Positions 1-64,000 of a stretch of DNA of 64,000 nucleotides are shown one piece after another; positions within the stretch are counted from its first letter, which is position 1, and every line of letters begins with the position of its first letter. A program made the position numbers and the translations under genes. The stretch comes from Streptomyces sp. ICC1 (GTDB lineage Bacteria; Actinomycetota; Actinomycetes; Streptomycetales; Streptomycetaceae): positions 2,046,001 through 2,110,000 of the forward strand of contig NZ_CP030287.1 in NCBI RefSeq assembly GCF_003287935.1. The letters run 5' to 3'. The notes beneath the pieces were generated by a model. That model was not told where the DNA came from, made no database searches, and worked only from the letters and a program-made list of their open reading frames with translations.

Positions 1-1
1 C

Positions 2-1194
2 CTCGCCGCCCTGCGCGAGCGCGCCGCCGCCGCCGAGGAGAACCGCCGGCTCGCCGAGAGCGAGTCCCGCATCCACGAGCGGTCCCGCATCGCGGCCGAG
101 ATGCACGACCTCGTCGGACACCGGCTCAGCCTGATCTCCCTGCACGCCGGCGGCCTCGAGATGGCGCTGCGCGGCCGGGCCGGCGAAGACGCCGGCGAAC
201 TGCGCGAGAGCGCGGGCCAGGTGCGCCAGGCCACCCGCGACGCCATGCACGAGCTGCGCGAGGCGCTCGGGGTGCTGGGGCCGCTGTCCCGCGACACCGG
301 AACCGACGCGCTGACCGACGCCACCGGGACCCGGGCCGACATCGAGGCGCTGGTCGCCGAGTCCCGTGCGGGCGGGGTCCGCATCGGCTTCGGTTGGACC
401 GGGCCCGACACCGTCGACCGCGAACCGCGGGTGCGGCGGGCGGTGCACCGGGTCGTGCGCGAGGCCCTGACGAATGTGCACCGGTACGCGGCCGGTGCGC
501 CGGTGGAGGTGCGGATCGAGCACACCGCCGACTCCGTCGAGGTCTCCGTGGCCAACGGGGCCGCCCCGGTGCGGCCGCCGGGCGCGGGGGACGCGGCGGC
601 CGAGGCCGGCACCGGCCGCGGCCTGAGCGGGCTGCGCGAGCGGGTCGCCCTGCTCGGCGGCGACCTGGCCGCCGGGCCGGGGCCCGCCGGGGGCTTCGCC
701 GTGCGGGCCCGGCTGCCGGCCGTCCCCCCGACGGCGGCGCAGACCGACGCGGAACGCGCGCAGACCCGTACGCCGGGTACCGCGGGCGCGGCCGCCCGGC
801 GGCTGCGGCGGGCCCCGCTGCTGATCCCGCTCGCCCAGGCGGCCTCCGGGCTGCTCGTCCTGGCCGGCATCGGGGCCACCTTGATGTTCGGCCTGCAACT
901 GGTCGGCCACGCCCGGCCGCTGGACTACTCCCCGCCGCGGCCGCCGGAACCGGGGATGACCCGGCAGCAGGTCGAGGCCGCCGGCGTCTACGACGAGAGG
1001 ATGGCCCGCGCCGCGGCCGCCGGGCACGAGCCGGTGCGGCCGGCGGGTACGGGCGACTGCCTGTACCCGTACAGCCGGGACACCGTCGGCCGGGACCGGC
1101 TGGAGCTCACCCGGTACTGCTTCCGTGGCGATATTTTGATCGAAATCACCCGATTCGAGGTGCCGATGGTGCCCGCAACCCTCTCCCCGTCCCC
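2..1194 (+). CDS. Sensor histidine kinase, truncated at both ends
   Basis: This is the kinase core of a NarL-type (HisKA_3) two-component sensor. The reading frame is already open at the window edge. The dimerisation/phospho-acceptor segment RIAAEMHDLVGHRLSLIS lies at about 90-145, with the histidine in MHDLVGHR. An HATPase region follows with the N-box REALTNVHRYA (about 450-490) and the G-box TGRGLSGLRERV (about 610-645). Unusually, a membrane segment (LLIPLAQAASGLLVLAGIGA) and a short extracytoplasmic tail come after the kinase domain. The natural C-terminus is missing: the frame runs into an adaptor-like sequence at 1195 and then into unrelated DNA. No partner regulator is in view. The first 1.2 kb may not truly adjoin the rest of the window. 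Confidence 0.85.
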
Positions 1195-1228
1195 CTGTCT
1201 CCTATACACCTCTCCGAGCCCGTGTGGG
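1195..1228. other. Nextera-adaptor-like sequence at a probable chimeric junction
   Basis: The bases starting CTGTCTCCTATACACCTCTC match the Nextera mosaic end plus read-2 adaptor (CTGTCTCTTATACACATCTC then CGAGCCC) with only two mismatches over the first 27 positions; the last seven agree poorly. The mosaic end is the Tn5 transposase recognition sequence used in library preparation. One truncated gene ends here on the left and another is cut off on the right, as expected for a misassembly or an untrimmed read end. The two mismatches could be low-quality base calls. Confidence 0.85.
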
Positions 1229-1400
1229 GGAGCTGTTGGGTCGGCTCACTGCCGGGTGCCGGCGTCGACGGCAGCTGCTGGGTCACCGGCTCGGCGACCG
1301 TGGGAACCTCGGGGGCCTCGGAGGCAGGAGCGGCCACCGGGGGTGCGGGCGGGGCCGCGGGGGGCGTCGGGGCCGCGGTGCCCTCGTTCTCGGTGCTCAC
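1229..1400 (-). pseudogene. N-terminal fragment of a minus-strand protein, possibly an HtrA/DegP-like serine protease
   Basis: A GTG at 1400 is preceded by a clear ribosome binding site (GAGGAGAG) and opens MSTENEGTAAPTPPAAPPAP, followed by a Pro/Ala/Thr-rich stretch. Such disordered leaders precede the membrane anchor and trypsin domain of Streptomyces HtrA-like proteases, and in S. coelicolor a protease gene neighbours the GDPD gene, as far as I recall. The fragment stops at the adaptor-like junction after about 57 codons, so no catalytic domain is visible. The protease identity is inferred from position and leader composition only. Confidence 0.5.
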
Positions 1401-1658
1401 AGCGCTCTCTCCTCGTCACACACGGCTTCAGAAATACTGGCGATCGGTCCGACTGAACGTTCGACGTGCCGTACAAGTTCCAGGGCGAAGCCTTTCCCAT
1501 GACCCGTCAGAGCACTGTAAGCCGGACCTGTGCGTCTCCCCCCATCCTTTATCTCCGACATATCGGACGCATCCGCAGAAGCACCCACAGGGCTCTCCCC
1601 AGGGCTCTCCCCAGAGCTCCCCCCGACATCCGGAGCCTCTCGGTGGCACCATGACCCG

Positions 1659-2459
1659 GTGACCCACGCAACGCCGCGCCCCATCCAAGTCGTCGCCCAC
1701 CGCGGCGCCTCGGAGGATGCCCCCGAGCACACCCTGGCCGCCTACCGCAAGGCCATCGAGGACGGGGCCGACGCCCTCGAATGCGATGTACGGCTCACGG
1801 CCGACGGCCATCTGGTCCTGGTCCACGACCGTCGGGTGAACCGCACCTCCAACGGCCGCGGCGCGGTCTCCGCCCTGGAGCTCGCCGATCTCGCCGCGCT
1901 CGACTTCGGCTCGTGGAAGGACCGCGAGGAGTCCCCCGACTGGGACGCCGACCCCGAGCGGACCTCCGTCCTCACCCTGGAGCGGCTGCTGGAGCTGGTC
2001 GCCGACGCCGGACGGCCGGTGCAACTGGCGATCGAGACGAAGCACCCGACCCGCTGGGCCGGACAGGTGGAGGAGCGCCTGCTCTTCCTCCTCAAGCGCT
2101 TCGGCCTGGACGCGCCGCCCGCCGAGGGGCCGCACCCGGTCCGGGTGATGAGCTTCTCCGCGCGCTCCCTGCACCGGATGCGGGCGGCCGCGCCGACGGT
2201 CCCGACCGTGTACCTGATGCAGTTCATCTCGCCTCGGATGCGGGACGGCCGGCTGCCGGCCGGGGTGCAGATCGCGGGGCCGGGCATGCGGATCGTGCGC
2301 GGCCATCCGGGCTTCATCCGCAAACTTCAAGCCGCGGGCCACTCCGTGCACGTATGGACTGTGAACGATCCCGAAGACGTTCAGCTCTGCGCTGATCTGG
2401 GTGTAGAAGCGATCATCACGAACAGACCACGCCAGGTTCTGTCACAACTAGGGCGCTGA
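1659..2459 (+). CDS. Glycerophosphodiester phosphodiesterase
   Basis: This 266-residue protein should hydrolyse glycerophosphodiesters to glycerol-3-phosphate and an alcohol. The GDPD signature is complete: HRGASEDAPEHT near residue 13 and the metal/catalytic block ECDVRLTADGHLVLVHD near residues 38-55, with the usual C-terminal VHVWTVNDPEDV and ITNRP strands. I chose GTG 1659 because the family homology begins a few residues later (IQVVAHRG); an in-frame ATG at 1530 would add 43 residues with no family resemblance. There is no signal peptide, so it is probably cytoplasmic. A same-strand regulator follows after about 170 bases. Confidence 0.9.
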   Translation: MTHATPRPIQVVAHRGASEDAPEHTLAAYRKAIEDGADALECDVRLTADGHLVLVHDRRVNRTSNGRGAVSALELADLAALDFGSWKDREESPDWDADPERTSVLTLERLLELVADAGRPVQLAIETKHPTRWAGQVEERLLFLLKRFGLDAPPAEGPHPVRVMSFSARSLHRMRAAAPTVPTVYLMQFISPRMRDGRLPAGVQIAGPGMRIVRGHPGFIRKLQAAGHSVHVWTVNDPEDVQLCADLGVEAIITNRPRQVLSQLGR

Positions 2460-2630
2460 CGCCCCTTTTTGCCCACCCGTCACACGAACACCGGACGTCA
2501 CAGGGTGTGCACCGGCGCATCCGCTCCGCATTCGGCCGTCGTCAATGCGCCAGAGGGCTCCGCTTGGGCGGTTTCCGGTCCAGGCCATTGGGGCATCCAG
2601 ACCATGCGTGGGGCTAAGGAGGTTCCGGGG

Positions 2631-3146
2631 GTGGCGTTGATGGTGGCACAAGAAGTGCCCACGTCGTCGTGCATGGACGTACGCCATGGTCCTGCGGGCG
2701 TGGGCGAGGCGAGGCACCGGATGCGCGAGCAATTGCGTGTCAGCGGGGTGCCCGAATCGGTCGTGGACGATGCCGTACTGATCCTTTCCGAACTGCTCAG
2801 CAACGCCTGCCGACACGGCAGGCCGCTGGGCGCGCGGGACATCGGTGACGGCGGGATACGCGCGTCGTGGCGCGTGGACAAAGCGGGGCGGCTGACGGTC
2901 GAGGTCACGGACGGCGGCGGTCCCACCCGCCCGGTCCCGGCCACGCCCTCGGTCACCGCGCGAGGCGGGCGGGGGCTGAACATCATCAGCGCCCTGGCCC
3001 AGGACTGGGGTGTCCGGGACGGAGCGGCGGGTGAGGTCACCGTCTGGGTGATCGTCGCCTGTGGGGCCCGGCACGAGGATTTCGCTACGCGCGTCGCGGC
3101 CCCGGCGATCGACTTCGGTACGGCCTTCGGCGACCTGGATCCCTGA
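2631..3146 (+). CDS. ATP-binding regulatory protein (RsbW-like HATPase)
   Basis: A single HATPase_c_2 domain of the anti-sigma-factor kinase type, 171 residues. The N-box is ILSELLSNACRHG (about residues 55-67), then VEVTDGGG (D-box) and GGRGLNIISALAQDWG (G-box). Streptomyces carries dozens of such stand-alone kinases, which bind sigma factors or phosphorylate anti-anti-sigma proteins. The GTG at 2631 was chosen because AAGGAGG lies 8 bases upstream; an ATG at 2469 would add an N-terminus with no family resemblance. No cognate STAS-domain partner is next to it, so the target is unknown. Confidence 0.8.
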   Translation: MALMVAQEVPTSSCMDVRHGPAGVGEARHRMREQLRVSGVPESVVDDAVLILSELLSNACRHGRPLGARDIGDGGIRASWRVDKAGRLTVEVTDGGGPTRPVPATPSVTARGGRGLNIISALAQDWGVRDGAAGEVTVWVIVACGARHEDFATRVAAPAIDFGTAFGDLDP

Positions 3147-3299
3147 TCCCCGGTCCCCGGCCCCGAACAACTGGATGGCGGCCGTCCGGGAGCGCACGCC
3201 GACCGTGCTCCCGGCCGCACCCCACCGGCTGCGGCGGTACGAACGGCTAGGCTCGCGCCCAGACCTACGCCGTACCGCCGCAACCGGGAGACACCCACG

Positions 3300-4274
3300 A
3301 TGGCCAAGAAGCGCCCCGCAGCGAAGACCGCAAAGCCGCAGCTCAACAACGGTGAGATCCCGGTGGTGGGCGCTCGCGAGCCCTGCCCCTGCGGATCCGG
3401 GCGCCGCTACAAGGCCTGTCACGGCGCAGCCGCCGCGCACGCCGTCACCGAGCACGTGCGGCGCCCCTTCGAGGGCCTGCCCGGCGAGTGCGACTGGGTC
3501 GCGCTGCGCGAGCTCGTCCCCGCCGCCACCGTGCCGCTCACCCTCAAGGGCGGCCTGCCCGAGGGCGTCCCCTCCGTCACGCTGGTGACCGTACTCCCGC
3601 TGGCCTCGCCGGCGCTGCGCCGCGAGGACGGCTCCGTCCTGCTCGGCCTGCAGAACGACTCGACCAGCGGCGACCTCGCCCGCGACATGGCCGACACCCT
3701 GGAGCGCGCGCTCGCCGCCGAGCCGGGCACCGTCATCGAGGCCCGCCGGGTCCCTGCCGAGGGCACCCGACTTCAGGATCTCCTGGCCGCGGACGGCGGT
3801 TTCGAGCCGGTTGTGCACAGCGGGTTCGAGTTCTGGATTCCGGACGCGGACGGCGCGCAGAACGCCTCGCCGGAGATCGCCGCCTCCCTGGAGCGCGCCA
3901 ACGCGGCCGCCATCCCGACGGTCAAGCTGACCGGCGTGGACTCCGCCTACTGGTGCGAGACCCCCGACAAGAACCACCTGCGCTGGGTCATGCCGCACCC
4001 GGAGGAGAAGCTGCTCGACGCGCTCGCGCGACTGCACGCGGCCGGCACCTCCTCGCTCGGCGAGGGCACCAAGCTCGTCGGTTCCTTCCGCGCGCACGGC
4101 CTGATGGTCCCCGTCTGGGACCTGCCCACCGGTGTCTCCGCGGACGACGTGGAGAAGCCGGCGGCGGAGCTCGCCGAGCGGCTGGCCGTTGCTCTCGCCA
4201 CGGACGCGCCGCTGACCACGGAGGAGCGCCGGGCCCGCGGCGGCCTCACCAACCGCCAGGTGACGCTCAGCTGA
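3300..4274 (+). CDS. DUF5926 family protein with N-terminal SEC-C zinc motif
   Basis: The 324-residue product opens with a Lys/Ala-rich leader ([14 protein letters not shown]) and then a SEC-C zinc-binding motif, [15 protein letters not shown], at residues 30-44; this motif occurs at the end of SecA and in many uncharacterised proteins. The rest matches the actinobacterial DUF5926 family, whose function is unknown. The basic leader and metal knuckle suggest nucleic-acid or ribosome contact, but that is inference. It ends 180 bases before a strong hairpin terminator shared with the convergent gene. Confidence 0.8.
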
Positions 4275-4380
4275 CCGGCGCCGGGGGCCGCTCGCGGCCT
4301 CCGGCGGGCCGCTCGCGGGCCCCTGACGGGAGGGCCACAGGTGACCGCTCACCGGTGACCGGTGTCACAACTCCCGCTAA

Positions 4381-4432
4381 TCGCCTGCAAATCGATGTCC
4401 GAATATCAGAGATCGAATTTGCAAGCAGGCGA
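4381..4432. repeat. Imperfect inverted repeat in a convergent intergenic region
   Basis: Arms TCGCCTGC (4381-4388) and GCAGGCGA (4425-4432) pair exactly. An inner AAATCGAT/ATCGAATTT segment extends the pairing with a one-base bulge. The core is much richer in A+T than its surroundings. It lies just upstream of the hairpin at 4455-4492 and could be a second transcription-termination structure or a protein-binding dyad. Confidence 0.5.
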
Positions 4433-4454
4433 TCTCTTGTTACCGTTCTTGTAG

Positions 4455-4492
4455 CCCGGTCGCTGGTGCATCCCCCGTCGCCAGCGACCGGG
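4455..4492. terminator. Bidirectional hairpin terminator
   Basis: A perfect 12-base-pair stem, CCCGGTCGCTGG (4455-4466) with CCAGCGACCGGG (4481-4492), has a 14-base loop and is followed on the plus strand by CCCTTGATTTT. It sits between the convergent DUF5926 gene and the minus-strand secreted-protein gene, so it probably ends both transcripts. Confidence 0.75.
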
Positions 4493-4512
4493 CCCTTGAT
4501 TTTCGGCGGTGC

Positions 4513-5169
4513 TCAACCGTCGCCCGGTGCCGGTGAGTTGCTCCCGGACCGCAGCAGCAGCGCCCCTTCATCATCCGGAACTGCAAATTCCGCAATGGCC
4601 GAGTAGGCGTCGGGCGCCCCGGCCGAGGGATCCTTGGGCGTCTCGCACAGACCCGGCTCGTCCCCCGCGCCGACCGCGCAGCGGATCTGCACCGTCCGGC
4701 CGGCCGGACCCATCACCGTGAGCACCGCGTCGAGCGGACGGCCGCTGGTGTTGCGGTAGTAGCTGCGCCCCCACGTCCGCCCCTCGCCGACCAGCACGCA
4801 GGTCTGTGCCTCCACCCCCTGCGGGGAGGACACTTCGGGCCCGCAGCGCGCGTCCGTACGCGGCTGCTCGGAGGGACCCGGGCGGGCCGGCGCCCCGGCG
4901 GCGGCGGAACTCGCTTCGGAACCGCCGGAGTCGGAATCGCCGGAGTCGGAATCGCCGGAGTCGGAATCGCCGGAGTCGGAATCGCCGGGGTCAGAAGAGT
5001 TGGAGTCGGAAGAGCCCGGGGAGGAACGGCCGAGGCCGAAGGTGGAGAGCAGCCCACCGCCCTTTCCGTCGCTCTGACCGGCGAAATCCGGCCCGGCGAT
5101 CGCTCCCGCCAGCGGGAGCGACAAGATGATCAGCACACCGGCACCGATACCGATCAGGCGGAGATTCAT
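4513..5169 (-). CDS. Secreted or membrane-anchored protein with GDSDS repeats
   Basis: A 218-residue protein of unknown function. It starts MNLRLIGIGAGVLIILSLPL, a signal or anchor segment. Residues around 45-75 form a Gly-Asp-Ser-rich linker with the unit GDSDS repeated four times, encoded by near-identical 15-base DNA repeats (about 4920-4990). The C-terminal half has four or more cysteines (RCGPEV, QTCVL, IRCAV, LCETP), consistent with a disulphide-bonded extracytoplasmic domain. The start was chosen for the hydrophobic N-terminus; the frame is open further upstream but encodes only Arg-rich sequence. The acidic repeat could expand or contract by slippage. Confidence 0.75.
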   Translation of the reverse strand: MNLRLIGIGAGVLIILSLPLAGAIAGPDFAGQSDGKGGGLLSTFGLGRSSPGSSDSNSSDPGDSDSGDSDSGDSDSGDSDSGGSEASSAAAGAPARPGPSEQPRTDARCGPEVSSPQGVEAQTCVLVGEGRTWGRSYYRNTSGRPLDAVLTVMGPAGRTVQIRCAVGAGDEPGLCETPKDPSAGAPDAYSAIAEFAVPDDEGALLLRSGSNSPAPGDG

Positions 5170-5263
5170 TCGCCGAACATAGCGACGCGGGAATGGGGCA
5201 CGGACATCCCCGCGCCCAATTCCCCTGGAAACCCGTCCTGCTGGCACCCGTACGAGTGATCTG

Positions 5264-5962
5264 TCAGTACGCGAGCCGGCTGCCGCCGCCCGGCGCCCCG
5301 CTGCTCGCCTCGACCAGCGCGTCCACGACCGCCTCCACTTCCGGCAGCCAGATCCCCCCGTCCGCCGCCGGCCCGCGCTCCCACCGCACTTGGCCGCCGC
5401 CGATCGCGGCGGAGGGCGGCAGCAGCAGGTAGCCGCCCTCGCCGTGGAAGCGCAGCGAGGAGGGCACGTGGTCCTTGGCGTAAAGGAGTTCGCCGAGCCG
5501 CTCCAGCGAGTACGGCGCCACCAGCAGCGACCACCGCGTGGGCGTGGCCACGACCGGCCCGAGTCGCAGGCCCTGCGCGTCCAGCCGTACGACGGCACGC
5601 GCGGCCGCCGCGGCAGGCAGGCTCACCGCGCAGGGCGCGGTTCCGCCGGTGGCCAGCAGGATGGGGGCACCGGCCCGGTTGGCCCACCACCAGGCCACCA
5701 TCCGGGGGTCGGTGGTGGCCGCGAGCAGCCCCGGGTCGAAGGGGTGCGCGCCGGGAACGACGCAGTCGGGGTCGGGGCAGGCGCAGCGGGAGCTGTCGGC
5801 GCCGGAGCGCCCGACGCCGGGCAGTACGGGCCACCGCCAGGTCGCGGCGCAGGTGAGGGCCGCTTCGAGCAGGGCCGCCCCGTCGGCCTGAGGCGGGGCG
5901 GGGCGCAGGGATTGCAAGCGATTGCGGAGCCGCTGGAGACGCCTTCCGAGGATCTCGCGCAT
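5264..5962 (-). CDS. Bifunctional DNA primase/polymerase N-terminal-like protein
   Basis: The 232-residue product resembles the stand-alone Prim-Pol N-terminal-like proteins common in Streptomyces. A Cys/Asp cluster, SRCACPDPDCVVPGAHPFDPG, and a conserved MVAWWWANRAGAPILLATG segment are typical of this group. The acidic metal ligands of a true primase are not obvious to me, so polymerase activity is doubtful. ATG 5962 has GGAAAGGAA upstream at the right distance; an ATG at 6070 would add a 36-residue extension. It is transcribed away from the SpoIIE gene across a 537-base intergenic stretch. Confidence 0.7.
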   Translation of the reverse strand: MREILGRRLQRLRNRLQSLRPAPPQADGAALLEAALTCAATWRWPVLPGVGRSGADSSRCACPDPDCVVPGAHPFDPGLLAATTDPRMVAWWWANRAGAPILLATGGTAPCAVSLPAAAAARAVVRLDAQGLRLGPVVATPTRWSLLVAPYSLERLGELLYAKDHVPSSLRFHGEGGYLLLPPSAAIGGGQVRWERGPAADGGIWLPEVEAVVDALVEASSGAPGGGSRLAY

Positions 5963-6499
5963 GAGCGCTCGTTCCTTTCCGTTGAACGCCGAGGGCCACA
6001 TCACACCACGTGAGCGGTGGTTCACCACACGTACACGTTTCGCGTCACTGTCCACGAGAAGCAGGTTCACACGCTTCGTGCAGTTTTCTTACGGGTCCAT
6101 GAAACGTCCGGCGGGGGCGGGACGCGACCTCGGGCCGCGACCCCGGGCCGAGGCGGGAAAGGCTGTCGTCGATGGGGACGACGGACCGCGCCGGACGGTT
6201 CCCGGCGGGTGCCGGAGTGCGCCAACTGTCCACGGCTGTCACCGATTACGTACCCGGACCGGCTGACGGACCTGCCCAGTCGACCGCAAAAACCGCCTGC
6301 TTCCCCCATTTTCCGGCCAAGTTCTAGCCTCGACCGGACAGTGAGTTGCCGTCTCACGGACACCAGGATTCCCACCTGGGCAATGCTGGACATCGCTCCT
6401 TGTGTGCGTGTAGATGTGGATTCATTGATGGCGGCGCAGCATGATCTGGGGGTTTGCGATGCTATATGGCGAATCGCACCAGCTGGAAGGGCGGACGCC
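5963..6499. other. 537-base divergent intergenic stretch
   Basis: I see no convincing gene here. It must hold the promoters of the minus-strand Prim-Pol gene and the plus-strand phosphatase gene. Near 6011-6032 the bases GTGAGCGGTGGTTCAC form a weak dyad that could be an operator. The phosphatase frame stays open back to about 6017 with possible starts at 6383 and 6428, so part of the stretch could be coding if a longer N-terminus is used. Confidence 0.4.
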
Positions 6500-7996
6500 A
6501 TGAGCGCCCCACATTTGCCGAAAGTGGCTGGAATCGATCCAGCAGTTACAGCGTCCCCGCACACTGTGGCGCCCGCACCGGCGCCCTCATCCTCTCCCGT
6601 GCCCACCTCGACGACCCCGCGGACGGCCCACGCTCCGGCGCCGGCCCCCGCGGCGAGCTCTGTCATCCAGGACCGCCTGGCGGGCATGGTCTCCGACCTC
6701 ACCACGCTCCACGAGCTCACCGAGCGGCTCGCCCGCGCCGCTGACCTGGCCTCCTCCCTCCAGGAGTTCCTGCGCGCCGGAGCGGCCCTCGTCGGCGCCC
6801 GGCGCGGCCTGATCGTCCTGGAACCCTCCGACGGGCTCGGCCCCACCACCACGATCGGCCTCGGCCTCGGCCACGCCGACCTCGGCCACATCGAGACGGT
6901 GCCGCGCAGCGCCACCTCCTACGGCCGCATCCTCGACGGGCTGCCCGACGCCCACGGCGGCTCCGACGTGCTCCCCGAACCCGGTACGGCCCCCGGTTCC
7001 GGGGGATACGCCACCCCCGTCGACCCCCGGCACCGCGAGGTGGCCGCCCGTCTCGGCTTCGCCGCCAGCTACTCGCTGCCGATCACCGCTGAGGCCACCG
7101 GCCGGCTCGGCGCGGCCGTCTGGCTCTACGACGAGCAGGCCGAGCCCAGCGACCGCCAGCGCGACCTGGCCGGGCTTTACGTACGGCACGCCGCCGAGCA
7201 CCTGGCCCGGATCGTGGAGGTGGAACGCTCCCGCTCCGACCTGGCCACCGTCGCAGAGGAACTCCTGCCCAGCCGGCTCCCCCGGATCTCCGGGGTCCAG
7301 CTCGCCGCCCGGCACCACACCGGTCCGCGCGGCGGAGGCGACTGGTACGACGCGCTGCCGCTACCGGAGGGCGCCCTCGGGCTCGCCGTCGGCTCCGTCA
7401 CCGGCTCCGGCCCGAGCGCCGTCGCCGCGATGGGCCGGCTGCGGGCCTCGCTGCGCGCGTACGCCGTCATGGAGGGCGAGGACCCGGTCGCGGTCCTGTC
7501 CGACCTGGAGCTGCTGCTGCGCCTGACCGAGCCCGCGCGCTCGGCGACCGCGCTCTTCGCGTACTGCGAGCCCGCCGGGAGCCCCCGGCCGGGCGGCCGG
7601 GGGAGGAAGATCATCCTGGCCGGGGCGGGCCACACCCCGCCGCTGCTGATCGGCGAGCGCCGCACCGAGTACGTGGAGACCACCCTCTCCGCGCCGCTCG
7701 GGATGCTGTCCTGCTGGGAGGCGCCGAGCGTGGAGATCGAGCCCGCGCCCGGAGAAACGGTGCTGCTGTACACGGACGGACTGCTCCGGCGTACCGGCGA
7801 CCCGATGGACCGGGCCTACGCGCGGCTGCACGCCGCCGCCGCGGGGATCCCCCGCAGCGCCCGCGAGGACCCGGCCGCCATCTGCGACCACATCCTGCGG
7901 ACCGTGCTGCCGGAGGGGGACGCGGCCGCCGCCGCGCCCCGGCCCGGCACGGTCCCCGACGAGGACATCGTGCTGCTCGCGGCCCGGTTCGAGTGA
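6500..7996 (+). CDS. GAF/SpoIIE-type PP2C serine phosphatase
   Basis: A 498-residue predicted protein phosphatase of the kind that reactivates anti-anti-sigma factors. An Ala/Pro-rich leader (residues 1-55) precedes a GAF-like sensor region (about 65-230), a helical linker with LEVERSRSDLATVAEELLPSRLPRISG, and a SpoIIE domain with GGGDWYDALPL (metal-binding D in GDWYD), the glycine-rich NxGH-like GAGHTPPLLI and LLYTDGLLRR. ATG 6500 has GGAAGG 9 bases upstream. It belongs functionally with the RsbW-like kinases nearby, though no direct partner is adjacent. Confidence 0.85.
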   Translation: MSAPHLPKVAGIDPAVTASPHTVAPAPAPSSSPVPTSTTPRTAHAPAPAPAASSVIQDRLAGMVSDLTTLHELTERLARAADLASSLQEFLRAGAALVGARRGLIVLEPSDGLGPTTTIGLGLGHADLGHIETVPRSATSYGRILDGLPDAHGGSDVLPEPGTAPGSGGYATPVDPRHREVAARLGFAASYSLPITAEATGRLGAAVWLYDEQAEPSDRQRDLAGLYVRHAAEHLARIVEVERSRSDLATVAEELLPSRLPRISGVQLAARHHTGPRGGGDWYDALPLPEGALGLAVGSVTGSGPSAVAAMGRLRASLRAYAVMEGEDPVAVLSDLELLLRLTEPARSATALFAYCEPAGSPRPGGRGRKIILAGAGHTPPLLIGERRTEYVETTLSAPLGMLSCWEAPSVEIEPAPGETVLLYTDGLLRRTGDPMDRAYARLHAAAAGIPRSAREDPAAICDHILRTVLPEGDAAAAAPRPGTVPDEDIVLLAARFE

Positions 7997-8122
7997 GGCG
8001 GCAGGTCCGGTTCGAGGTCCGGTTTAACTGATTTGTCACACGACCCGCCGGGCGCCGTCCGCTCACACATACGATGGATGAGGTCCATACCCGGTCCGTG
8101 TCCGTCGTACTGAGGAGAAGAC

Positions 8123-9589
8123 GTGGCTGACGAGCTCACCCCGGAGACCCCGGAAGAAGAGCAGCCCAAGAAGAAGCACAAGCAGCGCAAGAACGGGCTG
8201 TACCCGGGCGTCAGCGAGGAACTCGCGGAGAGCATGCGCACCGGCTGGGCCGACACCGAGCTGCGCGGACTGGAGCCGATCGCCCAGGCCGTGCACACCG
8301 CCGCCCGCCGCTCCGCGCTGTCCAGGCGCTTCCCCGGCGAGCGCCTCGTCGTGCCCGCCGGCCGGCTCAAGACCCGCTCGAACGACACCGAGTACCCCTT
8401 CCGCGCCTCCACCGAGTACGCGTACCTCACCGGTGACCAGACCGAGAACGGCGTCCTGGTGCTGGAGCCCTCGGGGGAGACGGGCCACACCGCCAGCGTC
8501 TACCTGCTGCCCCGCTCCGACCGCGAGAACGGCGAGTTCTGGCTCTCCGGCAGCGGCGAACTGTGGGTCGGCCGGCGCCACTCCCTCACCGAGGCCGAGC
8601 AGCTCCTGGGCATCCCCGCCAAGGACGTCCGCAAGCTCTCCGAGGAGCTGGCCGAGGCCGAGGGCCCGGTCCGCGCCGTCCGCGGCCACGACTCCGTCAT
8701 CGAGGCCGCCCTGACCGACAAGGTCACCAAGGAGCGCGACGAGGAGCTGCGCGTCTACCTCTCCGAGGCACGCGCCGTGAAGGACGCCTACGAGATCGGC
8801 GAGCTGCAGAAGGCCGTCGACTCCACCGTCCGCGGCTTCGAGGACGTCGTGAAGGTGCTCGACAAGGCCGAGGCCACCTCCGAGCGCTACATCGAGGGCA
8901 CCTTCTTCCTGCGCGCCCGCGTCGAGGGCAACGACGTCGGCTACGGCTCCATCTGCGCCGCCGGCCCGCACGCCTGCACCCTGCACTGGGTCCGCAACGA
9001 CGGCGACGTCCGCTCCGGCGACCTGCTGCTGCTCGACGCCGGTGTGGAGACCCACTCCCTCTACACCGCCGACGTCACGCGCACCCTGCCGATCAGCGGC
9101 GCGTACACCGAGATCCAGCGCAAGATCTACGACGCGGTGTACGAGTCCCAGGAAGCCGGCATCGCCGCCGTCAAGCCCGGGGCGAAGTTCCGCGACTTCC
9201 ACGACGCCTCGCAGCACGTGCTCGCCGAGAAGCTCGTCGAGTGGGGCCTGCTGGAGGGCCCGGTCGAGCGCGTCCTGGAGCTCGGCCTGCAGCGCCGCTG
9301 GACCCTGCACGGCACCGGCCACATGCTCGGCATGGACGTCCACGACTGCGCCGCCGCGCGCACCGAGGCGTACGTCGACGGCACGCTGGAGCCGGGCATG
9401 TGCCTGACGGTCGAGCCCGGTCTGTACTTCCAGGCCGACGACCTGACCGTGCCCGAGGAGTACCGCGGCATCGGCGTCCGGATCGAGGACGACATCCTCG
9501 TCACCGAGGAAGGCAACCGGAACCTGTCGGCCGGGCTGCCCCGCACCTCGGACGACGTCGAGGCGTGGATGGCCCGCCTCAAGGGCTGA
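8123..9589 (+). CDS. pepP: Xaa-Pro aminopeptidase (aminopeptidase P, M24B)
   Basis: A 488-residue cytoplasmic metallopeptidase that removes an N-terminal residue preceding proline. An N-terminal non-catalytic domain is followed by the pita-bread fold. The metal ligands are in the expected order: D in LLLLDAG, D in YTADVTRT, H in HGTGHMLGMDVHD, E in LTVEPGLYF and E in IRIEDDI-like VRIEDDILVT. GTG 8123 has GAGGAG 5 bases before it. A Lys-rich N-terminal patch (PKKKHKQRKNG) is usual for the actinobacterial form. Transcription should end at the long hairpin at 9596. Confidence 0.93.
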   Translation: MADELTPETPEEEQPKKKHKQRKNGLYPGVSEELAESMRTGWADTELRGLEPIAQAVHTAARRSALSRRFPGERLVVPAGRLKTRSNDTEYPFRASTEYAYLTGDQTENGVLVLEPSGETGHTASVYLLPRSDRENGEFWLSGSGELWVGRRHSLTEAEQLLGIPAKDVRKLSEELAEAEGPVRAVRGHDSVIEAALTDKVTKERDEELRVYLSEARAVKDAYEIGELQKAVDSTVRGFEDVVKVLDKAEATSERYIEGTFFLRARVEGNDVGYGSICAAGPHACTLHWVRNDGDVRSGDLLLLDAGVETHSLYTADVTRTLPISGAYTEIQRKIYDAVYESQEAGIAAVKPGAKFRDFHDASQHVLAEKLVEWGLLEGPVERVLELGLQRRWTLHGTGHMLGMDVHDCAAARTEAYVDGTLEPGMCLTVEPGLYFQADDLTVPEEYRGIGVRIEDDILVTEEGNRNLSAGLPRTSDDVEAWMARLKG

Positions 9590-9595
9590 TCGCTC

Positions 9596-9643
9596 ACGTG
9601 CCGATGGGCCGGAACCCGCACGGGTTCCGGCCCATCGGCACGT
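9596..9643. terminator. Long bidirectional hairpin between convergent genes
   Basis: A perfect inverted repeat with arms 9596-9618 and 9621-9643 (beginning ACGTGCCGATGGGCCGG) gives a stem of about 22 pairs closed by a minimal loop. It lies between aminopeptidase P and the convergent RsbW-like gene. No U-tract follows, which is common for actinobacterial terminators. Confidence 0.8.
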
Positions 9644-9646
9644 CGT

Positions 9647-10105
9647 CTACGAGGCCTTCAGCAGCGCGTCGTCACGCCACTTCAGCATCTTGTCGAAGCT
9701 CACCACGGCTCCCCGGCCCGGCCGGTTGCGGAAGCGGACGTGGTCGGCGAGCTCCGCGATCAGGTGCAGGCCCCGGCCGTGCTCGGCCAGGGAGGGTCTG
9801 CGGCGGGCCACCGTCGCGGCGGGGAAGCCGGGACCCGAATCGCTCACCTCGATGCGGCAGCGGTCCCCGTCCAGATAGGCCGTGACGTGGTACGCCCCGG
9901 TCTCGTCCGGGGCTCCCGCGCGCGGGGCGGCTTCGCGGCCACCGTGCTCCACCGCGTTCGCGCAGGCCTCGCTCAGCGCCACCGACAGGTCGAAGGAGAT
10001 GTCCGGGTCCACCCCAGCGGTCTCCATCGTTCCCAGCAGCAGCCGCCGGGCCAGCGGCACGCTCGCTGCTTCGCGCCTCAAGTGGAGAGACCACCAGATG
10101 CTCAT
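9647..10105 (-). CDS. RsbW-like anti-sigma-factor kinase
   Basis: A 152-residue HATPase_c_2 protein. The N-box is VALSEACANAVEHGG (about residues 43-57), the D-box EVSDSGPGFP (about 95-104) and the G-box AEHGRGLHLIAELADHVRF. Its closeness to Bacillus RsbW-type kinases suggests it binds a sigma factor or phosphorylates a STAS protein. ATG 10105 begins MSIWWSLHLRREAASVPLAR, the normal start of this subfamily. It is divergent from the copper-block genes, with about 260 bases between them. Confidence 0.83.
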   Translation of the reverse strand: MSIWWSLHLRREAASVPLARRLLLGTMETAGVDPDISFDLSVALSEACANAVEHGGREAAPRAGAPDETGAYHVTAYLDGDRCRIEVSDSGPGFPAATVARRRPSLAEHGRGLHLIAELADHVRFRNRPGRGAVVSFDKMLKWRDDALLKAS

Positions 10106-10363
10106 ACGGTTACCTATTGCCGCCCTGGGGGCCGGGTAAGCCCCCGAGGAGCGACAGAGCCCCCGTTCGGCCGATGCGGCGCTCCCGGCCGGCGGTGTAT
10201 GCGACGGTATGGGCGCCCGTGGGCCGGCTGCTACGGGCCCCCGCACGAGCGGTCCACGAGCGGAGGCCCTGGCTCCGGCCGCGGTGCCCGTGCGCGGGAA
10301 CGCAAAGTATGTGGCGCACCTGCCGTATGAGGCGCCTAAGCCCAGTGCGATGATGACCAGGCC

Positions 10364-11188
10364 ATGACTGCCCCCCACGCGACGCAGGCCGGACCCGGCC
10401 TCAGGCTGATCCGGGCCGCGGTGTTCACCGCGGTCTGTGTCGTGCTGTCCGCCGCCGGGCACGCGCTGGCCTCCTGCGCGACGGTCCCCTGGTGGTCGCT
10501 CTGCGCGGGCTTCCTCGCCCTCTTCGCGGTCGCGGCCCCGCTCGCGGGCCGCCGCCGCTCGCTCCCCGGCATCGCCGCCGGACTGGCGGGCGGACAGCTG
10601 GCGCTGCACGCGCTGTTCGGCCTCGGCCAGCACGGCGCCACGGCCCCGGCGGGCGGCGCCGCGGCCTCGGACACCTCGCTCGCGGCGCTCGCCGCCCAGT
10701 TGGTGTGCGGGGGCAACTCCGTCACGATCGCCCCGGCGGAGGCACGCCGGATCCTGGAGAACGCGGGACTGGACCCGGCCGCCTTGGCCGCACAGGCCCA
10801 AGCGCAGGGCCACTCGGCCCACGCCCACTTGGGGCAGGACCTCATCTCACCGGCCACGGGGCCGGTCGGGCTGCTCAGCCCGGCCATGCTGATCGGCCAC
10901 CTGCTGGCCGCGCTCGCCGCCGGCTGGCTGCTCGGGCGCGGCGACGCCGCGCTGTTCCGACTCCTCGAACTGTCCAGGCTCTCCGCCGAAGCCGGGCCGG
11001 TGCGCGCGCTGCGTGCCGCGCTGGCCTACGTACGGGCGCTCGGCGCCGGGCTGCCGGGCACGCCGGACCGTACCCTCCGCACGGCCCGGGCGGCCGCCGG
11101 ACCGGCCGTCTCCACCGGCCGGGACTCCCTGCAGCACACGGTGATCAGGCGCGGGCCGCCGGCCTCGGCGCTCGCCCTCGCAGCCTGA
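10364..11188 (+). CDS. Membrane protein at the head of the copper block
   Basis: A 274-residue protein with about five hydrophobic segments (for example AVFTAVCVVLSAAGHALASC, LCAGFLALFAVAAPLAG and MLIGHLLAALAAGWLLGRG) and a basic C-terminal tail. A His-containing loop (AQGHSAHAHLGQDL) between membrane segments could bind metal. I do not recognise a named family. Its place directly before ycnI, Sco1, PCuAC and CopCD genes on the same strand suggests a copper-uptake or copper-delivery role, an inference from context. Confidence 0.75.
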   Translation: MTAPHATQAGPGLRLIRAAVFTAVCVVLSAAGHALASCATVPWWSLCAGFLALFAVAAPLAGRRRSLPGIAAGLAGGQLALHALFGLGQHGATAPAGGAAASDTSLAALAAQLVCGGNSVTIAPAEARRILENAGLDPAALAAQAQAQGHSAHAHLGQDLISPATGPVGLLSPAMLIGHLLAALAAGWLLGRGDAALFRLLELSRLSAEAGPVRALRAALAYVRALGAGLPGTPDRTLRTARAAAGPAVSTGRDSLQHTVIRRGPPASALALAA

Positions 11189-11297
11189 CGCGGCACACCC
11201 TCCCGGGACACACGAACGGGAGCAGCGGTGCCGCGGAACTCCGCGCGCGCCGCACGCGGAGCCACCGTCACCACAGCTTCCGTGGAGTGTTCCTGCC

Positions 11298-12014
11298 ATG
11301 AAGACCTCTCGCGTCTCCTTCGCCGCCGCCCTCGCCGCCGGTTCCGTGCTCGTCCTGTCCGGCACCGCCTTCGCCCACGTCGGCGTACAGCCCGGCGAGG
11401 CCACCAAGGGCGGCTACGCGACCATCGACTTCAAGGTCCCCAACGAGCGCGACGCCGCCTCGACCACCCAGCTCGAGGTCAACTTCCCGGTCGACCAGCC
11501 GCTGTCGTCCGTCATGCCGCAGGACGTCCCCGGCTGGACCGTGAAGGTGGAGAAGAGCAAGCTCGACAAGCCGCTCACCGTGCACGGCAAGCAGATCAAC
11601 GAGGCCGTCACCAAGGTGACCTGGTCGGGCGGCAAGATCGAGCCCGGCAAGTTCCAGCAGTTCCCGCTGTCGATCGGCAAGCTGCCCGACAACGTCGACA
11701 AGATGGTCTTCAAGGCGATCCAGACGTACGACAACGGCGAGACCGTGCGCTGGATCGAAGAGGCCAAGGACGGCGCCGCCGAGCCGCAGAACCCGGCGCC
11801 CGTGCTGAAGCTGATCGCCGCCCCGGCCGCGGGCGACCACCACGACGACGCCAAGGCGGACGGCTCGAAGGACGCAGCCGCCCACGAGGACGGCCACTCC
11901 GAGGCCGCCAAGAGCGGCTCCGACACGACCGCGCGGGCCCTGGGCATCGCCGGCATCGTCATCGGCCTCGGTGGCGTGGCCTTCGGCATCGCCTCGCGCC
12001 GCCGCACCTCCTGA
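11298..12014 (+). CDS. ycnI: YcnI/DUF1775 copper-binding protein
   Basis: A 238-residue exported protein. A signal peptide ends at FAHVGVQPGEA, so the mature protein should start with histidine, the residue used by YcnI for its monohistidine copper site. The DUF1775 core runs to about residue 165 (KGGYATIDFKVPNE). A His/Asp-rich linker (DHHDDAKADGSKDAAAHEDGH) and a C-terminal membrane anchor (GIAGIVIGLGGVAFGIA) with a basic tail follow. It would sit on the outer face of the membrane and pass copper to the neighbouring Sco1 and PCuAC proteins. Confidence 0.9.
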   Translation: MKTSRVSFAAALAAGSVLVLSGTAFAHVGVQPGEATKGGYATIDFKVPNERDAASTTQLEVNFPVDQPLSSVMPQDVPGWTVKVEKSKLDKPLTVHGKQINEAVTKVTWSGGKIEPGKFQQFPLSIGKLPDNVDKMVFKAIQTYDNGETVRWIEEAKDGAAEPQNPAPVLKLIAAPAAGDHHDDAKADGSKDAAAHEDGHSEAAKSGSDTTARALGIAGIVIGLGGVAFGIASRRRTS

Positions 12015-12111
12015 CCCGCAGGTCCCGCGGCCCGGCCGGCCCCTGACGGCCGCCGGACCCGCCGGACCCCGCCGATCCACCCGTACGCTCCCCGATCCCA
12101 GGGACATTCCC

Positions 12112-12765
12112 ATGCGCACCACACGTGTGACGGTCGCCGCCCTCGTTGCGGCGGCCGCCCTCACCCTCACCGCCTGCGGCGGCGAGGGTGCCAAGACCGA
12201 CCAGGTCACCCAGATCAGCGGAGGCCAGGCGAAGGCCGGCTCCGCGACCGTGCTCGAGCGGCCCTTCGACAAGCCCGACCTCGTCCTCACGGACGCCACC
12301 GGCAAGCCGTGGAACCTGCGCGAGCAGACCAAGGGCAAGCCGACGCTCATCTACTTCGGCTACACCAGCTGCCCCGACGTGTGCCCCCTGACGATGAGCA
12401 ACATCGCCGTCGCCAAGAAGGCGCTCCCCAAGGCCGACCAGGACAAGCTCCAGGTCGTCTTCATCACCACCGACCCGGCGCGGGACACTCCCGAAACCCT
12501 CCGCTCGTGGCTCAAGGGCCAGGACCCGGCGTTCACCGGGCTGACCGGGGACTTCGCCACCATCCAGGCCGCCGCGCGCACCCTCGGCATCGGTATCGAG
12601 GCCGCGACGACGGACGCCAACGGCAACGTCGTCTCCATGCACGGCGCGCAGGTCATCGCGTTCTCGCCCAAGACGGACGAGGGGTACCTCCTCTACGGGG
12701 AGAGCACCACCGTCGACGACTACACGAAGGACCTGCCGAAGATCGCCAAGGGAGAGAACCCGTGA
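12112..12765 (+). CDS. SCO1/SenC-type copper metallochaperone lipoprotein
   Basis: A 217-residue thioredoxin-fold lipoprotein (lipobox LTLTACGG). The copper site CPDVCP is at about residues 88-93 and a conserved histidine lies in MHGAQVIAF. Sco proteins deliver copper to the CuA site of cytochrome c oxidase. The gene follows ycnI by about 100 bases, and its stop overlaps the GTG of the PCuAC gene, so the two are translationally coupled. Confidence 0.92.
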   Translation: MRTTRVTVAALVAAAALTLTACGGEGAKTDQVTQISGGQAKAGSATVLERPFDKPDLVLTDATGKPWNLREQTKGKPTLIYFGYTSCPDVCPLTMSNIAVAKKALPKADQDKLQVVFITTDPARDTPETLRSWLKGQDPAFTGLTGDFATIQAAARTLGIGIEAATTDANGNVVSMHGAQVIAFSPKTDEGYLLYGESTTVDDYTKDLPKIAKGENP

Positions 12766-13271
12766 ACGCCCGCACCACCCGCTCCCGCACCACCCGCGCC
12801 CTCGCCGCCGTCCTCTCCCTGACGGCCGCGCTCGCCATATCCGGCTGCTCCTCGGACGGCAAGGACTCCGCCGGCAAGCCCGAGCTGACGGTCAGCGGGG
12901 GCTACATGCCCGAGCCCGTCAACGACAAGATGGCCGGCGCGTTCATGGTCATCGACAACGGCTCCAAGACGGCCGACAAGCTGACCGGGGTCACCAGCAC
13001 GCTCTCCGACGATCTGCAGATCCACGAGACCAAGGACCAGAAGATGCAGCAGGTGCAGTCCCTGGACGTGCCCGCGAACGGTCAGCTCAAGCTGGAACGC
13101 GGCGGCAGCCACGTCATGTTCATGGGTCTCAAGAGCACCCCCAAGGTCGGTGACAAGGTCACCGTCGAGCTGCGCTTCGAGAAGTCCGACCCGGTCAAGG
13201 TCGAGCTGGACGTCAAGGAGCGGACGTACAAGGCACAGGCTTCAACGCCCACCAATGGCACCGCCCACTGA
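12762..13271 (+). CDS. PCuAC copper chaperone lipoprotein
   Basis: A 169-residue lipoprotein (lipobox AISGCSS) with a PCuAC (DUF461) fold. The Cu(I) ligands of the H(M)X10MX21HXM pattern are visible: H in LQIHETKDQ, M in QKMQQV and H-V-M in GGSHVMFMGL. It hands Cu(I) to Sco1 or directly to cytochrome oxidase. GTG 12762 overlaps the upstream TGA as GTGA. CopCD follows after 22 bases. Confidence 0.92.
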   Translation: MNARTTRSRTTRALAAVLSLTAALAISGCSSDGKDSAGKPELTVSGGYMPEPVNDKMAGAFMVIDNGSKTADKLTGVTSTLSDDLQIHETKDQKMQQVQSLDVPANGQLKLERGGSHVMFMGLKSTPKVGDKVTVELRFEKSDPVKVELDVKERTYKAQASTPTNGTAH

Positions 13272-13293
13272 CGGACCGAGGGACTGACACGCC

Positions 13294-15336
13294 ATGACGG
13301 CCACCGCCCCGCCCCCCTCCACGGCCCGCGTGCGTGCCACGGCACTGCTGCCGCGGCTCACGCTGGTCCTCGCCGCGCTGCTGGCAGCCTTCTTCGCCGC
13401 GGCCGCCCCGGCCTCGGCGCACGCCGCACTCACCGCGAGCGATCCGGGGGACGGGGCGGTGGTCGCCGCGGCACCCGCCCAGATCACCCTCTCGTTCTCG
13501 GAGGGCGTCGCCATGAACGGCGACTCCATCCGCGTCCTGGACCCGCAGGGCAAGCGCGTCGACACCGGTGAACTGCGCGACCTCTGCAGCGGGAACACCA
13601 TCCGCTACGGAACCGCCCTGCGCCCGGGACTGCCGGACGGCACCTACACGGTCGCCTGGCAGGCCATATCCGCCGACAGCCACCCGATCGCCGGCGCCTT
13701 CACCTTCTCCATCGGCGCCCCCTCCGCGACGACCGTCTCGCTGCCCTCGCGGGCGGCGGGGGACGGGCCCGTCGCCATCGCCTACGGGATCGCGCGCTAC
13801 GTCGCCTACGCCGGGTTCGCCGTCCTCGTCGGGGCCGCCGCCTTCATCCTCCTGTGCTGGCGCCGGGGGGCCGCGGAGCGGTCGATGCAGAAGCTGGTCG
13901 TACGGGCCTGGGTCACGCTCACCGTGGCCACCCTCACGATGCTCGTGCTCCGCAACCCCTACACGGGGTCCGGCAAGTTCGCCGACGTCTTCGACCTGGC
14001 CGGGCTGAAGTCCGTGCTGGAGACCAAGTCCGGCGCCTCGCTCGTCTCGCGACTGCTCCTCCTCGGCGCCGCCGCGCTCTTCATCACCGTCCTGTTCGGC
14101 GCCTACGCGCGGCGCCACCGGAGTGACGGGGCCTCCGGGGAGGGGACCCCTGTGGACGGAGGTCCCGTGGACGGGGCTTCCGTGGACGAGGCTTCCGGAG
14201 ACGAGGCCAAGGACTCCGCCGACGCCAAGGACGAGAGCGACCTCCTCTTCGGTCTCGGCGTCGGCGGAGCCGTGGTCGCCGCGGGCATCGCCGCCACATG
14301 GGCGCTGTCCGAGCACGCCTCCACCGGCATCCAGCCCGCCCTCGCCATGCCCGTCGACATCCTGCACCTGATGGCCGTCGCCACCTGGCTCGGCGGACTC
14401 ACCGCCCTGCTCGTCGCCCTCCACAAGGTCCCCGGGATCGAGCGCGAGGCCATCCGGCGGTTCTCCGCCGTCGCCTTCACCAGCGTTCTCGTGCTGACCG
14501 CCACCGGCGCCTACCAGTCCTGGCGCCAGGTCGGCAGCTGGTCGGCGCTGACCGGAACCGACTACGGCCGGCTGCTGCTCGTCAAGATCGGCCTCGTCCT
14601 CGTCCTCGTCGGCGTCGCCTACGTCTCCCGCAAGTGGACCTCGCGGCTCACCGGGACGGCCCGGGCCGAGAACGGGGTGGAGCAGGACGAGGAAGCCAGG
14701 GTCGGGGCCGCCGAGCCGGGCGATGTTTCACGTGAAACAACGGCCGGGGCGCTTCCCGCCGACCCCCGGCGCGCCGCCCAGCTGGCCCGCCAGAGCGCCG
14801 CCCGGCGCACCGCACGGGAGAAGCAGGCGCGCGACGCCGACCCGGACCGCGCGGGCCTTCGCCGGTCCGTGCTGGCCGAGGCGGGCGTCGCCGTGGTCCT
14901 GCTGGCCGTCACCACCGTCCTCACCAGTACGGAGCCCGGCCGCGCGGCGGAGCTGGAAGCCGGCAGCGGGTCCACCGCCACCGCCGTTCCCGACCGCGCG
15001 GTCAAGATCACGATGCCCTTCGACACCGGCGGCCAGAACGGCAAGGGCTCCGTCCGGCTCCAGCTCGACCCCGGCCGCGTCGGTGCGAACACCCTCCACG
15101 TGTGGGCCGAGACCCCCGACGGCAAGCCCCTCGACCTCCCCGAGGTCAAGGTGGCGTTCACCCTCCGGGCCAAGGACGTCGGCCCGCTGCCGGTCGCACC
15201 CGAGCGGGCCGCGGCCGGACACTGGAGCGCTTCGGGCGTCCAGCTGCCGCTCCCTGGCGACTGGCAGATCGACGTGACCGTCCGCACCTCCGACATCGAC
15301 CAGACGACCGTCCAGAAGAACGTCAAGATCGGCTGA
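13294..15336 (+). CDS. CopC-CopD fusion copper-uptake protein
   Basis: A 680-residue membrane protein. An N-terminal signal ends at ASAHAALTASDPGDGAV, placing histidine near the mature N-terminus as in CopC. The CopC domain (about residues 45-145) includes DSHPIAG. A CopD-type bundle of roughly eight membrane helices follows (about 165-555), with an Asp/Glu-rich loop of near-repeats (VDGGPVDGASVDEASGDEA) near residues 285-305. A C-terminal extracytoplasmic YtkA-like domain ends the protein. A parS site lies inside the gene at 14724-14739 and encodes VSRET in a polar loop. Confidence 0.9.
   Translation: MTATAPPPSTARVRATALLPRLTLVLAALLAAFFAAAAPASAHAALTASDPGDGAVVAAAPAQITLSFSEGVAMNGDSIRVLDPQGKRVDTGELRDLCSGNTIRYGTALRPGLPDGTYTVAWQAISADSHPIAGAFTFSIGAPSATTVSLPSRAAGDGPVAIAYGIARYVAYAGFAVLVGAAAFILLCWRRGAAERSMQKLVVRAWVTLTVATLTMLVLRNPYTGSGKFADVFDLAGLKSVLETKSGASLVSRLLLLGAAALFITVLFGAYARRHRSDGASGEGTPVDGGPVDGASVDEASGDEAKDSADAKDESDLLFGLGVGGAVVAAGIAATWALSEHASTGIQPALAMPVDILHLMAVATWLGGLTALLVALHKVPGIEREAIRRFSAVAFTSVLVLTATGAYQSWRQVGSWSALTGTDYGRLLLVKIGLVLVLVGVAYVSRKWTSRLTGTARAENGVEQDEEARVGAAEPGDVSRETTAGALPADPRRAAQLARQSAARRTAREKQARDADPDRAGLRRSVLAEAGVAVVLLAVTTVLTSTEPGRAAELEAGSGSTATAVPDRAVKITMPFDTGGQNGKGSVRLQLDPGRVGANTLHVWAETPDGKPLDLPEVKVAFTLRAKDVGPLPVAPERAAAGHWSASGVQLPLPGDWQIDVTVRTSDIDQTTVQKNVKIG
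14724..14739. promoter_or_regulatory. parS (ParB-binding site), intragenic
   Basis: An exact TGTTTCACGTGAAACA palindrome inside the CopC-CopD gene. ParB binds this sequence to load onto and segregate the origin-proximal chromosome. In Streptomyces these sites cluster around oriC. Its reading frame (VSRET) falls in a tolerant polar loop. Confidence 0.95.
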
Positions 15337-15341
15337 CCAGC

Positions 15342-16643
15342 GTGACCCAGAACAGCAGCGAGACCACCGAGAACGCCCAGGGCAGCCCCGACGTCGAGAT
15401 CTCCCGGCGCCGGCTGCTGGGCACGGTCGGCGCCGCGGGCGCCGCCGGGCTCGCCCTCGGCGCCACCGGCGGGGCCCTCGTGCACTCGGCCGTGTCCGGG
15501 CCGGGGACGACGGGCTCCGGCGGCGCCGCCGGCACGCTGGCGTCCATCGGCGCCACCCGGGTGGCCTTCGAGGGGACGCACCAGGCCGGCATCACGACGC
15601 CCCTCCAGGCCAAGGGCCACGTCCTCGCCTTCGACCTGGCGCCGGGTGCCGGTCGCACCGAGGCCGCCGCCCTGATGCGCCGTTGGTCCGACACCGCCCG
15701 GCGGCTGACGGCGGGCGAGAACGCGCCGATCGCCGACAGCGGCATCGCCCTGGACTCCGGCCCCTCCTCGCTCACCGTCACCTTCGGCTTCGGCCACTCC
15801 TTCTTCGAGCGCACGGGCCTGGCGGGCCGCCGTCCCGTCGCCCTCGACCCGCTGCCGGACTTCTCCTCCGACCGGCTCGACCCCCAGCGCAGCAACGGCG
15901 ACCTGTGGGTCCAGATCGGCGCCGACGACGCGCTCGTCGCCTTCCACGCGCTGCGCGCCCTGCAGAAGGAAGCCGGGCAGGCGGCCCGCCTCCGCTGGCA
16001 GATGAACGGCTTCAATCGGTCTCCCGGCGCCACCGCCACCCCCATGACCGCCCGCAACCTCATGGGCCAGGTCGACGGCACCAACAATCCGAAGCCCTCC
16101 GAGGCCGATTTCGACAAGCGGATCTTCGTCCAGGGCGGGGGGCCGGCCGAGCACGCCTGGATGGCCGGGGGCTCGTACGCCGTCGTACGCCGCATCCGCA
16201 TGCTCCTCGACCCCTGGGAGCAGCAGTCGCTCACCCAGCAGGAGCAGGTCATCGGCCGTACGAAGGCCACCGGCGCCCCGCTGACCGGCGGCGGCGAGAC
16301 CACCGCCATGGCCCTCGACAAGCTCGGCGCCGACGGCAAGCCGGTCATCCCCTCCAACGCGCACGCGCGGATCTCGGCGCCCGCGCAGAACGGCGGGGCG
16401 GCCATGCTCCGGCGCCCCTTCTCCTTCCACGACGGGACCGCCGCCGACGGGGCCCCCGATGCCGGGCTGCTCTTCATCTGCTGGCAGGCCGATCCGGTAC
16501 GCGGTTTCGTCCCGGTCCAGCGCAAGCTCGATCGCGGCGACGCGCTGTCGGAATTCATCCGGCACGAGTCCAGCGGGCTGTACGCGGTGCCGCCCGGCGC
16601 GCGCGCCGGGGAGTACGTGGGTCAGCGGCTGCTCGAAGGGTGA
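15342..16643 (+). CDS. Tat-exported DyP-type peroxidase (EfeB-like)
   Basis: A 433-residue haem peroxidase. A twin-arginine signal (EISRRRLLGTVGAAGAAGLAL) directs folded export. The DyP signature GxxDG appears as GQVDGTNNP, followed by conserved FVQGGGPAEHAWMAGGSYAVVRRI. A later conserved segment is RRPFSFHDG. EfeB-type enzymes act in iron or haem handling. GTG 15342 lies 5 bases after the CopCD stop, so it is probably co-transcribed with the copper genes. Confidence 0.92.
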   Translation: MTQNSSETTENAQGSPDVEISRRRLLGTVGAAGAAGLALGATGGALVHSAVSGPGTTGSGGAAGTLASIGATRVAFEGTHQAGITTPLQAKGHVLAFDLAPGAGRTEAAALMRRWSDTARRLTAGENAPIADSGIALDSGPSSLTVTFGFGHSFFERTGLAGRRPVALDPLPDFSSDRLDPQRSNGDLWVQIGADDALVAFHALRALQKEAGQAARLRWQMNGFNRSPGATATPMTARNLMGQVDGTNNPKPSEADFDKRIFVQGGGPAEHAWMAGGSYAVVRRIRMLLDPWEQQSLTQQEQVIGRTKATGAPLTGGGETTAMALDKLGADGKPVIPSNAHARISAPAQNGGAAMLRRPFSFHDGTAADGAPDAGLLFICWQADPVRGFVPVQRKLDRGDALSEFIRHESSGLYAVPPGARAGEYVGQRLLEG

Positions 16644-16685
16644 ACAGCCCAGGTCGCGTCGGGGCCCCGGCATTAGGCTGATCGC

Positions 16686-17621
16686 ATGTCGGCCACCCGC
16701 TTCACCTATCTCGGTCCCGAGGGCACGTTCACCGAAGCCGCCCTTCGCACACTGCCCGAAGCCGCGACCCGGGAGCTCGTCCCGATGGTTTCGGTCCCGG
16801 CCGCCCTGGACGCCGTACGCAACGGCGAGGCCGCGGCGGCGCTGGTCCCGATCGAGAACTCGGTGGAGGGCGGGGTCACCTCGACCCTGGACGAGCTGGC
16901 CTCGGGCGTCCCGCTGATGATCTACCGCGAGGTGCTGCTCCCGATCGCGTTCGCGCTGCTGGTCCGGCCGGGCACGCAGCTGTCGGACGTCAAGACCGTC
17001 ACCGGGCACCCGGTCGCGCAGCCCCAGGTGCGCAACTGGCTGCGAGCGAACCTGCCCGACGCGCTGTGGGAGTCGGCCGCCTCCAATGCCGACGGGGCCC
17101 GCCTCGTCCAGGAGGGCCGCTTCGACGCCGCCTTCGCGGGGGAGTTCGCGGCCGCCACCTACGGGCTCGTGCCGCTGGTCACCGAGATCCACGACGCGCA
17201 GAACGCGGAGACGCGCTTCGTGCTCGTGGGCCGCCCGGCCCGGCCGGCCGCGCCGACCGGCGCGGACAAGACCTCGGTGGTGCTGTGGCTCGGCGACGAC
17301 CGCCCCGGTGCCCTGCTGGAGCTGCTCCAGGAGTTCGCCGTCCGCGGAGTGAACCTGATGCTGATCCAGTCCCGGCCGACGGGCGAGGGGATCGGCAACT
17401 ACTGCTTCGCCGTGGACGCCGAGGGGCACATCTCCGACCGCCGCGTGGGCGAGGCGCTCATGGGCCTCAAGCGCACCTGTCCCCAGATCCGGTTCCTCGG
17501 CTCGTATCCGCGCGCCGGTGTAGCTCAGGGTGACGTCCAGGGGGCCCGGCCCGGCACCTCGGACGGCGATTTCACGGCGGCCTCGGACTGGCTGACGCGC
17601 TGCCTCGACGGGCGTCCGTAG
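16686..17621 (+). CDS. pheA: Prephenate dehydratase
   Basis: A 311-residue enzyme that converts prephenate to phenylpyruvate in phenylalanine synthesis. The catalytic domain starts TYLGPEGTFTEAAL and has the conserved IENSVEGGVTSTLDEL. A C-terminal ACT domain (about residues 195-275) carries the GALLELLQEFAVRGVNLMLIQSRP allosteric signature for phenylalanine feedback, so it is a monofunctional regulated enzyme. It is followed by a 526-base gene-free stretch with DnaA boxes, then serS. Confidence 0.95.
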   Translation: MSATRFTYLGPEGTFTEAALRTLPEAATRELVPMVSVPAALDAVRNGEAAAALVPIENSVEGGVTSTLDELASGVPLMIYREVLLPIAFALLVRPGTQLSDVKTVTGHPVAQPQVRNWLRANLPDALWESAASNADGARLVQEGRFDAAFAGEFAAATYGLVPLVTEIHDAQNAETRFVLVGRPARPAAPTGADKTSVVLWLGDDRPGALLELLQEFAVRGVNLMLIQSRPTGEGIGNYCFAVDAEGHISDRRVGEALMGLKRTCPQIRFLGSYPRAGVAQGDVQGARPGTSDGDFTAASDWLTRCLDGRP

Positions 17622-17632
17622 CGCTCCGTCCA

Positions 17633-17942
17633 CTGTCCACAGAGTTATCCACAGGCAGAGATGTGAACCTGGGGACAAGTCGACAGAGCAGCACGACAAG
17701 GTCGACAAATCGGTCGGGTGGCACAGGTTTCGCGCTGGGGAGCGAGAGGTGAACGGCGTCACCCCCGCATCGTCGATCAACTCTTTGGGGCGAGCCATTC
17801 CCACCCGAATGAGTGTGTGAGGGTGGTTTGAACCCTGATTGAGCCCGCTCGCTCCGCCGCCGGGATTGAACTATTCCTGTGTCCACAGATGCGGCGCACA
17901 GCCTGTGGATAAGCCGGTCCAGGGGGAAATCCCTGTGGACAA
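17633..17942. promoter_or_regulatory. Cluster of DnaA boxes between pheA and serS
   Basis: The gene-free stretch 17622-18148 has three exact boxes: TTATCCACA (17645-17653), TGTGGATAA (17904-17912) and TGTGGACAA (17934-17942, the Streptomyces consensus on the minus strand). One-mismatch copies lie at 17633-17641, 17670-17678 and 17879-17887. Streptomyces is known to have high-affinity DnaA-box clusters outside but near oriC that restrain initiation. No dnaA or dnaN flanks this one, so it is not oriC. Confidence 0.75.
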
Positions 17943-18148
17943 GGAACGCGCTGCGGCCCTGCTCAGGGGGTGCCCGGCCGCCGGCGCCCCGTCCCATTTC
18001 GGGGAATGGGACCGCTTTTATCGACTCCGGAGGAAGGATCACTTCCGGTCACCTGTCGAAAGTTTTCCATTCGCGGCAATTGGGACATAGCGACACGCAG
18101 CGTGATATCGGTGTGATCCCAGGAAGCCCGGCCCGGTAGCCTGGAGGG

Positions 18149-19426
18149 GTGATTGACCTCCGGCTGCTCCGTGAAGACCCTGACCGTGTCCGCGCCTCGC
18201 AGCGCGCCCGTGGAGAGGACGTCGCCCTCGTCGACGCCCTGCTCTCCGCCGACGAGCGCCGCAGGTCCTCCGGCATGCGATTCGACGAACTCCGCAACGA
18301 GCAGAGGTCGCTCGGCAAGCTCATCCCCAAGGCCTCTCCGGAGGAGCGGGCCGAGCTGCTGAAGAAGGCCGACCAGCTCAAGCAGAACGTCAAGGCGGCC
18401 GAGGCCGAGCAGAACGAGGCGGACGACGCCGCCAAGCAGCTGCTCCTGCAGCTCGGCAACATCGTCCACACCGACGTGCCCGTCGGCGGCGAGGAGGACT
18501 TCACCGTCCTCGAGACGCACGGCACCATCCGCGACTTCGGCGCCGAGGGCTTCGAGCCCAAGGACCACCTGGAGCTCGGCGAGTCCCTCGGCGCCATCGA
18601 CGTCGAACGCGGCGCCAAGGTGTCGGGCTCGCGCTTCTACTACCTCACGGGTATCGGCGCCCTGCTCGAGCTCGCGCTCGTCAACGCGGCCATCGCCCAG
18701 GCCACCGAGGCCGGCTTCATCCCGATGCTCACCCCGGCGCTGGTCCGCCCGCGCGCCATGGAGGGCACCGGCTTCCTCGGCCAGGCCGCGGAGAACGTCT
18801 ACCACCTGGAGAAGGACGACTACTACCTGGTCGGCACCTCCGAGGTGGCGCTCGCCGCGTACCACATGGACGAGATCATCGACGCGGACAAGCTGCCGCT
18901 GCGCTACGCCGGCTTCTCCCCGTGCTTCCGCCGCGAGGCCGGCACGTACGGCAAGGACACCCGCGGCATCTTCCGCGTCCACCAGTTCGACAAGGTCGAG
19001 ATGTTCTCGTACGTCGCGCCGGAGGAGGCCGAGGCCGAGCACCAGCGTCTCCTCGAGTGGGAGAAGCAGTGGCTGACCAGCCTCGAGCTGCCCTTCCAGG
19101 TGATCGACGTCGCCACCGGCGACCTGGGCTCCTCCGCCTCCCGCAAGTTCGACTGCGAGGCGTGGATCCCCACCCAGGGCAAGTACCGCGAGCTGACCTC
19201 CGCCTCGAACTGTGACGGCTTCCAGGCCCGCCGCCTGTCGATCCGCTACCGCGACGGCAAGAAGACCGCTCCGCTGTCCACGCTGAACGGCACTCTGTGC
19301 GCCGTCCCGCGCACGATCGTCGCCATCCTGGAGAACCACCAGCAGGCCGACGGCACGGTCCGGGTGCCCCCGGTGCTCCGTCCCTACCTGGGCGGCCGCG
19401 AGTTCCTGGAGCCGATCGCCAAGTGA
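18149..19426 (+). CDS. serS: Seryl-tRNA synthetase
   Basis: A 425-residue class II synthetase that charges tRNA-Ser. The N-terminal tRNA-binding helical arm (about residues 30-105) includes [16 protein letters not shown]. The catalytic core has GTSEVALAA (the TxE loop), [25 protein letters not shown] (motif 2) and [19 protein letters not shown] (motif 3). GTG 18149 follows the AGGGG-type site in CCTGGAGGG. Its stop overlaps the GTG of the HAD phosphatase gene. Confidence 0.97.
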
Positions 19427-20235
19427 GCCCGGCCCCGTTCCCGTACAAGCTCGTCGCGACCGATCTGGACGGCACGCTGCTGCGCGGCGACGACACCGTC
19501 TCCGAACGCACCCGTGAGGCACTCGCCGCGGCCACCGCGGCGGGTGCGGCGCACATCGTCGTCACGGGCCGCGCCGTGCCGTGGACCCGGCACATCCTCG
19601 ACGACCTCGGCTACCAGGGCATCGCGGTCTGCGGGCAGGGCGCACAGGTCTACGACGCGGGCACGCACCGGCTGCTCACCTCGGTGACGCTCGACCGGAA
19701 GCTGGCCGCGATCGCGCTGGAGAAGATCGAGGCCGAGGTGGGTCCGCTGGCCCTGGCCGCCAGCCGGGACGGAGTCGACGGCGACGTGCTCTTCGGCCCC
19801 GGCTACCAGGTGCAGGAGGGTCTTCCGGCGGTCTACCTGGAGGACACCGCCGATGTCTGGACGGCCCCGCTGAACAAGCTGTACATACAGCACCCCGAGC
19901 TGGACGAGGACGCACTCGTCGAGGTGGCCCGGCAGACCGTGGGCAATCTGGTCGGCGTCGTCATGGCCGGTCCGGGCGTCGTGGAGATACTGCCGCTGGG
20001 GCTGAGCAAGGCCACCGGCCTCTCGCTGGCCGCGCGCCGGCTGGGCGTGAAGGCCGCCGACACGATCGCCTTCGGCGACATGCCCAACGACATCCCGATG
20101 TTCGGCTGGGCTGCGCACGGGGTGGCGATGGCCAACGCCCACGCGGAGCTGAAGGCGGTGGCCGACGAGGTGACCGCCTCCAACGAGCAGGACGGCATCG
20201 CGGTGGTCCTGGAGCGTCTGCTCGGCACCGCATAA
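19423..20235 (+). CDS. Cof-type HAD-superfamily phosphatase
   Basis: A 270-residue hydrolase of the HAD IIB (Cof) subfamily, likely acting on sugar phosphates or other small phosphoesters. Motif I is DLDGTLL (nucleophile and acid Asp), motif II is VTGRA, the motif III lysine is in LSKATGL, and motif IV is [12 protein letters not shown]. The GTG overlaps the serS stop (GTGA), so it is translationally coupled to serS. A hairpin terminator follows at 20256. Confidence 0.9.
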
Positions 20236-20255
20236 CCCGGGACGGCACACAGGGA

Positions 20256-20311
20256 AGGGTCCGGAACAGCCCGCGCCGCGAGGCGCGCTCGAAGTGGCTG
20301 TTCCGGACCCT
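20256..20311. terminator. Rho-independent-type terminator after the serS-HAD unit
   Basis: Arms AGGGTCCGGAACAGCC (20256-20271) and GGCTGTTCCGGACCCT (20296-20311) pair exactly over 16 bases. A small inner GC hairpin lies in the loop and CTTTGTTCT follows on the plus strand. It separates the serS-HAD unit from the convergent membrane-protein gene. Confidence 0.85.
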
Positions 20312-20377
20312 CTTTGTTCTCCCCGCACGGCTCACTCTGCCCCTGCCGCACGCCTCGTACCAGTCAATTTCCGTGCC

Positions 20378-20977
20378 TCAGCCGTGGATCCGGCGCCGCC
20401 GCCAGTACGCCGCCGTGGCGAAGGCCAGCAGCGGCCCCCACAGCAGCAGGGGCGCGTAGCTCGCGGTCATGACCCACCGGGCGATGCCGGTCGGGGCGAA
20501 CTCACCGCCCATGTTCTCGGGGTCGCTCCAGCCGAACGCGCAGTACACAGTGATCAAGGTGACCAGCGCGGCGCCGGTGGCGGCGGGTATGACGGCGGCG
20601 AGCGGAGGGATGCGGCGGCCGCCGAGCCACGGCACCCAGTGGGGCATCACCTCTCCCCAGCGCTGGACGAGGCCCAGGGCGAGCAGACCGATCAGCTCGG
20701 CGACGACGCTGAGCGCGATCAGGTAGAAGGAGTACCTGCTCGGGTAGTTGCTCACGTGCAGCACATCGCCCTCCTTGAAGCCCGACGGGATGCCGAAGGC
20801 GATGGCCGTGCGCCACAGGCCGGTGGGCAGGAGCGTGAGGGCGGCGCCCTTGGCGGCCCAGCGGGCGGCCCGCGAGACACCGGGAACCGTGGCGAGCGCC
20901 GGGTCCGTGGAGGCGGGAGGGGCGGAGACGGAGTCAGGGACGGTCGGGGCGGGGGTGGTGTGCACGGTCATCGTCAA
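20378..20977 (-). CDS. Four-helix membrane protein of unknown function
   Basis: A 199-residue protein with a disordered Pro/Ala/Thr-rich N-terminus (about 35 residues) and four hydrophobic segments: near GAALTLLPTGLWRTAIAFG, SFYLIALSVVAELIGLLALGL, AAVIPAATGAALVTLITVYCAFG and YAPLLLWGPLLAFATAAYW. It ends with an Arg-rich cytoplasmic tail. I do not recognise a family. It is divergent from the following two-component genes, so it could be their target, but nothing in the sequence proves this. Confidence 0.7.
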   Translation of the reverse strand: MTMTVHTTPAPTVPDSVSAPPASTDPALATVPGVSRAARWAAKGAALTLLPTGLWRTAIAFGIPSGFKEGDVLHVSNYPSRYSFYLIALSVVAELIGLLALGLVQRWGEVMPHWVPWLGGRRIPPLAAVIPAATGAALVTLITVYCAFGWSDPENMGGEFAPTGIARWVMTASYAPLLLWGPLLAFATAAYWRRRRIHG

Positions 20978-21131
20978 GTCCTGTCCGGGAGGCGGGGTGA
21001 TGCCTCAAGCCTCGTGCGGCGAAGCCCTCGGAACCATCCGCCGATCAGCAGGTCTCCGGGCCGGCCGGCGCCGGTCCGCCTCTGCCGAACGGCAGATGGC
21101 CCCGGTGGGGGCGGCCTCGTAGGGTCGGGGC

Positions 21132-22118
21132 GTGCCTGCGAAACCGAACGCGTACGCTCCCGCGCTGGCCTCGGCCGGCCTGCTGTCCCTGGTCTGCTCC
21201 GTCGTGCGCGTTCCCGAGGCGTGGACGCTGGCCGGGATGGTCCTCCTGCTGCCGCTGCTGGCCCTGGTGGCGCGCTGGTCCCCGGTGCGGTCCGGGTGCG
21301 CCGCGGGCTTCCTGGGCGTGGCCGCGGTGGCCGGGTGGCCGGTCCCGTTGGTGTGGGGCGGCGGATCGTGGCTGGAGGTCTGCGGAGCGGCGGCGTTCTG
21401 GTCGCTGCCGGCCGTCGGCGCGGTGGCCGCCGGCGGTTACCTGCGCCGTCAGGCCGGTCGGGTCCGGCAGGCCGTACGGGACGCGCGGCGCGACCAGCAA
21501 CTGGAGCTGGCCCGGGACCTGCACGACTTCGTCGCGCACGACGTGAGCGCGATCGTGGTGCGGGCACAGGCGGCCCGGTTCGTGGCCGAGCGGGATCCCG
21601 GACAGGCGCTCCTCGCCCTGGAGCGGATCGAGGCCGCCGGTCTGAGTGCCCTGGCGTCGATGGACCGGACCGTGCACGCGCTGCACGAGGCCGCCGGCGG
21701 GCCCACGGCCCCGGTGCCGGGTCTGGCCGAACTGCCGGAGCTGGTGGAGCGGTTCGAGGGCGCGGAACTGGCCGCCGACCCCGGCGTGCTGGAAGAGCTG
21801 TCACGGGAGGCGGACACCACCGCGTACAGGGTGGCCGTCGAGGCCTTGACGAACGTACGCCGGCACGCGCCGGGGGCGGCCTCGGTGCTGGTCACCCTCC
21901 AGCGGGCCGGGTCGGGCATGGAGGTCAGCGTGGCCAACTCCGCCGCCCCGCGCGGCCCGGCGGGGCTGCTGGGCCGTCGGCGCCGCAGCGGTACGGGACT
22001 GGCCGGTCTGCGCGCCCGGGTGGAGGCCGCGGGCGGGACCCTGCGGGCCGGGGCGGGAGCCGACGGCGGCTGGAGGGTTTCCGCCGTCTTCCCGGCGGCG
22101 GGGCGCCCGGCCGGGTGA
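21132..22118 (+). CDS. Sensor histidine kinase (NarL family)
   Basis: A 328-residue membrane sensor. Several hydrophobic segments in residues 5-105 (no large extracytoplasmic loop) suggest membrane or envelope sensing. The HisKA_3 site is LARDLHDFVAHDVSAIVV with the phospho-acceptor in DLHD. The N-box is VAVEALTNVRRHA and the G-box GTGLAGLRARVEAAGG. It starts at a GTG. The response regulator gene follows 10 bases later and should be its partner. Confidence 0.9.
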   Translation: MPAKPNAYAPALASAGLLSLVCSVVRVPEAWTLAGMVLLLPLLALVARWSPVRSGCAAGFLGVAAVAGWPVPLVWGGGSWLEVCGAAAFWSLPAVGAVAAGGYLRRQAGRVRQAVRDARRDQQLELARDLHDFVAHDVSAIVVRAQAARFVAERDPGQALLALERIEAAGLSALASMDRTVHALHEAAGGPTAPVPGLAELPELVERFEGAELAADPGVLEELSREADTTAYRVAVEALTNVRRHAPGAASVLVTLQRAGSGMEVSVANSAAPRGPAGLLGRRRRSGTGLAGLRARVEAAGGTLRAGAGADGGWRVSAVFPAAGRPAG

Positions 22119-22128
22119 TCATGTCCGA

Positions 22129-22773
22129 GTGACCACACGCATCCTGATAGCCGACGACCAAGAGGACATCCGCAGCGGCTTCCGGTTGATCCTCGATTCG
22201 CAGCCCGACATGACCGTCGTGGGGGAGGCCGCGGACGGGGAGCGTGCGGTGGCGCTGGCCCGGGAGCTGCGGCCGGACGTGGTGCTGACGGACATCCGGA
22301 TGCCGTTGCTGGACGGGCTGGAAGTGACGCGGCTGCTGGCACCCGCGACCCGGGTCGTGGTGGTGACCACCTTCGACCTGGACGAGTACGTGCACACCGC
22401 GCTGCGGGACGGTGCCTGCGGTTTCCTGCTGAAGCGGTCGGGACCGGCGCTGCTGATCGAGGGGGTGCGGGCGGCCATGGCCGGGGACACGCTGATCAGT
22501 CCCCAGATCACGGTGCGTCTGCTGAGCCGGCTGGCCCAGGAGCACCCGGTCGCGCCGCGCGGCGGCCACCCGTTGACGGGGCGCGAGGTGGAAATCGTAC
22601 GGCTGGTGGCGAAGGGGCACACGAACGCGGAGATCGGTGCCGAGCTCTTCATCAGCGCCGGGACCGCGAAGACGCACGTCGCCAACGTGCAGGCGAAGCT
22701 GGGGGTCCGCAACCGGGTGGGGATCGCCTCGTGGGCCTGGGAGCACGGGGTGGCGCAGCCGGAACGCGCCTGA
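22129..22773 (+). CDS. LuxR/NarL-type response regulator
   Basis: A 214-residue regulator. The receiver has DDQED near residue 10, the phospho-accepting Asp in VVLTDIRMP (about residue 53) and the conserved Lys in LLKRSG. The C-terminal HTH_LuxR starts at LTGREVEIVRLVAKGHTNAEIG, with AKTHVANVQAKLGVRNRV as the recognition helix region. It begins at GTG and forms an operon with the upstream kinase. Its stop is 3 bases before a parS site. Confidence 0.92.
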   Translation: MTTRILIADDQEDIRSGFRLILDSQPDMTVVGEAADGERAVALARELRPDVVLTDIRMPLLDGLEVTRLLAPATRVVVVTTFDLDEYVHTALRDGACGFLLKRSGPALLIEGVRAAMAGDTLISPQITVRLLSRLAQEHPVAPRGGHPLTGREVEIVRLVAKGHTNAEIGAELFISAGTAKTHVANVQAKLGVRNRVGIASWAWEHGVAQPERA

Positions 22774-23445
22774 TCATGTTTCACGTGAAACACGCGCGGC
22801 CGGGGCGGCCCGCGCTGCGCGCGGGTGCGGATGCCGGGTGAGCGGCCACGCGAGCAGTCCTACGGCGAGCGCGATGGCGTGGCCGTAATCGGTGAAGGTG
22901 GCGCCGGTGAGGAGCGGGATCCCGAAGAACGCCACGGACCCCGCCAGGTAGAGCCAGCGCCAGGGGCCGGGGAGGCGGTAGGCCAGCACTCCGATGGCGG
23001 TGGCGAGGCCGTAGCTGACGCCGATGTCGACGACACGGACCATGCTGCGCGGGGCGCGGTTGTCCTGGATGGCCATCAGGACGAGCTTCTGGCTGATCAG
23101 GGTGGCGGTGACGTGGCCGGTCGTGATGATGAAGAGCCAGCGCAGCGTGCCGAGCCAGCGTTCGACATTGGCGTGGAAGACCTCGAAGAGCACGACGTAG
23201 AGGGGGAGCGAGGCCGGGTCCTCGATCCAGAAGGCGCTGCTGAGCAGGGCCCGTATGGGGTGGCGGGCGAGCTCGTGGATGTTGCTGCTGTTGCGGTGGA
23301 GCAGGACGTGCTCGAGGTGGTCGGGCACGATCACGACCACCACGCTGGTGAGGGCGATGATCAGCAACCAGATGTGGGTTCCGGGCGCGGACCGTATCCA
23401 GGACCGTATCGGCCTGGACGGCTCGGGCTCGGGGTGCTCGATCAT
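22774..23445 (-). CDS. Rhomboid-like membrane protein
   Basis: A 223-residue protein with about six membrane segments. The pattern DIGVSYGLAT in one helix and TDYGHAIALAVG in a later one matches the serine and histidine positions of the rhomboid-like family widespread in Actinobacteria; proteolytic activity is not proven for this group. Its last codons (VSRET and stop) are encoded by the parS site at 22777-22792, and a second parS lies 60 bases upstream of its start. It ends tail-to-tail with the response regulator. Confidence 0.75.
   Translation of the reverse strand: MIEHPEPEPSRPIRSWIRSAPGTHIWLLIIALTSVVVVIVPDHLEHVLLHRNSSNIHELARHPIRALLSSAFWIEDPASLPLYVVLFEVFHANVERWLGTLRWLFIITTGHVTATLISQKLVLMAIQDNRAPRSMVRVVDIGVSYGLATAIGVLAYRLPGPWRWLYLAGSVAFFGIPLLTGATFTDYGHAIALAVGLLAWPLTRHPHPRAARAAPAARVSRET
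22777..22792. promoter_or_regulatory. parS (ParB-binding site)
   Basis: Exact TGTTTCACGTGAAACA just after the response regulator stop and inside the last codons of the rhomboid-like gene. One of five exact copies in the window. Confidence 0.95.
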
Positions 23446-23504
23446 GTCCCCGATGATGCCGCGCGAACCTGTGCCCCGCCTGGCCGGTGGGCCGGGCGGG
23501 GCAC

Positions 23505-23520
23505 TGTTTCACGTGAAACA
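23505..23520. promoter_or_regulatory. parS (ParB-binding site)
   Basis: Exact TGTTTCACGTGAAACA in the short gap between the ABC permease gene (ends 23549, minus strand) and the rhomboid-like gene start (23445). It may overlap the promoter region of the rhomboid-like gene. Confidence 0.95.
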
Positions 23521-23548
23521 CCCGGCACGGGTGCGGGTGGTTCGTGCC

Positions 23549-24268
23549 CTACTCCTCGCCCGCCAGGGTGAGGCGGCGAAGCCTCTGTCCGGCGTAGAGG
23601 GTGGCGCCGACGGTGACCGCGACGAGCAGGATCACCGCGGTGGGCAGCCCGACGGTGGCGTCCACGTACCCCTCGCCGGCGACCTTCTGCGCGAGGGCGA
23701 GCGACCACTGCTGGACGCTCAGGGTCTTGGCTCCGTCGACGAGGCTGCCGAAGAGCGACTCCCAGATCAGCGCGTAGACGAGGCCGAAGACGACCGCGTG
23801 CCGGCTGACGGTGCCCAGCAGCAGGAACAGCGCGCTGTAGGCGATCGAGGCGATGAGCGCCGCGACGGTGTAGGCGACGGCGATCTGCTGGCCGTTGCCG
23901 TTGAGGATGAAGCCGGCGATCAGGGTGGGGATCGCGGAGAAGACCATGGTGACGGCGATCGCGACGATCAGCTTGGTCATGATGATCGTCGGGCGCTTCA
24001 CCGGCTTGGAGAGCAGGTAGACGATCGAGCCGTCGTCGATCTCCGGGCCGATGGCGCCGGTGCCGGCGATGACACCGATCAGCGGGACCATCGTGGCCAG
24101 GGCGAATCCGCCGAGGAGGTCGGCGGCGACCTTGTCGTCCAGACCCGTGAAGGCGCGGACGGCGATGGAGATGAGGATCAGCAGGGCGGGCAGCGCGAAG
24201 AGGATCAGCGCGCGACGGCGGCCGAGCAGGGCCCGGTAGGTGAGCCGGGCAACGGTGGGGTTGTACAT
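23549..24268 (-). CDS. ABC transporter permease (ABC-2 type)
   Basis: A 239-residue integral membrane protein with about six helices. After a short cytoplasmic start (MYNPTVARLTYRALLGRRRA) come segments such as LILFALPALLILISIAV, and the ABC-2 signature region GPEIDDGSIVYLLSKPVKR. It is the last gene of a four-gene transporter unit and lies 14 bases after its ATPase gene. The substrate is unknown; this organisation often serves lipid or peptide export. Confidence 0.88.
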   Translation of the reverse strand: MYNPTVARLTYRALLGRRRALILFALPALLILISIAVRAFTGLDDKVAADLLGGFALATMVPLIGVIAGTGAIGPEIDDGSIVYLLSKPVKRPTIIMTKLIVAIAVTMVFSAIPTLIAGFILNGNGQQIAVAYTVAALIASIAYSALFLLLGTVSRHAVVFGLVYALIWESLFGSLVDGAKTLSVQQWSLALAQKVAGEGYVDATVGLPTAVILLVAVTVGATLYAGQRLRRLTLAGEE

Positions 24269-24282
24269 GGATGCCAGCTCCT

Positions 24283-25194
24283 TCAGGCCGCGACGAGGTA
24301 GGAGAAGACCGACTCGAGGGACTCGTCGGAGGGCGAGACCGTCAGCAGCCGGATGCCGTGCTCGCGGGCGACCCGCGGCAGCAGTTCGGTGAAGCGCCCG
24401 AAGTCGACCGCCTGGATGCGCAGGACGCCCTCCTTCAGGTCGACCTCGATCCCGGCGGTGGACGGGTCGGCGATCAGGGCCGCGGCGAGCACCCGGTCGT
24501 CGGAGGAGCGGACGAGGTAGCGGTGCGGGCGGTCCGTCATCAGGCGGCGGATCTTGCGGAAGTCTCCGGAGGCGGCGTGCCGGCCTGCGACGACCACCTC
24601 GATGTGGGAGGCGAGCTGTTCGACCTCCTCCAGGATGTGCGAGGAGAACAGCACCGTGCGGCCGTCGTCGCCCATCCGCCGCAGCAGGTCCATGAGCTGC
24701 ATGCGCTGGCGCGGGTCCATGCCGTTGAACGGCTCGTCGAGCAGCAGCACGGACGGGTCGTGGACCAGGGCGGAGGCCATCTTCACGCGCTGGCGCATGC
24801 CCTTGGAGTACGTGGAGATCTTGCGGTCCTGCGCGTATTCCATCTCGACCGTGGCCAGGGCCCGCTGGGCGGCGAGCCCGTCGAGCCCGTGCAGCTCGGC
24901 GTTGGCGACGACGAACTCCTTGCCGGTGAGGAAGTCGTACATGGCCTCGCGCTCGGGCACGACACCGATCTGCTTGTAGACCTGCTCGTTGCGCCAGATC
25001 GGGGTGCCGTCGAGGGTGACGGTGCCCGTGGAGGGGGCGAGGAAGCCGCCCATCATGTTGATGAGGGTGGACTTGCCCGCGCCGTTGGGGCCCAGCAGGC
25101 CGGTGACGCCGGGACCGATGCGCATGGTCACGTCGTTGACGGCGACGACGTTCCCGAACCAGCGGGAAGTGTGGTCGATGTCGATGATGGTCAC
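24283..25194 (-). CDS. ABC transporter ATP-binding protein
   Basis: A 303-residue ATPase. Walker A is GPNGAGKST, the signature is YSKGMRQRV, Walker B is VLLLDEPFNGMD and the switch histidine is in FSSHILEEV. The C-terminal 80 residues form the extra domain seen in CcmA-like exporters. GTG 25194 overlaps the stop of the upstream permease gene as GTGA, showing coupling. It pairs with the permease at 23549. Confidence 0.92.
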   Translation of the reverse strand: MTIIDIDHTSRWFGNVVAVNDVTMRIGPGVTGLLGPNGAGKSTLINMMGGFLAPSTGTVTLDGTPIWRNEQVYKQIGVVPEREAMYDFLTGKEFVVANAELHGLDGLAAQRALATVEMEYAQDRKISTYSKGMRQRVKMASALVHDPSVLLLDEPFNGMDPRQRMQLMDLLRRMGDDGRTVLFSSHILEEVEQLASHIEVVVAGRHAASGDFRKIRRLMTDRPHRYLVRSSDDRVLAAALIADPSTAGIEVDLKEGVLRIQAVDFGRFTELLPRVAREHGIRLLTVSPSDESLESVFSYLVAA

Positions 25195-26078
25195 AGCCCG
25201 GCCTTCCGGTAGCGGGCCATCAGGGCGGCGTAGGAGCCGGCGATCAGGCCGAGGATGACGAGCAGGTAGACGGTGCCGGCGGCGGCCGAGGGGGCCTCCT
25301 GGCCGGGGAAGGCGGAGGTGGCGCCGAGGAAGGCGGCCTGGAACCCGTCGATGAGGCTGATCGGGGAGAACAGCCCCAGCCACTGGACGACTCCGGTCGA
25401 TCCGGTGCTGTAGGCGATCCCCTGGACGGCCGTGACCGCGCCGAAGGGGATCAGGAGCACGGCGATGATGGCGGCGACGCCGAAGCCGCGGCGCGGGGTG
25501 AGCGCGGCCATGACCAGGCCGAGGCCGGAGAAGAGGAGCGACAGCAGCAGTACCGACACCAGTCCCTGTCCGAATCCCTTGGTCTGGTCACCGAAGTCGA
25601 ACTTCGCGAGCAGCGAGCCGATGTACATGATCACCAGCGGGGTGGCCGTGAGGATGAAGAGGGCCGAGGCCATGGCGGCGAACTTGGCCACCACGTAGTC
25701 CACGCGCTCGATGGGCCGCGAGAAGTAGAGCGGCACCGTCTTGAAGCGCAGGTCCCGGGAGACCGACTGCGGTGCCTGCGAAGCGAGGTAGAGGCCGATG
25801 ATCACCTGGGTGGTCAGGGCGTACGTCGTGTACTTGATCGGCAGGTCCGTGGAGCCGGGCACGGCGATGGCGATGGCGACGAGGATCAGCGCGGGGACGC
25901 ACATCACCGCGAAGAGCAGCATCGGCAGCACCTTGGACTTGGCCGAGCGGCCGAGTCCGTAGGCACCGCGCAGCGACTGCGCGAACAGCGACTTCCGGGC
26001 GTAGGCGCGGCCGAGCCGGGGGCCGTCGTAGGACCGGTAGCCGATGTTGTGGATCTGGGTCGAGGTGTCAGGCGCCAT
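25191..26078 (-). CDS. ABC transporter permease (ABC-2 type)
   Basis: A 295-residue permease with about six helices (for example LPMLLFAVMCVPALILVAIAIAV and LLLSLLFSGLGLVMAAL) and the region SRDLRFKTVPLYFSRPIERVDYV corresponding to the SRPI motif of its relative at 23549. Its start overlaps the upstream ATPase gene by 11 bases and its stop overlaps the next ATPase gene. Two ATPase/permease pairs are thus fused into one operon and may form one heteromeric exporter. Confidence 0.9.
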   Translation of the reverse strand: MAPDTSTQIHNIGYRSYDGPRLGRAYARKSLFAQSLRGAYGLGRSAKSKVLPMLLFAVMCVPALILVAIAIAVPGSTDLPIKYTTYALTTQVIIGLYLASQAPQSVSRDLRFKTVPLYFSRPIERVDYVVAKFAAMASALFILTATPLVIMYIGSLLAKFDFGDQTKGFGQGLVSVLLLSLLFSGLGLVMAALTPRRGFGVAAIIAVLLIPFGAVTAVQGIAYSTGSTGVVQWLGLFSPISLIDGFQAAFLGATSAFPGQEAPSAAAGTVYLLVILGLIAGSYAALMARYRKAGL

Positions 26079-27075
26079 CGGAACCGGCTCCCTTCTGCTG
26101 GGTGGCGGACAGCGCGGCGGCCTGGACGGCCTTCGCGTCGCTGTCGCGGAAGACCTCCGCGATGTGGTGGCGGCGCTGCTCCATGCGGACCAGGCCGATG
26201 CCGAGCTCGGCGACGGCGTCGCGGACGACGTCGTACGTCGCCTCGCCGGTGGCCTCGACGAGGAGGATGTGGCCGGCTCCGGGCAGGCCCTCCTCCTCGC
26301 CCGCGTGCAGCGTGACGCCCGCCTCGGCCAGCGCCTTGCGCAGGGCGGCGGTGCCGTCCGGGTGGGCGTCGGAGTCGGTGACCTCGACCGCGAGGGTCGT
26401 GGTGGTCTGCATGAAGTCGCTGGTGGAGCTGGAGCGCAGCAGCTTGCCGCCGTCGACGACCACCACGTGGTCGCAGGTGCGCTCCAGCTCGCCGAGGAGG
26501 TGGGAGGTGACCAGGACCGAGATGCCGAAGTCGGTGTAGACGCGGCGGATCAGGCCCAGCATCTCGTCGCGGCCGACCGGGTCGAGTCCGTTGGTGGGCT
26601 CGTCGAGGAGGACCAGCTGGGGGTCGTGGACCAGCGCCTGAGCCAGCTTGACGCGCTGCTTCATGCCGGTGGAGTAGCCGCCGATGGGGCGGTAGCGCTC
26701 CTCGTACAGCCCGACGTGGCGCAGGGTGTCAGCGGTGCGCTCGCGCGCCGCGGTCGGCGGGAGCCCGGACATGCGCGCCATGTGCACGACGAACTCGGTG
26801 GCCGAGACGTCGGGAGGCAGGCAGTCGTGCTCGGGCATGTAGCCGACGCGTTCACGGATCGTGCCGCCATGGGTGGCGACGTCGAGTCCGAGCACGGCGG
26901 CGGTGCCCTCGGTGGCGGGGGAGAGTCCCAGCAGAATCTTGATCAGCGTGGACTTGCCGGCCCCGTTGGCGCCCACGAGCCCGGTTACGCCGGGCCCGAT
27001 GTCCAGGGAGAGCCGGTCGAGCGCGGTCACTCGGGGGTACCGCTTGCTCAGGCTTTCGGTCGCGATGACAGTCAC
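26068..27075 (-). CDS. ABC transporter ATP-binding protein
   Basis: A 335-residue ATPase that heads the four-gene transporter operon. Walker A is GANGAGKST, the signature YSTGMKQRV, Walker B LVLLDEPTNGLD and the switch histidine VTSHLLGEL. It starts at GTG 27075. A C-terminal region of about 110 residues follows the ATPase core. The 227-base gap upstream is shared with the divergent M24 gene and contains an exact DnaA box. Confidence 0.92.
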   Translation of the reverse strand: MTVIATESLSKRYPRVTALDRLSLDIGPGVTGLVGANGAGKSTLIKILLGLSPATEGTAAVLGLDVATHGGTIRERVGYMPEHDCLPPDVSATEFVVHMARMSGLPPTAARERTADTLRHVGLYEERYRPIGGYSTGMKQRVKLAQALVHDPQLVLLDEPTNGLDPVGRDEMLGLIRRVYTDFGISVLVTSHLLGELERTCDHVVVVDGGKLLRSSSTSDFMQTTTTLAVEVTDSDAHPDGTAALRKALAEAGVTLHAGEEEGLPGAGHILLVEATGEATYDVVRDAVAELGIGLVRMEQRRHHIAEVFRDSDAKAVQAAALSATQQKGAGSDGA

Positions 27076-27198
27076 GTCACCGACGTTAGTGGCGGTGGAC
27101 GGTCCGATCGTCAGACCTGGAGCTCGATCCTTTCTCCGCCTTCAGGACTACGGACCCTGGCAGAAGGCTGACTCCAGGCTGACGCGCACCGGACAAGT

Positions 27199-27207
27199 TT
27201 GTCCACA
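27199..27207 (+). promoter_or_regulatory. DnaA box
   Basis: Exact Streptomyces-consensus TTGTCCACA in the divergent intergenic region between the ABC operon and the M24 gene. A single isolated box; it could contribute to DnaA titration or local regulation. Confidence 0.55.
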
Positions 27208-27302
27208 GGTCCGTGCACGGGCCTTGACGTGACCTCCGGTCATTGTCACATTCATCAGTGTCAAGTTACGGGCGCGTACGGCTACACGGACGGACGGCTG
27301 GC

Positions 27303-28160
27303 ATGGCTGGGGACACCAAGCAACGCACCACAGAACTCTCCGCCGAACTGCGCGGGTTCAAGGAAGTGCAGCGACTCTCCTACGAGTGCGCGGAGGCCGT
27401 CGCGGCGCAGCTGCGCCCCGGTGTCACCGAGCGCGAGGCCGCGCGGATGCAGCGCGAATGGCTGCGCGAGCGCGGGGTGCGGGACTGGTTCCACATGCCG
27501 TTCGCGTGGTTCGGCGACCGCACCGCCTTCACGGACTTCAAGATCCCCCTGCAGTTCTTCCCGACGAACCGCGCCCTGGAGCCGGGGATGCCGTTCATCC
27601 TCGACATGGCCCCGGTCTACAAGGGCTACACCGCCGACATCGGGTACTCGGGCAGCCTCGGCCTCAACCCGGTGCAGGACCGGCTCATGTCCGACCTGAA
27701 GGCGCACCGCGCGCTGATCCTGGACCAGGTGCGCGAGCGCCGCTCCCTGCGCGACATCTACGAGAACGTGGAACGGCTGATGATCAGCCAGGGGTACGCC
27801 AACCGGCACCGGGCCTACCCCTTCGGCGTCATCGCGCACAAGATAGACCGGGTCAAGGAGCGGCGCTGGTCGCCGACCGCGTTCGGGTTCGGCACCCAGG
27901 CCCTGAAGGGGCTGGCCTCCGACGCCCTGCACGGCCACCGCGAGGGCTGGTCCCCGCTGTGGAGCCCGTACCACTTCTCCGACCACCTGCCGCAGCCCGG
28001 CCTGTGGGCGGTGGAGCCGCACCTGGGTTTCCGGGGCACCGGCGCGAAGTTCGAGGAGATCCTGGTCGTCACCGACTCCCGGGACCCCGAGGAGAGCGCG
28101 TTCTGGCTGGACGACGATCTGCCGCACGTGCGGCGCTGGGCTGAGGAGAAGGCGGCATGA
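27303..28160 (+). CDS. M24-family metallopeptidase-like protein
   Basis: A 285-residue single-domain pita-bread protein. Family features include GVTEREAARMQREWL, the metal-ligand region FILDMAPVYKGYTADIGYSGS (two Asp) and the end WAVEPHLGF with its Glu. The usual HGxGH histidine segment is replaced by ALHGHREGWSPLW, so metal binding may differ from aminopeptidase P. ATG 27303 was chosen for the homology start; the frame is open 60 bases further up. Its stop overlaps the ATG of the next gene, so the two are coupled. Confidence 0.82.
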   Translation: MAGDTKQRTTELSAELRGFKEVQRLSYECAEAVAAQLRPGVTEREAARMQREWLRERGVRDWFHMPFAWFGDRTAFTDFKIPLQFFPTNRALEPGMPFILDMAPVYKGYTADIGYSGSLGLNPVQDRLMSDLKAHRALILDQVRERRSLRDIYENVERLMISQGYANRHRAYPFGVIAHKIDRVKERRWSPTAFGFGTQALKGLASDALHGHREGWSPLWSPYHFSDHLPQPGLWAVEPHLGFRGTGAKFEEILVVTDSRDPEESAFWLDDDLPHVRRWAEEKAA

Positions 28161-29938
28161 GCGGGATGACGGAGACGGGTCTGGCGGGCGCGCGCGAGCG
28201 CTGGGTGAGCACCGGCGGGGTCGAGCTCTGCGTCGTCGAGCTCGGTGACGCGCAGCGGCCGACCGTGGTGCTGGTGCACGGGTACCCGGACAGCAAGGAG
28301 GTCTGGTCGGAGGTCGCCGAGCGGCTGGCCTCCCACTTCCACGTCGTGCTCTACGACGTGCGCGGCCACGGGCGCTCCACGGCCCCGAAGCCGCTGCGCG
28401 GCGGCTTCACCCTGGAGAAGCTGACCGACGACTTCCTCGCGGTCGCGGACGCGGTCAGCCCGGACCGCCCGGTCCACCTCGTCGGCCACGACTGGGGCTC
28501 GGTCCAGGGCTGGGAGTTCGCGACGGTGGCCCGGACCGAGGGCCGGATCGCCTCCTTCACCTCGATGTCCGGGCCCTCGCTCGACCACTTCGGGCACTGG
28601 ATCAAGAAGCGGATGGCGCGGCCCACCCCGCGGCGGGCCGCCCAGTTGCTGAGCCAGGGCGCCAAGTCCTGGTACGTGTACATGCTCCACACGCCCGTGC
28701 TGCCGGAGCTCGCCTGGCGCGGGCCGCTCGGCAAGCAGTGGCCGAAGATCCTCCAGCGGATCGAGAAGGTCCCGGCCGGGAACTACCCCACGGCCTCCCT
28801 GCCCTCTGACGCCGCGCACGGCGCCTGGCTCTACCGGGACAACGTCCGGCCCCGGCTGCGCCGGCCGCGCGCCGACGCGTACGCGCACGTACCGGTCCAG
28901 CTGATCACCCCCACCGGGGACGCCTTCCTGTCCGAGCGGCTCTACGACGAGCTGGAGCTGTGGGCCCCGGACCTGGTGCGGCGCACCCTGCCGGCCAAGC
29001 ACTGGGTGCCCCGGACCCGGCCCGACCAGCTGGCCGCGTGGATCACCGAGTTCGTCACCGCGCGGGAGGAGCCCGCCGCACGGGCGCCCGAGCGGAAGGC
29101 CCCGGGCAAGTACGCCGACCGGTTCGGCGGGCAGCTGGTCCTGGTCACCGGAGCCGCCAGCGGCATCGGCCGGGCCACGGCCTTCGCGTTCGCCGAGTCC
29201 GGGGCCCGCGTGGTGTGCGTGGACCGGGACGCGGAGGGCGCGGCCCGCACCGCCGACATGGCGCGGCTCGTCGGCTCGCCGAAGGCGTGGGGCGAGTGCG
29301 TCGACGTCAGCGACGAGCAGGCGATGGAGAAGCTCGGCGCGAAGGTCGCCGCGGAGTACGGGATCGTGGACGTCCTGGTCAACAACGCCGGGATCGGCCT
29401 TTCCGGCCCGTTCCTGGAGACGACCGCCGAGGACTGGAAGAAGGTCCTCGACGTCAACCTGTGGGGGGTCATCCACGGCTGCCGGATCTTCGGCAAGCAG
29501 ATGGCCGAGCGGGGACAGGGCGGGCACATCGTCAACACCGCGTCCGCCGCCGCCTACCTGCCGTCCAGGACGCTGCCCGCCTACAGCACCTCCAAGGCGG
29601 CGGTGCTGATGCTGAGCGAGTGCCTGCGCGCGGAGCTGGCGTCGCAGTCGATCGGGGTCTCTGCGATCTGCCCCGGCATCGTCAACACCAACATCACCGC
29701 CACCTCCCGCTTCGCCGGGGTGGACGAGGCCGAGGAGAAGCGCCGCCAGCAGAAGTCCTCCCGGCTCTACGGGCTGCGCAACTTCCCGCCGGAGAAGGTC
29801 GCCGACGCGATCCTGCTCGCGGTGGTGCAGAACCAGGCCGTGGTCCCGGTGACTCCCGAGTCCAAGGGCGCCCTGTGGATGTCCCGGTTCGCGCCGGGGA
29901 CGCTGCGCCGGCTCGCGAGAGTGGAGCCCAGGCTGTGA
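28157..29938 (+). CDS. Alpha/beta-hydrolase and short-chain dehydrogenase fusion
   Basis: A 593-residue two-domain enzyme. Residues 15-300 are an alpha/beta hydrolase with VLVHGYPDSKE (oxyanion), DVRGHGRS and the nucleophile-elbow position GHDWGS, where Asp takes the nucleophile role as in epoxide hydrolases. Residues 325-590 are an SDR with TGAASGIGRAT (NAD(P) loop), NNAGIG, catalytic S in NTASAAAYLPS, and YSTSK (Tyr/Lys). The fusion suggests two steps on one hydrophobic substrate. ATG 28157 overlaps the M24 stop as ATGA. A 30-base palindrome starts right after the stop codon. Confidence 0.9.
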   Translation: MSGMTETGLAGARERWVSTGGVELCVVELGDAQRPTVVLVHGYPDSKEVWSEVAERLASHFHVVLYDVRGHGRSTAPKPLRGGFTLEKLTDDFLAVADAVSPDRPVHLVGHDWGSVQGWEFATVARTEGRIASFTSMSGPSLDHFGHWIKKRMARPTPRRAAQLLSQGAKSWYVYMLHTPVLPELAWRGPLGKQWPKILQRIEKVPAGNYPTASLPSDAAHGAWLYRDNVRPRLRRPRADAYAHVPVQLITPTGDAFLSERLYDELELWAPDLVRRTLPAKHWVPRTRPDQLAAWITEFVTAREEPAARAPERKAPGKYADRFGGQLVLVTGAASGIGRATAFAFAESGARVVCVDRDAEGAARTADMARLVGSPKAWGECVDVSDEQAMEKLGAKVAAEYGIVDVLVNNAGIGLSGPFLETTAEDWKKVLDVNLWGVIHGCRIFGKQMAERGQGGHIVNTASAAAYLPSRTLPAYSTSKAAVLMLSECLRAELASQSIGVSAICPGIVNTNITATSRFAGVDEAEEKRRQQKSSRLYGLRNFPPEKVADAILLAVVQNQAVVPVTPESKGALWMSRFAPGTLRRLARVEPRL

Positions 29939-29968
29939 GCGCGATCGCGTACGCGTACGCGATCGCGC
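29939..29968. repeat. 30-base perfect palindrome directly after a stop codon
   Basis: The bases from GCGCGATCGCGTACG onward read identically on the other strand over 30 positions, with no loop. It contains two GCGATCGC octamers and a central ACGCGT. It begins on the base after the hydrolase/SDR stop codon. It could act as a terminator in RNA or as a protein-binding dyad in DNA. Confidence 0.8.
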
Positions 29969-30229
29969 CGCGGCGGGTGGCCTTCGACGGGAAGACCACC
30001 TCCTCTTCGAGCGGCTGCTGAGGGAGAGCCCGCCCTTCGGAGCACCGGTCCCGGCGCGGAGGAGGTTGGAGAGAGCTCGGCATGGCCATACCCCGCTACC
30101 TGCGGCGGTCGTACCATCCCTCGCAGGAGGGCTCGCTGCGCAGGGCGGTCGAGTACCTTGCGGCTTCGCCTGCCGCCCGCTCCGCGGCGGGCGCGGTCGG
30201 CCGAGCCGCCATGTCGTAGGGAGCCGGGA

Positions 30230-31144
30230 TTGTCCGAGCAGGCAGTAGCCGAGTACCGGATCGAGGATCTGGCGCACCACAGCGGTGCGACCGTCCGCAC
30301 GATCCGGGCGTACCAGGACCGCGGTCTGCTGCCGAAGCCGGAGCGCCGAGGCCGCTCCAACGTCTACCGGGACACGCATCTGGCGCGGCTGCGCCAGATC
30401 GCCGACCTGCTGGACCGCGGCTACACCCTGGCCTCCATCAAGGAACTGCTGGAGGCCTGGGACGCGGGCCGCGGGCTCGGCGGCGTCCTCGGGCTGGTCG
30501 CCGAGGTGCACGGACCGTGGACGGACGAGGAGGCGGCCCGGATCACCCGGGACGAGCTGAACGACCGGTTCGGCGGCAAGCCCGACGACGACGCGGTCGG
30601 CGAGGCCTGCGAACTGGGAGTGCTGGAGCGGATCCCGGGGCGCCCTGACCAGTACCTGGTGCCCTCCCCGCAGGAGCTGGCGGTGGCCGCCGAGCTGTAT
30701 GCCGCCGGGGTCCCGCTGCCCGCGATCACCGGTCACCTGCGGGAGCTGCGCGGCCAGGTGGAGCACATCGCCTCGCGCTTCCTGGAGTTCACCACGGAGC
30801 ACGTCTTCGCCCGCTACCTGGGCGCCGTCCCGCCCACGGACTCGGACGCGGCCGAGGCGGCGACGATGGTGCGCAGACTGCGGCCGCTGGCGCAGCAGTC
30901 GGTGGACGCGGAACTGGCCCGGGCGATGCGGCTCTTCGCGACCCGGCACCTGCAGCGGCACCTCGGAGCCGTCGGGACCCCGCAGCCTTCGGGGCCGGCT
31001 CCGGTGGCGCTGCCCGCCGAGACCGTGCGGGCGGTGCAGGAGCTGGTGGGCGCCGACCACGTGGCGGAGTTCGTCCGGGCCGCCACGGAGCGGGAGCTGC
31101 AGGCCCGGACGATGAACGATCTGGCGAGCCGGGGCGGCCGGTAG
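30230..31144 (+). CDS. MerR-family transcriptional regulator
   Basis: A 304-residue regulator. The winged-helix domain spans residues 8-75 (YRIEDLAHHSGATVRTIRAYQDRGLLPKPER), followed by a dimerisation helix and a large effector region of about 220 residues without cysteine clusters, so small-molecule rather than metal sensing is likely. The start is a TTG at 30230 with GGGAG upstream; I see no ATG or GTG that fits the homology. It may control the adjacent hydrolase/SDR unit. Confidence 0.85.
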   Translation: MSEQAVAEYRIEDLAHHSGATVRTIRAYQDRGLLPKPERRGRSNVYRDTHLARLRQIADLLDRGYTLASIKELLEAWDAGRGLGGVLGLVAEVHGPWTDEEAARITRDELNDRFGGKPDDDAVGEACELGVLERIPGRPDQYLVPSPQELAVAAELYAAGVPLPAITGHLRELRGQVEHIASRFLEFTTEHVFARYLGAVPPTDSDAAEAATMVRRLRPLAQQSVDAELARAMRLFATRHLQRHLGAVGTPQPSGPAPVALPAETVRAVQELVGADHVAEFVRAATERELQARTMNDLASRGGR

Positions 31145-31155
31145 TGCTCGATCAG

Positions 31156-31214
31156 TAGTCCACAGGGCGGATCGCTCTTTTGCCGCCGAAACCGGCCCAA
31201 AGGGCTGTGGACAA
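31156..31214. promoter_or_regulatory. DnaA boxes between convergent genes
   Basis: TGTGGACAA at 31206-31214 is an exact consensus box (minus strand). TAGTCCACA at 31156-31164 is a one-mismatch copy. They lie in the 105-base gap between the MerR gene and the aquaporin gene, where no promoter is needed, so a DnaA-binding role is more plausible than chance regulation. Confidence 0.5.
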
Positions 31215-31249
31215 CTCCCCCCACCCTGTGGGGAACCATGCCCCGGAGG

Positions 31250-32146
31250 TCATCCGACGGTCTGGTACGCCGAACCGGAGGGGCCTGTTTCGGCCACCGG
31301 ACGGCTGATCCCGGACGATCCGGACGGTCCGGACGGCCCGGCCACGTCAGCCACATCCGTCACTTCGGTCGCGTCGGTCGCGTGGGCCACGTCCGTCGTG
31401 TCGATCGTGTCGGCCACGTCCGCCACCCCGGTCTTCGCCGCCGGGCTCCCGGCCGCGGCCCGGCGGGTGGTCCCGTAGAGCAGGGCCGCGAGCGCCAGGC
31501 CGAGGATCCCGCCGAGCAGTTGCGCGGCGACGAACCCCGGCAGCGACTGCGGGGCGATGCCGGTGAAGGAGTCGCTGAAGCTGCGCCCGATGGTGCCGGC
31601 CGGGTTGGCGAAGGAGCCCGAGGAGGTGAACCAGATCGCGGCGGCGATGTACGCGGCGACGGCGGCCGGGATGAGCTTCGGGCGGCCGATGCGCCCGAGG
31701 CCCTGGATCACCAGGACCAGTCCGGCCGTGGCCACGACCTCGCCGACGAGCAGATGGCCGCCGTCGCGGACCTGGGTGGAGAAGGTGCCCGGCACCCGGC
31801 CGAACATCGCCTCCGCGAGGACCGCGCCGCCGATGGCCCCGGCGGTCTGGGCCGCCACGTAGACCAGGGCCTCCCGGCCGTCGAGCCCTTCGCCGCCGGT
31901 ACGCCGCCCCCACCAGGCGGTGAGGGTGACCACCGGGTTGAGGTGGGCGCCGGAGAGCGGCCCGAAGAGCGTGATGATCAGCCCGAGCCCGATGGCCGAG
32001 GCGAGCGAGTTGGCGACGAGGGCGACGCCGATGTCGGCGGTGAGGGCGGCGGCCTGGATCCCGGACCCGATCACCACCACGAGCAGCGCGGCGGTGCCGA
32101 TGAACTCGGCGGCCGCTCGACGCGACAGAGACGCACTATTTATCAT
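31250..32146 (-). CDS. MIP/aquaporin family channel
   Basis: A 298-residue channel with six membrane helices and two half-helices. The pore signatures are GAHLNPVVTL (NPV, first half) and GSFANPAGTIG (NPA, second half). The last 65 residues form a low-complexity Thr/Asp/Ala/Val tail (GVADVADTIDTTDVAHATDA), encoded by imperfect DNA repeats around 31310-31435; this is unusual for the family. ATG 32146 has AAGGGGAAG upstream. The divergent kptA gene shares its AT-rich promoter region. Confidence 0.9.
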   Translation of the reverse strand: MINSASLSRRAAAEFIGTAALLVVVIGSGIQAAALTADIGVALVANSLASAIGLGLIITLFGPLSGAHLNPVVTLTAWWGRRTGGEGLDGREALVYVAAQTAGAIGGAVLAEAMFGRVPGTFSTQVRDGGHLLVGEVVATAGLVLVIQGLGRIGRPKLIPAAVAAYIAAAIWFTSSGSFANPAGTIGRSFSDSFTGIAPQSLPGFVAAQLLGGILGLALAALLYGTTRRAAAGSPAAKTGVADVADTIDTTDVAHATDATEVTDVADVAGPSGPSGSSGISRPVAETGPSGSAYQTVG

Positions 32147-32279
32147 ATTTTCTTCCCCTTAGGCGGCAGTCCAGCGGAAAATGTATTCCGTATCTTGGAA
32201 CTGCGATAGAGGGAGTCCACCTCCGGAGGACCGCGGAAATTCGCTGCGCCGACCGCCGCCGACCCGGCACCCTGGGCGG

Positions 32280-32819
32280 ATGGACGACAGACGCACCGTG
32301 AAGGTGTCCAAATACGTCTCGAAACACCTGCGGCACCAGCCGGAACGCATCGGACTGGTGCTCGATCCACAGGGCTGGGTGGAGATCGACGACCTGCTGA
32401 ACGCGGCGGCCGCCCACAACTTCCCGATCGGCCGCGCCGAACTCGACCACGTCGTCGCCGCCAACGACAAACAGCGCTTCGCCGTCGACGGCACCCGCAT
32501 CCGGGCCAGCCAGGGCCACACCGTCCCCGTGGACCTGGGCCTGCCGGAGGCCGAACCGCCCGCGTACCTCTACCACGGGACGGTCGCCGCGGCCCTGGAC
32601 GCCATCCGCGCCGAGGGCCTGCGCCCGATGGCCCGCCACCACGTCCACCTGTCCCCCGACCGGGAGACCGCGACGCGCGTGGGCGCGCGGCGCGGGCGGC
32701 CGGTCGTCCTCAGCGTGGACGCGGGGGCGATGCGCGCCGCCGAACACGTCTTCCGGATCAGCGCCAACGGGGTGTGGCTGGTCGATTCGGTGCCGCCGCA
32801 ATTCCTGCGCTTCCAGTAG
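32280..32819 (+). CDS. kptA: RNA 2'-phosphotransferase (Tpt1/KptA family)
   Basis: A 179-residue enzyme that removes an RNA 2'-phosphate using NAD+. Conserved features are SKYVSKHLRHQPERIGLVLDPQGWV (the N-terminal winged-helix part), the NAD+-site YHGT, and VHLSPDRETATRVGARRGRPVVL. Bacteria lack the tRNA-splicing pathway that needs it in yeast, so its natural substrate is uncertain. ATG 32280 matches the family start. It is divergent from the aquaporin and 131 bases upstream of the HSP90-like gene. Confidence 0.92.
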   Translation: MDDRRTVKVSKYVSKHLRHQPERIGLVLDPQGWVEIDDLLNAAAAHNFPIGRAELDHVVAANDKQRFAVDGTRIRASQGHTVPVDLGLPEAEPPAYLYHGTVAAALDAIRAEGLRPMARHHVHLSPDRETATRVGARRGRPVVLSVDAGAMRAAEHVFRISANGVWLVDSVPPQFLRFQ

Positions 32820-32950
32820 CGGGAAAAGCACGGGAATTCACCGAGGGATTGTCAGATCATCCCCCTACTCTGTTCCTCACTCCGGGATCTGTGAGGGGGG
32901 GTACCTCGCGGTCGCCGAACACGAAACGCCAGCACGCGAGGTGACGCACC

Positions 32951-34819
32951 ATGACGTCCGAACAGCCCCATCCGAACACCTTCCAGGTCGATCTGCGCGG
33001 CCTGGTCGACCTGCTCTCCCACCACCTCTACTCCAGCCCGCGCGTCTACGTCCGCGAGCTGCTGCAGAACGCCGTCGACGCGGTCACCGCCCGCCACGCC
33101 CTGGAACCCGGGGCCGAGATCCGCATCCGCCTGTCGGCCGCCGGAAACCGGGTGACCATCGAGGACAGCGGCATCGGCCTGACCGCCGCCGAGGCCCACT
33201 CCCTCCTCGCCACCATCGGCCGCAGCTCCAAGCGCGGGGACGACGGTGCCGGCCTCAACGGGCACGGCCTGGAGACCACCCGCCAGGAGTTCCTCGGCCA
33301 GTTCGGCATCGGCCTGCTCGCCTGCTTCGTCGTCGCCCGCCGCATCCGCGTCATCACCCGCTCCGCCCGCGACCCCCGGGCCGCGCCCGTCGAATGGCTG
33401 GCCACGGACGACGGCTCGTACACCGTCCGCGAACTGCCCGCCGACGCCCGCCCGGAGCCCGGTACGACCGTCATCCTGGAGGCCCGCCCGGGCGCCGAGG
33501 AATGGATGGCCCCGGCCAAGGTCGAGCAGCTGGCCCGCGACTACGGCTCGCTCCTGCCCTACGACATCACCTTCGACGACGGCTCCGGTGACCGGCCGCG
33601 CCAGGTCACCGACCGCCCCGCCGTATGGGACCGCGCCTTCCCCACCCCCGCCGCCCGCCGCGTCGCCCTCGCCGGGCACTGCGCGGCGCTGTTCGGCTTC
33701 ACCCCGCTCGACAGCATCGACCTCGACCTGCCCGTCGCCGGCGTGCGCGGCGTCGCGTACGTCCTGCCCGAGCCGACCAGCCCCGCCCACCGGTCCGGAC
33801 ACCGCGTCCACCTCAAGGGCATGCTGCTGACCGACAAGGCCGACAGCCTGCTGCCCGACTGGGCGTTCTTCGTCCGCGCCGTCATCGACACCGACACGCT
33901 GCGGCCAACCGCCTCCCGCGAGAACCTGTACGACGACGAGACCCTCTCCGCCGTGCGCGAGGCCCTCGGCGCCCGCGTCCGCACCTGGCTCGCCGAGCTC
34001 GCCGCGAGCGACCCGGAGCGCCTCGCCGCCTTCCTGAGCGTCCACCACCTCGGTGTGAAGTCCATGGCCCGGCACGACTCCGAGCTGCTCGGACTGATGC
34101 TGCCCTGGCTGCCGTTCGAGACCAGCGACGGCTCGATGAGCCTCGAGGAGTTCGCGGCCGCGCACACCGACATCCACTTCACGCGCACGGTGGAGGAGTT
34201 CCGCCAGATCGCCCCGATCGCGGCGGCCCACGGCCTCGGCGTCATCAACGCCGGCTACACCTACGACGCCGACCTGCTGGCCCTGCTGCCCTCCGTACGG
34301 CCCGACCTCAAGGTCACCGAGCTCGACGCCGGAGCCGTCACGGAACGCCTCGACCCGGTCCCCACCTCCGCCGAACTGGCCCTGGCCCCCTTCCTGGCCA
34401 CCGCCCGCACCCGGCTGGAACCCCAGAGCTGCGACGTCGCGCTCCGCGCCTTCCAGCCCGTCTCCATCCCCGCGCTCTACCTCGACGACCGTCAGGCCCG
34501 CCAGGAACGCGACCGAACGGCCGCCCTCGACAGCGCCGACTCGCTGTGGAGCGGCATCCTCGGCGCGCTCCGCGGCTCCGCGCCGCGCGCCCGCCTCGTC
34601 CTCAACCACAACAACCCGCTGATCCGCCGGATCGCCGCCCTCCCCGACGAGGCGCTGACCGCCACCGCCGTCGAATCGCTCTACGGCCAGGCCCTGCTGA
34701 TGTCCCAGCGGCCGCTGCGCCCGGCCGACGCCACCCTGCTCAACCGGGCCTTCCTCGGACTCCTGGAATGGGCGACACATCCCGGTGGCAGCGCTGTCAC
34801 CCAGGAAGGCCAGAAGTGA
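32951..34819 (+). CDS. HSP90-family protein (HtpG-like)
   Basis: A 622-residue GHKL ATPase of the HSP90 class. The ATP site has LLQNAVDA (N-box), IEDSGIGLT (D-box) and QFGIGLLACFVVA (G-box). The middle domain follows, with the conserved catalytic-loop region DTLRPTASRENLYDD. The C-terminal part is shorter and divergent from classical HtpG. It ends in an overlap with the TPR gene, and HSP90 co-factors in general use TPR folds, so the next gene is a likely partner. No heat-shock promoter is evident. Confidence 0.88.
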   Translation: MTSEQPHPNTFQVDLRGLVDLLSHHLYSSPRVYVRELLQNAVDAVTARHALEPGAEIRIRLSAAGNRVTIEDSGIGLTAAEAHSLLATIGRSSKRGDDGAGLNGHGLETTRQEFLGQFGIGLLACFVVARRIRVITRSARDPRAAPVEWLATDDGSYTVRELPADARPEPGTTVILEARPGAEEWMAPAKVEQLARDYGSLLPYDITFDDGSGDRPRQVTDRPAVWDRAFPTPAARRVALAGHCAALFGFTPLDSIDLDLPVAGVRGVAYVLPEPTSPAHRSGHRVHLKGMLLTDKADSLLPDWAFFVRAVIDTDTLRPTASRENLYDDETLSAVREALGARVRTWLAELAASDPERLAAFLSVHHLGVKSMARHDSELLGLMLPWLPFETSDGSMSLEEFAAAHTDIHFTRTVEEFRQIAPIAAAHGLGVINAGYTYDADLLALLPSVRPDLKVTELDAGAVTERLDPVPTSAELALAPFLATARTRLEPQSCDVALRAFQPVSIPALYLDDRQARQERDRTAALDSADSLWSGILGALRGSAPRARLVLNHNNPLIRRIAALPDEALTATAVESLYGQALLMSQRPLRPADATLLNRAFLGLLEWATHPGGSAVTQEGQK

Positions 34820-37800
34820 GCACGATGACCGCGGCGGAAATCCGCCGGGCACTGCACGAGAACCAGTGCCTGCCCAACGGAACCGCGCGCAGCGCGCAGG
34901 CTGAGGCACTGGCGAACGCCGCCGAAGCCTGCGGCGACAGCGGCCTGTTCCGCCAGGCGCTGCTCAACCAGATCGACGCCTACGAGTACAGCTCCGAGCG
35001 GACCCGCATGGTGGTCCCCTTCGCCCGGCTGCTCCAGGAGTACGACCGCGACCCGGGCGGCTTCGACGGCAGCCAGGCCCACGCCCTGTTCTGGCGGTTC
35101 AAATGGGTGTCAGGCCAACTCGTCAGCTCGCCCGAGATCCCCCTGTCCTCGGTCACCGGCTGGCTGGAGGACATGGAGCGGCGCTACCGGCTCGCCGGAT
35201 ACAGCGAACGCGCGGTGCGCCAGAGCGAGTTCTACCTCGCCGACGCCACCGGCGACGACGAGCGGGCGGAGCGGGCCGTCCTCCGCTGGCAGGCCGCCGA
35301 CCGCGACCCGATGAGCGACTGCCACGCCTGCGAGACCAACTCCCAGGGCTGGTTCTGGGCCAGCCGCGGCGACGACGCGAAGGCCGTCGACATCTGGGAA
35401 CCCGTGCTGGCGGGCAAGCAGAGCTGCCTGGAGGAGCCCCACCGGTTACTCGCCCGCTCCCTGCTGCCCCTGGTCCGGCTCGGCCGCGGCGCCGAAGCCC
35501 GCGCCCACCACCTGCGGGGCTACCGCATGGCACGGGGCAACGAGAGCCTGCTGCGCTCCATCGGCGAGCACATCGAATTCTGCGCGCTGACCGGCAACGA
35601 GGCCCGCGGGCTGGAGATCCTCGCCGAGCACGCCGCCCGGCTGGGGCCGCTCGTGGACGTCGAGGCGCAGATGCAGTTCTACGGCGGCATCCTCGTGCTC
35701 CTGCGCCGCCTGGGCGAACTCGGGCACGGCGCGGACCTGTCCGTCTCCTACGAGGGCGCCGCGCGCACGGCGGACGAGCTCCACGGGATCCTGCGCGAGG
35801 AAGCCCTGGCGATCGCCCGGCGTTTCGACGAGCGCAACGGCACCACCCGGGTCTCCGACCGGCTCGCCGAACGCATCGGCCGGGCTCCGCTCCTCGACGC
35901 CCTGCCGCTGGGCGTGCGCAGCCCGGCGCTGCCGCCCGCGGCCTCCGCACCCGTGCCCAAGGGGCCGGGGCCGGCCTCCGCATCGGCGTCGGCCTCGTCT
36001 TCGGCGTCGGCCTCGGCCGAGGGCTTCGCGGAGCTGGTGGAGCGGGCCCGCGCGGCCCGGGAGCTCGGACACCCGGGGGCGGACGCGCTGTGGGCCGGGG
36101 TGGCCGCACGCCCCGAGGCCGGGACGGACCCGCTGGTCGCCGCCGACCTGGCGGACCACCGCGCCCTGACGGCCGCCCGGGCCGGGGCCCCCGAGGCCGC
36201 GGAACTGCTGGCCGGCGTACGCGAGGGCTACCGGGAGCTCGGTCGGGCCGAGCGCGCGGCCCTGGCCGAGCTGCGGCTCGCGACCGTGGCCGCGCAGTCC
36301 GGGACCGGTGCGGGGGAGCTGCGCAAGCTGATCTCGGTGGCTCTGCGCGCCGCCGAGGCACTGGACGCGGACGAGCCGCTGCGGACCCGGCGGATCGCCT
36401 ACGCGGAACTGACCTCGATCCGGGTGGAGTCGTACCTGCGCTCGCTCGAGGCTGCCGGAGACGCACACGAGCACGCGCACGGGCACGCGCACGGCGGCGG
36501 GCAGGACCACGGACACGGCGAACTGGCCGCCGAGCTCCGCTCCTTCGTCGACGCCTACGGGCCGGCCCTGCCGGACGTGGCGGCGGAGGCCGAGGAGATG
36601 CTGGGCCGCCTCGCGCTCTCGGAGGGCGACCCGGAGCGGGCCGTGGCCCTGCTCGCCGCCTGCGCCGACCGGGCGCTCGCTTCGGGCCGGCCCTGGCTGG
36701 CCGTGGACCCGCTGGTGCTGCGGGCCGGCGTCCTGCTGTCGCTGGACCGCGCCGAGGATGCGCGGGAGGCGGCGCGCGCGGCGCTGGCGCACGCCTCCGA
36801 GGTCACCGACCCCGAGACGCAGGGCGTCGTACGGCTCACCCTGGCCGATGTCCTGGTCCGCCGGGGCGAGGCGGACGCGGAGGCCGCCGGGCACGCCCTG
36901 GAGGCGGCGCACTGGTTCGACCAGGCCGGTCTCTCCGCCGACGGCGGGGCCCAGGCCCGGCTGCTGCTCGCCCGGTGCCACGCCCGGGAGGGCCGGACCG
37001 CCGAGGCGGCCGAGGTCCTGCAGTCGACCCTGCCGGACCTGCTGGAGCACGGCGAGGGCCAGGCCGTCTCCGTACGGGAGTTCCTGGGCGACCTGCTGCG
37101 CGACCTGAGGGACCCCCGGGGCGCGGCGGAGCAGTACCTGCTGGCGGCGGAGGCGACCAAGGACTGGGAGGACCCGCGCCCGCAGGCCCACTTCGCCCAG
37201 GCGGCGGCCGACCGGCTCTCCGAGGCACAGCTCGTGCCGGAGGCGGTCGCGGCGTACGAGCGGGCCCTCGACCTGCACCGCCGGTCCCAGGACGCGCCGA
37301 TCGCCGAGGTCCGGATCCTGCGCTCGCTGGCCTGGCTGGGGCTGCGCGAGGAGGTCTCCAACGCGGTGGTGGCGCGGGCCCGGGCACGGATGGAGGAGGC
37401 GGTGGAGGTGCTGAGCGCCGTCCTGGCCGAAGACCCGGAAGCCACGGAGGCGCGGGCCGAGCTCGCCGAGACCTGGAACCAGCTGGCCCAGGTACTCGAC
37501 CGGCGGGTCTCCGCGCACGAGGAGGACACCGGCGAGGAGGAGGACGGGGACGGTTCCGGAGACGGTGCCGGGGACACTGCCTCCGGCCGCGCCGAGCTCC
37601 TCGGCGCGGCGGAGCTCGAGGCCCTGCGCCTGGAGGAAATCCGGCTCTGGGAGCGGGCCGCCGCCCTCTACGCCGAGCTGGGTCCGGCCCACCTGGAGGC
37701 CCGCTACCACTGCGTGAACAACGCCGCCTGGACCCAGCACGAGCTGGGCCGCCCCGAGGCCGGAGCCGCCCTGCTCGACGCGCTGGCGGCCGAGGTGCGG

Positions 37801-37884
37801 GCCCTGCCCGAGGGCACCGCACCGAAATGGCTGACGGAGCAGGCCGAGCGCACCCGGGACAACCTGCTGCGCACCTCGTCCTGA
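34816..37884 (+). CDS. Large tetratricopeptide-repeat protein paired with HSP90
   Basis: A 1,022-residue protein made of helical TPR-like repeats, for example RAVALLAACADRALASGRPWLAV and AAEQYLLAAEATKDWEDPRPQAHFA. An Ala/Ser-rich linker (PASASASASSSASASA) near residue 395 separates an N-terminal conserved domain with a CHACE motif from the repeat array. A histidine-rich stretch (HEHAHGHAHGGGQDHGHGE) near residue 555 could bind metal. GTG 34816 overlaps the HSP90 stop; an ATG at 34825 is an alternative. Scaffold or client-recruitment role inferred from pairing. Confidence 0.85.
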   Translation: MSTMTAAEIRRALHENQCLPNGTARSAQAEALANAAEACGDSGLFRQALLNQIDAYEYSSERTRMVVPFARLLQEYDRDPGGFDGSQAHALFWRFKWVSGQLVSSPEIPLSSVTGWLEDMERRYRLAGYSERAVRQSEFYLADATGDDERAERAVLRWQAADRDPMSDCHACETNSQGWFWASRGDDAKAVDIWEPVLAGKQSCLEEPHRLLARSLLPLVRLGRGAEARAHHLRGYRMARGNESLLRSIGEHIEFCALTGNEARGLEILAEHAARLGPLVDVEAQMQFYGGILVLLRRLGELGHGADLSVSYEGAARTADELHGILREEALAIARRFDERNGTTRVSDRLAERIGRAPLLDALPLGVRSPALPPAASAPVPKGPGPASASASASSSASASAEGFAELVERARAARELGHPGADALWAGVAARPEAGTDPLVAADLADHRALTAARAGAPEAAELLAGVREGYRELGRAERAALAELRLATVAAQSGTGAGELRKLISVALRAAEALDADEPLRTRRIAYAELTSIRVESYLRSLEAAGDAHEHAHGHAHGGGQDHGHGELAAELRSFVDAYGPALPDVAAEAEEMLGRLALSEGDPERAVALLAACADRALASGRPWLAVDPLVLRAGVLLSLDRAEDAREAARAALAHASEVTDPETQGVVRLTLADVLVRRGEADAEAAGHALEAAHWFDQAGLSADGGAQARLLLARCHAREGRTAEAAEVLQSTLPDLLEHGEGQAVSVREFLGDLLRDLRDPRGAAEQYLLAAEATKDWEDPRPQAHFAQAAADRLSEAQLVPEAVAAYERALDLHRRSQDAPIAEVRILRSLAWLGLREEVSNAVVARARARMEEAVEVLSAVLAEDPEATEARAELAETWNQLAQVLDRRVSAHEEDTGEEEDGDGSGDGAGDTASGRAELLGAAELEALRLEEIRLWERAAALYAELGPAHLEARYHCVNNAAWTQHELGRPEAGAALLDALAAEVRALPEGTAPKWLTEQAERTRDNLLRTSS

Positions 37885-37893
37885 CGCCGCCGC

Positions 37894-37940
37894 CCGGATC
37901 CCGCCGCCCCCGCCGTCGAAGCGGTGACGGCGGGATCCGG
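37894..37940. terminator. Bidirectional hairpin terminator
   Basis: A perfect 13-base-pair stem, CCGGATCCCGCCG (37894-37906) with CGGCGGGATCCGG (37928-37940), separates the TPR gene from the convergent oxidoreductase gene. Confidence 0.8.
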
Positions 37941-37941
37941 A

Positions 37942-38844
37942 TCAGCCCAGCTGGGCGAGACCCTCGGTGGCGATCCGCTCGAAGACCTGCTGGTCGGCGG
38001 CGAAATCGGACTCGGGGATCGGCCAGTGGATCACGAGTTCCGTGAAGCCGAGCTCTTGGTGGCGGCCGGCGAAGTCCACGAAGGCGTCCACGGATTCCAG
38101 CGGGCGGCCCCGGTCCGGGGTGAAGCCCGTGAGCAGCACCTTGTCCAGCCCGGCCACGTCCCGGCCGGACTCCGCGCACGCCTTGCCGAGCTTGGCGATC
38201 TGGCCGCGCAGGGCCTCCACCGAGTCCTCCGGGGTGCCCTCCTCGAAGATCTTCGGGTCACCCGTCGTCACCCATGCCTGCCCGTACCGCGCGGCGAGCT
38301 TCAGCCCGCGCGGGCCGGTCGCGGCGACGGCGAAGGGCAGCCGGGGCCGCTGGACGCAGCCGGGGATGTTGCGGGCCTCCACGGCCGAGTAGAAAGTGCC
38401 CTCCTGGGAGACGTCCGCCTCGGTGAGCAGCCGGTCGAGCAGCGGCAGGAACTCTCCGAAGCGGTCGGCCCGCTCCCTCGGGGTCCAGGGCTCCTGGCCC
38501 AGCGCGGTGGCGTCGAAGCCGTTGCCGCCGGCGCCGATGCCGAGGGTGATCCGGCCGCCCGAGATGTCGTCGAGGGACATCAGGTCCTTGGCCAGCGTCA
38601 CCGGATGGCGGAAGTTCGGCGATGTGACGAGCGTGCCCAGCCGCAGGCGCTGCGTCGCCGTCGCGGCCGCCGTGAGCGTCGGCAGCGCACCGAACCACGG
38701 GCCGTCCCGGAAGGTCCGCCAGGACAGGTGGTCATAGGTGTAGGCGGCGTGGAACCCCAGTTCCTCGGCCCGCTGCCAGCGGTCGCGTCCCCCTTCGTGC
38801 CAGCGGTGGACGGGAAGGATCACGGTGCTCAGGCGCAGAGTCAT
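37942..38844 (-). CDS. LLM-class (luciferase-like) F420-dependent oxidoreductase
   Basis: A 300-residue TIM-barrel flavin/F420 enzyme. It starts MTLRLSTVILPVHRWHEGGR and contains LGFHAAYTYDHLSWRTF, LRLGTLVTSPNFRHPVTLAKDLMSLDDISGGR and GIGAGGNGFDA, all typical of actinobacterial F420-dependent members. The C-terminal region includes GLDKVLLTGF. The substrate is unknown. Its ATG overlaps the stop of the small upstream gene as ATGA, so the two are translationally coupled. Confidence 0.9.
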   Translation of the reverse strand: MTLRLSTVILPVHRWHEGGRDRWQRAEELGFHAAYTYDHLSWRTFRDGPWFGALPTLTAAATATQRLRLGTLVTSPNFRHPVTLAKDLMSLDDISGGRITLGIGAGGNGFDATALGQEPWTPRERADRFGEFLPLLDRLLTEADVSQEGTFYSAVEARNIPGCVQRPRLPFAVAATGPRGLKLAARYGQAWVTTGDPKIFEEGTPEDSVEALRGQIAKLGKACAESGRDVAGLDKVLLTGFTPDRGRPLESVDAFVDFAGRHQELGFTELVIHWPIPESDFAADQQVFERIATEGLAQLG

Positions 38845-40561
38845 GCCCCGAGCCTACGACCGCCGCCCCGGCCCGTGTCACGCCGCGCGCCGGGCGCACC
38901 CGCGCCGCGACACGAGCGGAACAGGGCATAGGCCTCGCCCGCCAGAACCTCGCCCACCAGAACCGGTTCGCGCTCCGGATGGGCGGCGTCCGCCCGTTCA
39001 CAGGCCGCGCAGAGAGCCATCCACAGACTCGCGACCCACTTGGCGTGCGGGCCGCCACAGGCATCGCAATCCGACTTCCGAGCTGAAGGGATGAGCACGG
39101 CGCCCCCCGTGTGACGTCCTCGTCTGAATTGGCGAGGAGATCCTTCCACCCACCACTGACAACCATGTGGCGGTGTTTCACGTGAAACACCGCCCGCGTT
39201 CGTCGCCCGCTCCGCCGAGGTGATGTTTCACGTGAAACACGGGCCCCTGCGGCATGGGCGAAGATGGGGTGTGACCTCGGCTCCCCAGCGCCCGGACGGG
39301 CCCACCCCCACTTGGCGGGCATGTCCCGCATGGTGCGGACAGGGGAGAGGAGCAGGATGGCGACGGGGACGAGTTGGAAGAGCGCGCCGATCGTGAGGGT
39401 CGTGCGTACGCCGAGGTAGAGGGCCAGGGCGCCGGCGGCCGCGGCGGCGAGCGGGCGGATGCCGGCGGTCATCGTGGTGCTGGCGGCTTGCATCCGCCCT
39501 TGGAAGCCGGGCTCGCAAATGGTCTGCCGGAGGGAACGTTGACTCGTTCCGGACGCGGTGGCCCAGAAGAGCTGGACGGCTAGGACCAGGGCGAGGGCGG
39601 TCTGCCAGCGCAGGCCGGGCCCGGCGAGCAGGAGGGGTACTTGTGCCAGGGGGCTGACGGCGAATCCGATGATGATCGTCGGCCCGATGCCGATGCGGGA
39701 GGCGATCTTCGGGGCGAGGAGCGCTCCGGCCAGACTGCCGACCCCTCCAATGCCCATGATCACGCCGAACGCCGTCGGGGTGACGGCGAGGACGGCGAGC
39801 AGGTAGTACGCCCAGTAGGTGTTCATGATCGCCAGCCCGAAGCTGAGCGTGGACAGCGCTGTGATCACCGTGCGGATGGTCGGCTGCCCGGCCACGTAGT
39901 GCAGTCCCTCACGGATGTCCCGTGCGAGGCTGCGCCGGCCCTGGGGCCGCGCGGTGGCGGGCTCGGGGGTGCGGATGCGCCAGACCAGGAAGGCCGAGAC
40001 GAGGTGGGACAGGGCATCGACGATCACCGAGCGGGCCGCGCCGACGGCGGCGATCAGCGCGGCGCCCAGGTTGTTCCCAATGCTGTCGGCGACCGACGAG
40101 GCAGCGCCTAGGCGGGAGTTCGCGCGCTGGAGGAGGTGGGGTTCGACGAGGACGGGCAGGTAGCTGATCGAAGCCGCGCCGTGCACGATCTTGGCGATGC
40201 CGAGGACGACGGCGACCGCGTACAGCTGCCCGATGGTGAGCATTCCGGACACGGCGGCGGCCGGGATGGTCGCGAGGGCCAGCGCGGCCGTGATGTCGGC
40301 GCCGATCATCTGGGGGCGCTTGCGGTGGCGGTCGGAGAGCGCGCCGGCCGGGAGCGCGACGATCGCGTTCGGCAGCTGGCCGAGGAAGGCGAGGACGGCG
40401 ATCTGGAGGGTGGAGGCGTGCAGCACGAGCACGGCCAGGGTGGGGATCGCGACGGCGCTGACCGCCGATCCCGACAAGCTCGCGCATTCGCTCGCGACCA
40501 GCAGCCGCAGGGCCGGCGAAGTCCACCGCGGGGCCTTCACCATCTGGGCGGGGGTCGTCAC
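38732..40561 (-). CDS. MFS transporter with an abnormal C-terminal read-through tail
   Basis: The first 425 or so residues are a normal 12-helix major facilitator (GALSDRHRKRPQMI is the loop 2-3 motif), probably a small-molecule exporter. The open frame then continues about 185 residues through two parS sites, over the small Cys-rich gene and into the oxidoreductase gene, encoding low-quality Arg/Ala-rich sequence (VSRET and FHVKH from parS). The natural stop seems to have been lost, perhaps where accessory DNA joined the core. GTG 40561 overlaps a 14-codon ORF that starts right at the kinase stop, suggesting coupling to the phosphotransferase gene. Confidence 0.75.
   Translation of the reverse strand: MTTPAQMVKAPRWTSPALRLLVASECASLSGSAVSAVAIPTLAVLVLHASTLQIAVLAFLGQLPNAIVALPAGALSDRHRKRPQMIGADITAALALATIPAAAVSGMLTIGQLYAVAVVLGIAKIVHGAASISYLPVLVEPHLLQRANSRLGAASSVADSIGNNLGAALIAAVGAARSVIVDALSHLVSAFLVWRIRTPEPATARPQGRRSLARDIREGLHYVAGQPTIRTVITALSTLSFGLAIMNTYWAYYLLAVLAVTPTAFGVIMGIGGVGSLAGALLAPKIASRIGIGPTIIIGFAVSPLAQVPLLLAGPGLRWQTALALVLAVQLFWATASGTSQRSLRQTICEPGFQGRMQAASTTMTAGIRPLAAAAAGALALYLGVRTTLTIGALFQLVPVAILLLSPVRTMRDMPAKWGWARPGAGEPRSHPIFAHAAGARVSRETSPRRSGRRTRAVFHVKHRHMVVSGGWKDLLANSDEDVTRGAPCSSLQLGSRIAMPVAARTPSGSRVCGWLSARPVNGRTPPIRSANRFWWARFWRARPMPCSARVAARVRPARGVTRAGAAVVGSGHDSAPEHRDPSRPPLARRGTRPLAAGRGTGVPRRLHL
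38841..39098 (-). CDS. Small cysteine-rich protein coupled to the oxidoreductase gene
   Basis: An 85-residue protein of unknown function. It has a CxxC pair and a second CxxC pair, CDACGGPHAKW and LCAACERADA, spaced like a small zinc ribbon. A GTG at 39098 gives VLIPSARKSDCDACGG; an upstream GTG/ATG-like extension is possible. The stop overlaps the downstream ATG by the ATGA arrangement, the best evidence that it is real. It overlaps, in another frame, the abnormal C-terminal tail of the MFS frame. Confidence 0.65.
   Translation of the reverse strand: MLIPSARKSDCDACGGPHAKWVASLWMALCAACERADAAHPEREPVLVGEVLAGEAYALFRSCRGAGAPGARRDTGRGGGRRLGA
39174..39189. promoter_or_regulatory. parS (ParB-binding site)
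   Basis: Exact TGTTTCACGTGAAACA, 35 bases from another copy at 39224. Together they form the closest parS pair in the window. Confidence 0.95.
39224..39239. promoter_or_regulatory. parS (ParB-binding site)
   Basis: Exact TGTTTCACGTGAAACA at the end of the recognisable MFS-coding region. It marks the border between conserved core genes (left) and accessory genes (right). Confidence 0.95.
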
Positions 40562-40598
40562 CGGCCTCCACCGTCCCGGAGGCTTTGGGGAGCCTTGC

Positions 40599-40907
40599 TC
40601 ATGATCCGCTCTCCCTCATCAGCCGGTCCAGGGTCCGCCGGCCCCGGGCCGTGACGAGCTCGTCACCGTTGTCCGGGCCCCAGGCCAGGCAGTTGACCGC
40701 GTCCAGCACGGTCAGGCAGCGCAGGGCGTGCCGCTCGCCGTCGGTGAGGGCGCGCCCGTAGGACGAGAGGAACGCCCGCTCGCGGTCCGGATGGTCGACC
40801 CACTGGGTGACCGCCAGGATGGCCAGGTCCTGGACACGGGCGGCAGGCCGGGTCCTTTCGAAGTCGATGAGGACCAGACCGGATGGGGACCACAGCCAGT
40901 TCCTGGG
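40599..40907 (-). pseudogene. C-terminal part of a split APH-family phosphotransferase
   Basis: Reading the minus strand from the transposon edge gives PRNWLWSPSGLVLIDFERTR, the second half of the APH active site (Asn of the Brenner motif and the Mg-binding D in IDFE), then about 85 more residues to a stop at 40599. The first half is at 50136-50711, beyond the 9.2 kb insertion. Joined, they give 294 residues in frame. It has no start of its own and should be inactive unless the element excises. Confidence 0.88.
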
Positions 40908-40909
40908 CT

Positions 40910-40937
40910 TTCACTAGGCTTCCCAGAGTTGTCGGGT
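40910..40937. repeat. Left terminal repeat of the Tn554-like element
   Basis: TTCACTAGGC (40910-40919) followed after 9 bases by TTGTCGGGT (40929-40937). Both motifs recur inverted at the right end. They are likely recombinase binding sites. Confidence 0.65.
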
Positions 40938-40968
40938 AATCGGCTCATGGCTCGCCCTTGGAGAAGTG

Positions 40969-42537
40969 ATGTGGGATCGCTGGAGTGTCGAGTTCTACGA
41001 CTTTCTGAAGCCGCCGCCGTCCTTGGGTGAGGGCATGCTCGGAGGATTCGGTGATCTGCACGACCGGGCGGCGAGGAACGGAGCTCAGCATGGCACGCCG
41101 GTCCTGTTCACTGTCTCGGGCTTTGCCGATCCAGGCGTGAATCTGTTCTTTCGCGTCTCGCCGATGAAGGGGCGCGGGGCCCGGACTTGGAAGCGGTACG
41201 CGTACACGCTGGTCGTGTGGTTGAACTTCCTGCAGGTGTTCGGAAAGGGCTGGCGGGAGGCGACAGCGCGGGACGTGGAGGCGTTCAAGGACTGGCGCCT
41301 GACCGATGTACGCAATGACGACCGGATCAAGGCGGCCAGCTTCGACACGGACCGTGCCGCTCTGAACACCTTCTACACCTGGGCGTTCGGGAAGTACGGG
41401 GTCCAGAACCCGGTGTCCGGGGTCGCCCTGGCATCGAACTCCGGCGGCCGTTCTGGACAGGGGGTCGGTCCTGGAGGAGAGCGGCGCGATGGGCTCCGGC
41501 CAGCGGGTTCACGTGGTCGGCAGGTGAAGTGGATGCTGCGTGCGCCCTTCGAGCAGTGGCGGGACATCGGTCTGCGCGGCTACGGCTTCGACGGGTTGCG
41601 CAGAGCTGGCTGGTCGGGACCGAACGAGGACCGGGATGCGGTCTTCATCGACGGGTTGTACGGCACGGGGCTGCGCCTTCAGGAGTGGGGAAGCGTCCTG
41701 GACGTAGAGATGCCATGTTCCGCTGGAGGCCGTCTTGCGCGGGCCTGGTTGGCGGCGGCGTGCGTGAAGGGCGCCAAGGAGGGGCGGTGGTACCGAATAC
41801 CGAGGGCGGTGCTGCGGGAGATCGAGGGCTACGCCGACCCGTTGGAGGGTTCCCGGACGCAGGCGATACGCCGAGCCCAACGGCGAGGGACCTACGAGAA
41901 GATCCCGTATAAGCGGGTGGTCCGTGGCTACAACGCCCGAAGCCGGCTGCTGTATCTGGAGAGCGAGGGATCGCTCTCGGTAGACGTGCTGGGCCCCGAC
42001 GAGCGCCGTCTGCTGTTCCGGCGCACCGCGTCTGGGCTGGAGCCGTTGGCACTGTGGCTGTCGCCGAACGGGATGCCGAAGAAGTTCGAGGGCTGGGAGG
42101 ACACGTTCACGGCTGCCAACGAACGGATTCAGCGGGTCTGGGCGCAGGCGGGGGGTGAGGGGCTCGTTCCGTTGTGGTGCCGACCGCACATGTGCCGGCA
42201 CTCCTTCGCCCTCAAGTGGTATTCGCTGCTCTCGACGGTGTGGCAGCCCCAGCTGGACGGGTTCACCGAGCAGGAACTTCTCGACATCCGGGAGATGTTC
42301 GGCGGCGTGTGGTACGCGCTGTCCCTCATGTTGGGGCACGCAGACCCGTCCACAACGCGGGACACGTACCTGGAGCCGTTCACCGCGCTGCAGGTCGACT
42401 ACTTGATGGAGTTGCTGGACAGCGAGGAGACCCAAGCGGTCGAGGCGCTGATCCGCACCGTGGCGGAGCAGGGTGGACGGACGCTGACCAGCGTCGCTCG
42501 TCCGGCCGCCCACGTTCAGACGGGGGGCCGGGCGTGA
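40969..42537 (+). CDS. Tyrosine recombinase (TnpA-like) of the transposon
   Basis: A 522-residue site-specific recombinase. An N-terminal SAM-like DNA-binding domain (about residues 70-145) precedes the catalytic domain. The catalytic residues are visible as R in YGTGLRLQEW, HxxRH in PHMCRHSFALKW, H in LMLGHADPST and the nucleophile Y in TRDTYLEP. GGAG five bases upstream supports ATG 40969 over the adjoining GTG 40966. It lies 60 bases inside the left end, pointing inward. Its stop overlaps the next start as GTGA. Confidence 0.9.
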   Translation: MWDRWSVEFYDFLKPPPSLGEGMLGGFGDLHDRAARNGAQHGTPVLFTVSGFADPGVNLFFRVSPMKGRGARTWKRYAYTLVVWLNFLQVFGKGWREATARDVEAFKDWRLTDVRNDDRIKAASFDTDRAALNTFYTWAFGKYGVQNPVSGVALASNSGGRSGQGVGPGGERRDGLRPAGSRGRQVKWMLRAPFEQWRDIGLRGYGFDGLRRAGWSGPNEDRDAVFIDGLYGTGLRLQEWGSVLDVEMPCSAGGRLARAWLAAACVKGAKEGRWYRIPRAVLREIEGYADPLEGSRTQAIRRAQRRGTYEKIPYKRVVRGYNARSRLLYLESEGSLSVDVLGPDERRLLFRRTASGLEPLALWLSPNGMPKKFEGWEDTFTAANERIQRVWAQAGGEGLVPLWCRPHMCRHSFALKWYSLLSTVWQPQLDGFTEQELLDIREMFGGVWYALSLMLGHADPSTTRDTYLEPFTALQVDYLMELLDSEETQAVEALIRTVAEQGGRTLTSVARPAAHVQTGGRA

Positions 42538-44429
42538 GCGGGGGAGGGCGCGGCGGGCGCCAGGCGGGCATGCCGCCGAGCGACTGGCGGCCTCCGGAGC
42601 GGCTGCTGGAGGCATCGGGGGGTACTGCGGTGCGCGTCATCGAGGAGTCCGGCGCCCGGTCGCGGGTCTTCGACTTCGCCAACATCCAGGACCCCAAGGG
42701 GAAGCGAGTCGTGATTGATGAGGGCCTGCAGCGCTGGTTCGCCTCCGCCTTTGCGGAACGTACTTCGCCGCGTTCGGGCGTGAAGCGGGTGAGAGGGGCC
42801 GAGAGCCTCTACTCGGTACTGTCCTGGCTCGCCCGCTACTTCTCCGTCCAGAGTCCGACCGTCCGGGGGCCGGGCGACGTCACTGAGGCGCACGTGCTGG
42901 AGCTGTGGACGCACACGGAAGGACGAAACGCCGCCTCGCAGTGCACCCACCTTCATCGGCTCCGGCAGCTGTGGCGCGATGACGAGAAGCTGTCGAAGGA
43001 GGTGCGAGACGCGCTGTACAAGGAGCGGATGCCGGAGGTGACGGAGCTTTCCGACGTCCCGGAATATGACGACGACGCCATGCAGCGGATCATGGTCGCC
43101 CTGCGGCACGACATTCGGGTGGCGCGGGACCGCATTCGGGCTGGCCAGGATCTCCTGGCCCGTTACCGAGCCGGACAGGTCGGATCAGGGCATCCAGACC
43201 ACGAGCTCGGCATGCTGCTGGACGTCTTCGAGCGCACTGGTGATCTTCCACGCGCGCCTGGAGGCACGATGGTGAGGGTGGTGTGGAAGCTGGGAGGAAC
43301 CCAGGAGATCACTCGGCGGTTGTGCCTTTCCTCAAGGGAGTTGACGGCGTTCGGCCTGTTGCTGACGGCCTTGACCGCGGAGAACTTCGGCACGGTGGCG
43401 GCTTGGCCCGCCGCGCACTACCGTCCAGATGGTGGAGTCGAGGGAGTTCCCCAGATCGCGCTGATCGAGGCATCCAAGCCCCGGCGAGGCCCGGAGCGCG
43501 AGCACATGGTGACACCCGTGGAAGATGTGCCGGAAGAACTGGCCGTTCTGCTGGTCGCCGATGATCCAGAGCCCCGACTGTTTCGTTCCCCGCTTCGGGT
43601 CTACCAGCTGCTGTTGGACCTGACTCAGCTCGCCAGGCGTCACGGCGGCCACAGCTCGGCCTTCGCCGGATTCCGGACGCAGACATCCGGAGCGAAACGC
43701 TGGACGCGTGGGGCCGACGCCAAGAACATCGCCCGATGGTCCGTTCAGCACGGATTTCCTACCAAGGAGCCCACGAAGGACGGAGTCGAGCCGGTGGAGG
43801 CGCGGCGGCTGCGGCAGACCGGCATCGAGCGCAAGCGGCGCCCGGTGGCCCACACCCGGTCCACCATGAACGACCTCTACCTCGCCCGCAGCAAGGATGT
43901 CGCCACCCAGTCCCGCGTCGTCGTCGCGGACGCACTGCGCTCCCAAGTCGCCGCTGCCCGCAAGCGACGCAGTATCGCCGTACTGCCGGCCGCGCTGGTT
44001 GCCCGGGCGGCCTCCGATCTGGAGGGCGCTGCCCGGGACGCCGGGCTGGATCCTACGGTCCTTCAACGTCTGGTCTCCGGTGAACAGGACACCGTCCTGG
44101 CGGGGTGCACCGATCACCTCAACAGCCCTGGGGCCCCTCCGGGCGAACCCTGCGCGGAATCGTTCCTGGCTTGCCTGGGATGCGAGAACGCCCGCGCGCT
44201 GCCCCACCAACTCCCCTTGCAAATAGCCGCTCTGGACCAAATGAGCATCCTGAAGGTTCACACCGATGTGGCGACGTGGAACGCGCGACACGCGGTGCAC
44301 CATGAGCGACTCGAGGACCTGGTGGGGCAGTACCACCAGTCCGAGCAGGACCAGGCACGCCGGCGGCTCACCGGGCGCCAGTCGGAAATGATCAACGACC
44401 TGATGGCCGGACGGATGGACCTGCGATGA
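42534..44429 (+). CDS. Middle recombination protein (TnpB position) of the transposon
   Basis: A 631-residue protein, close in length to TnpB of Tn554 (about 630, from memory). The N-terminal third resembles an integrase core-binding region (LYSVLSWLARYFSVQS, AHVLELWTHTEG). I cannot see a full R-HxxR-Y catalytic set, so it may be a non-catalytic or divergent recombinase subunit. A Cys pair near the C-terminus (FLACLGCENA) could hold zinc. GTG 42534 overlaps the upstream stop and its own stop overlaps the next ATG, so the gene order is fixed by coupling. Confidence 0.8.
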   Translation: MSGGGRGGRQAGMPPSDWRPPERLLEASGGTAVRVIEESGARSRVFDFANIQDPKGKRVVIDEGLQRWFASAFAERTSPRSGVKRVRGAESLYSVLSWLARYFSVQSPTVRGPGDVTEAHVLELWTHTEGRNAASQCTHLHRLRQLWRDDEKLSKEVRDALYKERMPEVTELSDVPEYDDDAMQRIMVALRHDIRVARDRIRAGQDLLARYRAGQVGSGHPDHELGMLLDVFERTGDLPRAPGGTMVRVVWKLGGTQEITRRLCLSSRELTAFGLLLTALTAENFGTVAAWPAAHYRPDGGVEGVPQIALIEASKPRRGPEREHMVTPVEDVPEELAVLLVADDPEPRLFRSPLRVYQLLLDLTQLARRHGGHSSAFAGFRTQTSGAKRWTRGADAKNIARWSVQHGFPTKEPTKDGVEPVEARRLRQTGIERKRRPVAHTRSTMNDLYLARSKDVATQSRVVVADALRSQVAAARKRRSIAVLPAALVARAASDLEGAARDAGLDPTVLQRLVSGEQDTVLAGCTDHLNSPGAPPGEPCAESFLACLGCENARALPHQLPLQIAALDQMSILKVHTDVATWNARHAVHHERLEDLVGQYHQSEQDQARRRLTGRQSEMINDLMAGRMDLR

Positions 44430-46570
44430 CCACGGCCAATGACGGTGCCGCTACCTTGCCGTCGCTACTGAGCGAGCTTGCGGACAGGGAAGTGCTCCAT
44501 ACCCGGTCTCTGCGGCACGGAACCGACCGCGCGGCACTGTCGAGGGTCGGGGATCGCGTCTGGTCGCTGGCGGAAGCGCAGCCGGACCAGCACACCCAAT
44601 CGATCACGCTCCATTGGTCGACGTACCCGAACCTGCTGGAATACGACTTCCGGGTCTTCATCCTGGCGACCCTCGACAGCCCGTACCCGCCCGCTCTGGG
44701 CAGGTTCACGGGGATCGACCAGGCGAGCGTCTCCACGGTGAGCAATTGGTTCAAGCGCCTGCGCGTCTTTGCGACCTGGCTGCGGCATCGTGGCATCGAT
44801 CGGCTCTACGAAGTGAACGACCGTGATCTCGACCTGTATCTGGATCATGTCCGGTCCATCCAGGCCAGCACGGGCACGCGCCGTCAGCTCTTCAGTGCGG
44901 TTCGGGCCGTGTGGGCCTATGCGCCGTATTTGCCTCCGGAATGCCGTATGTCCGTCGCGGAGCCGTGGCAGGGGCGCTCTCCGGGCGAGCTCGCGGAGGA
45001 CATCCAGACCGGCCGCGGCAACAAGACCGCGAGGATCGCGGTGGACACGATGATCCCCCTGCTGGACTGGGCCCTGCGGATCGTCGAAGACATCGGCCCG
45101 GATGTCCGTGACGCCTGGCGAGAGTTCCGTCAGCTGTACACCGGAACCCATCCCGGGCAGGCGCGGTTCGCCGGGCTGCCGCGCACCGAGCGCATGAACC
45201 TCTTCCTCCGAGATGCGCACCGCACGGGTGTCGCACTGCCAGGAGAGCCCGAGGACCCCGGCGCGATCGACTACAAGTACCTGGCCTGCCTCCTCGGGCT
45301 TCCCGTGCTGTCCAATTCCCTCGGCCTCGGGCCACGTTCGATCGCCGAAGCCTCCGGGATTCCGGTGGCCGGGGGCTTCTTCGTCGGTAGTGTCACTGGT
45401 CAGGTCGACGGGCGCCCGTGGAGGGACAAACCGATCACCGCGTCCGAACTCCCCGAGCTCGTCTGGGTGGTGACGGCGGCATGCTTCGTCATCGTGTCCT
45501 ATCTGTCGGGTATGCGCCCCGGGGAAGTGTCCAATCTCCGCCGCGGCTGCCGTGCGGAGGATCCCGATTCCGGGGAGCTGCTGGTGCTCGGGCACCGCGG
45601 CAAGGGCCACAACCGCACCGCGGCCGAGTCACACAGACCGGCCAGCCGCCCCTGGGCCGTCGTCCGCCCCGTACACCAGGCCATCGACCTGCTGGAGACG
45701 CTCCACGCAACCGACCTGATCTTCCCGACCCGCCTGCCCGGCAGCAGCGGCCGCAAGAGTCGTCGAATGGGCACCCTGACGTGGGGCTCCAGCAAGACCA
45801 TCCGTGAACTGCAGAGGCTCCAGGACTGGGTGAACTCCACCTTCACCCCCGCCGATGGCACAGCGGCAATTCCTCCAGATCCCATCAAGCACCTGCACGG
45901 GTCGCGCTTCCGCCGCACCCTCGCGTACTTCATCGTCCGCCGACCCCGCGGCCTCATCGCCGCCGCCCTGCAGTACGGCCATCTCAAGACGAAAGTCACT
46001 CTGAACTACGCTGCCACCGGCGACGATTCCTGGCTGGACGACGTCGCTGTGGAGCGACTGGAGATGGTCCTCGAACAGTCCGAGGACGACTGGACCCGTC
46101 TGGATGAGGACAACGAGCACGTCAGCGGTCCGGCCGCAGCCGAGTACCGGCGCCGCACCGCTGGCGCAGCGACCTTCCTCGGCCGCACCGTACGCGCGCA
46201 GGCGAGCGTCAAGCGGCTCCTTGAACAGAGCGACACCGACATTCATCACGGCGAAGCCATGACGTGCGTTCATCGTGCCGAAACCGCCGAGTGCCGCAAG
46301 GAGAAGCTGCTGCTGGGCCTGCCCGCCGACGATGGGCCCGACGAATCGCTGTGTCACAGCACCTGCGCCAACCTTGCCTACACCGACCGGGACATCGCCG
46401 ATCACCGCAGGCGACTGCCCGTCCTGGAAGCCGAGGCTCATGACCCGATGACGCCACGTCCGCGCCGGGACCGAGCTGCCGCAAAAGCGGCGCAGATCTG
46501 CGCGGTGATCGAGCGGCACGAGACGTCACGTCCGGAAGTTACGCACATGGAAGGCGGTCGGGTCGCATGA
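44426..46570 (+). CDS. Second tyrosine recombinase of the transposon
   Basis: A 714-residue tyrosine recombinase. The catalytic set is R in YLSGMRPGEVSNLRRG, HxxR in HLHGSRFRRTLAYF, H in LQYGHLKTKV and Y in TLNYAATG. An N-terminal SAM-like domain (about residues 105-165) binds DNA. A Cys-rich C-terminal region (TCVHRAETAECRKEKL, LCHSTCANL) may be a zinc domain. ATG 44426 overlaps the upstream stop as ATGA, and its stop overlaps the small gene at 46567 the same way. Confidence 0.9.
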   Translation: MTTANDGAATLPSLLSELADREVLHTRSLRHGTDRAALSRVGDRVWSLAEAQPDQHTQSITLHWSTYPNLLEYDFRVFILATLDSPYPPALGRFTGIDQASVSTVSNWFKRLRVFATWLRHRGIDRLYEVNDRDLDLYLDHVRSIQASTGTRRQLFSAVRAVWAYAPYLPPECRMSVAEPWQGRSPGELAEDIQTGRGNKTARIAVDTMIPLLDWALRIVEDIGPDVRDAWREFRQLYTGTHPGQARFAGLPRTERMNLFLRDAHRTGVALPGEPEDPGAIDYKYLACLLGLPVLSNSLGLGPRSIAEASGIPVAGGFFVGSVTGQVDGRPWRDKPITASELPELVWVVTAACFVIVSYLSGMRPGEVSNLRRGCRAEDPDSGELLVLGHRGKGHNRTAAESHRPASRPWAVVRPVHQAIDLLETLHATDLIFPTRLPGSSGRKSRRMGTLTWGSSKTIRELQRLQDWVNSTFTPADGTAAIPPDPIKHLHGSRFRRTLAYFIVRRPRGLIAAALQYGHLKTKVTLNYAATGDDSWLDDVAVERLEMVLEQSEDDWTRLDEDNEHVSGPAAAEYRRRTAGAATFLGRTVRAQASVKRLLEQSDTDIHHGEAMTCVHRAETAECRKEKLLLGLPADDGPDESLCHSTCANLAYTDRDIADHRRRLPVLEAEAHDPMTPRPRRDRAAAKAAQICAVIERHETSRPEVTHMEGGRVA

Positions 46571-47004
46571 CGCGGAAGAACCGAGACCGGGAAGCCGAAC
46601 GTCAGGAAATACGCGCCGCCGCAGAACGCCTTCTGGCTGGGACGCCCCTGCGCTCGCCCGTCGGAAAGCTCACGGGGACAGAGCTGATCGCCGAGTGCGG
46701 GCTCCGGCGCGACGTCGTCTACGGCGATCACAAGGAGCTCGTGGACGAGTTCCGGGCACGGGCCAAAGCGCAGAACTTCACTCCGCAGGTTGTCCAGAGC
46801 ATGGCCGACGAGAACATCGTGCTGCGCGAAGCCCTGGCGAAGATCAAGGCGGAACTCGCAGCGGAGCGAGAACGGGTTCACGCCCTGGTACGCGCTGCCA
46901 CCGAGCTGTCCCTGGAGCTGGAGCAGACCCGCGAAGAGCTCGCAGCGGTGCAACAGGTCACCCGGCTTCCGGGTCCGCGAGGAACTGGACGAATTCCCGG
47001 CTGA
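46567..47004 (+). CDS. Small coiled-coil protein (TnpC-like / DUF6262-like)
   Basis: A 145-residue protein. The N-terminal half looks like a helix-turn-helix (LTGTELIAECGLRRDVVYGDHKELVDEF) and the second half is a coiled coil (LREALAKIKAELAAERERVHALVRAA). Small proteins of this layout accompany recombinase trios; TnpC of Tn554 affects the orientation of insertion. ATG 46567 overlaps the recombinase stop. The last ten residues (RLPGPRGTGRIPG) are Gly/Pro-rich and may reflect a changed 3' end. Confidence 0.75.
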   Translation: MTRKNRDREAERQEIRAAAERLLAGTPLRSPVGKLTGTELIAECGLRRDVVYGDHKELVDEFRARAKAQNFTPQVVQSMADENIVLREALAKIKAELAAERERVHALVRAATELSLELEQTREELAAVQQVTRLPGPRGTGRIPG

Positions 47005-47101
47005 AGCTCGGCACATTCCACGGTGCGGTCAGGTTGGGCAGCGTCGGGCCACGGCGTCGGGGACCTCGCGGGTATTCGGGCTTGGTACATCGGTACAGCG
47101 G

Positions 47102-47260
47102 CTATCGGTGAGATTGATCACGGTCCGGGCGGCCTTCGCGCTTCTGCGCTGGTTGCGTCGGCTGCGTATCCGCTGGGACATCCGCGCCGACATCCACCAG
47201 GCCTTCCTCACCCTCGGCTGCGCAATCATCTGCTGGCGGCGCCTCAGAAAACAGTGCTGA
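47102..47260 (+). pseudogene. IS5-family transposase remnant (C-terminus only)
   Basis: The plus strand encodes RLRIRWDIRADIHQAFLTLG and then CAIICWRRLRKQC before a stop. This is the characteristic end of Streptomyces IS5-type transposases. No start, DDE domain or inverted repeat is left. It shows that an insertion sequence once entered this transposon and was mostly deleted. Confidence 0.75.
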
Positions 47261-47269
47261 TCTGAGCCC

Positions 47270-48247
47270 TCAGCCCGAACCAGCGACCAGTGCCTCGCCG
47301 AGCGGGGTGCGCCGGTAGAGCACCGACCGTCCGGACCGGGCGCGAACGAGCAGCCCCGCGCCTCGCAGGATGGCGAGGTGGTCTCCTACCGCGCCGGGTG
47401 CCATGGCGAGGCTTCGGGCGAGATGGCTGGTACTGGCCGGGGCGTCCAGCGCCAACAGCAGCCGGGCTCGGGCCCGGCCGACCAGAGCGGTCAGCGCGTC
47501 CGGTTGGGGGACGCTCTCCTGTTCGCCCCACAGGGCGGCGGTGCCGCGGGCACGGTAGACCAAGGTCCTGGGCCAGGGGTCTTCCATTTGGGCGGCGATA
47601 TGCCCGACGATGGCCGAAGGGATCAGCAGGAGCCCGTCGCCGGCGAGGCGGACTGTTCCGCCTCGGAAGAAGCCGATCTCGATACCGCCGGCGCGCCAGG
47701 CGACGCCCGAGTGCAGGCTCTCGATGGCCGCGGCCCATCCGTGTTCGCCGATCACACCCACCCGGTGCACGACATCGCGCTCACAGATCGCGCGCAGCTG
47801 CGGCCAGTCCGCGGCGAGCAGCTCGTGCCACGCCTGGTCCATCGCCTCGGCGATCCTGGAGACGGCATCCGCCGAGTCCAGCACTGCGCGTACGCGGGGA
47901 TCACGGGCGGACGGGCCGGTCGCGGTGGCGGCGAATTCGTGGCGGGCCGCTTCCAGCGGTGTGGCCCGGATCACGGCCAGGTCGTCAGCCCAGGTCTGGA
48001 TGAGGCCGCGCGGGGGCGGGGCGACGAAGTTCGGTCCGCCTTGCGGGGCCTGCAGCGCGAGGGCGGCGTCCAGTTCGGTCTCGCGGCGAAGCCGTTCAAA
48101 GGCCGGCATGAGCCGGGCGGCCCAGGCTCGCGGCAGCGGCTGGCCTTGGCCGGCGAGCGAGCGCAGCAGCAAACAGAGGTCCAGTGCAGGCGACAGCGCG
48201 AAGCGGCTGCGCAGCAGGTCCTCGACGGAGACTTCGAAGCGCAGCAC
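47270..48247 (-). CDS. ArsR-family (DUF5937-type) transcriptional repressor
   Basis: A 325-residue regulator. The long N-terminal domain (about residues 1-235, FEVSVEDLLRSRFALSP) is the DUF5937-like ligand region; the C-terminal winged helix (ARARLLLALDAPASTSHLARSLAMAPGAVGDHLAILRGAGLL) binds DNA. No metal-binding cysteines, so organic ligand sensing is more likely. It is divergent from the MFS gene, and a perfect dyad between them (48278-48297) is its probable operator. It is cargo of the transposon. Confidence 0.85.
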   Translation of the reverse strand: MLRFEVSVEDLLRSRFALSPALDLCLLLRSLAGQGQPLPRAWAARLMPAFERLRRETELDAALALQAPQGGPNFVAPPPRGLIQTWADDLAVIRATPLEAARHEFAATATGPSARDPRVRAVLDSADAVSRIAEAMDQAWHELLAADWPQLRAICERDVVHRVGVIGEHGWAAAIESLHSGVAWRAGGIEIGFFRGGTVRLAGDGLLLIPSAIVGHIAAQMEDPWPRTLVYRARGTAALWGEQESVPQPDALTALVGRARARLLLALDAPASTSHLARSLAMAPGAVGDHLAILRGAGLLVRARSGRSVLYRRTPLGEALVAGSG

Positions 48248-48277
48248 CCTGCGACGCTACCGCAGGACGTCCGTTCC

Positions 48278-48297
48278 GATTCGTCGAGCGACGAATC
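48278..48297. promoter_or_regulatory. Dyad operator between ArsR and MFS genes
   Basis: GATTCGTCG, spacer AG, then CGACGAATC: two 9-base arms paired exactly. It lies 30 bases before the regulator start and 39 bases before the MFS start, ideal for repressing both. Confidence 0.75.
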
Positions 48298-48336
48298 ATT
48301 GTTGGGTGGGGTGGGCGCACGGCGAGGCTGGGCGTC

Positions 48337-49653
48337 ATGACCCCAACCGCCGAGCCCGCGCAGGGCAACCACCGTGCCACCTACCGGGAGGTGCTGGCCG
48401 AGCCGCGATTCCGGCTGCTCTTCTCAACCCGCACCGTCGCGATCACTGCGGACGCGCTGCGTATCACCACGTTCTCGGTGCTGGTCTTCTCGGCCACCGG
48501 CTCTGCGCTGCTGAGCGCACTGGCCTTCGGCATCGGCTTCATCCCGCAGCTGTTCGGCTCGCTGCTGCTGGGCTCACTGGCCGACCGACTGCCGCCCCGC
48601 GCGCTCATCACCGGCGGCTACGCCTTGACGTGCGCCGCCGCCCTGCTGCTCGCCCTCGTGCGGATGCCGATCGCGGCAAGCCTCGGTGTCGTGGCGCTGG
48701 TCGCCCTCGCCACACCGGTGTTTCACGGCGCGTCGAGTCGGCTGGTCGCGCAGTCGCTGGAGGGCGACGCCTATGTACTGGGCCGCTCACTGAACAACAT
48801 CGCCTCCTCCGGCGCGCAATTGTTCGGTCTGGCGCTGGGAGGCGCGGCCGTTGCGGTACTCGGCCCACACCGGGCACTCGCGGTAAGCGCCGCCCTCTAC
48901 CTCGGTTGCGCGCTCGCTATCCGCATCCGGCTACCCCGGCTGCAGCCGGGAGAGTTCGGCGTCACACCCGGCAGCGCTCGGGGCGACGGCGGGGCCGTCC
49001 GGGCAAGCCTGCACGGTGCCGGCCGGCTGCTGCGCGGACGCACGGTGCGACGACTGATGCTGGCCCAGTGGCTACCGACCGGCTTCGTAGCGGGCGCGGA
49101 AGGTCTGATCGTCGCCTACGCAGGAGGACGCCACTTCGCGCCCGGCTGGTACGCGGTGCTGATGGGCTGTCTGCCGGTCGGCATGCTTGTCGGCGACCTG
49201 CTGGTGGGCCGACTCCTCCGGCCACTCACCCGGGAGCGACTGGTAGTCCCGTTGATTGCGCTGATGGGACTGCCGCTGGTCGGCTTCGCTGCCGAGCCCG
49301 GAGTGGGCGTCTCGTCCTGTCTGCTGCTGCTCTGCGGCTTCGGATTCGCCTATGGTCTCGGCTTGCAACGGCCGTTCCTGGATGCCCTGCCGCAGGATGG
49401 TCAGGGCCAGGCCTTCGGTCTGCTCGGCTCCGGCGGCATGACGCTACAGGGCGTCGGGCCGGCGTGCTTCGGGTTGGTGGCCGCAGGCATCGGAACAGGC
49501 GGCGCAATCGCCCTGGCAGGTGGCGCGGCGGCGCTTACCGCCGGCTGGATTCTCACCTGGCACCCGCCCACCTCCCCGGTCCCCGTCCCGAACTACTCAA
49601 CGGGATCGGAGAACGGCACCGAACAGCATGCGTGTAGTTCTCCTGCGCAGTAA
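48337..49653 (+). CDS. MFS efflux transporter (transposon cargo)
   Basis: A 438-residue protein with about 12 membrane helices. The loop 2-3 motif region is GSLADRLPPRALI. Its pairing with a divergent ArsR-type repressor is the usual layout of inducible drug efflux. ATG 48337 fits the family start (residues EVLAEPRFRLLFSTRTVAI follow); earlier in-frame GTGs exist. The transport substrate cannot be read from sequence. It gives the transposon a selectable cargo. Confidence 0.87.
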   Translation: MTPTAEPAQGNHRATYREVLAEPRFRLLFSTRTVAITADALRITTFSVLVFSATGSALLSALAFGIGFIPQLFGSLLLGSLADRLPPRALITGGYALTCAAALLLALVRMPIAASLGVVALVALATPVFHGASSRLVAQSLEGDAYVLGRSLNNIASSGAQLFGLALGGAAVAVLGPHRALAVSAALYLGCALAIRIRLPRLQPGEFGVTPGSARGDGGAVRASLHGAGRLLRGRTVRRLMLAQWLPTGFVAGAEGLIVAYAGGRHFAPGWYAVLMGCLPVGMLVGDLLVGRLLRPLTRERLVVPLIALMGLPLVGFAAEPGVGVSSCLLLLCGFGFAYGLGLQRPFLDALPQDGQGQAFGLLGSGGMTLQGVGPACFGLVAAGIGTGGAIALAGGAAALTAGWILTWHPPTSPVPVPNYSTGSENGTEQHACSSPAQ

Positions 49654-49858
49654 CCGCCGCAGGTCGAGTCACCACCACACCCGTCGGTCACGCCCAGGCC
49701 CTCAGCCTGATCACCGCCCCCGAACTGCGCCAGAGCCTGTACGACGTCCACGCCCACGCACTCACCCTGTATCCACCCCGAGCTCTGCGGCCTAGCGCAT
49801 CTCGCTGCTACCCCGCCAACCGACGACACCAGCCGTACGGGCGTGCGAGGCTCGCACC

Positions 49859-50074
49859 ATGACGACGGAGAGCAGCCAGGAGTACGGGAAGCACAAGAAG
49901 TTCCGCCAGTTTGTCGACTGCCCGCGCTGCGGCTACACCGACTTTCCTCCCGGCCAACTCAATGAGGAACAAACGATTGAGACCCGGACGTGCGAGGACT
50001 GCGGCACGGAGGTAGAAACAGAACCATTCTTTACCGCGCCTCCAGGCGAAGCCACCCACACCTTCGATAGCTGA
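49859..50074 (+). CDS. Small zinc-ribbon protein near the right end of the transposon
   Basis: A 71-residue protein with two CxxC knuckles, VDCPRCGYTDF and RTCEDCGTEVE, separated by 23 residues: a classic zinc ribbon. The rest is polar and acidic. It lies 60 bases inside the right end of the element. It could assist recombination or be a cargo gene; no close match comes to mind. No strong ribosome binding site is visible before ATG 49859. Confidence 0.6.
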   Translation: MTTESSQEYGKHKKFRQFVDCPRCGYTDFPPGQLNEEQTIETRTCEDCGTEVETEPFFTAPPGEATHTFDS

Positions 50075-50091
50075 GATCCCTGGGCCAAAGT

Positions 50092-50131
50092 CCCGACAAC
50101 TTCGAACCCGACAGTCGACTTGCCTAATGAA
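50092..50131. repeat. Right terminal repeat of the Tn554-like element
   Basis: Two inverted copies of the subterminal motif, CCCGACAAC (50092-50100) and ACCCGACA (50106-50113), then GCCTAATGAA (50122-50131), which mirrors TTCACTAGGC at the left end. The doubled motif makes the ends asymmetric. Confidence 0.65.
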
Positions 50132-50135
50132 GGTA

Positions 50136-50711
50136 CTGGTTGTCGCCGTGGATGTATCCGACGGGAACCGGCCCGACGTGGCGCAGCTGGGCGGCGTGGT
50201 CGCGGACCAGCTGCTGCTCGCCGTCGGTGAGTCTGTCTCCGGCGCGGGTCAGGTACTTCTCCGCCCCGTCGGCGGCGGCCTCCAGAGAGGCTTCGGCTTC
50301 CACCCGATCGGCACGGCAGAGCTCCCCGGCCTCGTGCAGCCGGGCACACAGCGCCCCAGCTTGCTGGTGGACGGCCCGCCAGTCGCCGGCGGACAGGCTG
50401 AGCGCCTTCGCCGGGGTACCGGGGACCGCGGTGAGCAGCAGGGCCAGGTCCTCGGCCCGGCTGTCGATGAGGCTGGGTGCCCGGCTGTGCCCGAGGGCGG
50501 GGACGACATGCCTGTATGCGCGGGTCTCACGGGTGAAGAACTTCTCGCTCGGCGAGACCTTCACGTACCGGTGCACGCCGTCAGCGCCCTCCACCTCCCA
50601 CACTCGGGAGCGGTCCCAGTCGTGCGAGGCGTCGCGTACGGAGACGATGGACCCGATCCGCTGCTCCGCCCACCCCCGCACCGCCGGCGGCAGTAGCTTC
50701 GGCTGCCTCAT
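50136..50711 (-). pseudogene. N-terminal part of the split APH-family phosphotransferase
   Basis: An ATG at 50711 with AGGAGG 8 bases upstream opens 192 codons of an aminoglycoside-phosphotransferase-like kinase, including a VKVSPSEKFFTRETRAYRHV region (nucleotide-binding Lys and Glu) and LALLLTAVPGTPA (hinge). It ends in the catalytic motif VGYIHGDNQ. The frame then reads YLH and a stop (50124) from transposon DNA. The rest is at 40599-40907. Such kinases modify antibiotics or small metabolites; the substrate is unknown. Confidence 0.88.
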
Positions 50712-50853
50712 CGGACGGACCTCCTACTGGGGCGCTCGGATCCCGAAGGGCCGCATGCAGGGCCGTCGGATGTGGTGAGGTGGGGGAGCAACGAGTTCTC
50801 CTTGCTGGGTCGGCCACGACGGACGACGGTGGGTCGGGCGGGGGTGGAGCCGG

Positions 50854-52743
50854 TCAGCGGTCCTGGGAGAGGGCGAGGAGCTCGGCGAAGGTCCCGCCGC
50901 CGTGGACAAGATCGTCGTAGCGGCCCTGTTCGGAGATCCGACCGTCTTCCAGCACGATGATGTGGTCCGCGATCTTCGTGTTTTCCAGCCGGTGGGTGAC
51001 CATGATCGTGATCCGGTCGGCGGCGATGGCCTTGATCTGCTCGAAGATCAGATGCTCACCACGCGGGTCCATCTGAGAAGTCGGCTCGTCCAAGATCAAC
51101 AACTCGGGCTTGCGGTACAGGGCCCGGGCGCACGCCTCGCGCTGCCACTCCCCGCCGGAGAAAGTGATGCCTCCCCAGATATCGCGGGCCTGGAGGGTGT
51201 TCAGCCCGTTGGGGAGGTCTTCGACGGCTTTGCGCAGGCCGACCGCGTCGATGGCCTCCCATACGGGTCCGTCGTCGTGGGTGTGCGGCTGGCCGAGGGT
51301 GATGTTCTCGCGAACCGGCCACGGCCACTTGGCGAACTCCTGCGGCACCAGGCCGGTACGTGCCCAGACGCTGGCCGGGTCGGTGTCAGCGAGGTCGCTA
51401 CCGTTCCAGGTGACCCTGCCCTTGTCGCAGAGGTAGATACCGGTGATCAGGCGCGACAGGGTCGACTTCCCGGAGCCGTTCGCTCCGACGATTGCGAGGA
51501 TCTGGCCGCGCTCCAGGGTGAGGGAGACGCCGTCGACCGCAGGCTTGTCCTTCCCGGGGTACTGGTAGGAGACCTCTTCGAGCCGGATCTGCTGGACCGA
51601 GCCGGTGATCTCGCCCGGTCCGCGCTGGGGCGTAAGGGCGGCGGCCTCGTCGAGGAAGGACTGCATGTCGGTGAGATAGAGGCTGGTGTGGAAGATGGCG
51701 GCGCCGTTGATGACAACCTGGGACAGGGCGGCGAGTGCGGTCTGGACGGCGATGACGGCCGTGGCGGCGATGGCGGGTTCGATCCGGCCGGTCACGGCGA
51801 GCCAGGCGAGCGCCCCCCACGTTGCGAGGAGGAAGACGCCGCCGGCCAGCGCGGAGAGCAGGGAGATCCGCAAGGTCCGCGGTGCGGCGGCCAGGTTCCG
51901 CCGGTCGCACCGGTCGGACAGGGCCCGGTACCAGTAGACGAGGTAGTCGGTCATCGAGTTGGCACGAACCTCGTCCCCATACTGGGATGCGGTGGCCCAC
52001 CAGCGCATCATCCCGCGCACGTTGCGGTCGGAGATGTTCGAGTAGTGGATCTCGTAGTCGACACGGGCGGTCAGCACAGCTCCGATGCCGGCGGGGAGTA
52101 CGGCGAGGAGCAGCAGGGGCAACATCATGACGTTGAGCAGGGACAGGACGCTGCCGGCGGTGACCAGGCGGATCAGGGAGGACATGAAGCGCTGGGCGTC
52201 GGTGACCATCACGTGGGTGCGGACCACCCCCATCTCGGCCGCCTCCTGCCGGTCGGAGAAGCCGTCCCCGGCGTAGGCCGAGGCCTCGACCCGGCAGACC
52301 GCCTCGACCAGGGCGCTGTCCGTCTCCGAGGTGAGCAGCGGGGTGATCCGTCGGGCGGCGTAGGTGGCCACGGCCCCTGCGACGCGGTTCATCGTGGCGG
52401 CGAGCGCGACCACGAGCAGCGCGGGCAACGCTCCGTGAAGACGGTCGCCGGCACTGCCGGCGCCGAGTACGGGCCCCATCGCGCGGGCGGTGGCGGCCAG
52501 CAGCACCGCGGCGGATACGCCCGTGATGACCTGGCACCCGATCAGGAGCCGTACGGCCTGCCGGTCGGTCTGCCACGACAGCCGGCCGATGCGGGCCAGG
52601 ACCGACGGGAGCGTGGCGCACAGCTTCTGGAAGGAGACCTCGGCGAGTGGGTTGACGGAATACTGCCCGCTGTAGGTGATCTCCGCCGGAGGCGGCGGAG
52701 GCGGAGCACCGGCCGGTTTGCTGTGTGCTTCGGACGTGGTCAT
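50854..52743 (-). CDS. ABC exporter with fused membrane and ATPase domains
   Basis: A 629-residue half-transporter. A Pro-rich N-terminus (AGAPPPPPPAEITYSG) precedes about six membrane helices (residues 65-360) and an ATPase domain with Walker A GANGSGKST, signature FSGGEWQREAC, Walker B LLILDEPTSQMD and switch H in VTHRLENTK. It probably works as a homodimer exporting a small molecule or peptide. It lies upstream of, and on the same strand as, the split phosphotransferase, and could serve the nearby biosynthetic operon. An inverted repeat GCTGTCG/CGACAGC at 52771-52793 sits just before it and may be an operator. Confidence 0.9.
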   Translation of the reverse strand: MTTSEAHSKPAGAPPPPPPAEITYSGQYSVNPLAEVSFQKLCATLPSVLARIGRLSWQTDRQAVRLLIGCQVITGVSAAVLLAATARAMGPVLGAGSAGDRLHGALPALLVVALAATMNRVAGAVATYAARRITPLLTSETDSALVEAVCRVEASAYAGDGFSDRQEAAEMGVVRTHVMVTDAQRFMSSLIRLVTAGSVLSLLNVMMLPLLLLAVLPAGIGAVLTARVDYEIHYSNISDRNVRGMMRWWATASQYGDEVRANSMTDYLVYWYRALSDRCDRRNLAAAPRTLRISLLSALAGGVFLLATWGALAWLAVTGRIEPAIAATAVIAVQTALAALSQVVINGAAIFHTSLYLTDMQSFLDEAAALTPQRGPGEITGSVQQIRLEEVSYQYPGKDKPAVDGVSLTLERGQILAIVGANGSGKSTLSRLITGIYLCDKGRVTWNGSDLADTDPASVWARTGLVPQEFAKWPWPVRENITLGQPHTHDDGPVWEAIDAVGLRKAVEDLPNGLNTLQARDIWGGITFSGGEWQREACARALYRKPELLILDEPTSQMDPRGEHLIFEQIKAIAADRITIMVTHRLENTKIADHIIVLEDGRISEQGRYDDLVHGGGTFAELLALSQDR

Positions 52744-53319
52744 CGGGTCCCCCTGGATCGCCGGTCGGACGCTGTCGGAAGCTCAACGACAGCCTCCATT
52801 TTTCGAACACACGTTTTTCGGTCGGCCCCGAACTCCCGGAATAGAGCGCCGGGCGGACCGTGGGAACTACACCGATCCGCTCCCGACAACGGCGCTGCCA
52901 CCAAAGGTGGTTGGCCGAATCGCCGACGTTTCCAAGCGCCGCAAGGCCACGGGTGAGTTGGAGCGGATCGGGCTGGGCTCGCTTGTAGGGTGCAGGGCCT
53001 CTCGACGGCCACGGCCCCCTGGGGAGCTGACTGCTCGCCCGAGCGGGCGCGGCGTTGGGCTTCCGATTCGCCCGCTCACCCATTTGGGGTATCGCTCGGA
53101 AATGGTTCTGCATGACGGAAAGCGAGTTGTCGGGGTGCGGAATGACGCTGCGGTCGGCAATGCGCTGACGTGAGTACCGGCTTCGGTCGGGGTGCCGTGG
53201 CCGCCCAGCTCTGCACGCAACGGATAGGGGAGAGGCGAGAGCCGTGAAGTGAACCAGGGGACATTTCCAAGCCTGTACTCTGACGCCCAATCTCCCCCTG
53301 ACAACAAAGGTGACGCACT
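52744..53319. other. 576-base divergent intergenic stretch
   Basis: It holds the promoters of the minus-strand ABC exporter and the plus-strand HIT gene. The only clear structures are the dyad GCTGTCG-GAAGCTCAA-CGACAGC (52771-52793) near the exporter start and the ribosome binding site AAAGGTG before the HIT gene. The plus-strand frame open at 52676-53173 has poor composition and no homology I recognise. Confidence 0.45.
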
Positions 53320-53700
53320 GTGAAGACCGAAGCGCCGGTGAGCGACTTCTACTGCAACAAGGTCCTCAGCGGGCTGGTGGAAATCCAGCCGGTGGTCGAG
53401 ACGGAGCGGGTGCTCGCCTTCCACCACACCAACCCGTCGTATCCAGTGCACATCGTGGTGATTCCGAAGGCGCACGTTCCCTCGCTCACGGACCTCGGCG
53501 ACGCGGACCCCGGCTTGGTATACGAAGTGGTCGAGGTGGTCCGTGAAGTCGCGGCCATGGTGGAGAAGGAGCACGGTTCGTGTTCCGTCAACACGAACCT
53601 GGGGCTCTACCAGGAGTCGAAGCACATGCACTGGCACGTGTACTACCGCGGGGAGAGCGAGAGCGAGATCCTCGGCATGTACGGCCACCACGACCGCTGA
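53320..53700 (+). CDS. HIT-family nucleotide hydrolase/transferase
   Basis: A 126-residue HIT protein. The histidine triad reads HMHWHVYY near residues 103-110, preceded by the usual IVVIPKAHVPSL block. HIT enzymes cleave nucleoside phosphoramidates and adenylates, including aminoacyl-adenylates, which is notable next to a synthetase operon. GTG 53320 has AAAGGTG upstream. It ends 2 bases from the convergent MurG-like gene, so the two transcripts overlap. Confidence 0.9.
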   Translation: MKTEAPVSDFYCNKVLSGLVEIQPVVETERVLAFHHTNPSYPVHIVVIPKAHVPSLTDLGDADPGLVYEVVEVVREVAAMVEKEHGSCSVNTNLGLYQESKHMHWHVYYRGESESEILGMYGHHDR

Positions 53701-53702
53701 CC

Positions 53703-54797
53703 TCAGCGCCGTACAGCGGCTGGCCTTGCAGCGGCCAGGGTCAGCCGGGCAACCGCGGAGGCGGCTTCACGGGCATGGCGTGCCATGTCGTCCGGGTCCG
53801 CCCCGCGCGCGGTTCCCCGGAGCTTGCCGCAGGCCTGTACGAGAGGCTGCCCGTCGGCCAGGGCCTCGTCGGCTACGACGACGCAACGGGCCGGATTCCG
53901 TTCGGCGTACGCGGCGGCGTTTTCGATCTGGTCGCCGCGGCTGACGGACGTGGGCAGCGGCACGAGCACGGCCGGGATGGCGAGAGCTTCGAGTTCGGCG
54001 AGGGTGGTTGCGCCGGCGCGGCCGATGACGGTGTCGGCCAGGTGCAGGGCGTCGTTCATGTCCTGGTGCAGGTATTCGAACTGCCAGTACCCGGCCCGTC
54101 CTTCGAGGCTGGGGTTCAGGTTGCCCTTGCCGCAGATGTGAAGGACCGCGTACTGGTCGCGCAGGGCGTCGAGTTGGGCGCGGACGGCCTTGTTGACGCG
54201 CTGGGAGCCGCTGCTGCCGCAGAAGACGAGCAGCACCCGGGTGCTCCCGGGTACCCCGAGGCGGTTGCGGAGGCCGGCGGGGTCTGCCGTGGTGAGGTCC
54301 GATCGGAGCGGGAGCCCGGTGATCTCCGCCTTGGCGGATAGCCAGCGCGGGGTTTCGGGGGCCGGCGTCGTGCTGAAGCAGACGGTGTCGGCGAGGCGCG
54401 CGAGAATGCGGTTGGCGAGTCCGAGGGAGCGGTCGGACTCGTGGATCACGATGGGGACCTTGCACAGCCAGGCGGCCACGCCGACCGGGACCGACACGTA
54501 CGAGCCCTTGGAGAACAGGGCGTCGGGGCGCTCCGAGCGCATCACGCGCCAGGCGGCGGCCACCCCGCGTGCGACGGTGAGGGGCATGAGGAGGTTGCTC
54601 CACGAGCGGTGGCGCTTCAGCCCGGCGGCGGGCACTGCCCGAAAGGGCAGGCCGGCGCGCTCGGCGTACTCGCTTTCGATGCTGCCGCTGCGGCCGATGA
54701 ACACGAGCTGGGCTCCGGAGGCGGCGAGCTGGTCGGCCACGGCCAGGGCGGGGACGACGTGGCCGGCGCTCGCGCCACCGGTGATAGCGATCTTCAC
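53703..54797 (-). CDS. MurG-like glycosyltransferase (GT28)
   Basis: A 364-residue GT-B enzyme. The N-terminal glycine loop TGGASAGHVVPALAVA matches the TGGGTGGH loop of MurG, with GLPFRAVPAAGLKRH after it. The C-terminal half has VLLVFCGSSGSQRVN and DTVIGRAGATTLAELEALAIPAVLVPLPTS, the sugar-nucleotide site. MurG transfers GlcNAc to lipid I; this paralogue is more divergent, so a secondary-metabolite or cell-wall-variant role is likely. GTG 54797 fits the family start. Residue 4 is a GCU alanine codon, the codon the nearby tRNA can misread. It lies 68 bases downstream of the tRNA. Confidence 0.88.
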   Translation of the reverse strand: MKIAITGGASAGHVVPALAVADQLAASGAQLVFIGRSGSIESEYAERAGLPFRAVPAAGLKRHRSWSNLLMPLTVARGVAAAWRVMRSERPDALFSKGSYVSVPVGVAAWLCKVPIVIHESDRSLGLANRILARLADTVCFSTTPAPETPRWLSAKAEITGLPLRSDLTTADPAGLRNRLGVPGSTRVLLVFCGSSGSQRVNKAVRAQLDALRDQYAVLHICGKGNLNPSLEGRAGYWQFEYLHQDMNDALHLADTVIGRAGATTLAELEALAIPAVLVPLPTSVSRGDQIENAAAYAERNPARCVVVADEALADGQPLVQACGKLRGTARGADPDDMARHAREAASAVARLTLAAARPAAVRR

Positions 54798-54865
54798 AGT
54801 ATTCCCATTCGAGTTCTGTGCGGCACGCTGCAGCCGCACCCACCGGCAGAATTGAATTGTGTGTC

Positions 54866-54940
54866 TGGTCGGGTCGACTGGATTCGAACCAGTTCCTCGA
54901 CAACGCTTTTGCCGTGCTCCACCAGTTGAGCTACGACCCG
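54866..54940 (-). tRNA. tRNA with proline-type acceptor end and alanine anticodon AGC (tRNA-ProA type)
   Basis: The minus strand folds into a full cloverleaf of 75 bases with encoded CCA: acceptor CGGGTCG/CGACCCG, D stem GCTC/GAGC, anticodon stem CGGCA/TGTCG, T arm ACTGG-TTCGAAT-CCAGT. C1:G72 and A73 are proline identity elements of bacterial ProRS; the alanine determinant G3:U70 is absent (G3:C70). The anticodon loop is AAAGCGT, giving anticodon AGC (reads GCU) and A instead of the near-universal U at position 33. It matches the tRNA-ProA reported to insert proline at GCU alanine codons. Confidence 0.9.
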
Positions 54941-54960
54941 TTTGAGTTGCAACGATGGCG

Positions 54961-54990
54961 ACTATATGGCTGGCTATCTCGGCACGTCAA
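54961..54990 (-). promoter_or_regulatory. Housekeeping-type promoter of the unusual tRNA
   Basis: On the minus strand, TTGACG (54985-54990), an 18-base spacer and TATAGT (54961-54966). This is close to the HrdB consensus and places transcription start about 12-16 bases before the tRNA 5' end. The tRNA can therefore be made independently of the upstream operon. Confidence 0.75.
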
Positions 54991-55055
54991 CGGTGGGATG
55001 GGAATTGACTGGCGTGAATGTCGGAGGGTCCTGATAATTCGAGGCAGCCCGAATT

Positions 55056-55088
55056 GGCGTCGCTCGTAATCGGAATTCGAGCGACGCC
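55056..55088. terminator. Hairpin between the ProRS paralogue and its tRNA
   Basis: A perfect 11-base-pair stem, GGCGTCGCTCG (55056-55066) with CGAGCGACGCC (55078-55088), loop TAATCGGAATT, 25 bases after the synthetase stop. It may end the operon transcript or be a processing site. No U-tract follows. Confidence 0.6.
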
Positions 55089-55113
55089 ACGTTCGGTTAG
55101 TGGCCTGTTTGCT

Positions 55114-56781
55114 CTATTGGCGTGTGCTGCAGATTTGGTGAACGGTGCTGGGTTCGGTGGTTGTGGTGCGACCGGTCCAGCGGTTGGTGATCTCGACTTC
55201 GTCGTCGTTGTGTCGGGGGGAGATCAGGGCGTGGTGCGGCAGGCCCAGGAGTCGGGCGTAGCGGAGCTTGTCGCCGGCGGGCAGGTGCCGGTCGTCGATG
55301 AGCAAGCTCACTCCGTGGGTGCGGAGTTGGCGGACGAGCTGGTCGGTGCGTTCGCGCATGGCGGGGAGGTCGGCGCGCAGGACGGTGAGGTGCAGGTCGG
55401 CGGGTCCGGTGCCGGCCTTCCAGCGCAGGCCGTGGTGGTCTCGGTGGATTTCGGCGGTGGTCTGGAGGCAGCGGGTGATGCCGATGCCGGAGCAGGCCAT
55501 CCAGGGCGTCTGGGCGGCGCCGTGCTCGTCGGTGAAGGCCAGGTTCATGGGGGCGGAGTACTGGCGGCCGAGTTCGAAGACATGGGCGACTTCGACCGCG
55601 TGGGTGTCGCTGTACTGGCCCTGGTGGCAGCGCACGCAGGTGGATCCGGGCGTGGCCTGGTGGAGGTCGGTGCCCGAGGGCGTGATGGCCAGCAGGCCGC
55701 GCCCGCCGTCCCAGGACATGGAGGTGCGCAGTCCGTCGGCCCCGTCGGAGATGGCGAACTTCTCCAGGGTGCTGACGGAGGTGTCGAAGAGGAGGACGGT
55801 GCCCGGGGCTCGGGCGGCGGTCCAGGGGGTGAGGGTGCCGGCCGGGGTGCCGTACAGCTCCGGAAGTAGGTCGGGGTCCAGGAGGGTGACGTGGGTGGCG
55901 CCGGTGGCTTCGGCGAGTTTGCGGGCGCTGACCTGGAGGTCGGAGCGGATGGCGACGGCGGTGGGCCGGCGACTGCCGTCGGGGCCGGTCGCGGCGAAGA
56001 CGATGACGTTGACGACGGGTTCCCCCGTGTGGGGTGCGGGCTTGGAGCTGAGGACGGCGGCGTCTCCTCGGTTGCCGCAGTGCCTGCAGGCCAGGATGGT
56101 GCTCTGCCCGCTGTCGCCGAGGAGGAGGTGCTCGGTACTGGGGCCGGCGGAGATGCTGCCCCCGTCGGCGGGGGCTTGGAAAGTGCCGGTCAGGCCCATT
56201 CCGGTGAGGGCGGCCGCGCACGCGTCGTTGAGGAAGCGGGTCGAAGTCCGCATCGCCTCGGGGCTGGCATCGAAGGTGTAGCAGTCGGCCATCGTGAACT
56301 CGCGGGAGCGCATGAGGCCGCCGCGGGGGGAGAGCTCGTCGCGGAACTTGGTGGTGCTGAGGAAGAGGCGGGCGGGCAGATCCCGGAAGGACCGCAGGCG
56401 GTCGCGGACCGTGGCGGTGGCGATCTCCTCGGAGGTCGGCGCCAGGCACATGTCCTCGCCGCTGCGGCTGCGGGAGGTCAGGAGGGCTCCCTCCCGCTGG
56501 TAGGCGTCCCAGCGCCCTGTCTCCTTCCACAGCCTGCTGCTCTGCAGGGTGGGGAAGGAGACCGTGTGGGCGCCGCGTTCCTCGAAGGCCCGGCGGGCGA
56601 TGGAGGACAGGCGGTCGTGAACCCTTAGTCCGAGGGGCAGGAGGGTGAAGACACCGCTGGCGGCTGTGGCGGAGACGAGGCCGAGGGAGTCGAGGAGCTC
56701 CATCGTGGTGGATCCGGGGTCGGCGGCGCGGGGGCGGACCGGAGGCCACAGGGTGCTGGTGTAGAGGGGGGTGTCATGCAC
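55114..56781 (-). CDS. Second prolyl-tRNA synthetase (ProRSx type)
   Basis: A 555-residue bacterial-type class II ProRS. N-terminal TLLPLGLRVHDRL (about 46-58), TxE loop APTSEE (114-119), motif 2 FRDE and RSREFTMADCYTFD (146-171), an insertion (editing-type) region about 195-365, motif 3 GIGITR (432-437), and an anticodon-binding domain (LTVLRADLP, LIDDRHLPAGDKLRYARLLGLP). Being an extra copy outside the housekeeping context and next to a tRNA with mixed identity, it fits ProRSx. GTG 56781 overlaps the upstream GT4 stop by 8 bases, so it is coupled to the operon; a start at 56703 would remove part of the conserved N-terminus. Confidence 0.88.
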   Translation of the reverse strand: MHDTPLYTSTLWPPVRPRAADPGSTTMELLDSLGLVSATAASGVFTLLPLGLRVHDRLSSIARRAFEERGAHTVSFPTLQSSRLWKETGRWDAYQREGALLTSRSRSGEDMCLAPTSEEIATATVRDRLRSFRDLPARLFLSTTKFRDELSPRGGLMRSREFTMADCYTFDASPEAMRTSTRFLNDACAAALTGMGLTGTFQAPADGGSISAGPSTEHLLLGDSGQSTILACRHCGNRGDAAVLSSKPAPHTGEPVVNVIVFAATGPDGSRRPTAVAIRSDLQVSARKLAEATGATHVTLLDPDLLPELYGTPAGTLTPWTAARAPGTVLLFDTSVSTLEKFAISDGADGLRTSMSWDGGRGLLAITPSGTDLHQATPGSTCVRCHQGQYSDTHAVEVAHVFELGRQYSAPMNLAFTDEHGAAQTPWMACSGIGITRCLQTTAEIHRDHHGLRWKAGTGPADLHLTVLRADLPAMRERTDQLVRQLRTHGVSLLIDDRHLPAGDKLRYARLLGLPHHALISPRHNDDEVEITNRWTGRTTTTEPSTVHQICSTRQ

Positions 56782-57883
56782 GGGTTGCTCCGATCACCGT
56801 GTCGGACAGGGCGCCGAGGCGGTCGGCGGTGGCGGCGATGTCGTGCTGGCGGCTGTTGTCGGCGGCGGACTGGCGGAGGATCGGGCGCAGGTGCGGGTTG
56901 GCGGCCACACAGTCGATGACCGCGGCCAGTGCATGGCTGTCACCCGGCGGGTAGGACAGGCCGCCGTGGCCGAGGGTGGCGCCGAGGCCCGGTACGTCGC
57001 TGTAGAGGATCGGGAGGCCGTGGGCCTGGGCTTCGATCGCTACGAGCCCGTACGCCTCCAGGGTGCGGGTCGTGAACACGAAGGCGTCGAAGGCCCGGAA
57101 GCGGGCCCACAGGTCGGCGCGGGGGGCGAAGGGTTCGAACGTGACCCGGTGTGCGAGGCCGTGGTGCTGCACGCGGGCCTGGAGCGCGGGCAGTTCGGGT
57201 CCGCTGCCGATGACGGTGAGGTGGTGCGGCTCCCGGGTGGCGGCGAGCGCGTCGATGGCGGTGATGGTCGACTTGTTGTCGTCCAGGCGCCCGGCGTGCA
57301 GGAGCCGCAGGACGCTGCCGGTGGTGGGCTCCGTGGTGGGGGCCGCAGGGAGCGGGATGCCCCACGGGACGGTGACCAGCCGGTCCGCGTACAGGTTCCC
57401 GGTCAGGGTGTTCACCTGGTCGGCCATGGCCTGGTTGGGGACGGCGACCGCCGTGCTGGCGGCGACGATCTCGTGGAGCACCGTGCGGGCCTGGCCAATC
57501 TCGGTGGCCACGATGATGTCCGTGCCGTGCGCGATCGAGATCAGGGGGATGGCGCCGGCCGCGCGGGCGAAGGCCAGGGCCAGGCCGAAGCCGAGGTGCT
57601 GGGCGTGGATGAGGTCCGGCTCCGCCCGGGTGAGGAGCTGGGCCACCTCGCTGGTCAGGGAGTCGGCGTACCGCTCGAAGCCGGGGCCGTACGGTGCCTT
57701 CTGGGAGGCGAGGGGGACGGTCTCTTCGAAGCGGTGCTTCCAGGTGCCGGAGCCGGGCAACGCGGCGAACGTGGTGTGGAAGCGGTCACTGAGGCGCGGA
57801 TAGGTGTCGTTGCACCAGATAGTCGAGCCGCAGGAGGGCTCCAGCGGCAGGTCGATGCCGGTGAGGATGCGGTGTCGGCTCAC
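56774..57883 (-). CDS. GT4-family glycosyltransferase
   Basis: A 369-residue GT-B enzyme. The C-terminal half has LRLLHAGRLDDNKSTITAID (start of Glycos_transf_1), RVTFEPFAPRADLW and the nucleotide-sugar site LEAYGLVAIEAQAHGLPILYSDVPG. The acceptor domain includes DLIHAQHLGFGLALAFAR. GT4 members include MshA and BshA, which act with PIG-L deacetylases; a PIG-L gene lies two genes upstream. GTG 57883 overlaps the upstream stop as GTGA. Donor and acceptor are unknown. Confidence 0.9.
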   Translation of the reverse strand: MSRHRILTGIDLPLEPSCGSTIWCNDTYPRLSDRFHTTFAALPGSGTWKHRFEETVPLASQKAPYGPGFERYADSLTSEVAQLLTRAEPDLIHAQHLGFGLALAFARAAGAIPLISIAHGTDIIVATEIGQARTVLHEIVAASTAVAVPNQAMADQVNTLTGNLYADRLVTVPWGIPLPAAPTTEPTTGSVLRLLHAGRLDDNKSTITAIDALAATREPHHLTVIGSGPELPALQARVQHHGLAHRVTFEPFAPRADLWARFRAFDAFVFTTRTLEAYGLVAIEAQAHGLPILYSDVPGLGATLGHGGLSYPPGDSHALAAVIDCVAANPHLRPILRQSAADNSRQHDIAATADRLGALSDTVIGATRA

Positions 57884-58614
57884 GCGCTCGCTCCGGTGGA
57901 TGCGGTCGGGAGGTAGGTGTCCAGTCCGGTGCGCAGCATCGCGGCCAGCCCGGCCCAGCCGGTCGCCGCTACCGCGTCGATGAACGAGAGGCAGGGGATG
58001 AAGCCCTGCTGGGGCCATGCCTGTCCGTACTGGGGGTGCCGGTCTGCGAACTCGTTCCAGACCACGGAGATGCCGTGCCCGGCCAGGGCGTCGGTGTCGA
58101 GGTAGCCGCGGGTGCCCGAACCGGCCCACAGCACGTGCTCGTCGGCCTGGGCGGCGATCTGGGCCAGCCGCACCGACTTGCCGCTGTCGGCCGTCGTGTC
58201 CATGTCGGAGGTGAGCCGCAGGCGGGCGTGGGAGCCGAGCGCGGTCGCGATCTGGTTGATGAGGTCGACGTTCAGGTCCAGGAGCCAGCGGTGGCCGCCG
58301 CCGAGGGCGGGACCAAGGACGTTCAGCGCCTCCTCGACGTACGGGGTGCGCGCGTAGGCTAGGCGGACGCGGCGCAGCAGGCTGTCGGGGTCGAAACTGT
58401 CGGCAAGGCGGGTGTCGCGGATCAGCTGGCCCGAGGCGCGGACGACGGGGACCGTGAGCCAGGCCGGCCCGTCGGGGGTCTTGATGCGGTTGCGGTTGAG
58501 GAACCCGCCCTCGGTGTACTGCACGTCGTCGAACAGGGCGACGGTGGTGCAGCCGAGGAGGGCTTCGCAGAAACCCAGCCACGGGGCGAACCCGGGCTGC
58601 TCGATGTAGATCAC
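57880..58614 (-). CDS. WbqC-like family protein
   Basis: A 244-residue protein that starts VIYIEQPGFAPWLGFCEALL and has FDDVQYTEGGFLNRNRIKTPDGPAWLTVPV, both hallmarks of the WbqC family, whose genes sit in O-antigen and secondary-metabolite clusters, probably as acyl- or aminoacyl-transfer-related enzymes (not firmly established). GTG 58614 overlaps the upstream stop by 4 bases and its own stop overlaps the GT4 start. A role in attaching an amino acid or acyl group to the operon's product is possible. Confidence 0.85.
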   Translation of the reverse strand: MIYIEQPGFAPWLGFCEALLGCTTVALFDDVQYTEGGFLNRNRIKTPDGPAWLTVPVVRASGQLIRDTRLADSFDPDSLLRRVRLAYARTPYVEEALNVLGPALGGGHRWLLDLNVDLINQIATALGSHARLRLTSDMDTTADSGKSVRLAQIAAQADEHVLWAGSGTRGYLDTDALAGHGISVVWNEFADRHPQYGQAWPQQGFIPCLSFIDAVAATGWAGLAAMLRTGLDTYLPTASTGASA

Positions 58615-59339
58615 GAAAGCTCCAATCCGAGGGCCGGGTGGGAGAGGGTGAGCAGCGGTGTCTCGAACGCCTCGAAGGAACGGCCCGCCGCAGCGGCGGC
58701 CGGGCGCAGCCGCCACCCGGCGTCGGCGGCGCGGTGGCGGGTGTACTCCTCGCCGAGGTACCAGCGTCCGGCCTGGCTCTGATGCGCTTGCAGGGCCTTG
58801 ATCTTGTCGTCGAGGACATCGGTGATGTCGACGAGGACGGTCGGCGCGAACTGGGATCGCGGTGCGTGGGGTTCGCCGTACAGGACGGTGCGGCACGTGC
58901 TGACCCGGGTGGCCGCGTTCGAGGCCGCCACAGCTACCGCGAGGTGGTCTTGGTGGTCGTTGGCCACCCGTGGGCTGTGGGTGATCAGCGTGGTGCAGCC
59001 GGATCGGACGAGCTCCCCTTCTAGGAGGGAGATCATGTGCCGGTCCGCGGTCAGGGCCCCGTCTTCCAGGCCGAGGCCGGACAGCTCGATACCGGTACCC
59101 GCCCATGCCGCAGCGGATTCGACGGCGCGGTCCTCCGGCCTCAGCCGCCGTCCCGCCTCGCTGTCCGCGACCGAGACGCCGTTCGCGCCGTGGGTGGCGG
59201 TCAGGATGCTGACGCGGGCGCCGGCCTGGCGGAGCCGAAGGAGGGTTCCACCACAGAGCAGTTCCGCGTCGTCGGGGTGGGCCACGACGGCGACCACGTG
59301 CTCGCGCGCATCGCCTTGGGGCCCGGGCACGGCGGTCAC
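58611..59339 (-). CDS. PIG-L family N-acetylglucosamine deacetylase-like protein
   Basis: A 242-residue zinc hydrolase. The signature AHPDDAELLCGGTLLRL is at residues 18-34, with the later zinc histidine in NDHQDHLAVA. Family members (MshB, BshB, LmbE) remove acetyl from GlcNAc conjugates. With the GT4 enzyme next to it, a GlcNAc-conjugate deacetylation step is the natural guess. GTG 59339 overlaps the upstream stop as GTGA. No signal peptide. Confidence 0.92.
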   Translation of the reverse strand: MTAVPGPQGDAREHVVAVVAHPDDAELLCGGTLLRLRQAGARVSILTATHGANGVSVADSEAGRRLRPEDRAVESAAAWAGTGIELSGLGLEDGALTADRHMISLLEGELVRSGCTTLITHSPRVANDHQDHLAVAVAASNAATRVSTCRTVLYGEPHAPRSQFAPTVLVDITDVLDDKIKALQAHQSQAGRWYLGEEYTRHRAADAGWRLRPAAAAAGRSFEAFETPLLTLSHPALGLELS

Positions 59340-59863
59340 CGGTCCTCGAAGTCGCGGTAGGACTGGGAGGGCATGGGCCCGGTGCTGTTCTGGTACTTGC
59401 CGTCGTAGAGGACGATCTCGCCGGTGGTCTCCCAGAAGGTGACCTGGCCGATCGGCATGCCGGGATAGATCAGGACCGGGGCTCCCGAGCAGTGCAGTTG
59501 GAGGGTCAGCTGACCGTAGGACCCGAGATCGATCAGGTCCGCGGTCACATGGACGAACAGTCCCAGGCGCGCGATGGAGGATTTGGCGCGGATGATGGGG
59601 ACCACGGTGTCGCTGCCGATCCGCTCCAGCGTCGGTGCGAGGTAGATGCGGTCCGGGGACAGCACCATTCCGTCCGTGGGGATCGGGTGTACTTCGAAGG
59701 CGTTCTCCCTGGCGCAGTCGAGGACTTCGGCGGTGTACCAGCCGATGGTGTCCCCGAGGTGGAAGTCCAGGCTGTTGGGCTGGATGAGGGTGGGGTCGTA
59801 GGGCGAGACCTTGATCTCGCCGCGTTCGATGCGGGCATGGATCTCGGGGCCGGTGAGGATCAC
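59336..59863 (-). CDS. dCTP deaminase-like protein with altered active site
   Basis: A 175-residue protein with the Dcd trimer fold: QPNSLDFHLGDTI, KSSIARLGLFVHVTADLIDLGS and YPGMPIGQVTF. Compared with E. coli Dcd (GRSSLARLG and VLEFYN), the Arg of GRSS is Lys (residue 94) and the catalytic Glu is Gln (residue 122, TLQLHC). It is therefore probably not a dCTP deaminase and may only bind nucleotide or have new chemistry. GTG 59863 overlaps the stop of its upstream paralogue. Confidence 0.85.
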   Translation of the reverse strand: MILTGPEIHARIERGEIKVSPYDPTLIQPNSLDFHLGDTIGWYTAEVLDCARENAFEVHPIPTDGMVLSPDRIYLAPTLERIGSDTVVPIIRAKSSIARLGLFVHVTADLIDLGSYGQLTLQLHCSGAPVLIYPGMPIGQVTFWETTGEIVLYDGKYQNSTGPMPSQSYRDFEDR

Positions 59864-60402
59864 GCGGCGACCTCCCGTACGTGGGTGCCGGCGGCTGCGT
59901 GGGGCGAACAGGGGGAAGGCTCGCTGAGGGACCCGTAATAGCCGCCATAGGGCACGATCCGGCCCCGAGGCCGCCAGAAACTGACCTGCCCGATCCGCAT
60001 GCCCGCGTACACGCGCAGCGGCTGCACGACGACGATCTCCAGGGTCCACTGGTGGATGGCGCCGAGCTGGCCGAGGTCCGCGGAGACCTGGAGGTAGGTG
60101 CCGAGCCGCCCTATCGAGGAACGGCCGATCAGACTCGTCACGAACTCGGCGCTGCCGATCCGCTCCACCGTCACGCCCAGGTAGAGGGTGCGGGGCTGCA
60201 GGACGTAGCCGCCGGGGCCGATCTCGATGCTCTCGGTCTCAGCTTCGCGGCGCGGGTCTACGGGGCTGCCGACCAGGGTCTTCAGCGTGCTGCCGAGGCG
60301 GTAGTTGTAGCTGTTGGGGTTCAGGAGAGCCGGGTCGAACGGATCGATGGTGATCGCCCCCGACGCGACCGCGTCCCGGACCGCGGGACCGGTGAGGATC
60401 AC
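59860..60402 (-). CDS. dCTP deaminase-like protein, Glu-containing paralogue
   Basis: A 180-residue Dcd-fold protein that starts like its downstream neighbour (ILTGP) and aligns with it without gaps up to residue 40. It keeps GRSSIGRLG (Arg 94) and the catalytic Glu 122 (WTLEIVV), so it may retain deaminase or dUTPase-type activity. A C-terminal tail of about 25 residues (SEPSPCSPHAAAGTHVREVAA) is extra. The two probably arose by tandem duplication and may form a mixed trimer. Overlaps both neighbours. Confidence 0.87.
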   Translation of the reverse strand: MILTGPAVRDAVASGAITIDPFDPALLNPNSYNYRLGSTLKTLVGSPVDPRREAETESIEIGPGGYVLQPRTLYLGVTVERIGSAEFVTSLIGRSSIGRLGTYLQVSADLGQLGAIHQWTLEIVVVQPLRVYAGMRIGQVSFWRPRGRIVPYGGYYGSLSEPSPCSPHAAAGTHVREVAA

Positions 60403-61199
60403 AGGACGCCTCCGACATAGGTCTGCTGCAGGAGCCGCCTCTCGTCCGGGGCGACCGTCTCCTGGCCCAGGCCGAGCGGCATGCGGCCGTGGGCGTAGCG
60501 GTGCTGGTCGAAGACGAGCAGCTGGCCGGGCAGCAGGCGCACCGCGATGCGCTGGTGCTCGACACAGGCGACGAGTCGGCCGAAGGCATCCGCAATGCGC
60601 CGCTGGTCGGCGTCGTTCGCCAGGAGTTCGCCCCGTTCCAGATGCGGCTGCATCTTCGCGGTGAACCGGACCGGCCCTTCCCCGCCGGCCGGAGGAAGGA
60701 CCGCGAACCGCTCCAGGCTGGATCCGACTCCGTGTACGCCCTCGTCGGTGAAGTACGAGTAGACCGGCTCGGACAGCAGCCTGCGGTCAACGTCGGTGAG
60801 GCTCTCGACGGCCGCCCACATGTCGGCCAGGGCCGATGCGCCGCCGCCACGCGGGTCCGAGCGCACGCAGTACAGGGCGATATAGCGGGGCATCAGGGTC
60901 CGGTCGACGAGGTCGACGTGGAGCCGGTTCTCACCCACACCGTGCGTGCGCCCCGGGTCGGCGTCGGTGCGAACGCTCAGCGTGCTCCAGCATCCGTCCT
61001 GCGGGTACACCGCCAGAACCGGGCCCAGGGCGGAGAGCAGGCTGAGCCCCAGCTCCATGTTGAGGGCGTGTGCGGCCGGGTCCTCGAAGGCGATCAGGGC
61101 CCGGCCGTTCCCGGCCCCGGACAGGTGATCGGTGAAGTCCCGCGGAGCCGTCGCGCCCCGCGTCAGGTCTCGGCTCGGAAGAGGGCTGAAGTCGTTCAT
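60399..61199 (-). CDS. TauD/TfdA-like Fe(II)/2-oxoglutarate dioxygenase
   Basis: A 266-residue predicted hydroxylase. The iron ligands are H and D in NRLHVDLVD (about residues 108-110) and H in QHRYAHGRMPLG, followed by the 2-oxoglutarate Arg region (RRLLQQTYVGG). Such enzymes hydroxylate or desaturate small molecules in antibiotic pathways. ATG 61199 overlaps the upstream stop as ATGA; its stop overlaps the next GTG. It probably tailors the operon's product or a nucleoside precursor. Confidence 0.85.
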   Translation of the reverse strand: MNDFSPLPSRDLTRGATAPRDFTDHLSGAGNGRALIAFEDPAAHALNMELGLSLLSALGPVLAVYPQDGCWSTLSVRTDADPGRTHGVGENRLHVDLVDRTLMPRYIALYCVRSDPRGGGASALADMWAAVESLTDVDRRLLSEPVYSYFTDEGVHGVGSSLERFAVLPPAGGEGPVRFTAKMQPHLERGELLANDADQRRIADAFGRLVACVEHQRIAVRLLPGQLLVFDQHRYAHGRMPLGLGQETVAPDERRLLQQTYVGGVL

Positions 61200-62374
61200 G
61201 GGGACGTCTCCTCGGTGAGGCGGGTGAGGATGCCGCGCAGGGTGCACGGCGGGTCGGCCGGCCGGTATGACAGGCCCAGCCGGTCGGCGAGGTAGCGGGT
61301 GGTGGAGACGACGGCCGGTTCTGCCGGCGGCGTCTCGGGGGCGCTCGTCACGTCCTCACCGAGCACGGAGGCCAGGTTGGCCAGAGCCCGCGCGTCCTGC
61401 AGGCCGTCGAGGACGACGATGTCGCTGTCGAAGGGCGCGCAGTTCAGCAGGTCGATACGCAGGACGTCCGCGGGCAGGCCGGTGCGCAGGCTGAAGGTGT
61501 TGACGAGGAAGGCGCCGGCCTTGGTTTCGCCCACGGCTTGTCGCGCGAGGGCACGAGCGGCGTGCTCGCGGTCCGGCAGCGGCATGGGCAGCGTGCCGAC
61601 GCGGTCCGACCCCCAGCGGAGGAAGGCGTCGACATCCTCCGCGAGCCCTTCGGCCGGCTCGGTGCCGGAGCTGAACGTGTCGATCGTGACGCGGTGGGAG
61701 CCCACCTTGTCCAGGCCCAGGCGCAGCAGCCCCATGCCGGTCTCCGGCGCCTTGGCGACGTGCCGGCCGCGGGAGCACCAGTGGGAGGACGGGCTGTGGC
61801 AGTGGCCGGCGATGACCACCGTGAGGGGCCAGTCCTGGTCCTGGTCGGTGATGTCGTGCGCGAACCCGGAGTGGCTGACGCCGACGACGAGGTCCGCACC
61901 GGCCTCCAGGAGCCGGTCCCGCTCTGCCGCGATCAGCTCGGCGGTCGGCTCCGCGTAGGTGAATCCGGACCGCTCCGAGCGCGGGACCGCGTTGAAGGCC
62001 TGCCGGCCGAGGTAGCCGACGATGCCGATGGCCAGCTCGCGGCCGCGCAGCACCAGACCGCTCTCCCACCTCCCACGGAAAGACGCCGGCGGGCGCAGGT
62101 TCGCACAGACCAGGGGAGGGAACAGGTCAGGGCGGTCCAGGCTCATCAGGTCGGCGAGGTCGTGGTTCCCGGGCACGACCGCGTCGTAGTGCTCACGGAG
62201 GATCCGCTCTTCGACCCGGCCCCCGGAGAACTCGTGGAAGGCGTTGCCACCGAAGAAGTCGCCGGCGTCCACGACCAGGGCCCCGGCCTGCCTCCGCTCA
62301 CGCAGGGCGGCCAGCATCTCGGCGCCGTCGGGAACGGAGGAGTGGAAGCAGCCGGTCGCGATCAGCTCTTGCAT
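61196..62374 (-). CDS. Calcineurin-like metallophosphoesterase / 5'-nucleotidase
   Basis: A 392-residue protein with the two-metal phosphoesterase motifs: GDFFGGN (GDxxG-type), VVPGNHDLADL, VGVSHSGFAHD and VIAGHCHSPSSHW (GHxH). A C-terminal domain resembling the 5'-nucleotidase specificity domain follows (about residues 210-390, TKAGAFLVNTFSLRTG). There is no signal peptide, unlike periplasmic UshA, so it acts in the cytoplasm. ATG 62374 has GAGGA upstream. It may dephosphorylate a nucleotide made by the operon. Confidence 0.87.
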   Translation of the reverse strand: MQELIATGCFHSSVPDGAEMLAALRERRQAGALVVDAGDFFGGNAFHEFSGGRVEERILREHYDAVVPGNHDLADLMSLDRPDLFPPLVCANLRPPASFRGRWESGLVLRGRELAIGIVGYLGRQAFNAVPRSERSGFTYAEPTAELIAAERDRLLEAGADLVVGVSHSGFAHDITDQDQDWPLTVVIAGHCHSPSSHWCSRGRHVAKAPETGMGLLRLGLDKVGSHRVTIDTFSSGTEPAEGLAEDVDAFLRWGSDRVGTLPMPLPDREHAARALARQAVGETKAGAFLVNTFSLRTGLPADVLRIDLLNCAPFDSDIVVLDGLQDARALANLASVLGEDVTSAPETPPAEPAVVSTTRYLADRLGLSYRPADPPCTLRGILTRLTEETSP

Positions 62375-62379
62375 GTTCC

Positions 62380-62985
62380 TCAGCCCCGCTCGATCGCCAC
62401 GACACGAAGAACGGACGGCGCCGACGGCCAGAAGTCGGAGCGGGAAATGCCATCGACCTCCTCCAGCCGAAGGCCGCCGCCTTCCTCGTCGAGCTGCGCC
62501 ATGGTCTGCCGGGTGATCACGACCAGCCCCCGCTCCACCCGCAGCGACGTGAAGACGTGCCGGATCAGAGCTGTGGAGAGGTCGGCGTCGAAGGGCATGA
62601 TCGCCAGGAGGTGCGTCCCGGCAGCCAGGCCCCCGTCCAGGTCGACGGCCCGGACATCGGCGATGGTCACTCGCGTGCCCTCGCCGAAGCCGGAGAGTCG
62701 GCCGGTCAGGTGGGCCCCCAGCCGGTCGTCCTTCTCCACCGCCCACAGGGGGTGCCCGGCACTGGCCGCGGCAAGCGACAGGGTCCCCAGCCCAGCGCCG
62801 ACTTCCAGTACAGGCCGACCCTTGGGGATGGCAGCGGATGCGAGCAAGCGCAGCGCCGCGTCCTCATGGCGCAGGAAGTACTGGCCCAAGTCCGCCCGTG
62901 TGGTGAAGCCCGCCGCTGCGACAGCCTCTGCCGCCGAGGGGGCCGACGGCTCCGCCAGGCCCCGGGCCGGTGCGATCTCGATCAA
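62380..62985 (-). CDS. KsgA/Erm-like SAM-dependent methyltransferase, first gene of the operon
   Basis: A 201-residue methyltransferase. LGQYFLRHEDAALRLL then VLEVGAGLGTLSLAAA (SAM motif I) and WAVEKDD (motif II) resemble rRNA adenine dimethylases, but the NLPY-type catalytic motif is replaced by AIMPFDADL, so the substrate may be different. I chose TTG 62985 because AAGGGA lies 8 bases before it; a TTG at 63054 is another option. It is 5 bases upstream of the phosphoesterase gene. A resistance role by target methylation is possible but unproven. Confidence 0.75.
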   Translation of the reverse strand: MIEIAPARGLAEPSAPSAAEAVAAAGFTTRADLGQYFLRHEDAALRLLASAAIPKGRPVLEVGAGLGTLSLAAASAGHPLWAVEKDDRLGAHLTGRLSGFGEGTRVTIADVRAVDLDGGLAAGTHLLAIMPFDADLSTALIRHVFTSLRVERGLVVITRQTMAQLDEEGGGLRLEEVDGISRSDFWPSAPSVLRVVAIERG

Positions 62986-63251
62986 CTCGGTTGTCCCTTC
63001 AAGGAGCAGCGCAAGGACACGCCGCGAGGGGGAACTGCATGGAGGGAATGGCAAGGCCGGATACGGGGAGAGGCCGGTCTGGGCCTCGTGCCGCTTGGCG
63101 TGTGCGTCACAGGAAACCGGTCCCGCAGGCTTTGCGGGAGGCGAACTAGGGGGGCGAACTCACCACGAACCAATGCGCCCCCAGCACCTGGCGCCCTACG
63201 CTCAAATCCACCTTCGAAGCACGGGCGCGACACTCGAACAGGGAGGGACCC
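62986..63251. other. Divergent promoter region of the ProRSx operon and its regulator
   Basis: A 266-base gene-free region between the methyltransferase and the plus-strand regulator. It contains a small hairpin, TCCCGCA-GGCTT-TGCGGGA (about 63120-63138), which on the minus strand would lie in the operon leader. The promoters are not obvious by eye. Confidence 0.5.
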
Positions 63252-64000
63252 GTGGCAGGCAGCCAACGGCGGGCAAGACAGCCGAACGAACCGCTGGCGC
63301 GACTCATCACGGCCGCGGGAGCCAGCCACATCTCGCTGGCCGCGCAGATCAACAAGATCGCGGCAGCGGCCGGCGTCGTCACCCGCTACGAGAAGACCAG
63401 CGTCGCCAATTGGGTGAATCTGGGGATGATCCCCCGGGGCCGGGCTCCGGAGTTCGTGGCCGCTGCGCTGCAAGAACGCCTCGGTCGGCCTGTCAGTCTC
63501 CAGGAAATCGGTATGTACCGCCGTGAACGAGGCGACGCCGACATGGGGTTGGATTTCGCACGCGACCCCGCCGACGCCGTACACGTCGCCGCGACCTACT
63601 GGAGAACCGTGGACCGCCGAAAGCTCATCACCACCGGATTCGCCGTATCCGCATACGCCACCCCGGTGATGCGCTGGATGACCACGCCGGCCGACCCGGC
63701 GGTCACCCACCAGGGCGGCCAGCGAGTGGGACGCGGGGATGTAGAGGACCTCTGGCAGGCCGCCGAGGACGCGCGGCTGTGGGATTCCCGGTACGGAGGC
63801 GGAAACGGGAAGGCGAACTCGGTCACCGAATGCCTCAAGCTCAAGGCGGCCCCGCTGCTTACGGGTACCTACACCGAGACGGTGGGCAAAGAACTGTTCA
63901 CCGCCACCGCCGAGCTCTCCCGCGTCGTCGGATGGAGTGCCTTCGACATGGGACAGCACGAACTCGCGCAGCGCCATTTCGTCCAGGCCCTGCGCCTGGC
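63252..64000 (+). CDS. HTH regulator of the Streptomyces TPR type, cut by the window end
   Basis: The first 249 codons of a regulator. The N-terminus has an HTH-like region (LITAAGASHISLAAQINKIA, TRYEKTSVANWVNLGMIPR), a twin-helix DRRKLITTGFAVSAYATPVM segment, and the start of a helical repeat domain (LWQAAEDARLWDSRYGG, QHELAQRHFVQALRLA). This layout is common in Streptomyces cluster-linked regulators. GTG 63252 has GGAGGG 6-10 bases upstream. It is divergent from the operon and is its likely regulator. The 3' end lies outside the window. Confidence 0.82.
   Translation, partial: MAGSQRRARQPNEPLARLITAAGASHISLAAQINKIAAAAGVVTRYEKTSVANWVNLGMIPRGRAPEFVAAALQERLGRPVSLQEIGMYRRERGDADMGLDFARDPADAVHVAATYWRTVDRRKLITTGFAVSAYATPVMRWMTTPADPAVTHQGGQRVGRGDVEDLWQAAEDARLWDSRYGGGNGKANSVTECLKLKAAPLLTGTYTETVGKELFTATAELSRVVGWSAFDMGQHELAQRHFVQALRL

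Follow-up and report, generated by a model that had tools for sequence, protein, structure and literature searches.

The window analysed here, a stretch of 64,000 nucleotides from Streptomyces sp. ICC1, carries on its minus strand a divergent prolyl-tRNA synthetase (ProRSx) followed by a tRNA with a proline-type acceptor and the anticodon AGC, both set within a tightly packed, conserved operon of 11 protein genes and the one tRNA. In operon order the features are:

62380..63054, minus strand: KsgA/Erm-like (RrnaAD) methyltransferase, present in 10/10 ProRSx operons and not found in locus L160
61196..62374, minus strand: calcineurin-like metallophosphoesterase, start assigned by hand
60399..61199, minus strand: TauD/clavaminate-synthase-like oxygenase, a downstream ATG taken as start
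59860..60402, minus strand: Dcd1, dCTP-deaminase-like, aligned Glu retained
59336..59863, minus strand: Dcd2, dCTP-deaminase-like, aligned Glu replaced by Gln in 10/10 operons
58611..59330, minus strand: PIG-L deacetylase, weakly like BshB1, start assigned by hand
57880..58614, minus strand: WbqC-family protein of 244 aa, candidate for an acyl-transfer or ligase step
56774..57883, minus strand: GT4 glycosyltransferase, weakly like MshA/BshA, start assigned by hand
55114..56781, minus strand: ProRSx, 555 aa, GTG start (open reading frame and Pfam)
54961..54990, minus strand: promoter-like element of the tRNA, TTGACG-18-TATAGT, its TTGAC kept in 10/10 intact operons
54866..54940, minus strand: tRNA-ProA, anticodon AGC (ARAGORN, Rfam and reading of the sequence)
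53703..54794, minus strand: MurG-like GT28 glycosyltransferase, downstream of the tRNA, start assigned by hand
53320..53700, plus strand: HIT-domain protein, convergent, end of the conserved block

The tRNA is the only one that ARAGORN found in the window, and it scores 47.8 bits against the Rfam tRNA model (gathering score 29). Its acceptor end reads C1:G72, G3:C70 and A73 with an encoded CCA, its body and anticodon loop have A15, G21, A33 and A34, and A48 is placed by the predicted cloverleaf fold. The hallmark of tRNA-Ala is a G3:U70 pair, which is not what the G3:C70 of this tRNA provides. In ProRSx, Pfam recognises a class II core, an anticodon-binding domain and a YbaK-type editing domain, the last with Asn in place of the motif Lys. 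The protein also matches the NCBIfam proline--tRNA ligase models, at scores under their curated cut-offs. It is 65% identical to P0042 of S. turgidiscabies and 34% identical, over the aligned pieces, to the bacterial-type ProRS of its host. ProRSx begins before the GT4 gene has ended, one link in a chain of start/stop overlaps with the upstream genes, and 173 nt separate its end from the start of the tRNA. The host genome, a single contig of 9.03 Mb, encodes two canonical ProRSs besides ProRSx, both scoring above cut-off: a bacterial-type enzyme of 565 aa (L008; NF006625, 738 bits) and a type-I enzyme of 470 aa (L009; TIGR00408, 470 bits).

A family of ProRSx/tRNA-ProA, -ProT and -ProN pairs has reportedly been described by Vargas-Rodriguez in 2021 and Schuntermann in 2023. 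Judged by its sequence features, the pair in the window is a ProRSx/tRNA-ProA and a member of this family: a distinct bacterial-type ProRS isoform adjoins a proline-acceptor tRNA with a non-proline anticodon, the tRNA has A33, A34, A15-A48 and G21, and canonical ProRSs co-exist elsewhere in the genome. A33, A15-A48 and G21 are also among the family features listed in a passage of PMC11415595. In the family the anticodon is one for alanine, threonine or asparagine and begins with A34. A sequence-only reading of this DNA had proposed the same assignment, from a bacterial-type ProRS followed by a tRNA with C1:G72, A73 and AGC, and had expected a housekeeping ProRS elsewhere; ARAGORN, Rfam and Pfam confirmed the pair, the identity to P0042 and the tRNA features bear out the family, and ProRSx is not the sole ProRS of the genome. 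In contrast to the family as described in reviews, the pair is seen here to belong to an 11-gene operon whose content is constant across anticodons, and the Lys motif of its editing site is Asn.

Ten intact ProRSx loci were compared (the window, the plasmid-borne L101, L102-L106 and L108-L110). Gene order is the same at all ten, and each has the synthetase and the tRNA inside the conserved block; because the synthetase-tRNA arrangement recurs in 10/10 intact ProRSx loci fetched, it is not due to chance. Outside the block, no open reading frame recurs in more than four of the ten other loci compared. Locus L107 is damaged: its ProRSx and GT4 genes are disrupted, and the fetched DNA does not contain the genes that would precede them. 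L111, 31% identical to ProRSx, has no other operon protein and no tRNA within its 19 kb. P0078 of S. goshikiensis is frame-shifted and was not taken for a truncated type. The operon appears to be biosynthetic, to go by its enzyme families.

The distribution of the system is patchy, with intact ProRSx in 6/392 genomes of the genus. Operon-type WbqC (E <= 1e-35) occurs in the same six of these 392 genomes, and a second draw from the genus gave 4/392, all already known. Class-wide, WbqC was found in 27/296 genomes, at 139 bits at most apart from the window; it occurs in 3/70 genomes of the genus of G538, two with ProRSx and one without, and in 1/35 of the genus of G487. A plasmid search with ProRSx returned 12 records, one of them ProRSx. 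A scan of viral contigs gave no match. In the scan of genome contigs the best 80 of 175 relatives were all 26-33% identical by best segment, so none of these is a ProRSx. Family matches include Nocardia, Kitasatospora, a Pseudonocardiaceae MAG and many Streptomyces; given this breadth and the patchiness within the genus, presence of the pair says little of lifestyle, and the suggestion that the strain is plant-associated is not supported.

A sister operon without the pair was found at one locus, L160, in a putative Kitasatospora. It lacks ProRSx, the tRNA and the methyltransferase, and an FGE-sulfatase-type gene occupies the pair's slot, giving the order GT4, FGE-type gene, GT28. ProRSx matches in the L160 genome are of housekeeping strength only (best 112 bits). 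The ProRSx-less operon is known at the DNA level from this single locus; further candidates for it are in Streptomyces sp. tea 10, Streptomyces sp. 4F14 and Asanoa iriomotensis. In the WbqC clade around L160 (support 0.996), 0/9 members lie on listed ProRSx contigs, compared with 31/71 WbqC proteins overall, a pairing that relies on equal contig sizes across search lists rather than on DNA, in which a missing match is no proof of absence and 2/9 contigs of the clade are too short to tell. Since WbqC also occurs in L160, it is not tied to proline, and the idea of a proline-specific WbqC transferase is weakened.

Among the intact operons, all of the same content, the anticodon is AGC in 5/10 and AGU in 5/10. 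In a comparison of 11 tRNAs, A15, A33 and A34 were present in all and G21 in 9/11, the tRNAs of L109 and L110 having A21 and G8; a cloverleaf was predicted for 8/11 and CCA is encoded in 9/11. When trees are built from ProRSx (0.974) or from nine concatenated proteins (0.948), AGC and AGU operons are separated; the WbqC and GT28 trees do not show this. This split suggests that ProRSx probably still reads the anticodon, and it softened the idea that the anticodon is irrelevant.

Signs of recoding or avoidance were sought in the codons of the operon genes, with the two anticodon groups serving as each other's control. The incomplete TauD of L105 (31 aa) and GT28 of L104 (6 aa) were dropped from the Pro-opposite-codon tests and from the GT28 tree and were counted in the codon-use totals; cells are not independent in any Pro-opposite-codon test. 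In AGC operons proline stands opposite GCT in 35/567 cells (6.2%), against 338/8833 (3.8%) for other alanine codons (p 0.01), and in the AGU control in 29/480 (6.0%), against 357/8981 (p 0.03). The similar excess in the control probably reflects a single-step change between GCT and CCT, and GCT recoding inside AGC operons was rejected on this match. Opposite ACT, proline is found in 12/218 cells of AGU operons (5.5%), against 143/4923 for other threonine codons (p 0.04), an excess that the AGC control does not cancel (1/182 against 140/4951, p 0.06). Two TauD columns account for eight of these 12 cells; they lie close to the N-terminus, in a region where the assigned TauD starts are unsure. 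The excess is weak and leans towards recoding. There was no avoidance of GCT (121/1941 alanine codons in AGC operons against 112/2034 in AGU, p 0.34) or of ACT (54/1089 threonine codons in AGU operons against 38/1059 in AGC, p 0.14). At invariant and variable alanine sites of AGC operons GCT is equally common (29/456 and 92/1485, p 0.91), while in AGU operons the share of ACT is a little lower at threonine sites that are invariant (9/293) than at those that vary (45/796, p 0.085). The pair had been read as a stand-alone system dedicated to GCU codons; it proves instead to be embedded in a conserved, biosynthesis-like operon, which in half of the intact cases carries AGU, and whose genes use GCU without sign of its being read as proline.

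Passages in PMC11415595, PMC10057733, PMC9437257 and PMC10365949 report that such pairs, upon expression in E. coli, insert proline at alanine codons, and reviews of 2022, 2023 and 2024 (PMC9437257, PMC10057733, PMC11415595), where they touch on the matter, call the host role unknown or open. The place of the pair in a conserved sugar- and nucleotide-modifying operon suggests that misreading alanine codons may not be its true function, and that it may instead provide the proline for building a small molecule. The odd A33/A15/A48 body, together with a third anticodon base that varies between otherwise identical operons, fits an amino-acid carrier better than a one-codon decoder. We favour, with slightly less than even confidence, the reading that the pair serves biosynthesis as the operon's own proline donor in a tRNA-dependent step. 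The product would be a small molecule with nucleotide and amino-sugar components: the glycosyltransferases would assemble a sugar unit, PIG-L would free an amine, and ProRSx would charge its dedicated tRNA-ProX, from which a prolyl group would be donated in the tRNA-dependent step, with WbqC as the first candidate for the transfer and ProRSx itself as the second. Reading of GCU as proline would be a side activity, and the mistranslation in E. coli, even if real, may not be what has been selected.

In favour of the donor role we counted the invariant gene order, the co-occurrence of WbqC, the gene overlaps, the AGC/AGU mix, L160, L107, GCU being neither avoided nor recoded in AGC operons, and the ascamycin precedent. 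Against it we counted the missing transferase domain, WbqC in L160, the AGC/AGU tree split, the ACT excess, proline insertion in E. coli, the single ProRSx-less locus, and the cloverleaf, encoded CCA and apparent own promoter, which are as in a decoding tRNA. By Pfam, no aminoacyl-tRNA transferase domain (GNAT/Fem, CDPS, LanB/PEARL or truncated synthetase) was recognised in the 11 operon proteins, nor was any of the 11 found to be of a known aminoacyl-tRNA-using type, AcmF- or SbzA-like enzymes included; a sequence search found no solved relative of WbqC.

Several known systems resemble parts of this arrangement. Compared with the nucleocidin cluster, the ascamycin cluster has acmD-F in addition, genes that include an extra AlaRS and an AlaRS-like transferase for the charging and transfer of alanine, as outlined in part of PMC12945691; as here, an extra class II synthetase is borne amid nucleoside-type genes and a sister cluster does without it. 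Unlike in ascamycin, no AcmF-like truncated synthetase was recognised in our operon, and a dedicated tRNA gene is present, whereas section 4 of PMC12945691 mentions none. The GT4 and PIG-L genes, weakly MshA/BshA-like and BshB1-like and in one operon, recall the mycothiol/bacillithiol logic of GT4, PIG-L and amino-acid ligase, but their scores are far under the family cut-offs, no MshC or BshC was recognised here, and the window operon has extra deaminases, an oxygenase and GT28. Six annotated plasmid loci (L149-L154) likewise have paired dCTP deaminases near a glycosyltransferase, methyltransferase or metallophosphoesterase, but no ProRSx, WbqC or PIG-L is annotated in them, several of their genes being named just 'hypothetical protein'.

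A different view is that deliberate mistranslation is itself selected, GCU (or ACU) being read as proline to diversify the proteome under stress, with the operon merely co-regulated. We regard this as unlikely, if still a serious contender: family members are active in E. coli and are associated there with carbenicillin tolerance, according to passages of PMC10365949 and PMC11415595, the tRNA still has its anticodon, a promoter-like element and in most cases CCA, anticodon type follows the branching of the ProRSx tree, and both the proline opposite ACT in AGU operons and the relative rarity of ACT at their invariant threonine sites point the same way. Yet the biosynthesis-like operon is invariant at all ten intact loci, an unrelated enzyme gene takes the pair's place in L160, GCT is as common at invariant as at variable alanine sites and as often opposed by proline in the control, and the ACT excess lies mostly in two columns of one gene, among cells that are not independent.

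Self-resistance, with ProRSx and its tRNA as an insensitive reserve against an operon product toxic to ProRS or to proline tRNAs, seems improbable, even though ProRSx is divergent from the host enzyme and AcmD, the additional AlaRS of the ascamycin cluster, resists ascamycin better than the canonical enzyme does (PMC12945691, section 4). It leaves the tRNA half unexplained, since at proline codons no tRNA with an alanine or threonine anticodon can stand in for tRNA-Pro. More improbable still is a defence or nucleotide-pool system on mobile DNA, in which a toxic mistranslating tRNA would act alongside dCTP deaminases. Patchiness, one plasmid-borne case, the dCTP-deaminase homologues and a GT4-conflict Pfam match would suit it, but PADLOC gave one weak match (mad2, to the methyltransferase) among the 10/11 operon proteins scanned (all but HIT), and PIG-L, WbqC, GT28 and the oxygenase are better suited to biosynthesis.

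Returning to the proline-donor role, we tentatively propose, with slightly less confidence than for that role as such, that mistranslation is not the main purpose of ProRSx/tRNA-ProX: as a private pair largely withdrawn from decoding, it would supply the nucleotide/amino-sugar biosynthesis of the operon with prolyl groups through an unrecognised aminoacyl-tRNA-using enzyme (the WbqC family or ProRSx), as an exchangeable module replaced by an FGE-type enzyme in another lineage. Should the pair prove to be a regular part of one biosynthetic operon, and exchangeable for another enzyme, its open role becomes directly testable. If true, this would also caution against equating mistranslation upon expression in E. 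coli with native function, and could uncover a new class of aminoacyl-tRNA-using enzyme.

A single tRNA gene (Rfam tRNA, 47.8 bits) was found within the window, together with a ProRS-like reading frame:

54866-54940, minus strand, tRNA with anticodon AGC
55114-56781, minus strand, ProRS-like ORF of 555 aa

The tRNA carries C1:G72, G3:C70, A73, an encoded CCA, A15, G21, A33 and A34, as well as A48 given the cloverleaf fold, and matches the tRNA-ProX marks listed in a 2024 review (A33, A34, A15-A48, G21 and a proline acceptor; PMC11415595). The synthetase shares 65% identity with the Streptomyces turgidiscabies homologue P0042 and 88% with the homologue of Streptomyces sp. IBSNAI002. The tRNA marks and the S. 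turgidiscabies likeness bear out the sequence-only reading, which had proposed a ProRSx/tRNA-ProA pair; on sequence grounds, the pair belongs to the already known ProRSx/tRNA-ProX family. Two further ProRSs are encoded elsewhere in the single-contig 9.03-Mb genome, one of the bacterial type at 3.74 Mb and one of type I at 5.33 Mb, so the objection that this might be the only ProRS does not apply.

We compared the intact ProRSx loci obtained from genus, related-genus and plasmid searches (the window, the plasmid locus L101, L102-L106 and L108-L110). All ten contain genes for a methyltransferase, phosphoesterase, TauD-type oxygenase, Dcd1, Dcd2, PIG-L, WbqC, GT4, ProRSx, the tRNA and a MurG-like GT28, along with a convergent HIT gene; in the annotated L101 (NZ_CP108096) neighbours and order are the same as in the window. 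ORFs outside this block each occurred in at most 4/10 other loci in an all-against-all comparison. One of them, at window 63252 onward, is shared with some loci at a median identity of 29% and probably encodes a regulator akin to the annotated XRE gene of L101. Past the HIT gene, and outside the conserved set, window 50124-52743 holds an ABC transporter, with a 32% relative in L101 only among the loci compared, and a short APH-like gene. The NBC_00239 plasmid that carries L101 encodes, downstream of its operon (L101:19169-25833), two radical SAM proteins, an LD-carboxypeptidase and a further aaRS-related protein (amino acid--tRNA ligase-related).

ProRSx was detected at E <= 1e-60 in 7 of 392 genomes of the genus, six intact and one broken, and at E <= 1e-35 operon-type WbqC turned up in 6 of 392, whose handles are those of the genomes with an intact ProRSx; the two draws are assumed to cover identical genomes, and the handles shown agree. 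Published ProRSx hosts also appear to carry operon genes, as judged from matching contig sizes rather than DNA: in S. turgidiscabies ProRSx P0042 and WbqC P0096 share longest contig size (10438753 bases) and contig count, and in S. ipomoeae ProRSx P0029 and PIG-L P0213 both lie on 13608-base contigs. From the phosphoesterase through ProRSx, save Dcd2/PIG-L, reading frames overlap by 4-8 bases with the start codons chosen here, and similarly in L101 as annotated, which argues for a single predicted transcript. A further locus is not intact. It keeps GT28, HIT and the tRNA, but its ProRSx is split in two, its GT4 is fragmented and it lacks the upstream genes:

about 7035-11074 of L107 (genome G057), decaying operon copy; retained tRNA has anticodon AGC, CCA not encoded

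Among the tRNAs of L107 and the ten intact operons, A15, A33 and A34 are invariant (11/11); six of them (window, L101, L103, L104, L106, L107) have the anticodon AGC and five have AGU. Those of L109 and L110 have G8 and A21, and manual reading gives an apparent extra base in the T stem of L103, L104 and L106. The cloverleaf is the minimum-energy fold for 8/11. Upstream of the tRNA, regions otherwise poorly conserved share a TTGAC box (10/10) followed, 17-18 bases on as counted by eye, by a TAnnnT hexamer; the window element reads TTGACG-18-TATAGT (one such site vs 0.1 in shuffles). A separate promoter within the operon is thus likely for the tRNA gene. AGC and AGU operons separate both in the ProRSx tree (0.974) and in a tree of nine concatenated operon proteins (0.948), but not in those of WbqC and GT28. 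This pattern agrees with PMC11415595, which reports co-evolution between ProRSx and the anticodon.

PIG-L and GT4 weakly resemble bacillithiol/mycothiol enzymes, and the solved structures nearest to the oxygenase, again weakly, are Lys 3-hydroxylase, clavaminate synthase and Asn oxygenase. Dcd1 keeps the dCTP deaminase Glu, which we take to be catalytic; Dcd2 (window 59336-59863) has Gln at the aligned position in 10/10 operons and is perhaps an altered partner or one without catalytic function. At the editing-domain motif, where a Lys that is presumably functionally important is found in canonical ProRS and in remoter homologues (P0062, P0065, P0073), all ten operon ProRSx copies have Asn, compared by motif since MAFFT gave no column-by-column alignment of the stretch. 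Other ProRSx relatives lack the editing domain (P0079 and P0081 by alignment, P0080 by protein length and Pfam only) or are frame-shifted (P0078). Locus L111 (genome G463, of the same genus as genome G538) encodes a 31% ProRS without operon genes, scoring 207 bits with the ProRSx query vs 114 bits for the housekeeping ProRS of genome G000. Further plasmid operons with paired dCTP-deaminase-like genes and no annotated ProRSx (L149-L154; Streptomyces, Nonomuraea, Nocardiopsis, Rhizobium) have glycosyltransferase, methyltransferase, NUDIX or phosphoesterase neighbours, and perhaps represent a wider gene-cluster family.

The sequence-only reading had cast the pair as a system inserting proline at GCU. 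In operon genes, to which our codon tests were confined, GCT was no rarer in AGC than in AGU operons, nor, within AGC operons, did invariant Ala sites use it less often than variable ones, and the excess of Pro opposite GCT was equal in the AGU control group. Unlike these, both ACT results in AGU operons lean towards recoding: invariant Thr sites are somewhat poor in ACT (p 0.085), and Pro stands opposite ACT in 12/218 cells vs 1/182 in the AGC control, two TauD columns supplying eight of the twelve. This control result moved a very small share of weight from biosynthesis to selected mistranslation, which we still consider rather unlikely as the function of the pair; self-resistance seems more improbable still. 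Three reviews treat what the pair does in its native host as an unanswered question. The best-supported reading, at close to an even chance, is an operon-bound module charging proline for biosynthesis. The accessible open literature on ProRSx/tRNA-ProX, primary papers aside, does not mention the operon, and the link may already be published. None of the known kinds of aminoacyl-tRNA transferase fold was recognised among the operon proteins, so the prolyl-transfer step is one that we infer. The nearest logic is that of the ascamycin cluster, which, according to PMC12945691, differs from a sister cluster by, among other things, an extra AlaRS and a transferase.

A sister operon in genome G557, of the same genus as G538, has the order phosphoesterase (spread over two frames in the G557 assembly), oxygenase, Dcd1, Dcd2, PIG-L, WbqC, GT4, GT28, HIT. 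Between GT4 and GT28 an FGE-sulfatase-type protein (PF03781, 3.6e-29) replaces ProRSx and tRNA; no tRNA was detected at the locus, and genome-wide the ProRSx query gave matches of housekeeping strength only (best 112 bits). The locus falls in a WbqC clade (0.996) with 0/9 members on a ProRSx contig, vs 31/71 overall, and six of the nine contigs recur among PIG-L matches, both judged from equal contig sizes. No methyltransferase match was found at this locus either, a hint that the KsgA-like methyltransferase accompanies the pair; speculatively, it might act on its tRNA. On the thin evidence of one locus with DNA, the ProRSx/tRNA slot looks like an exchangeable tailoring module.
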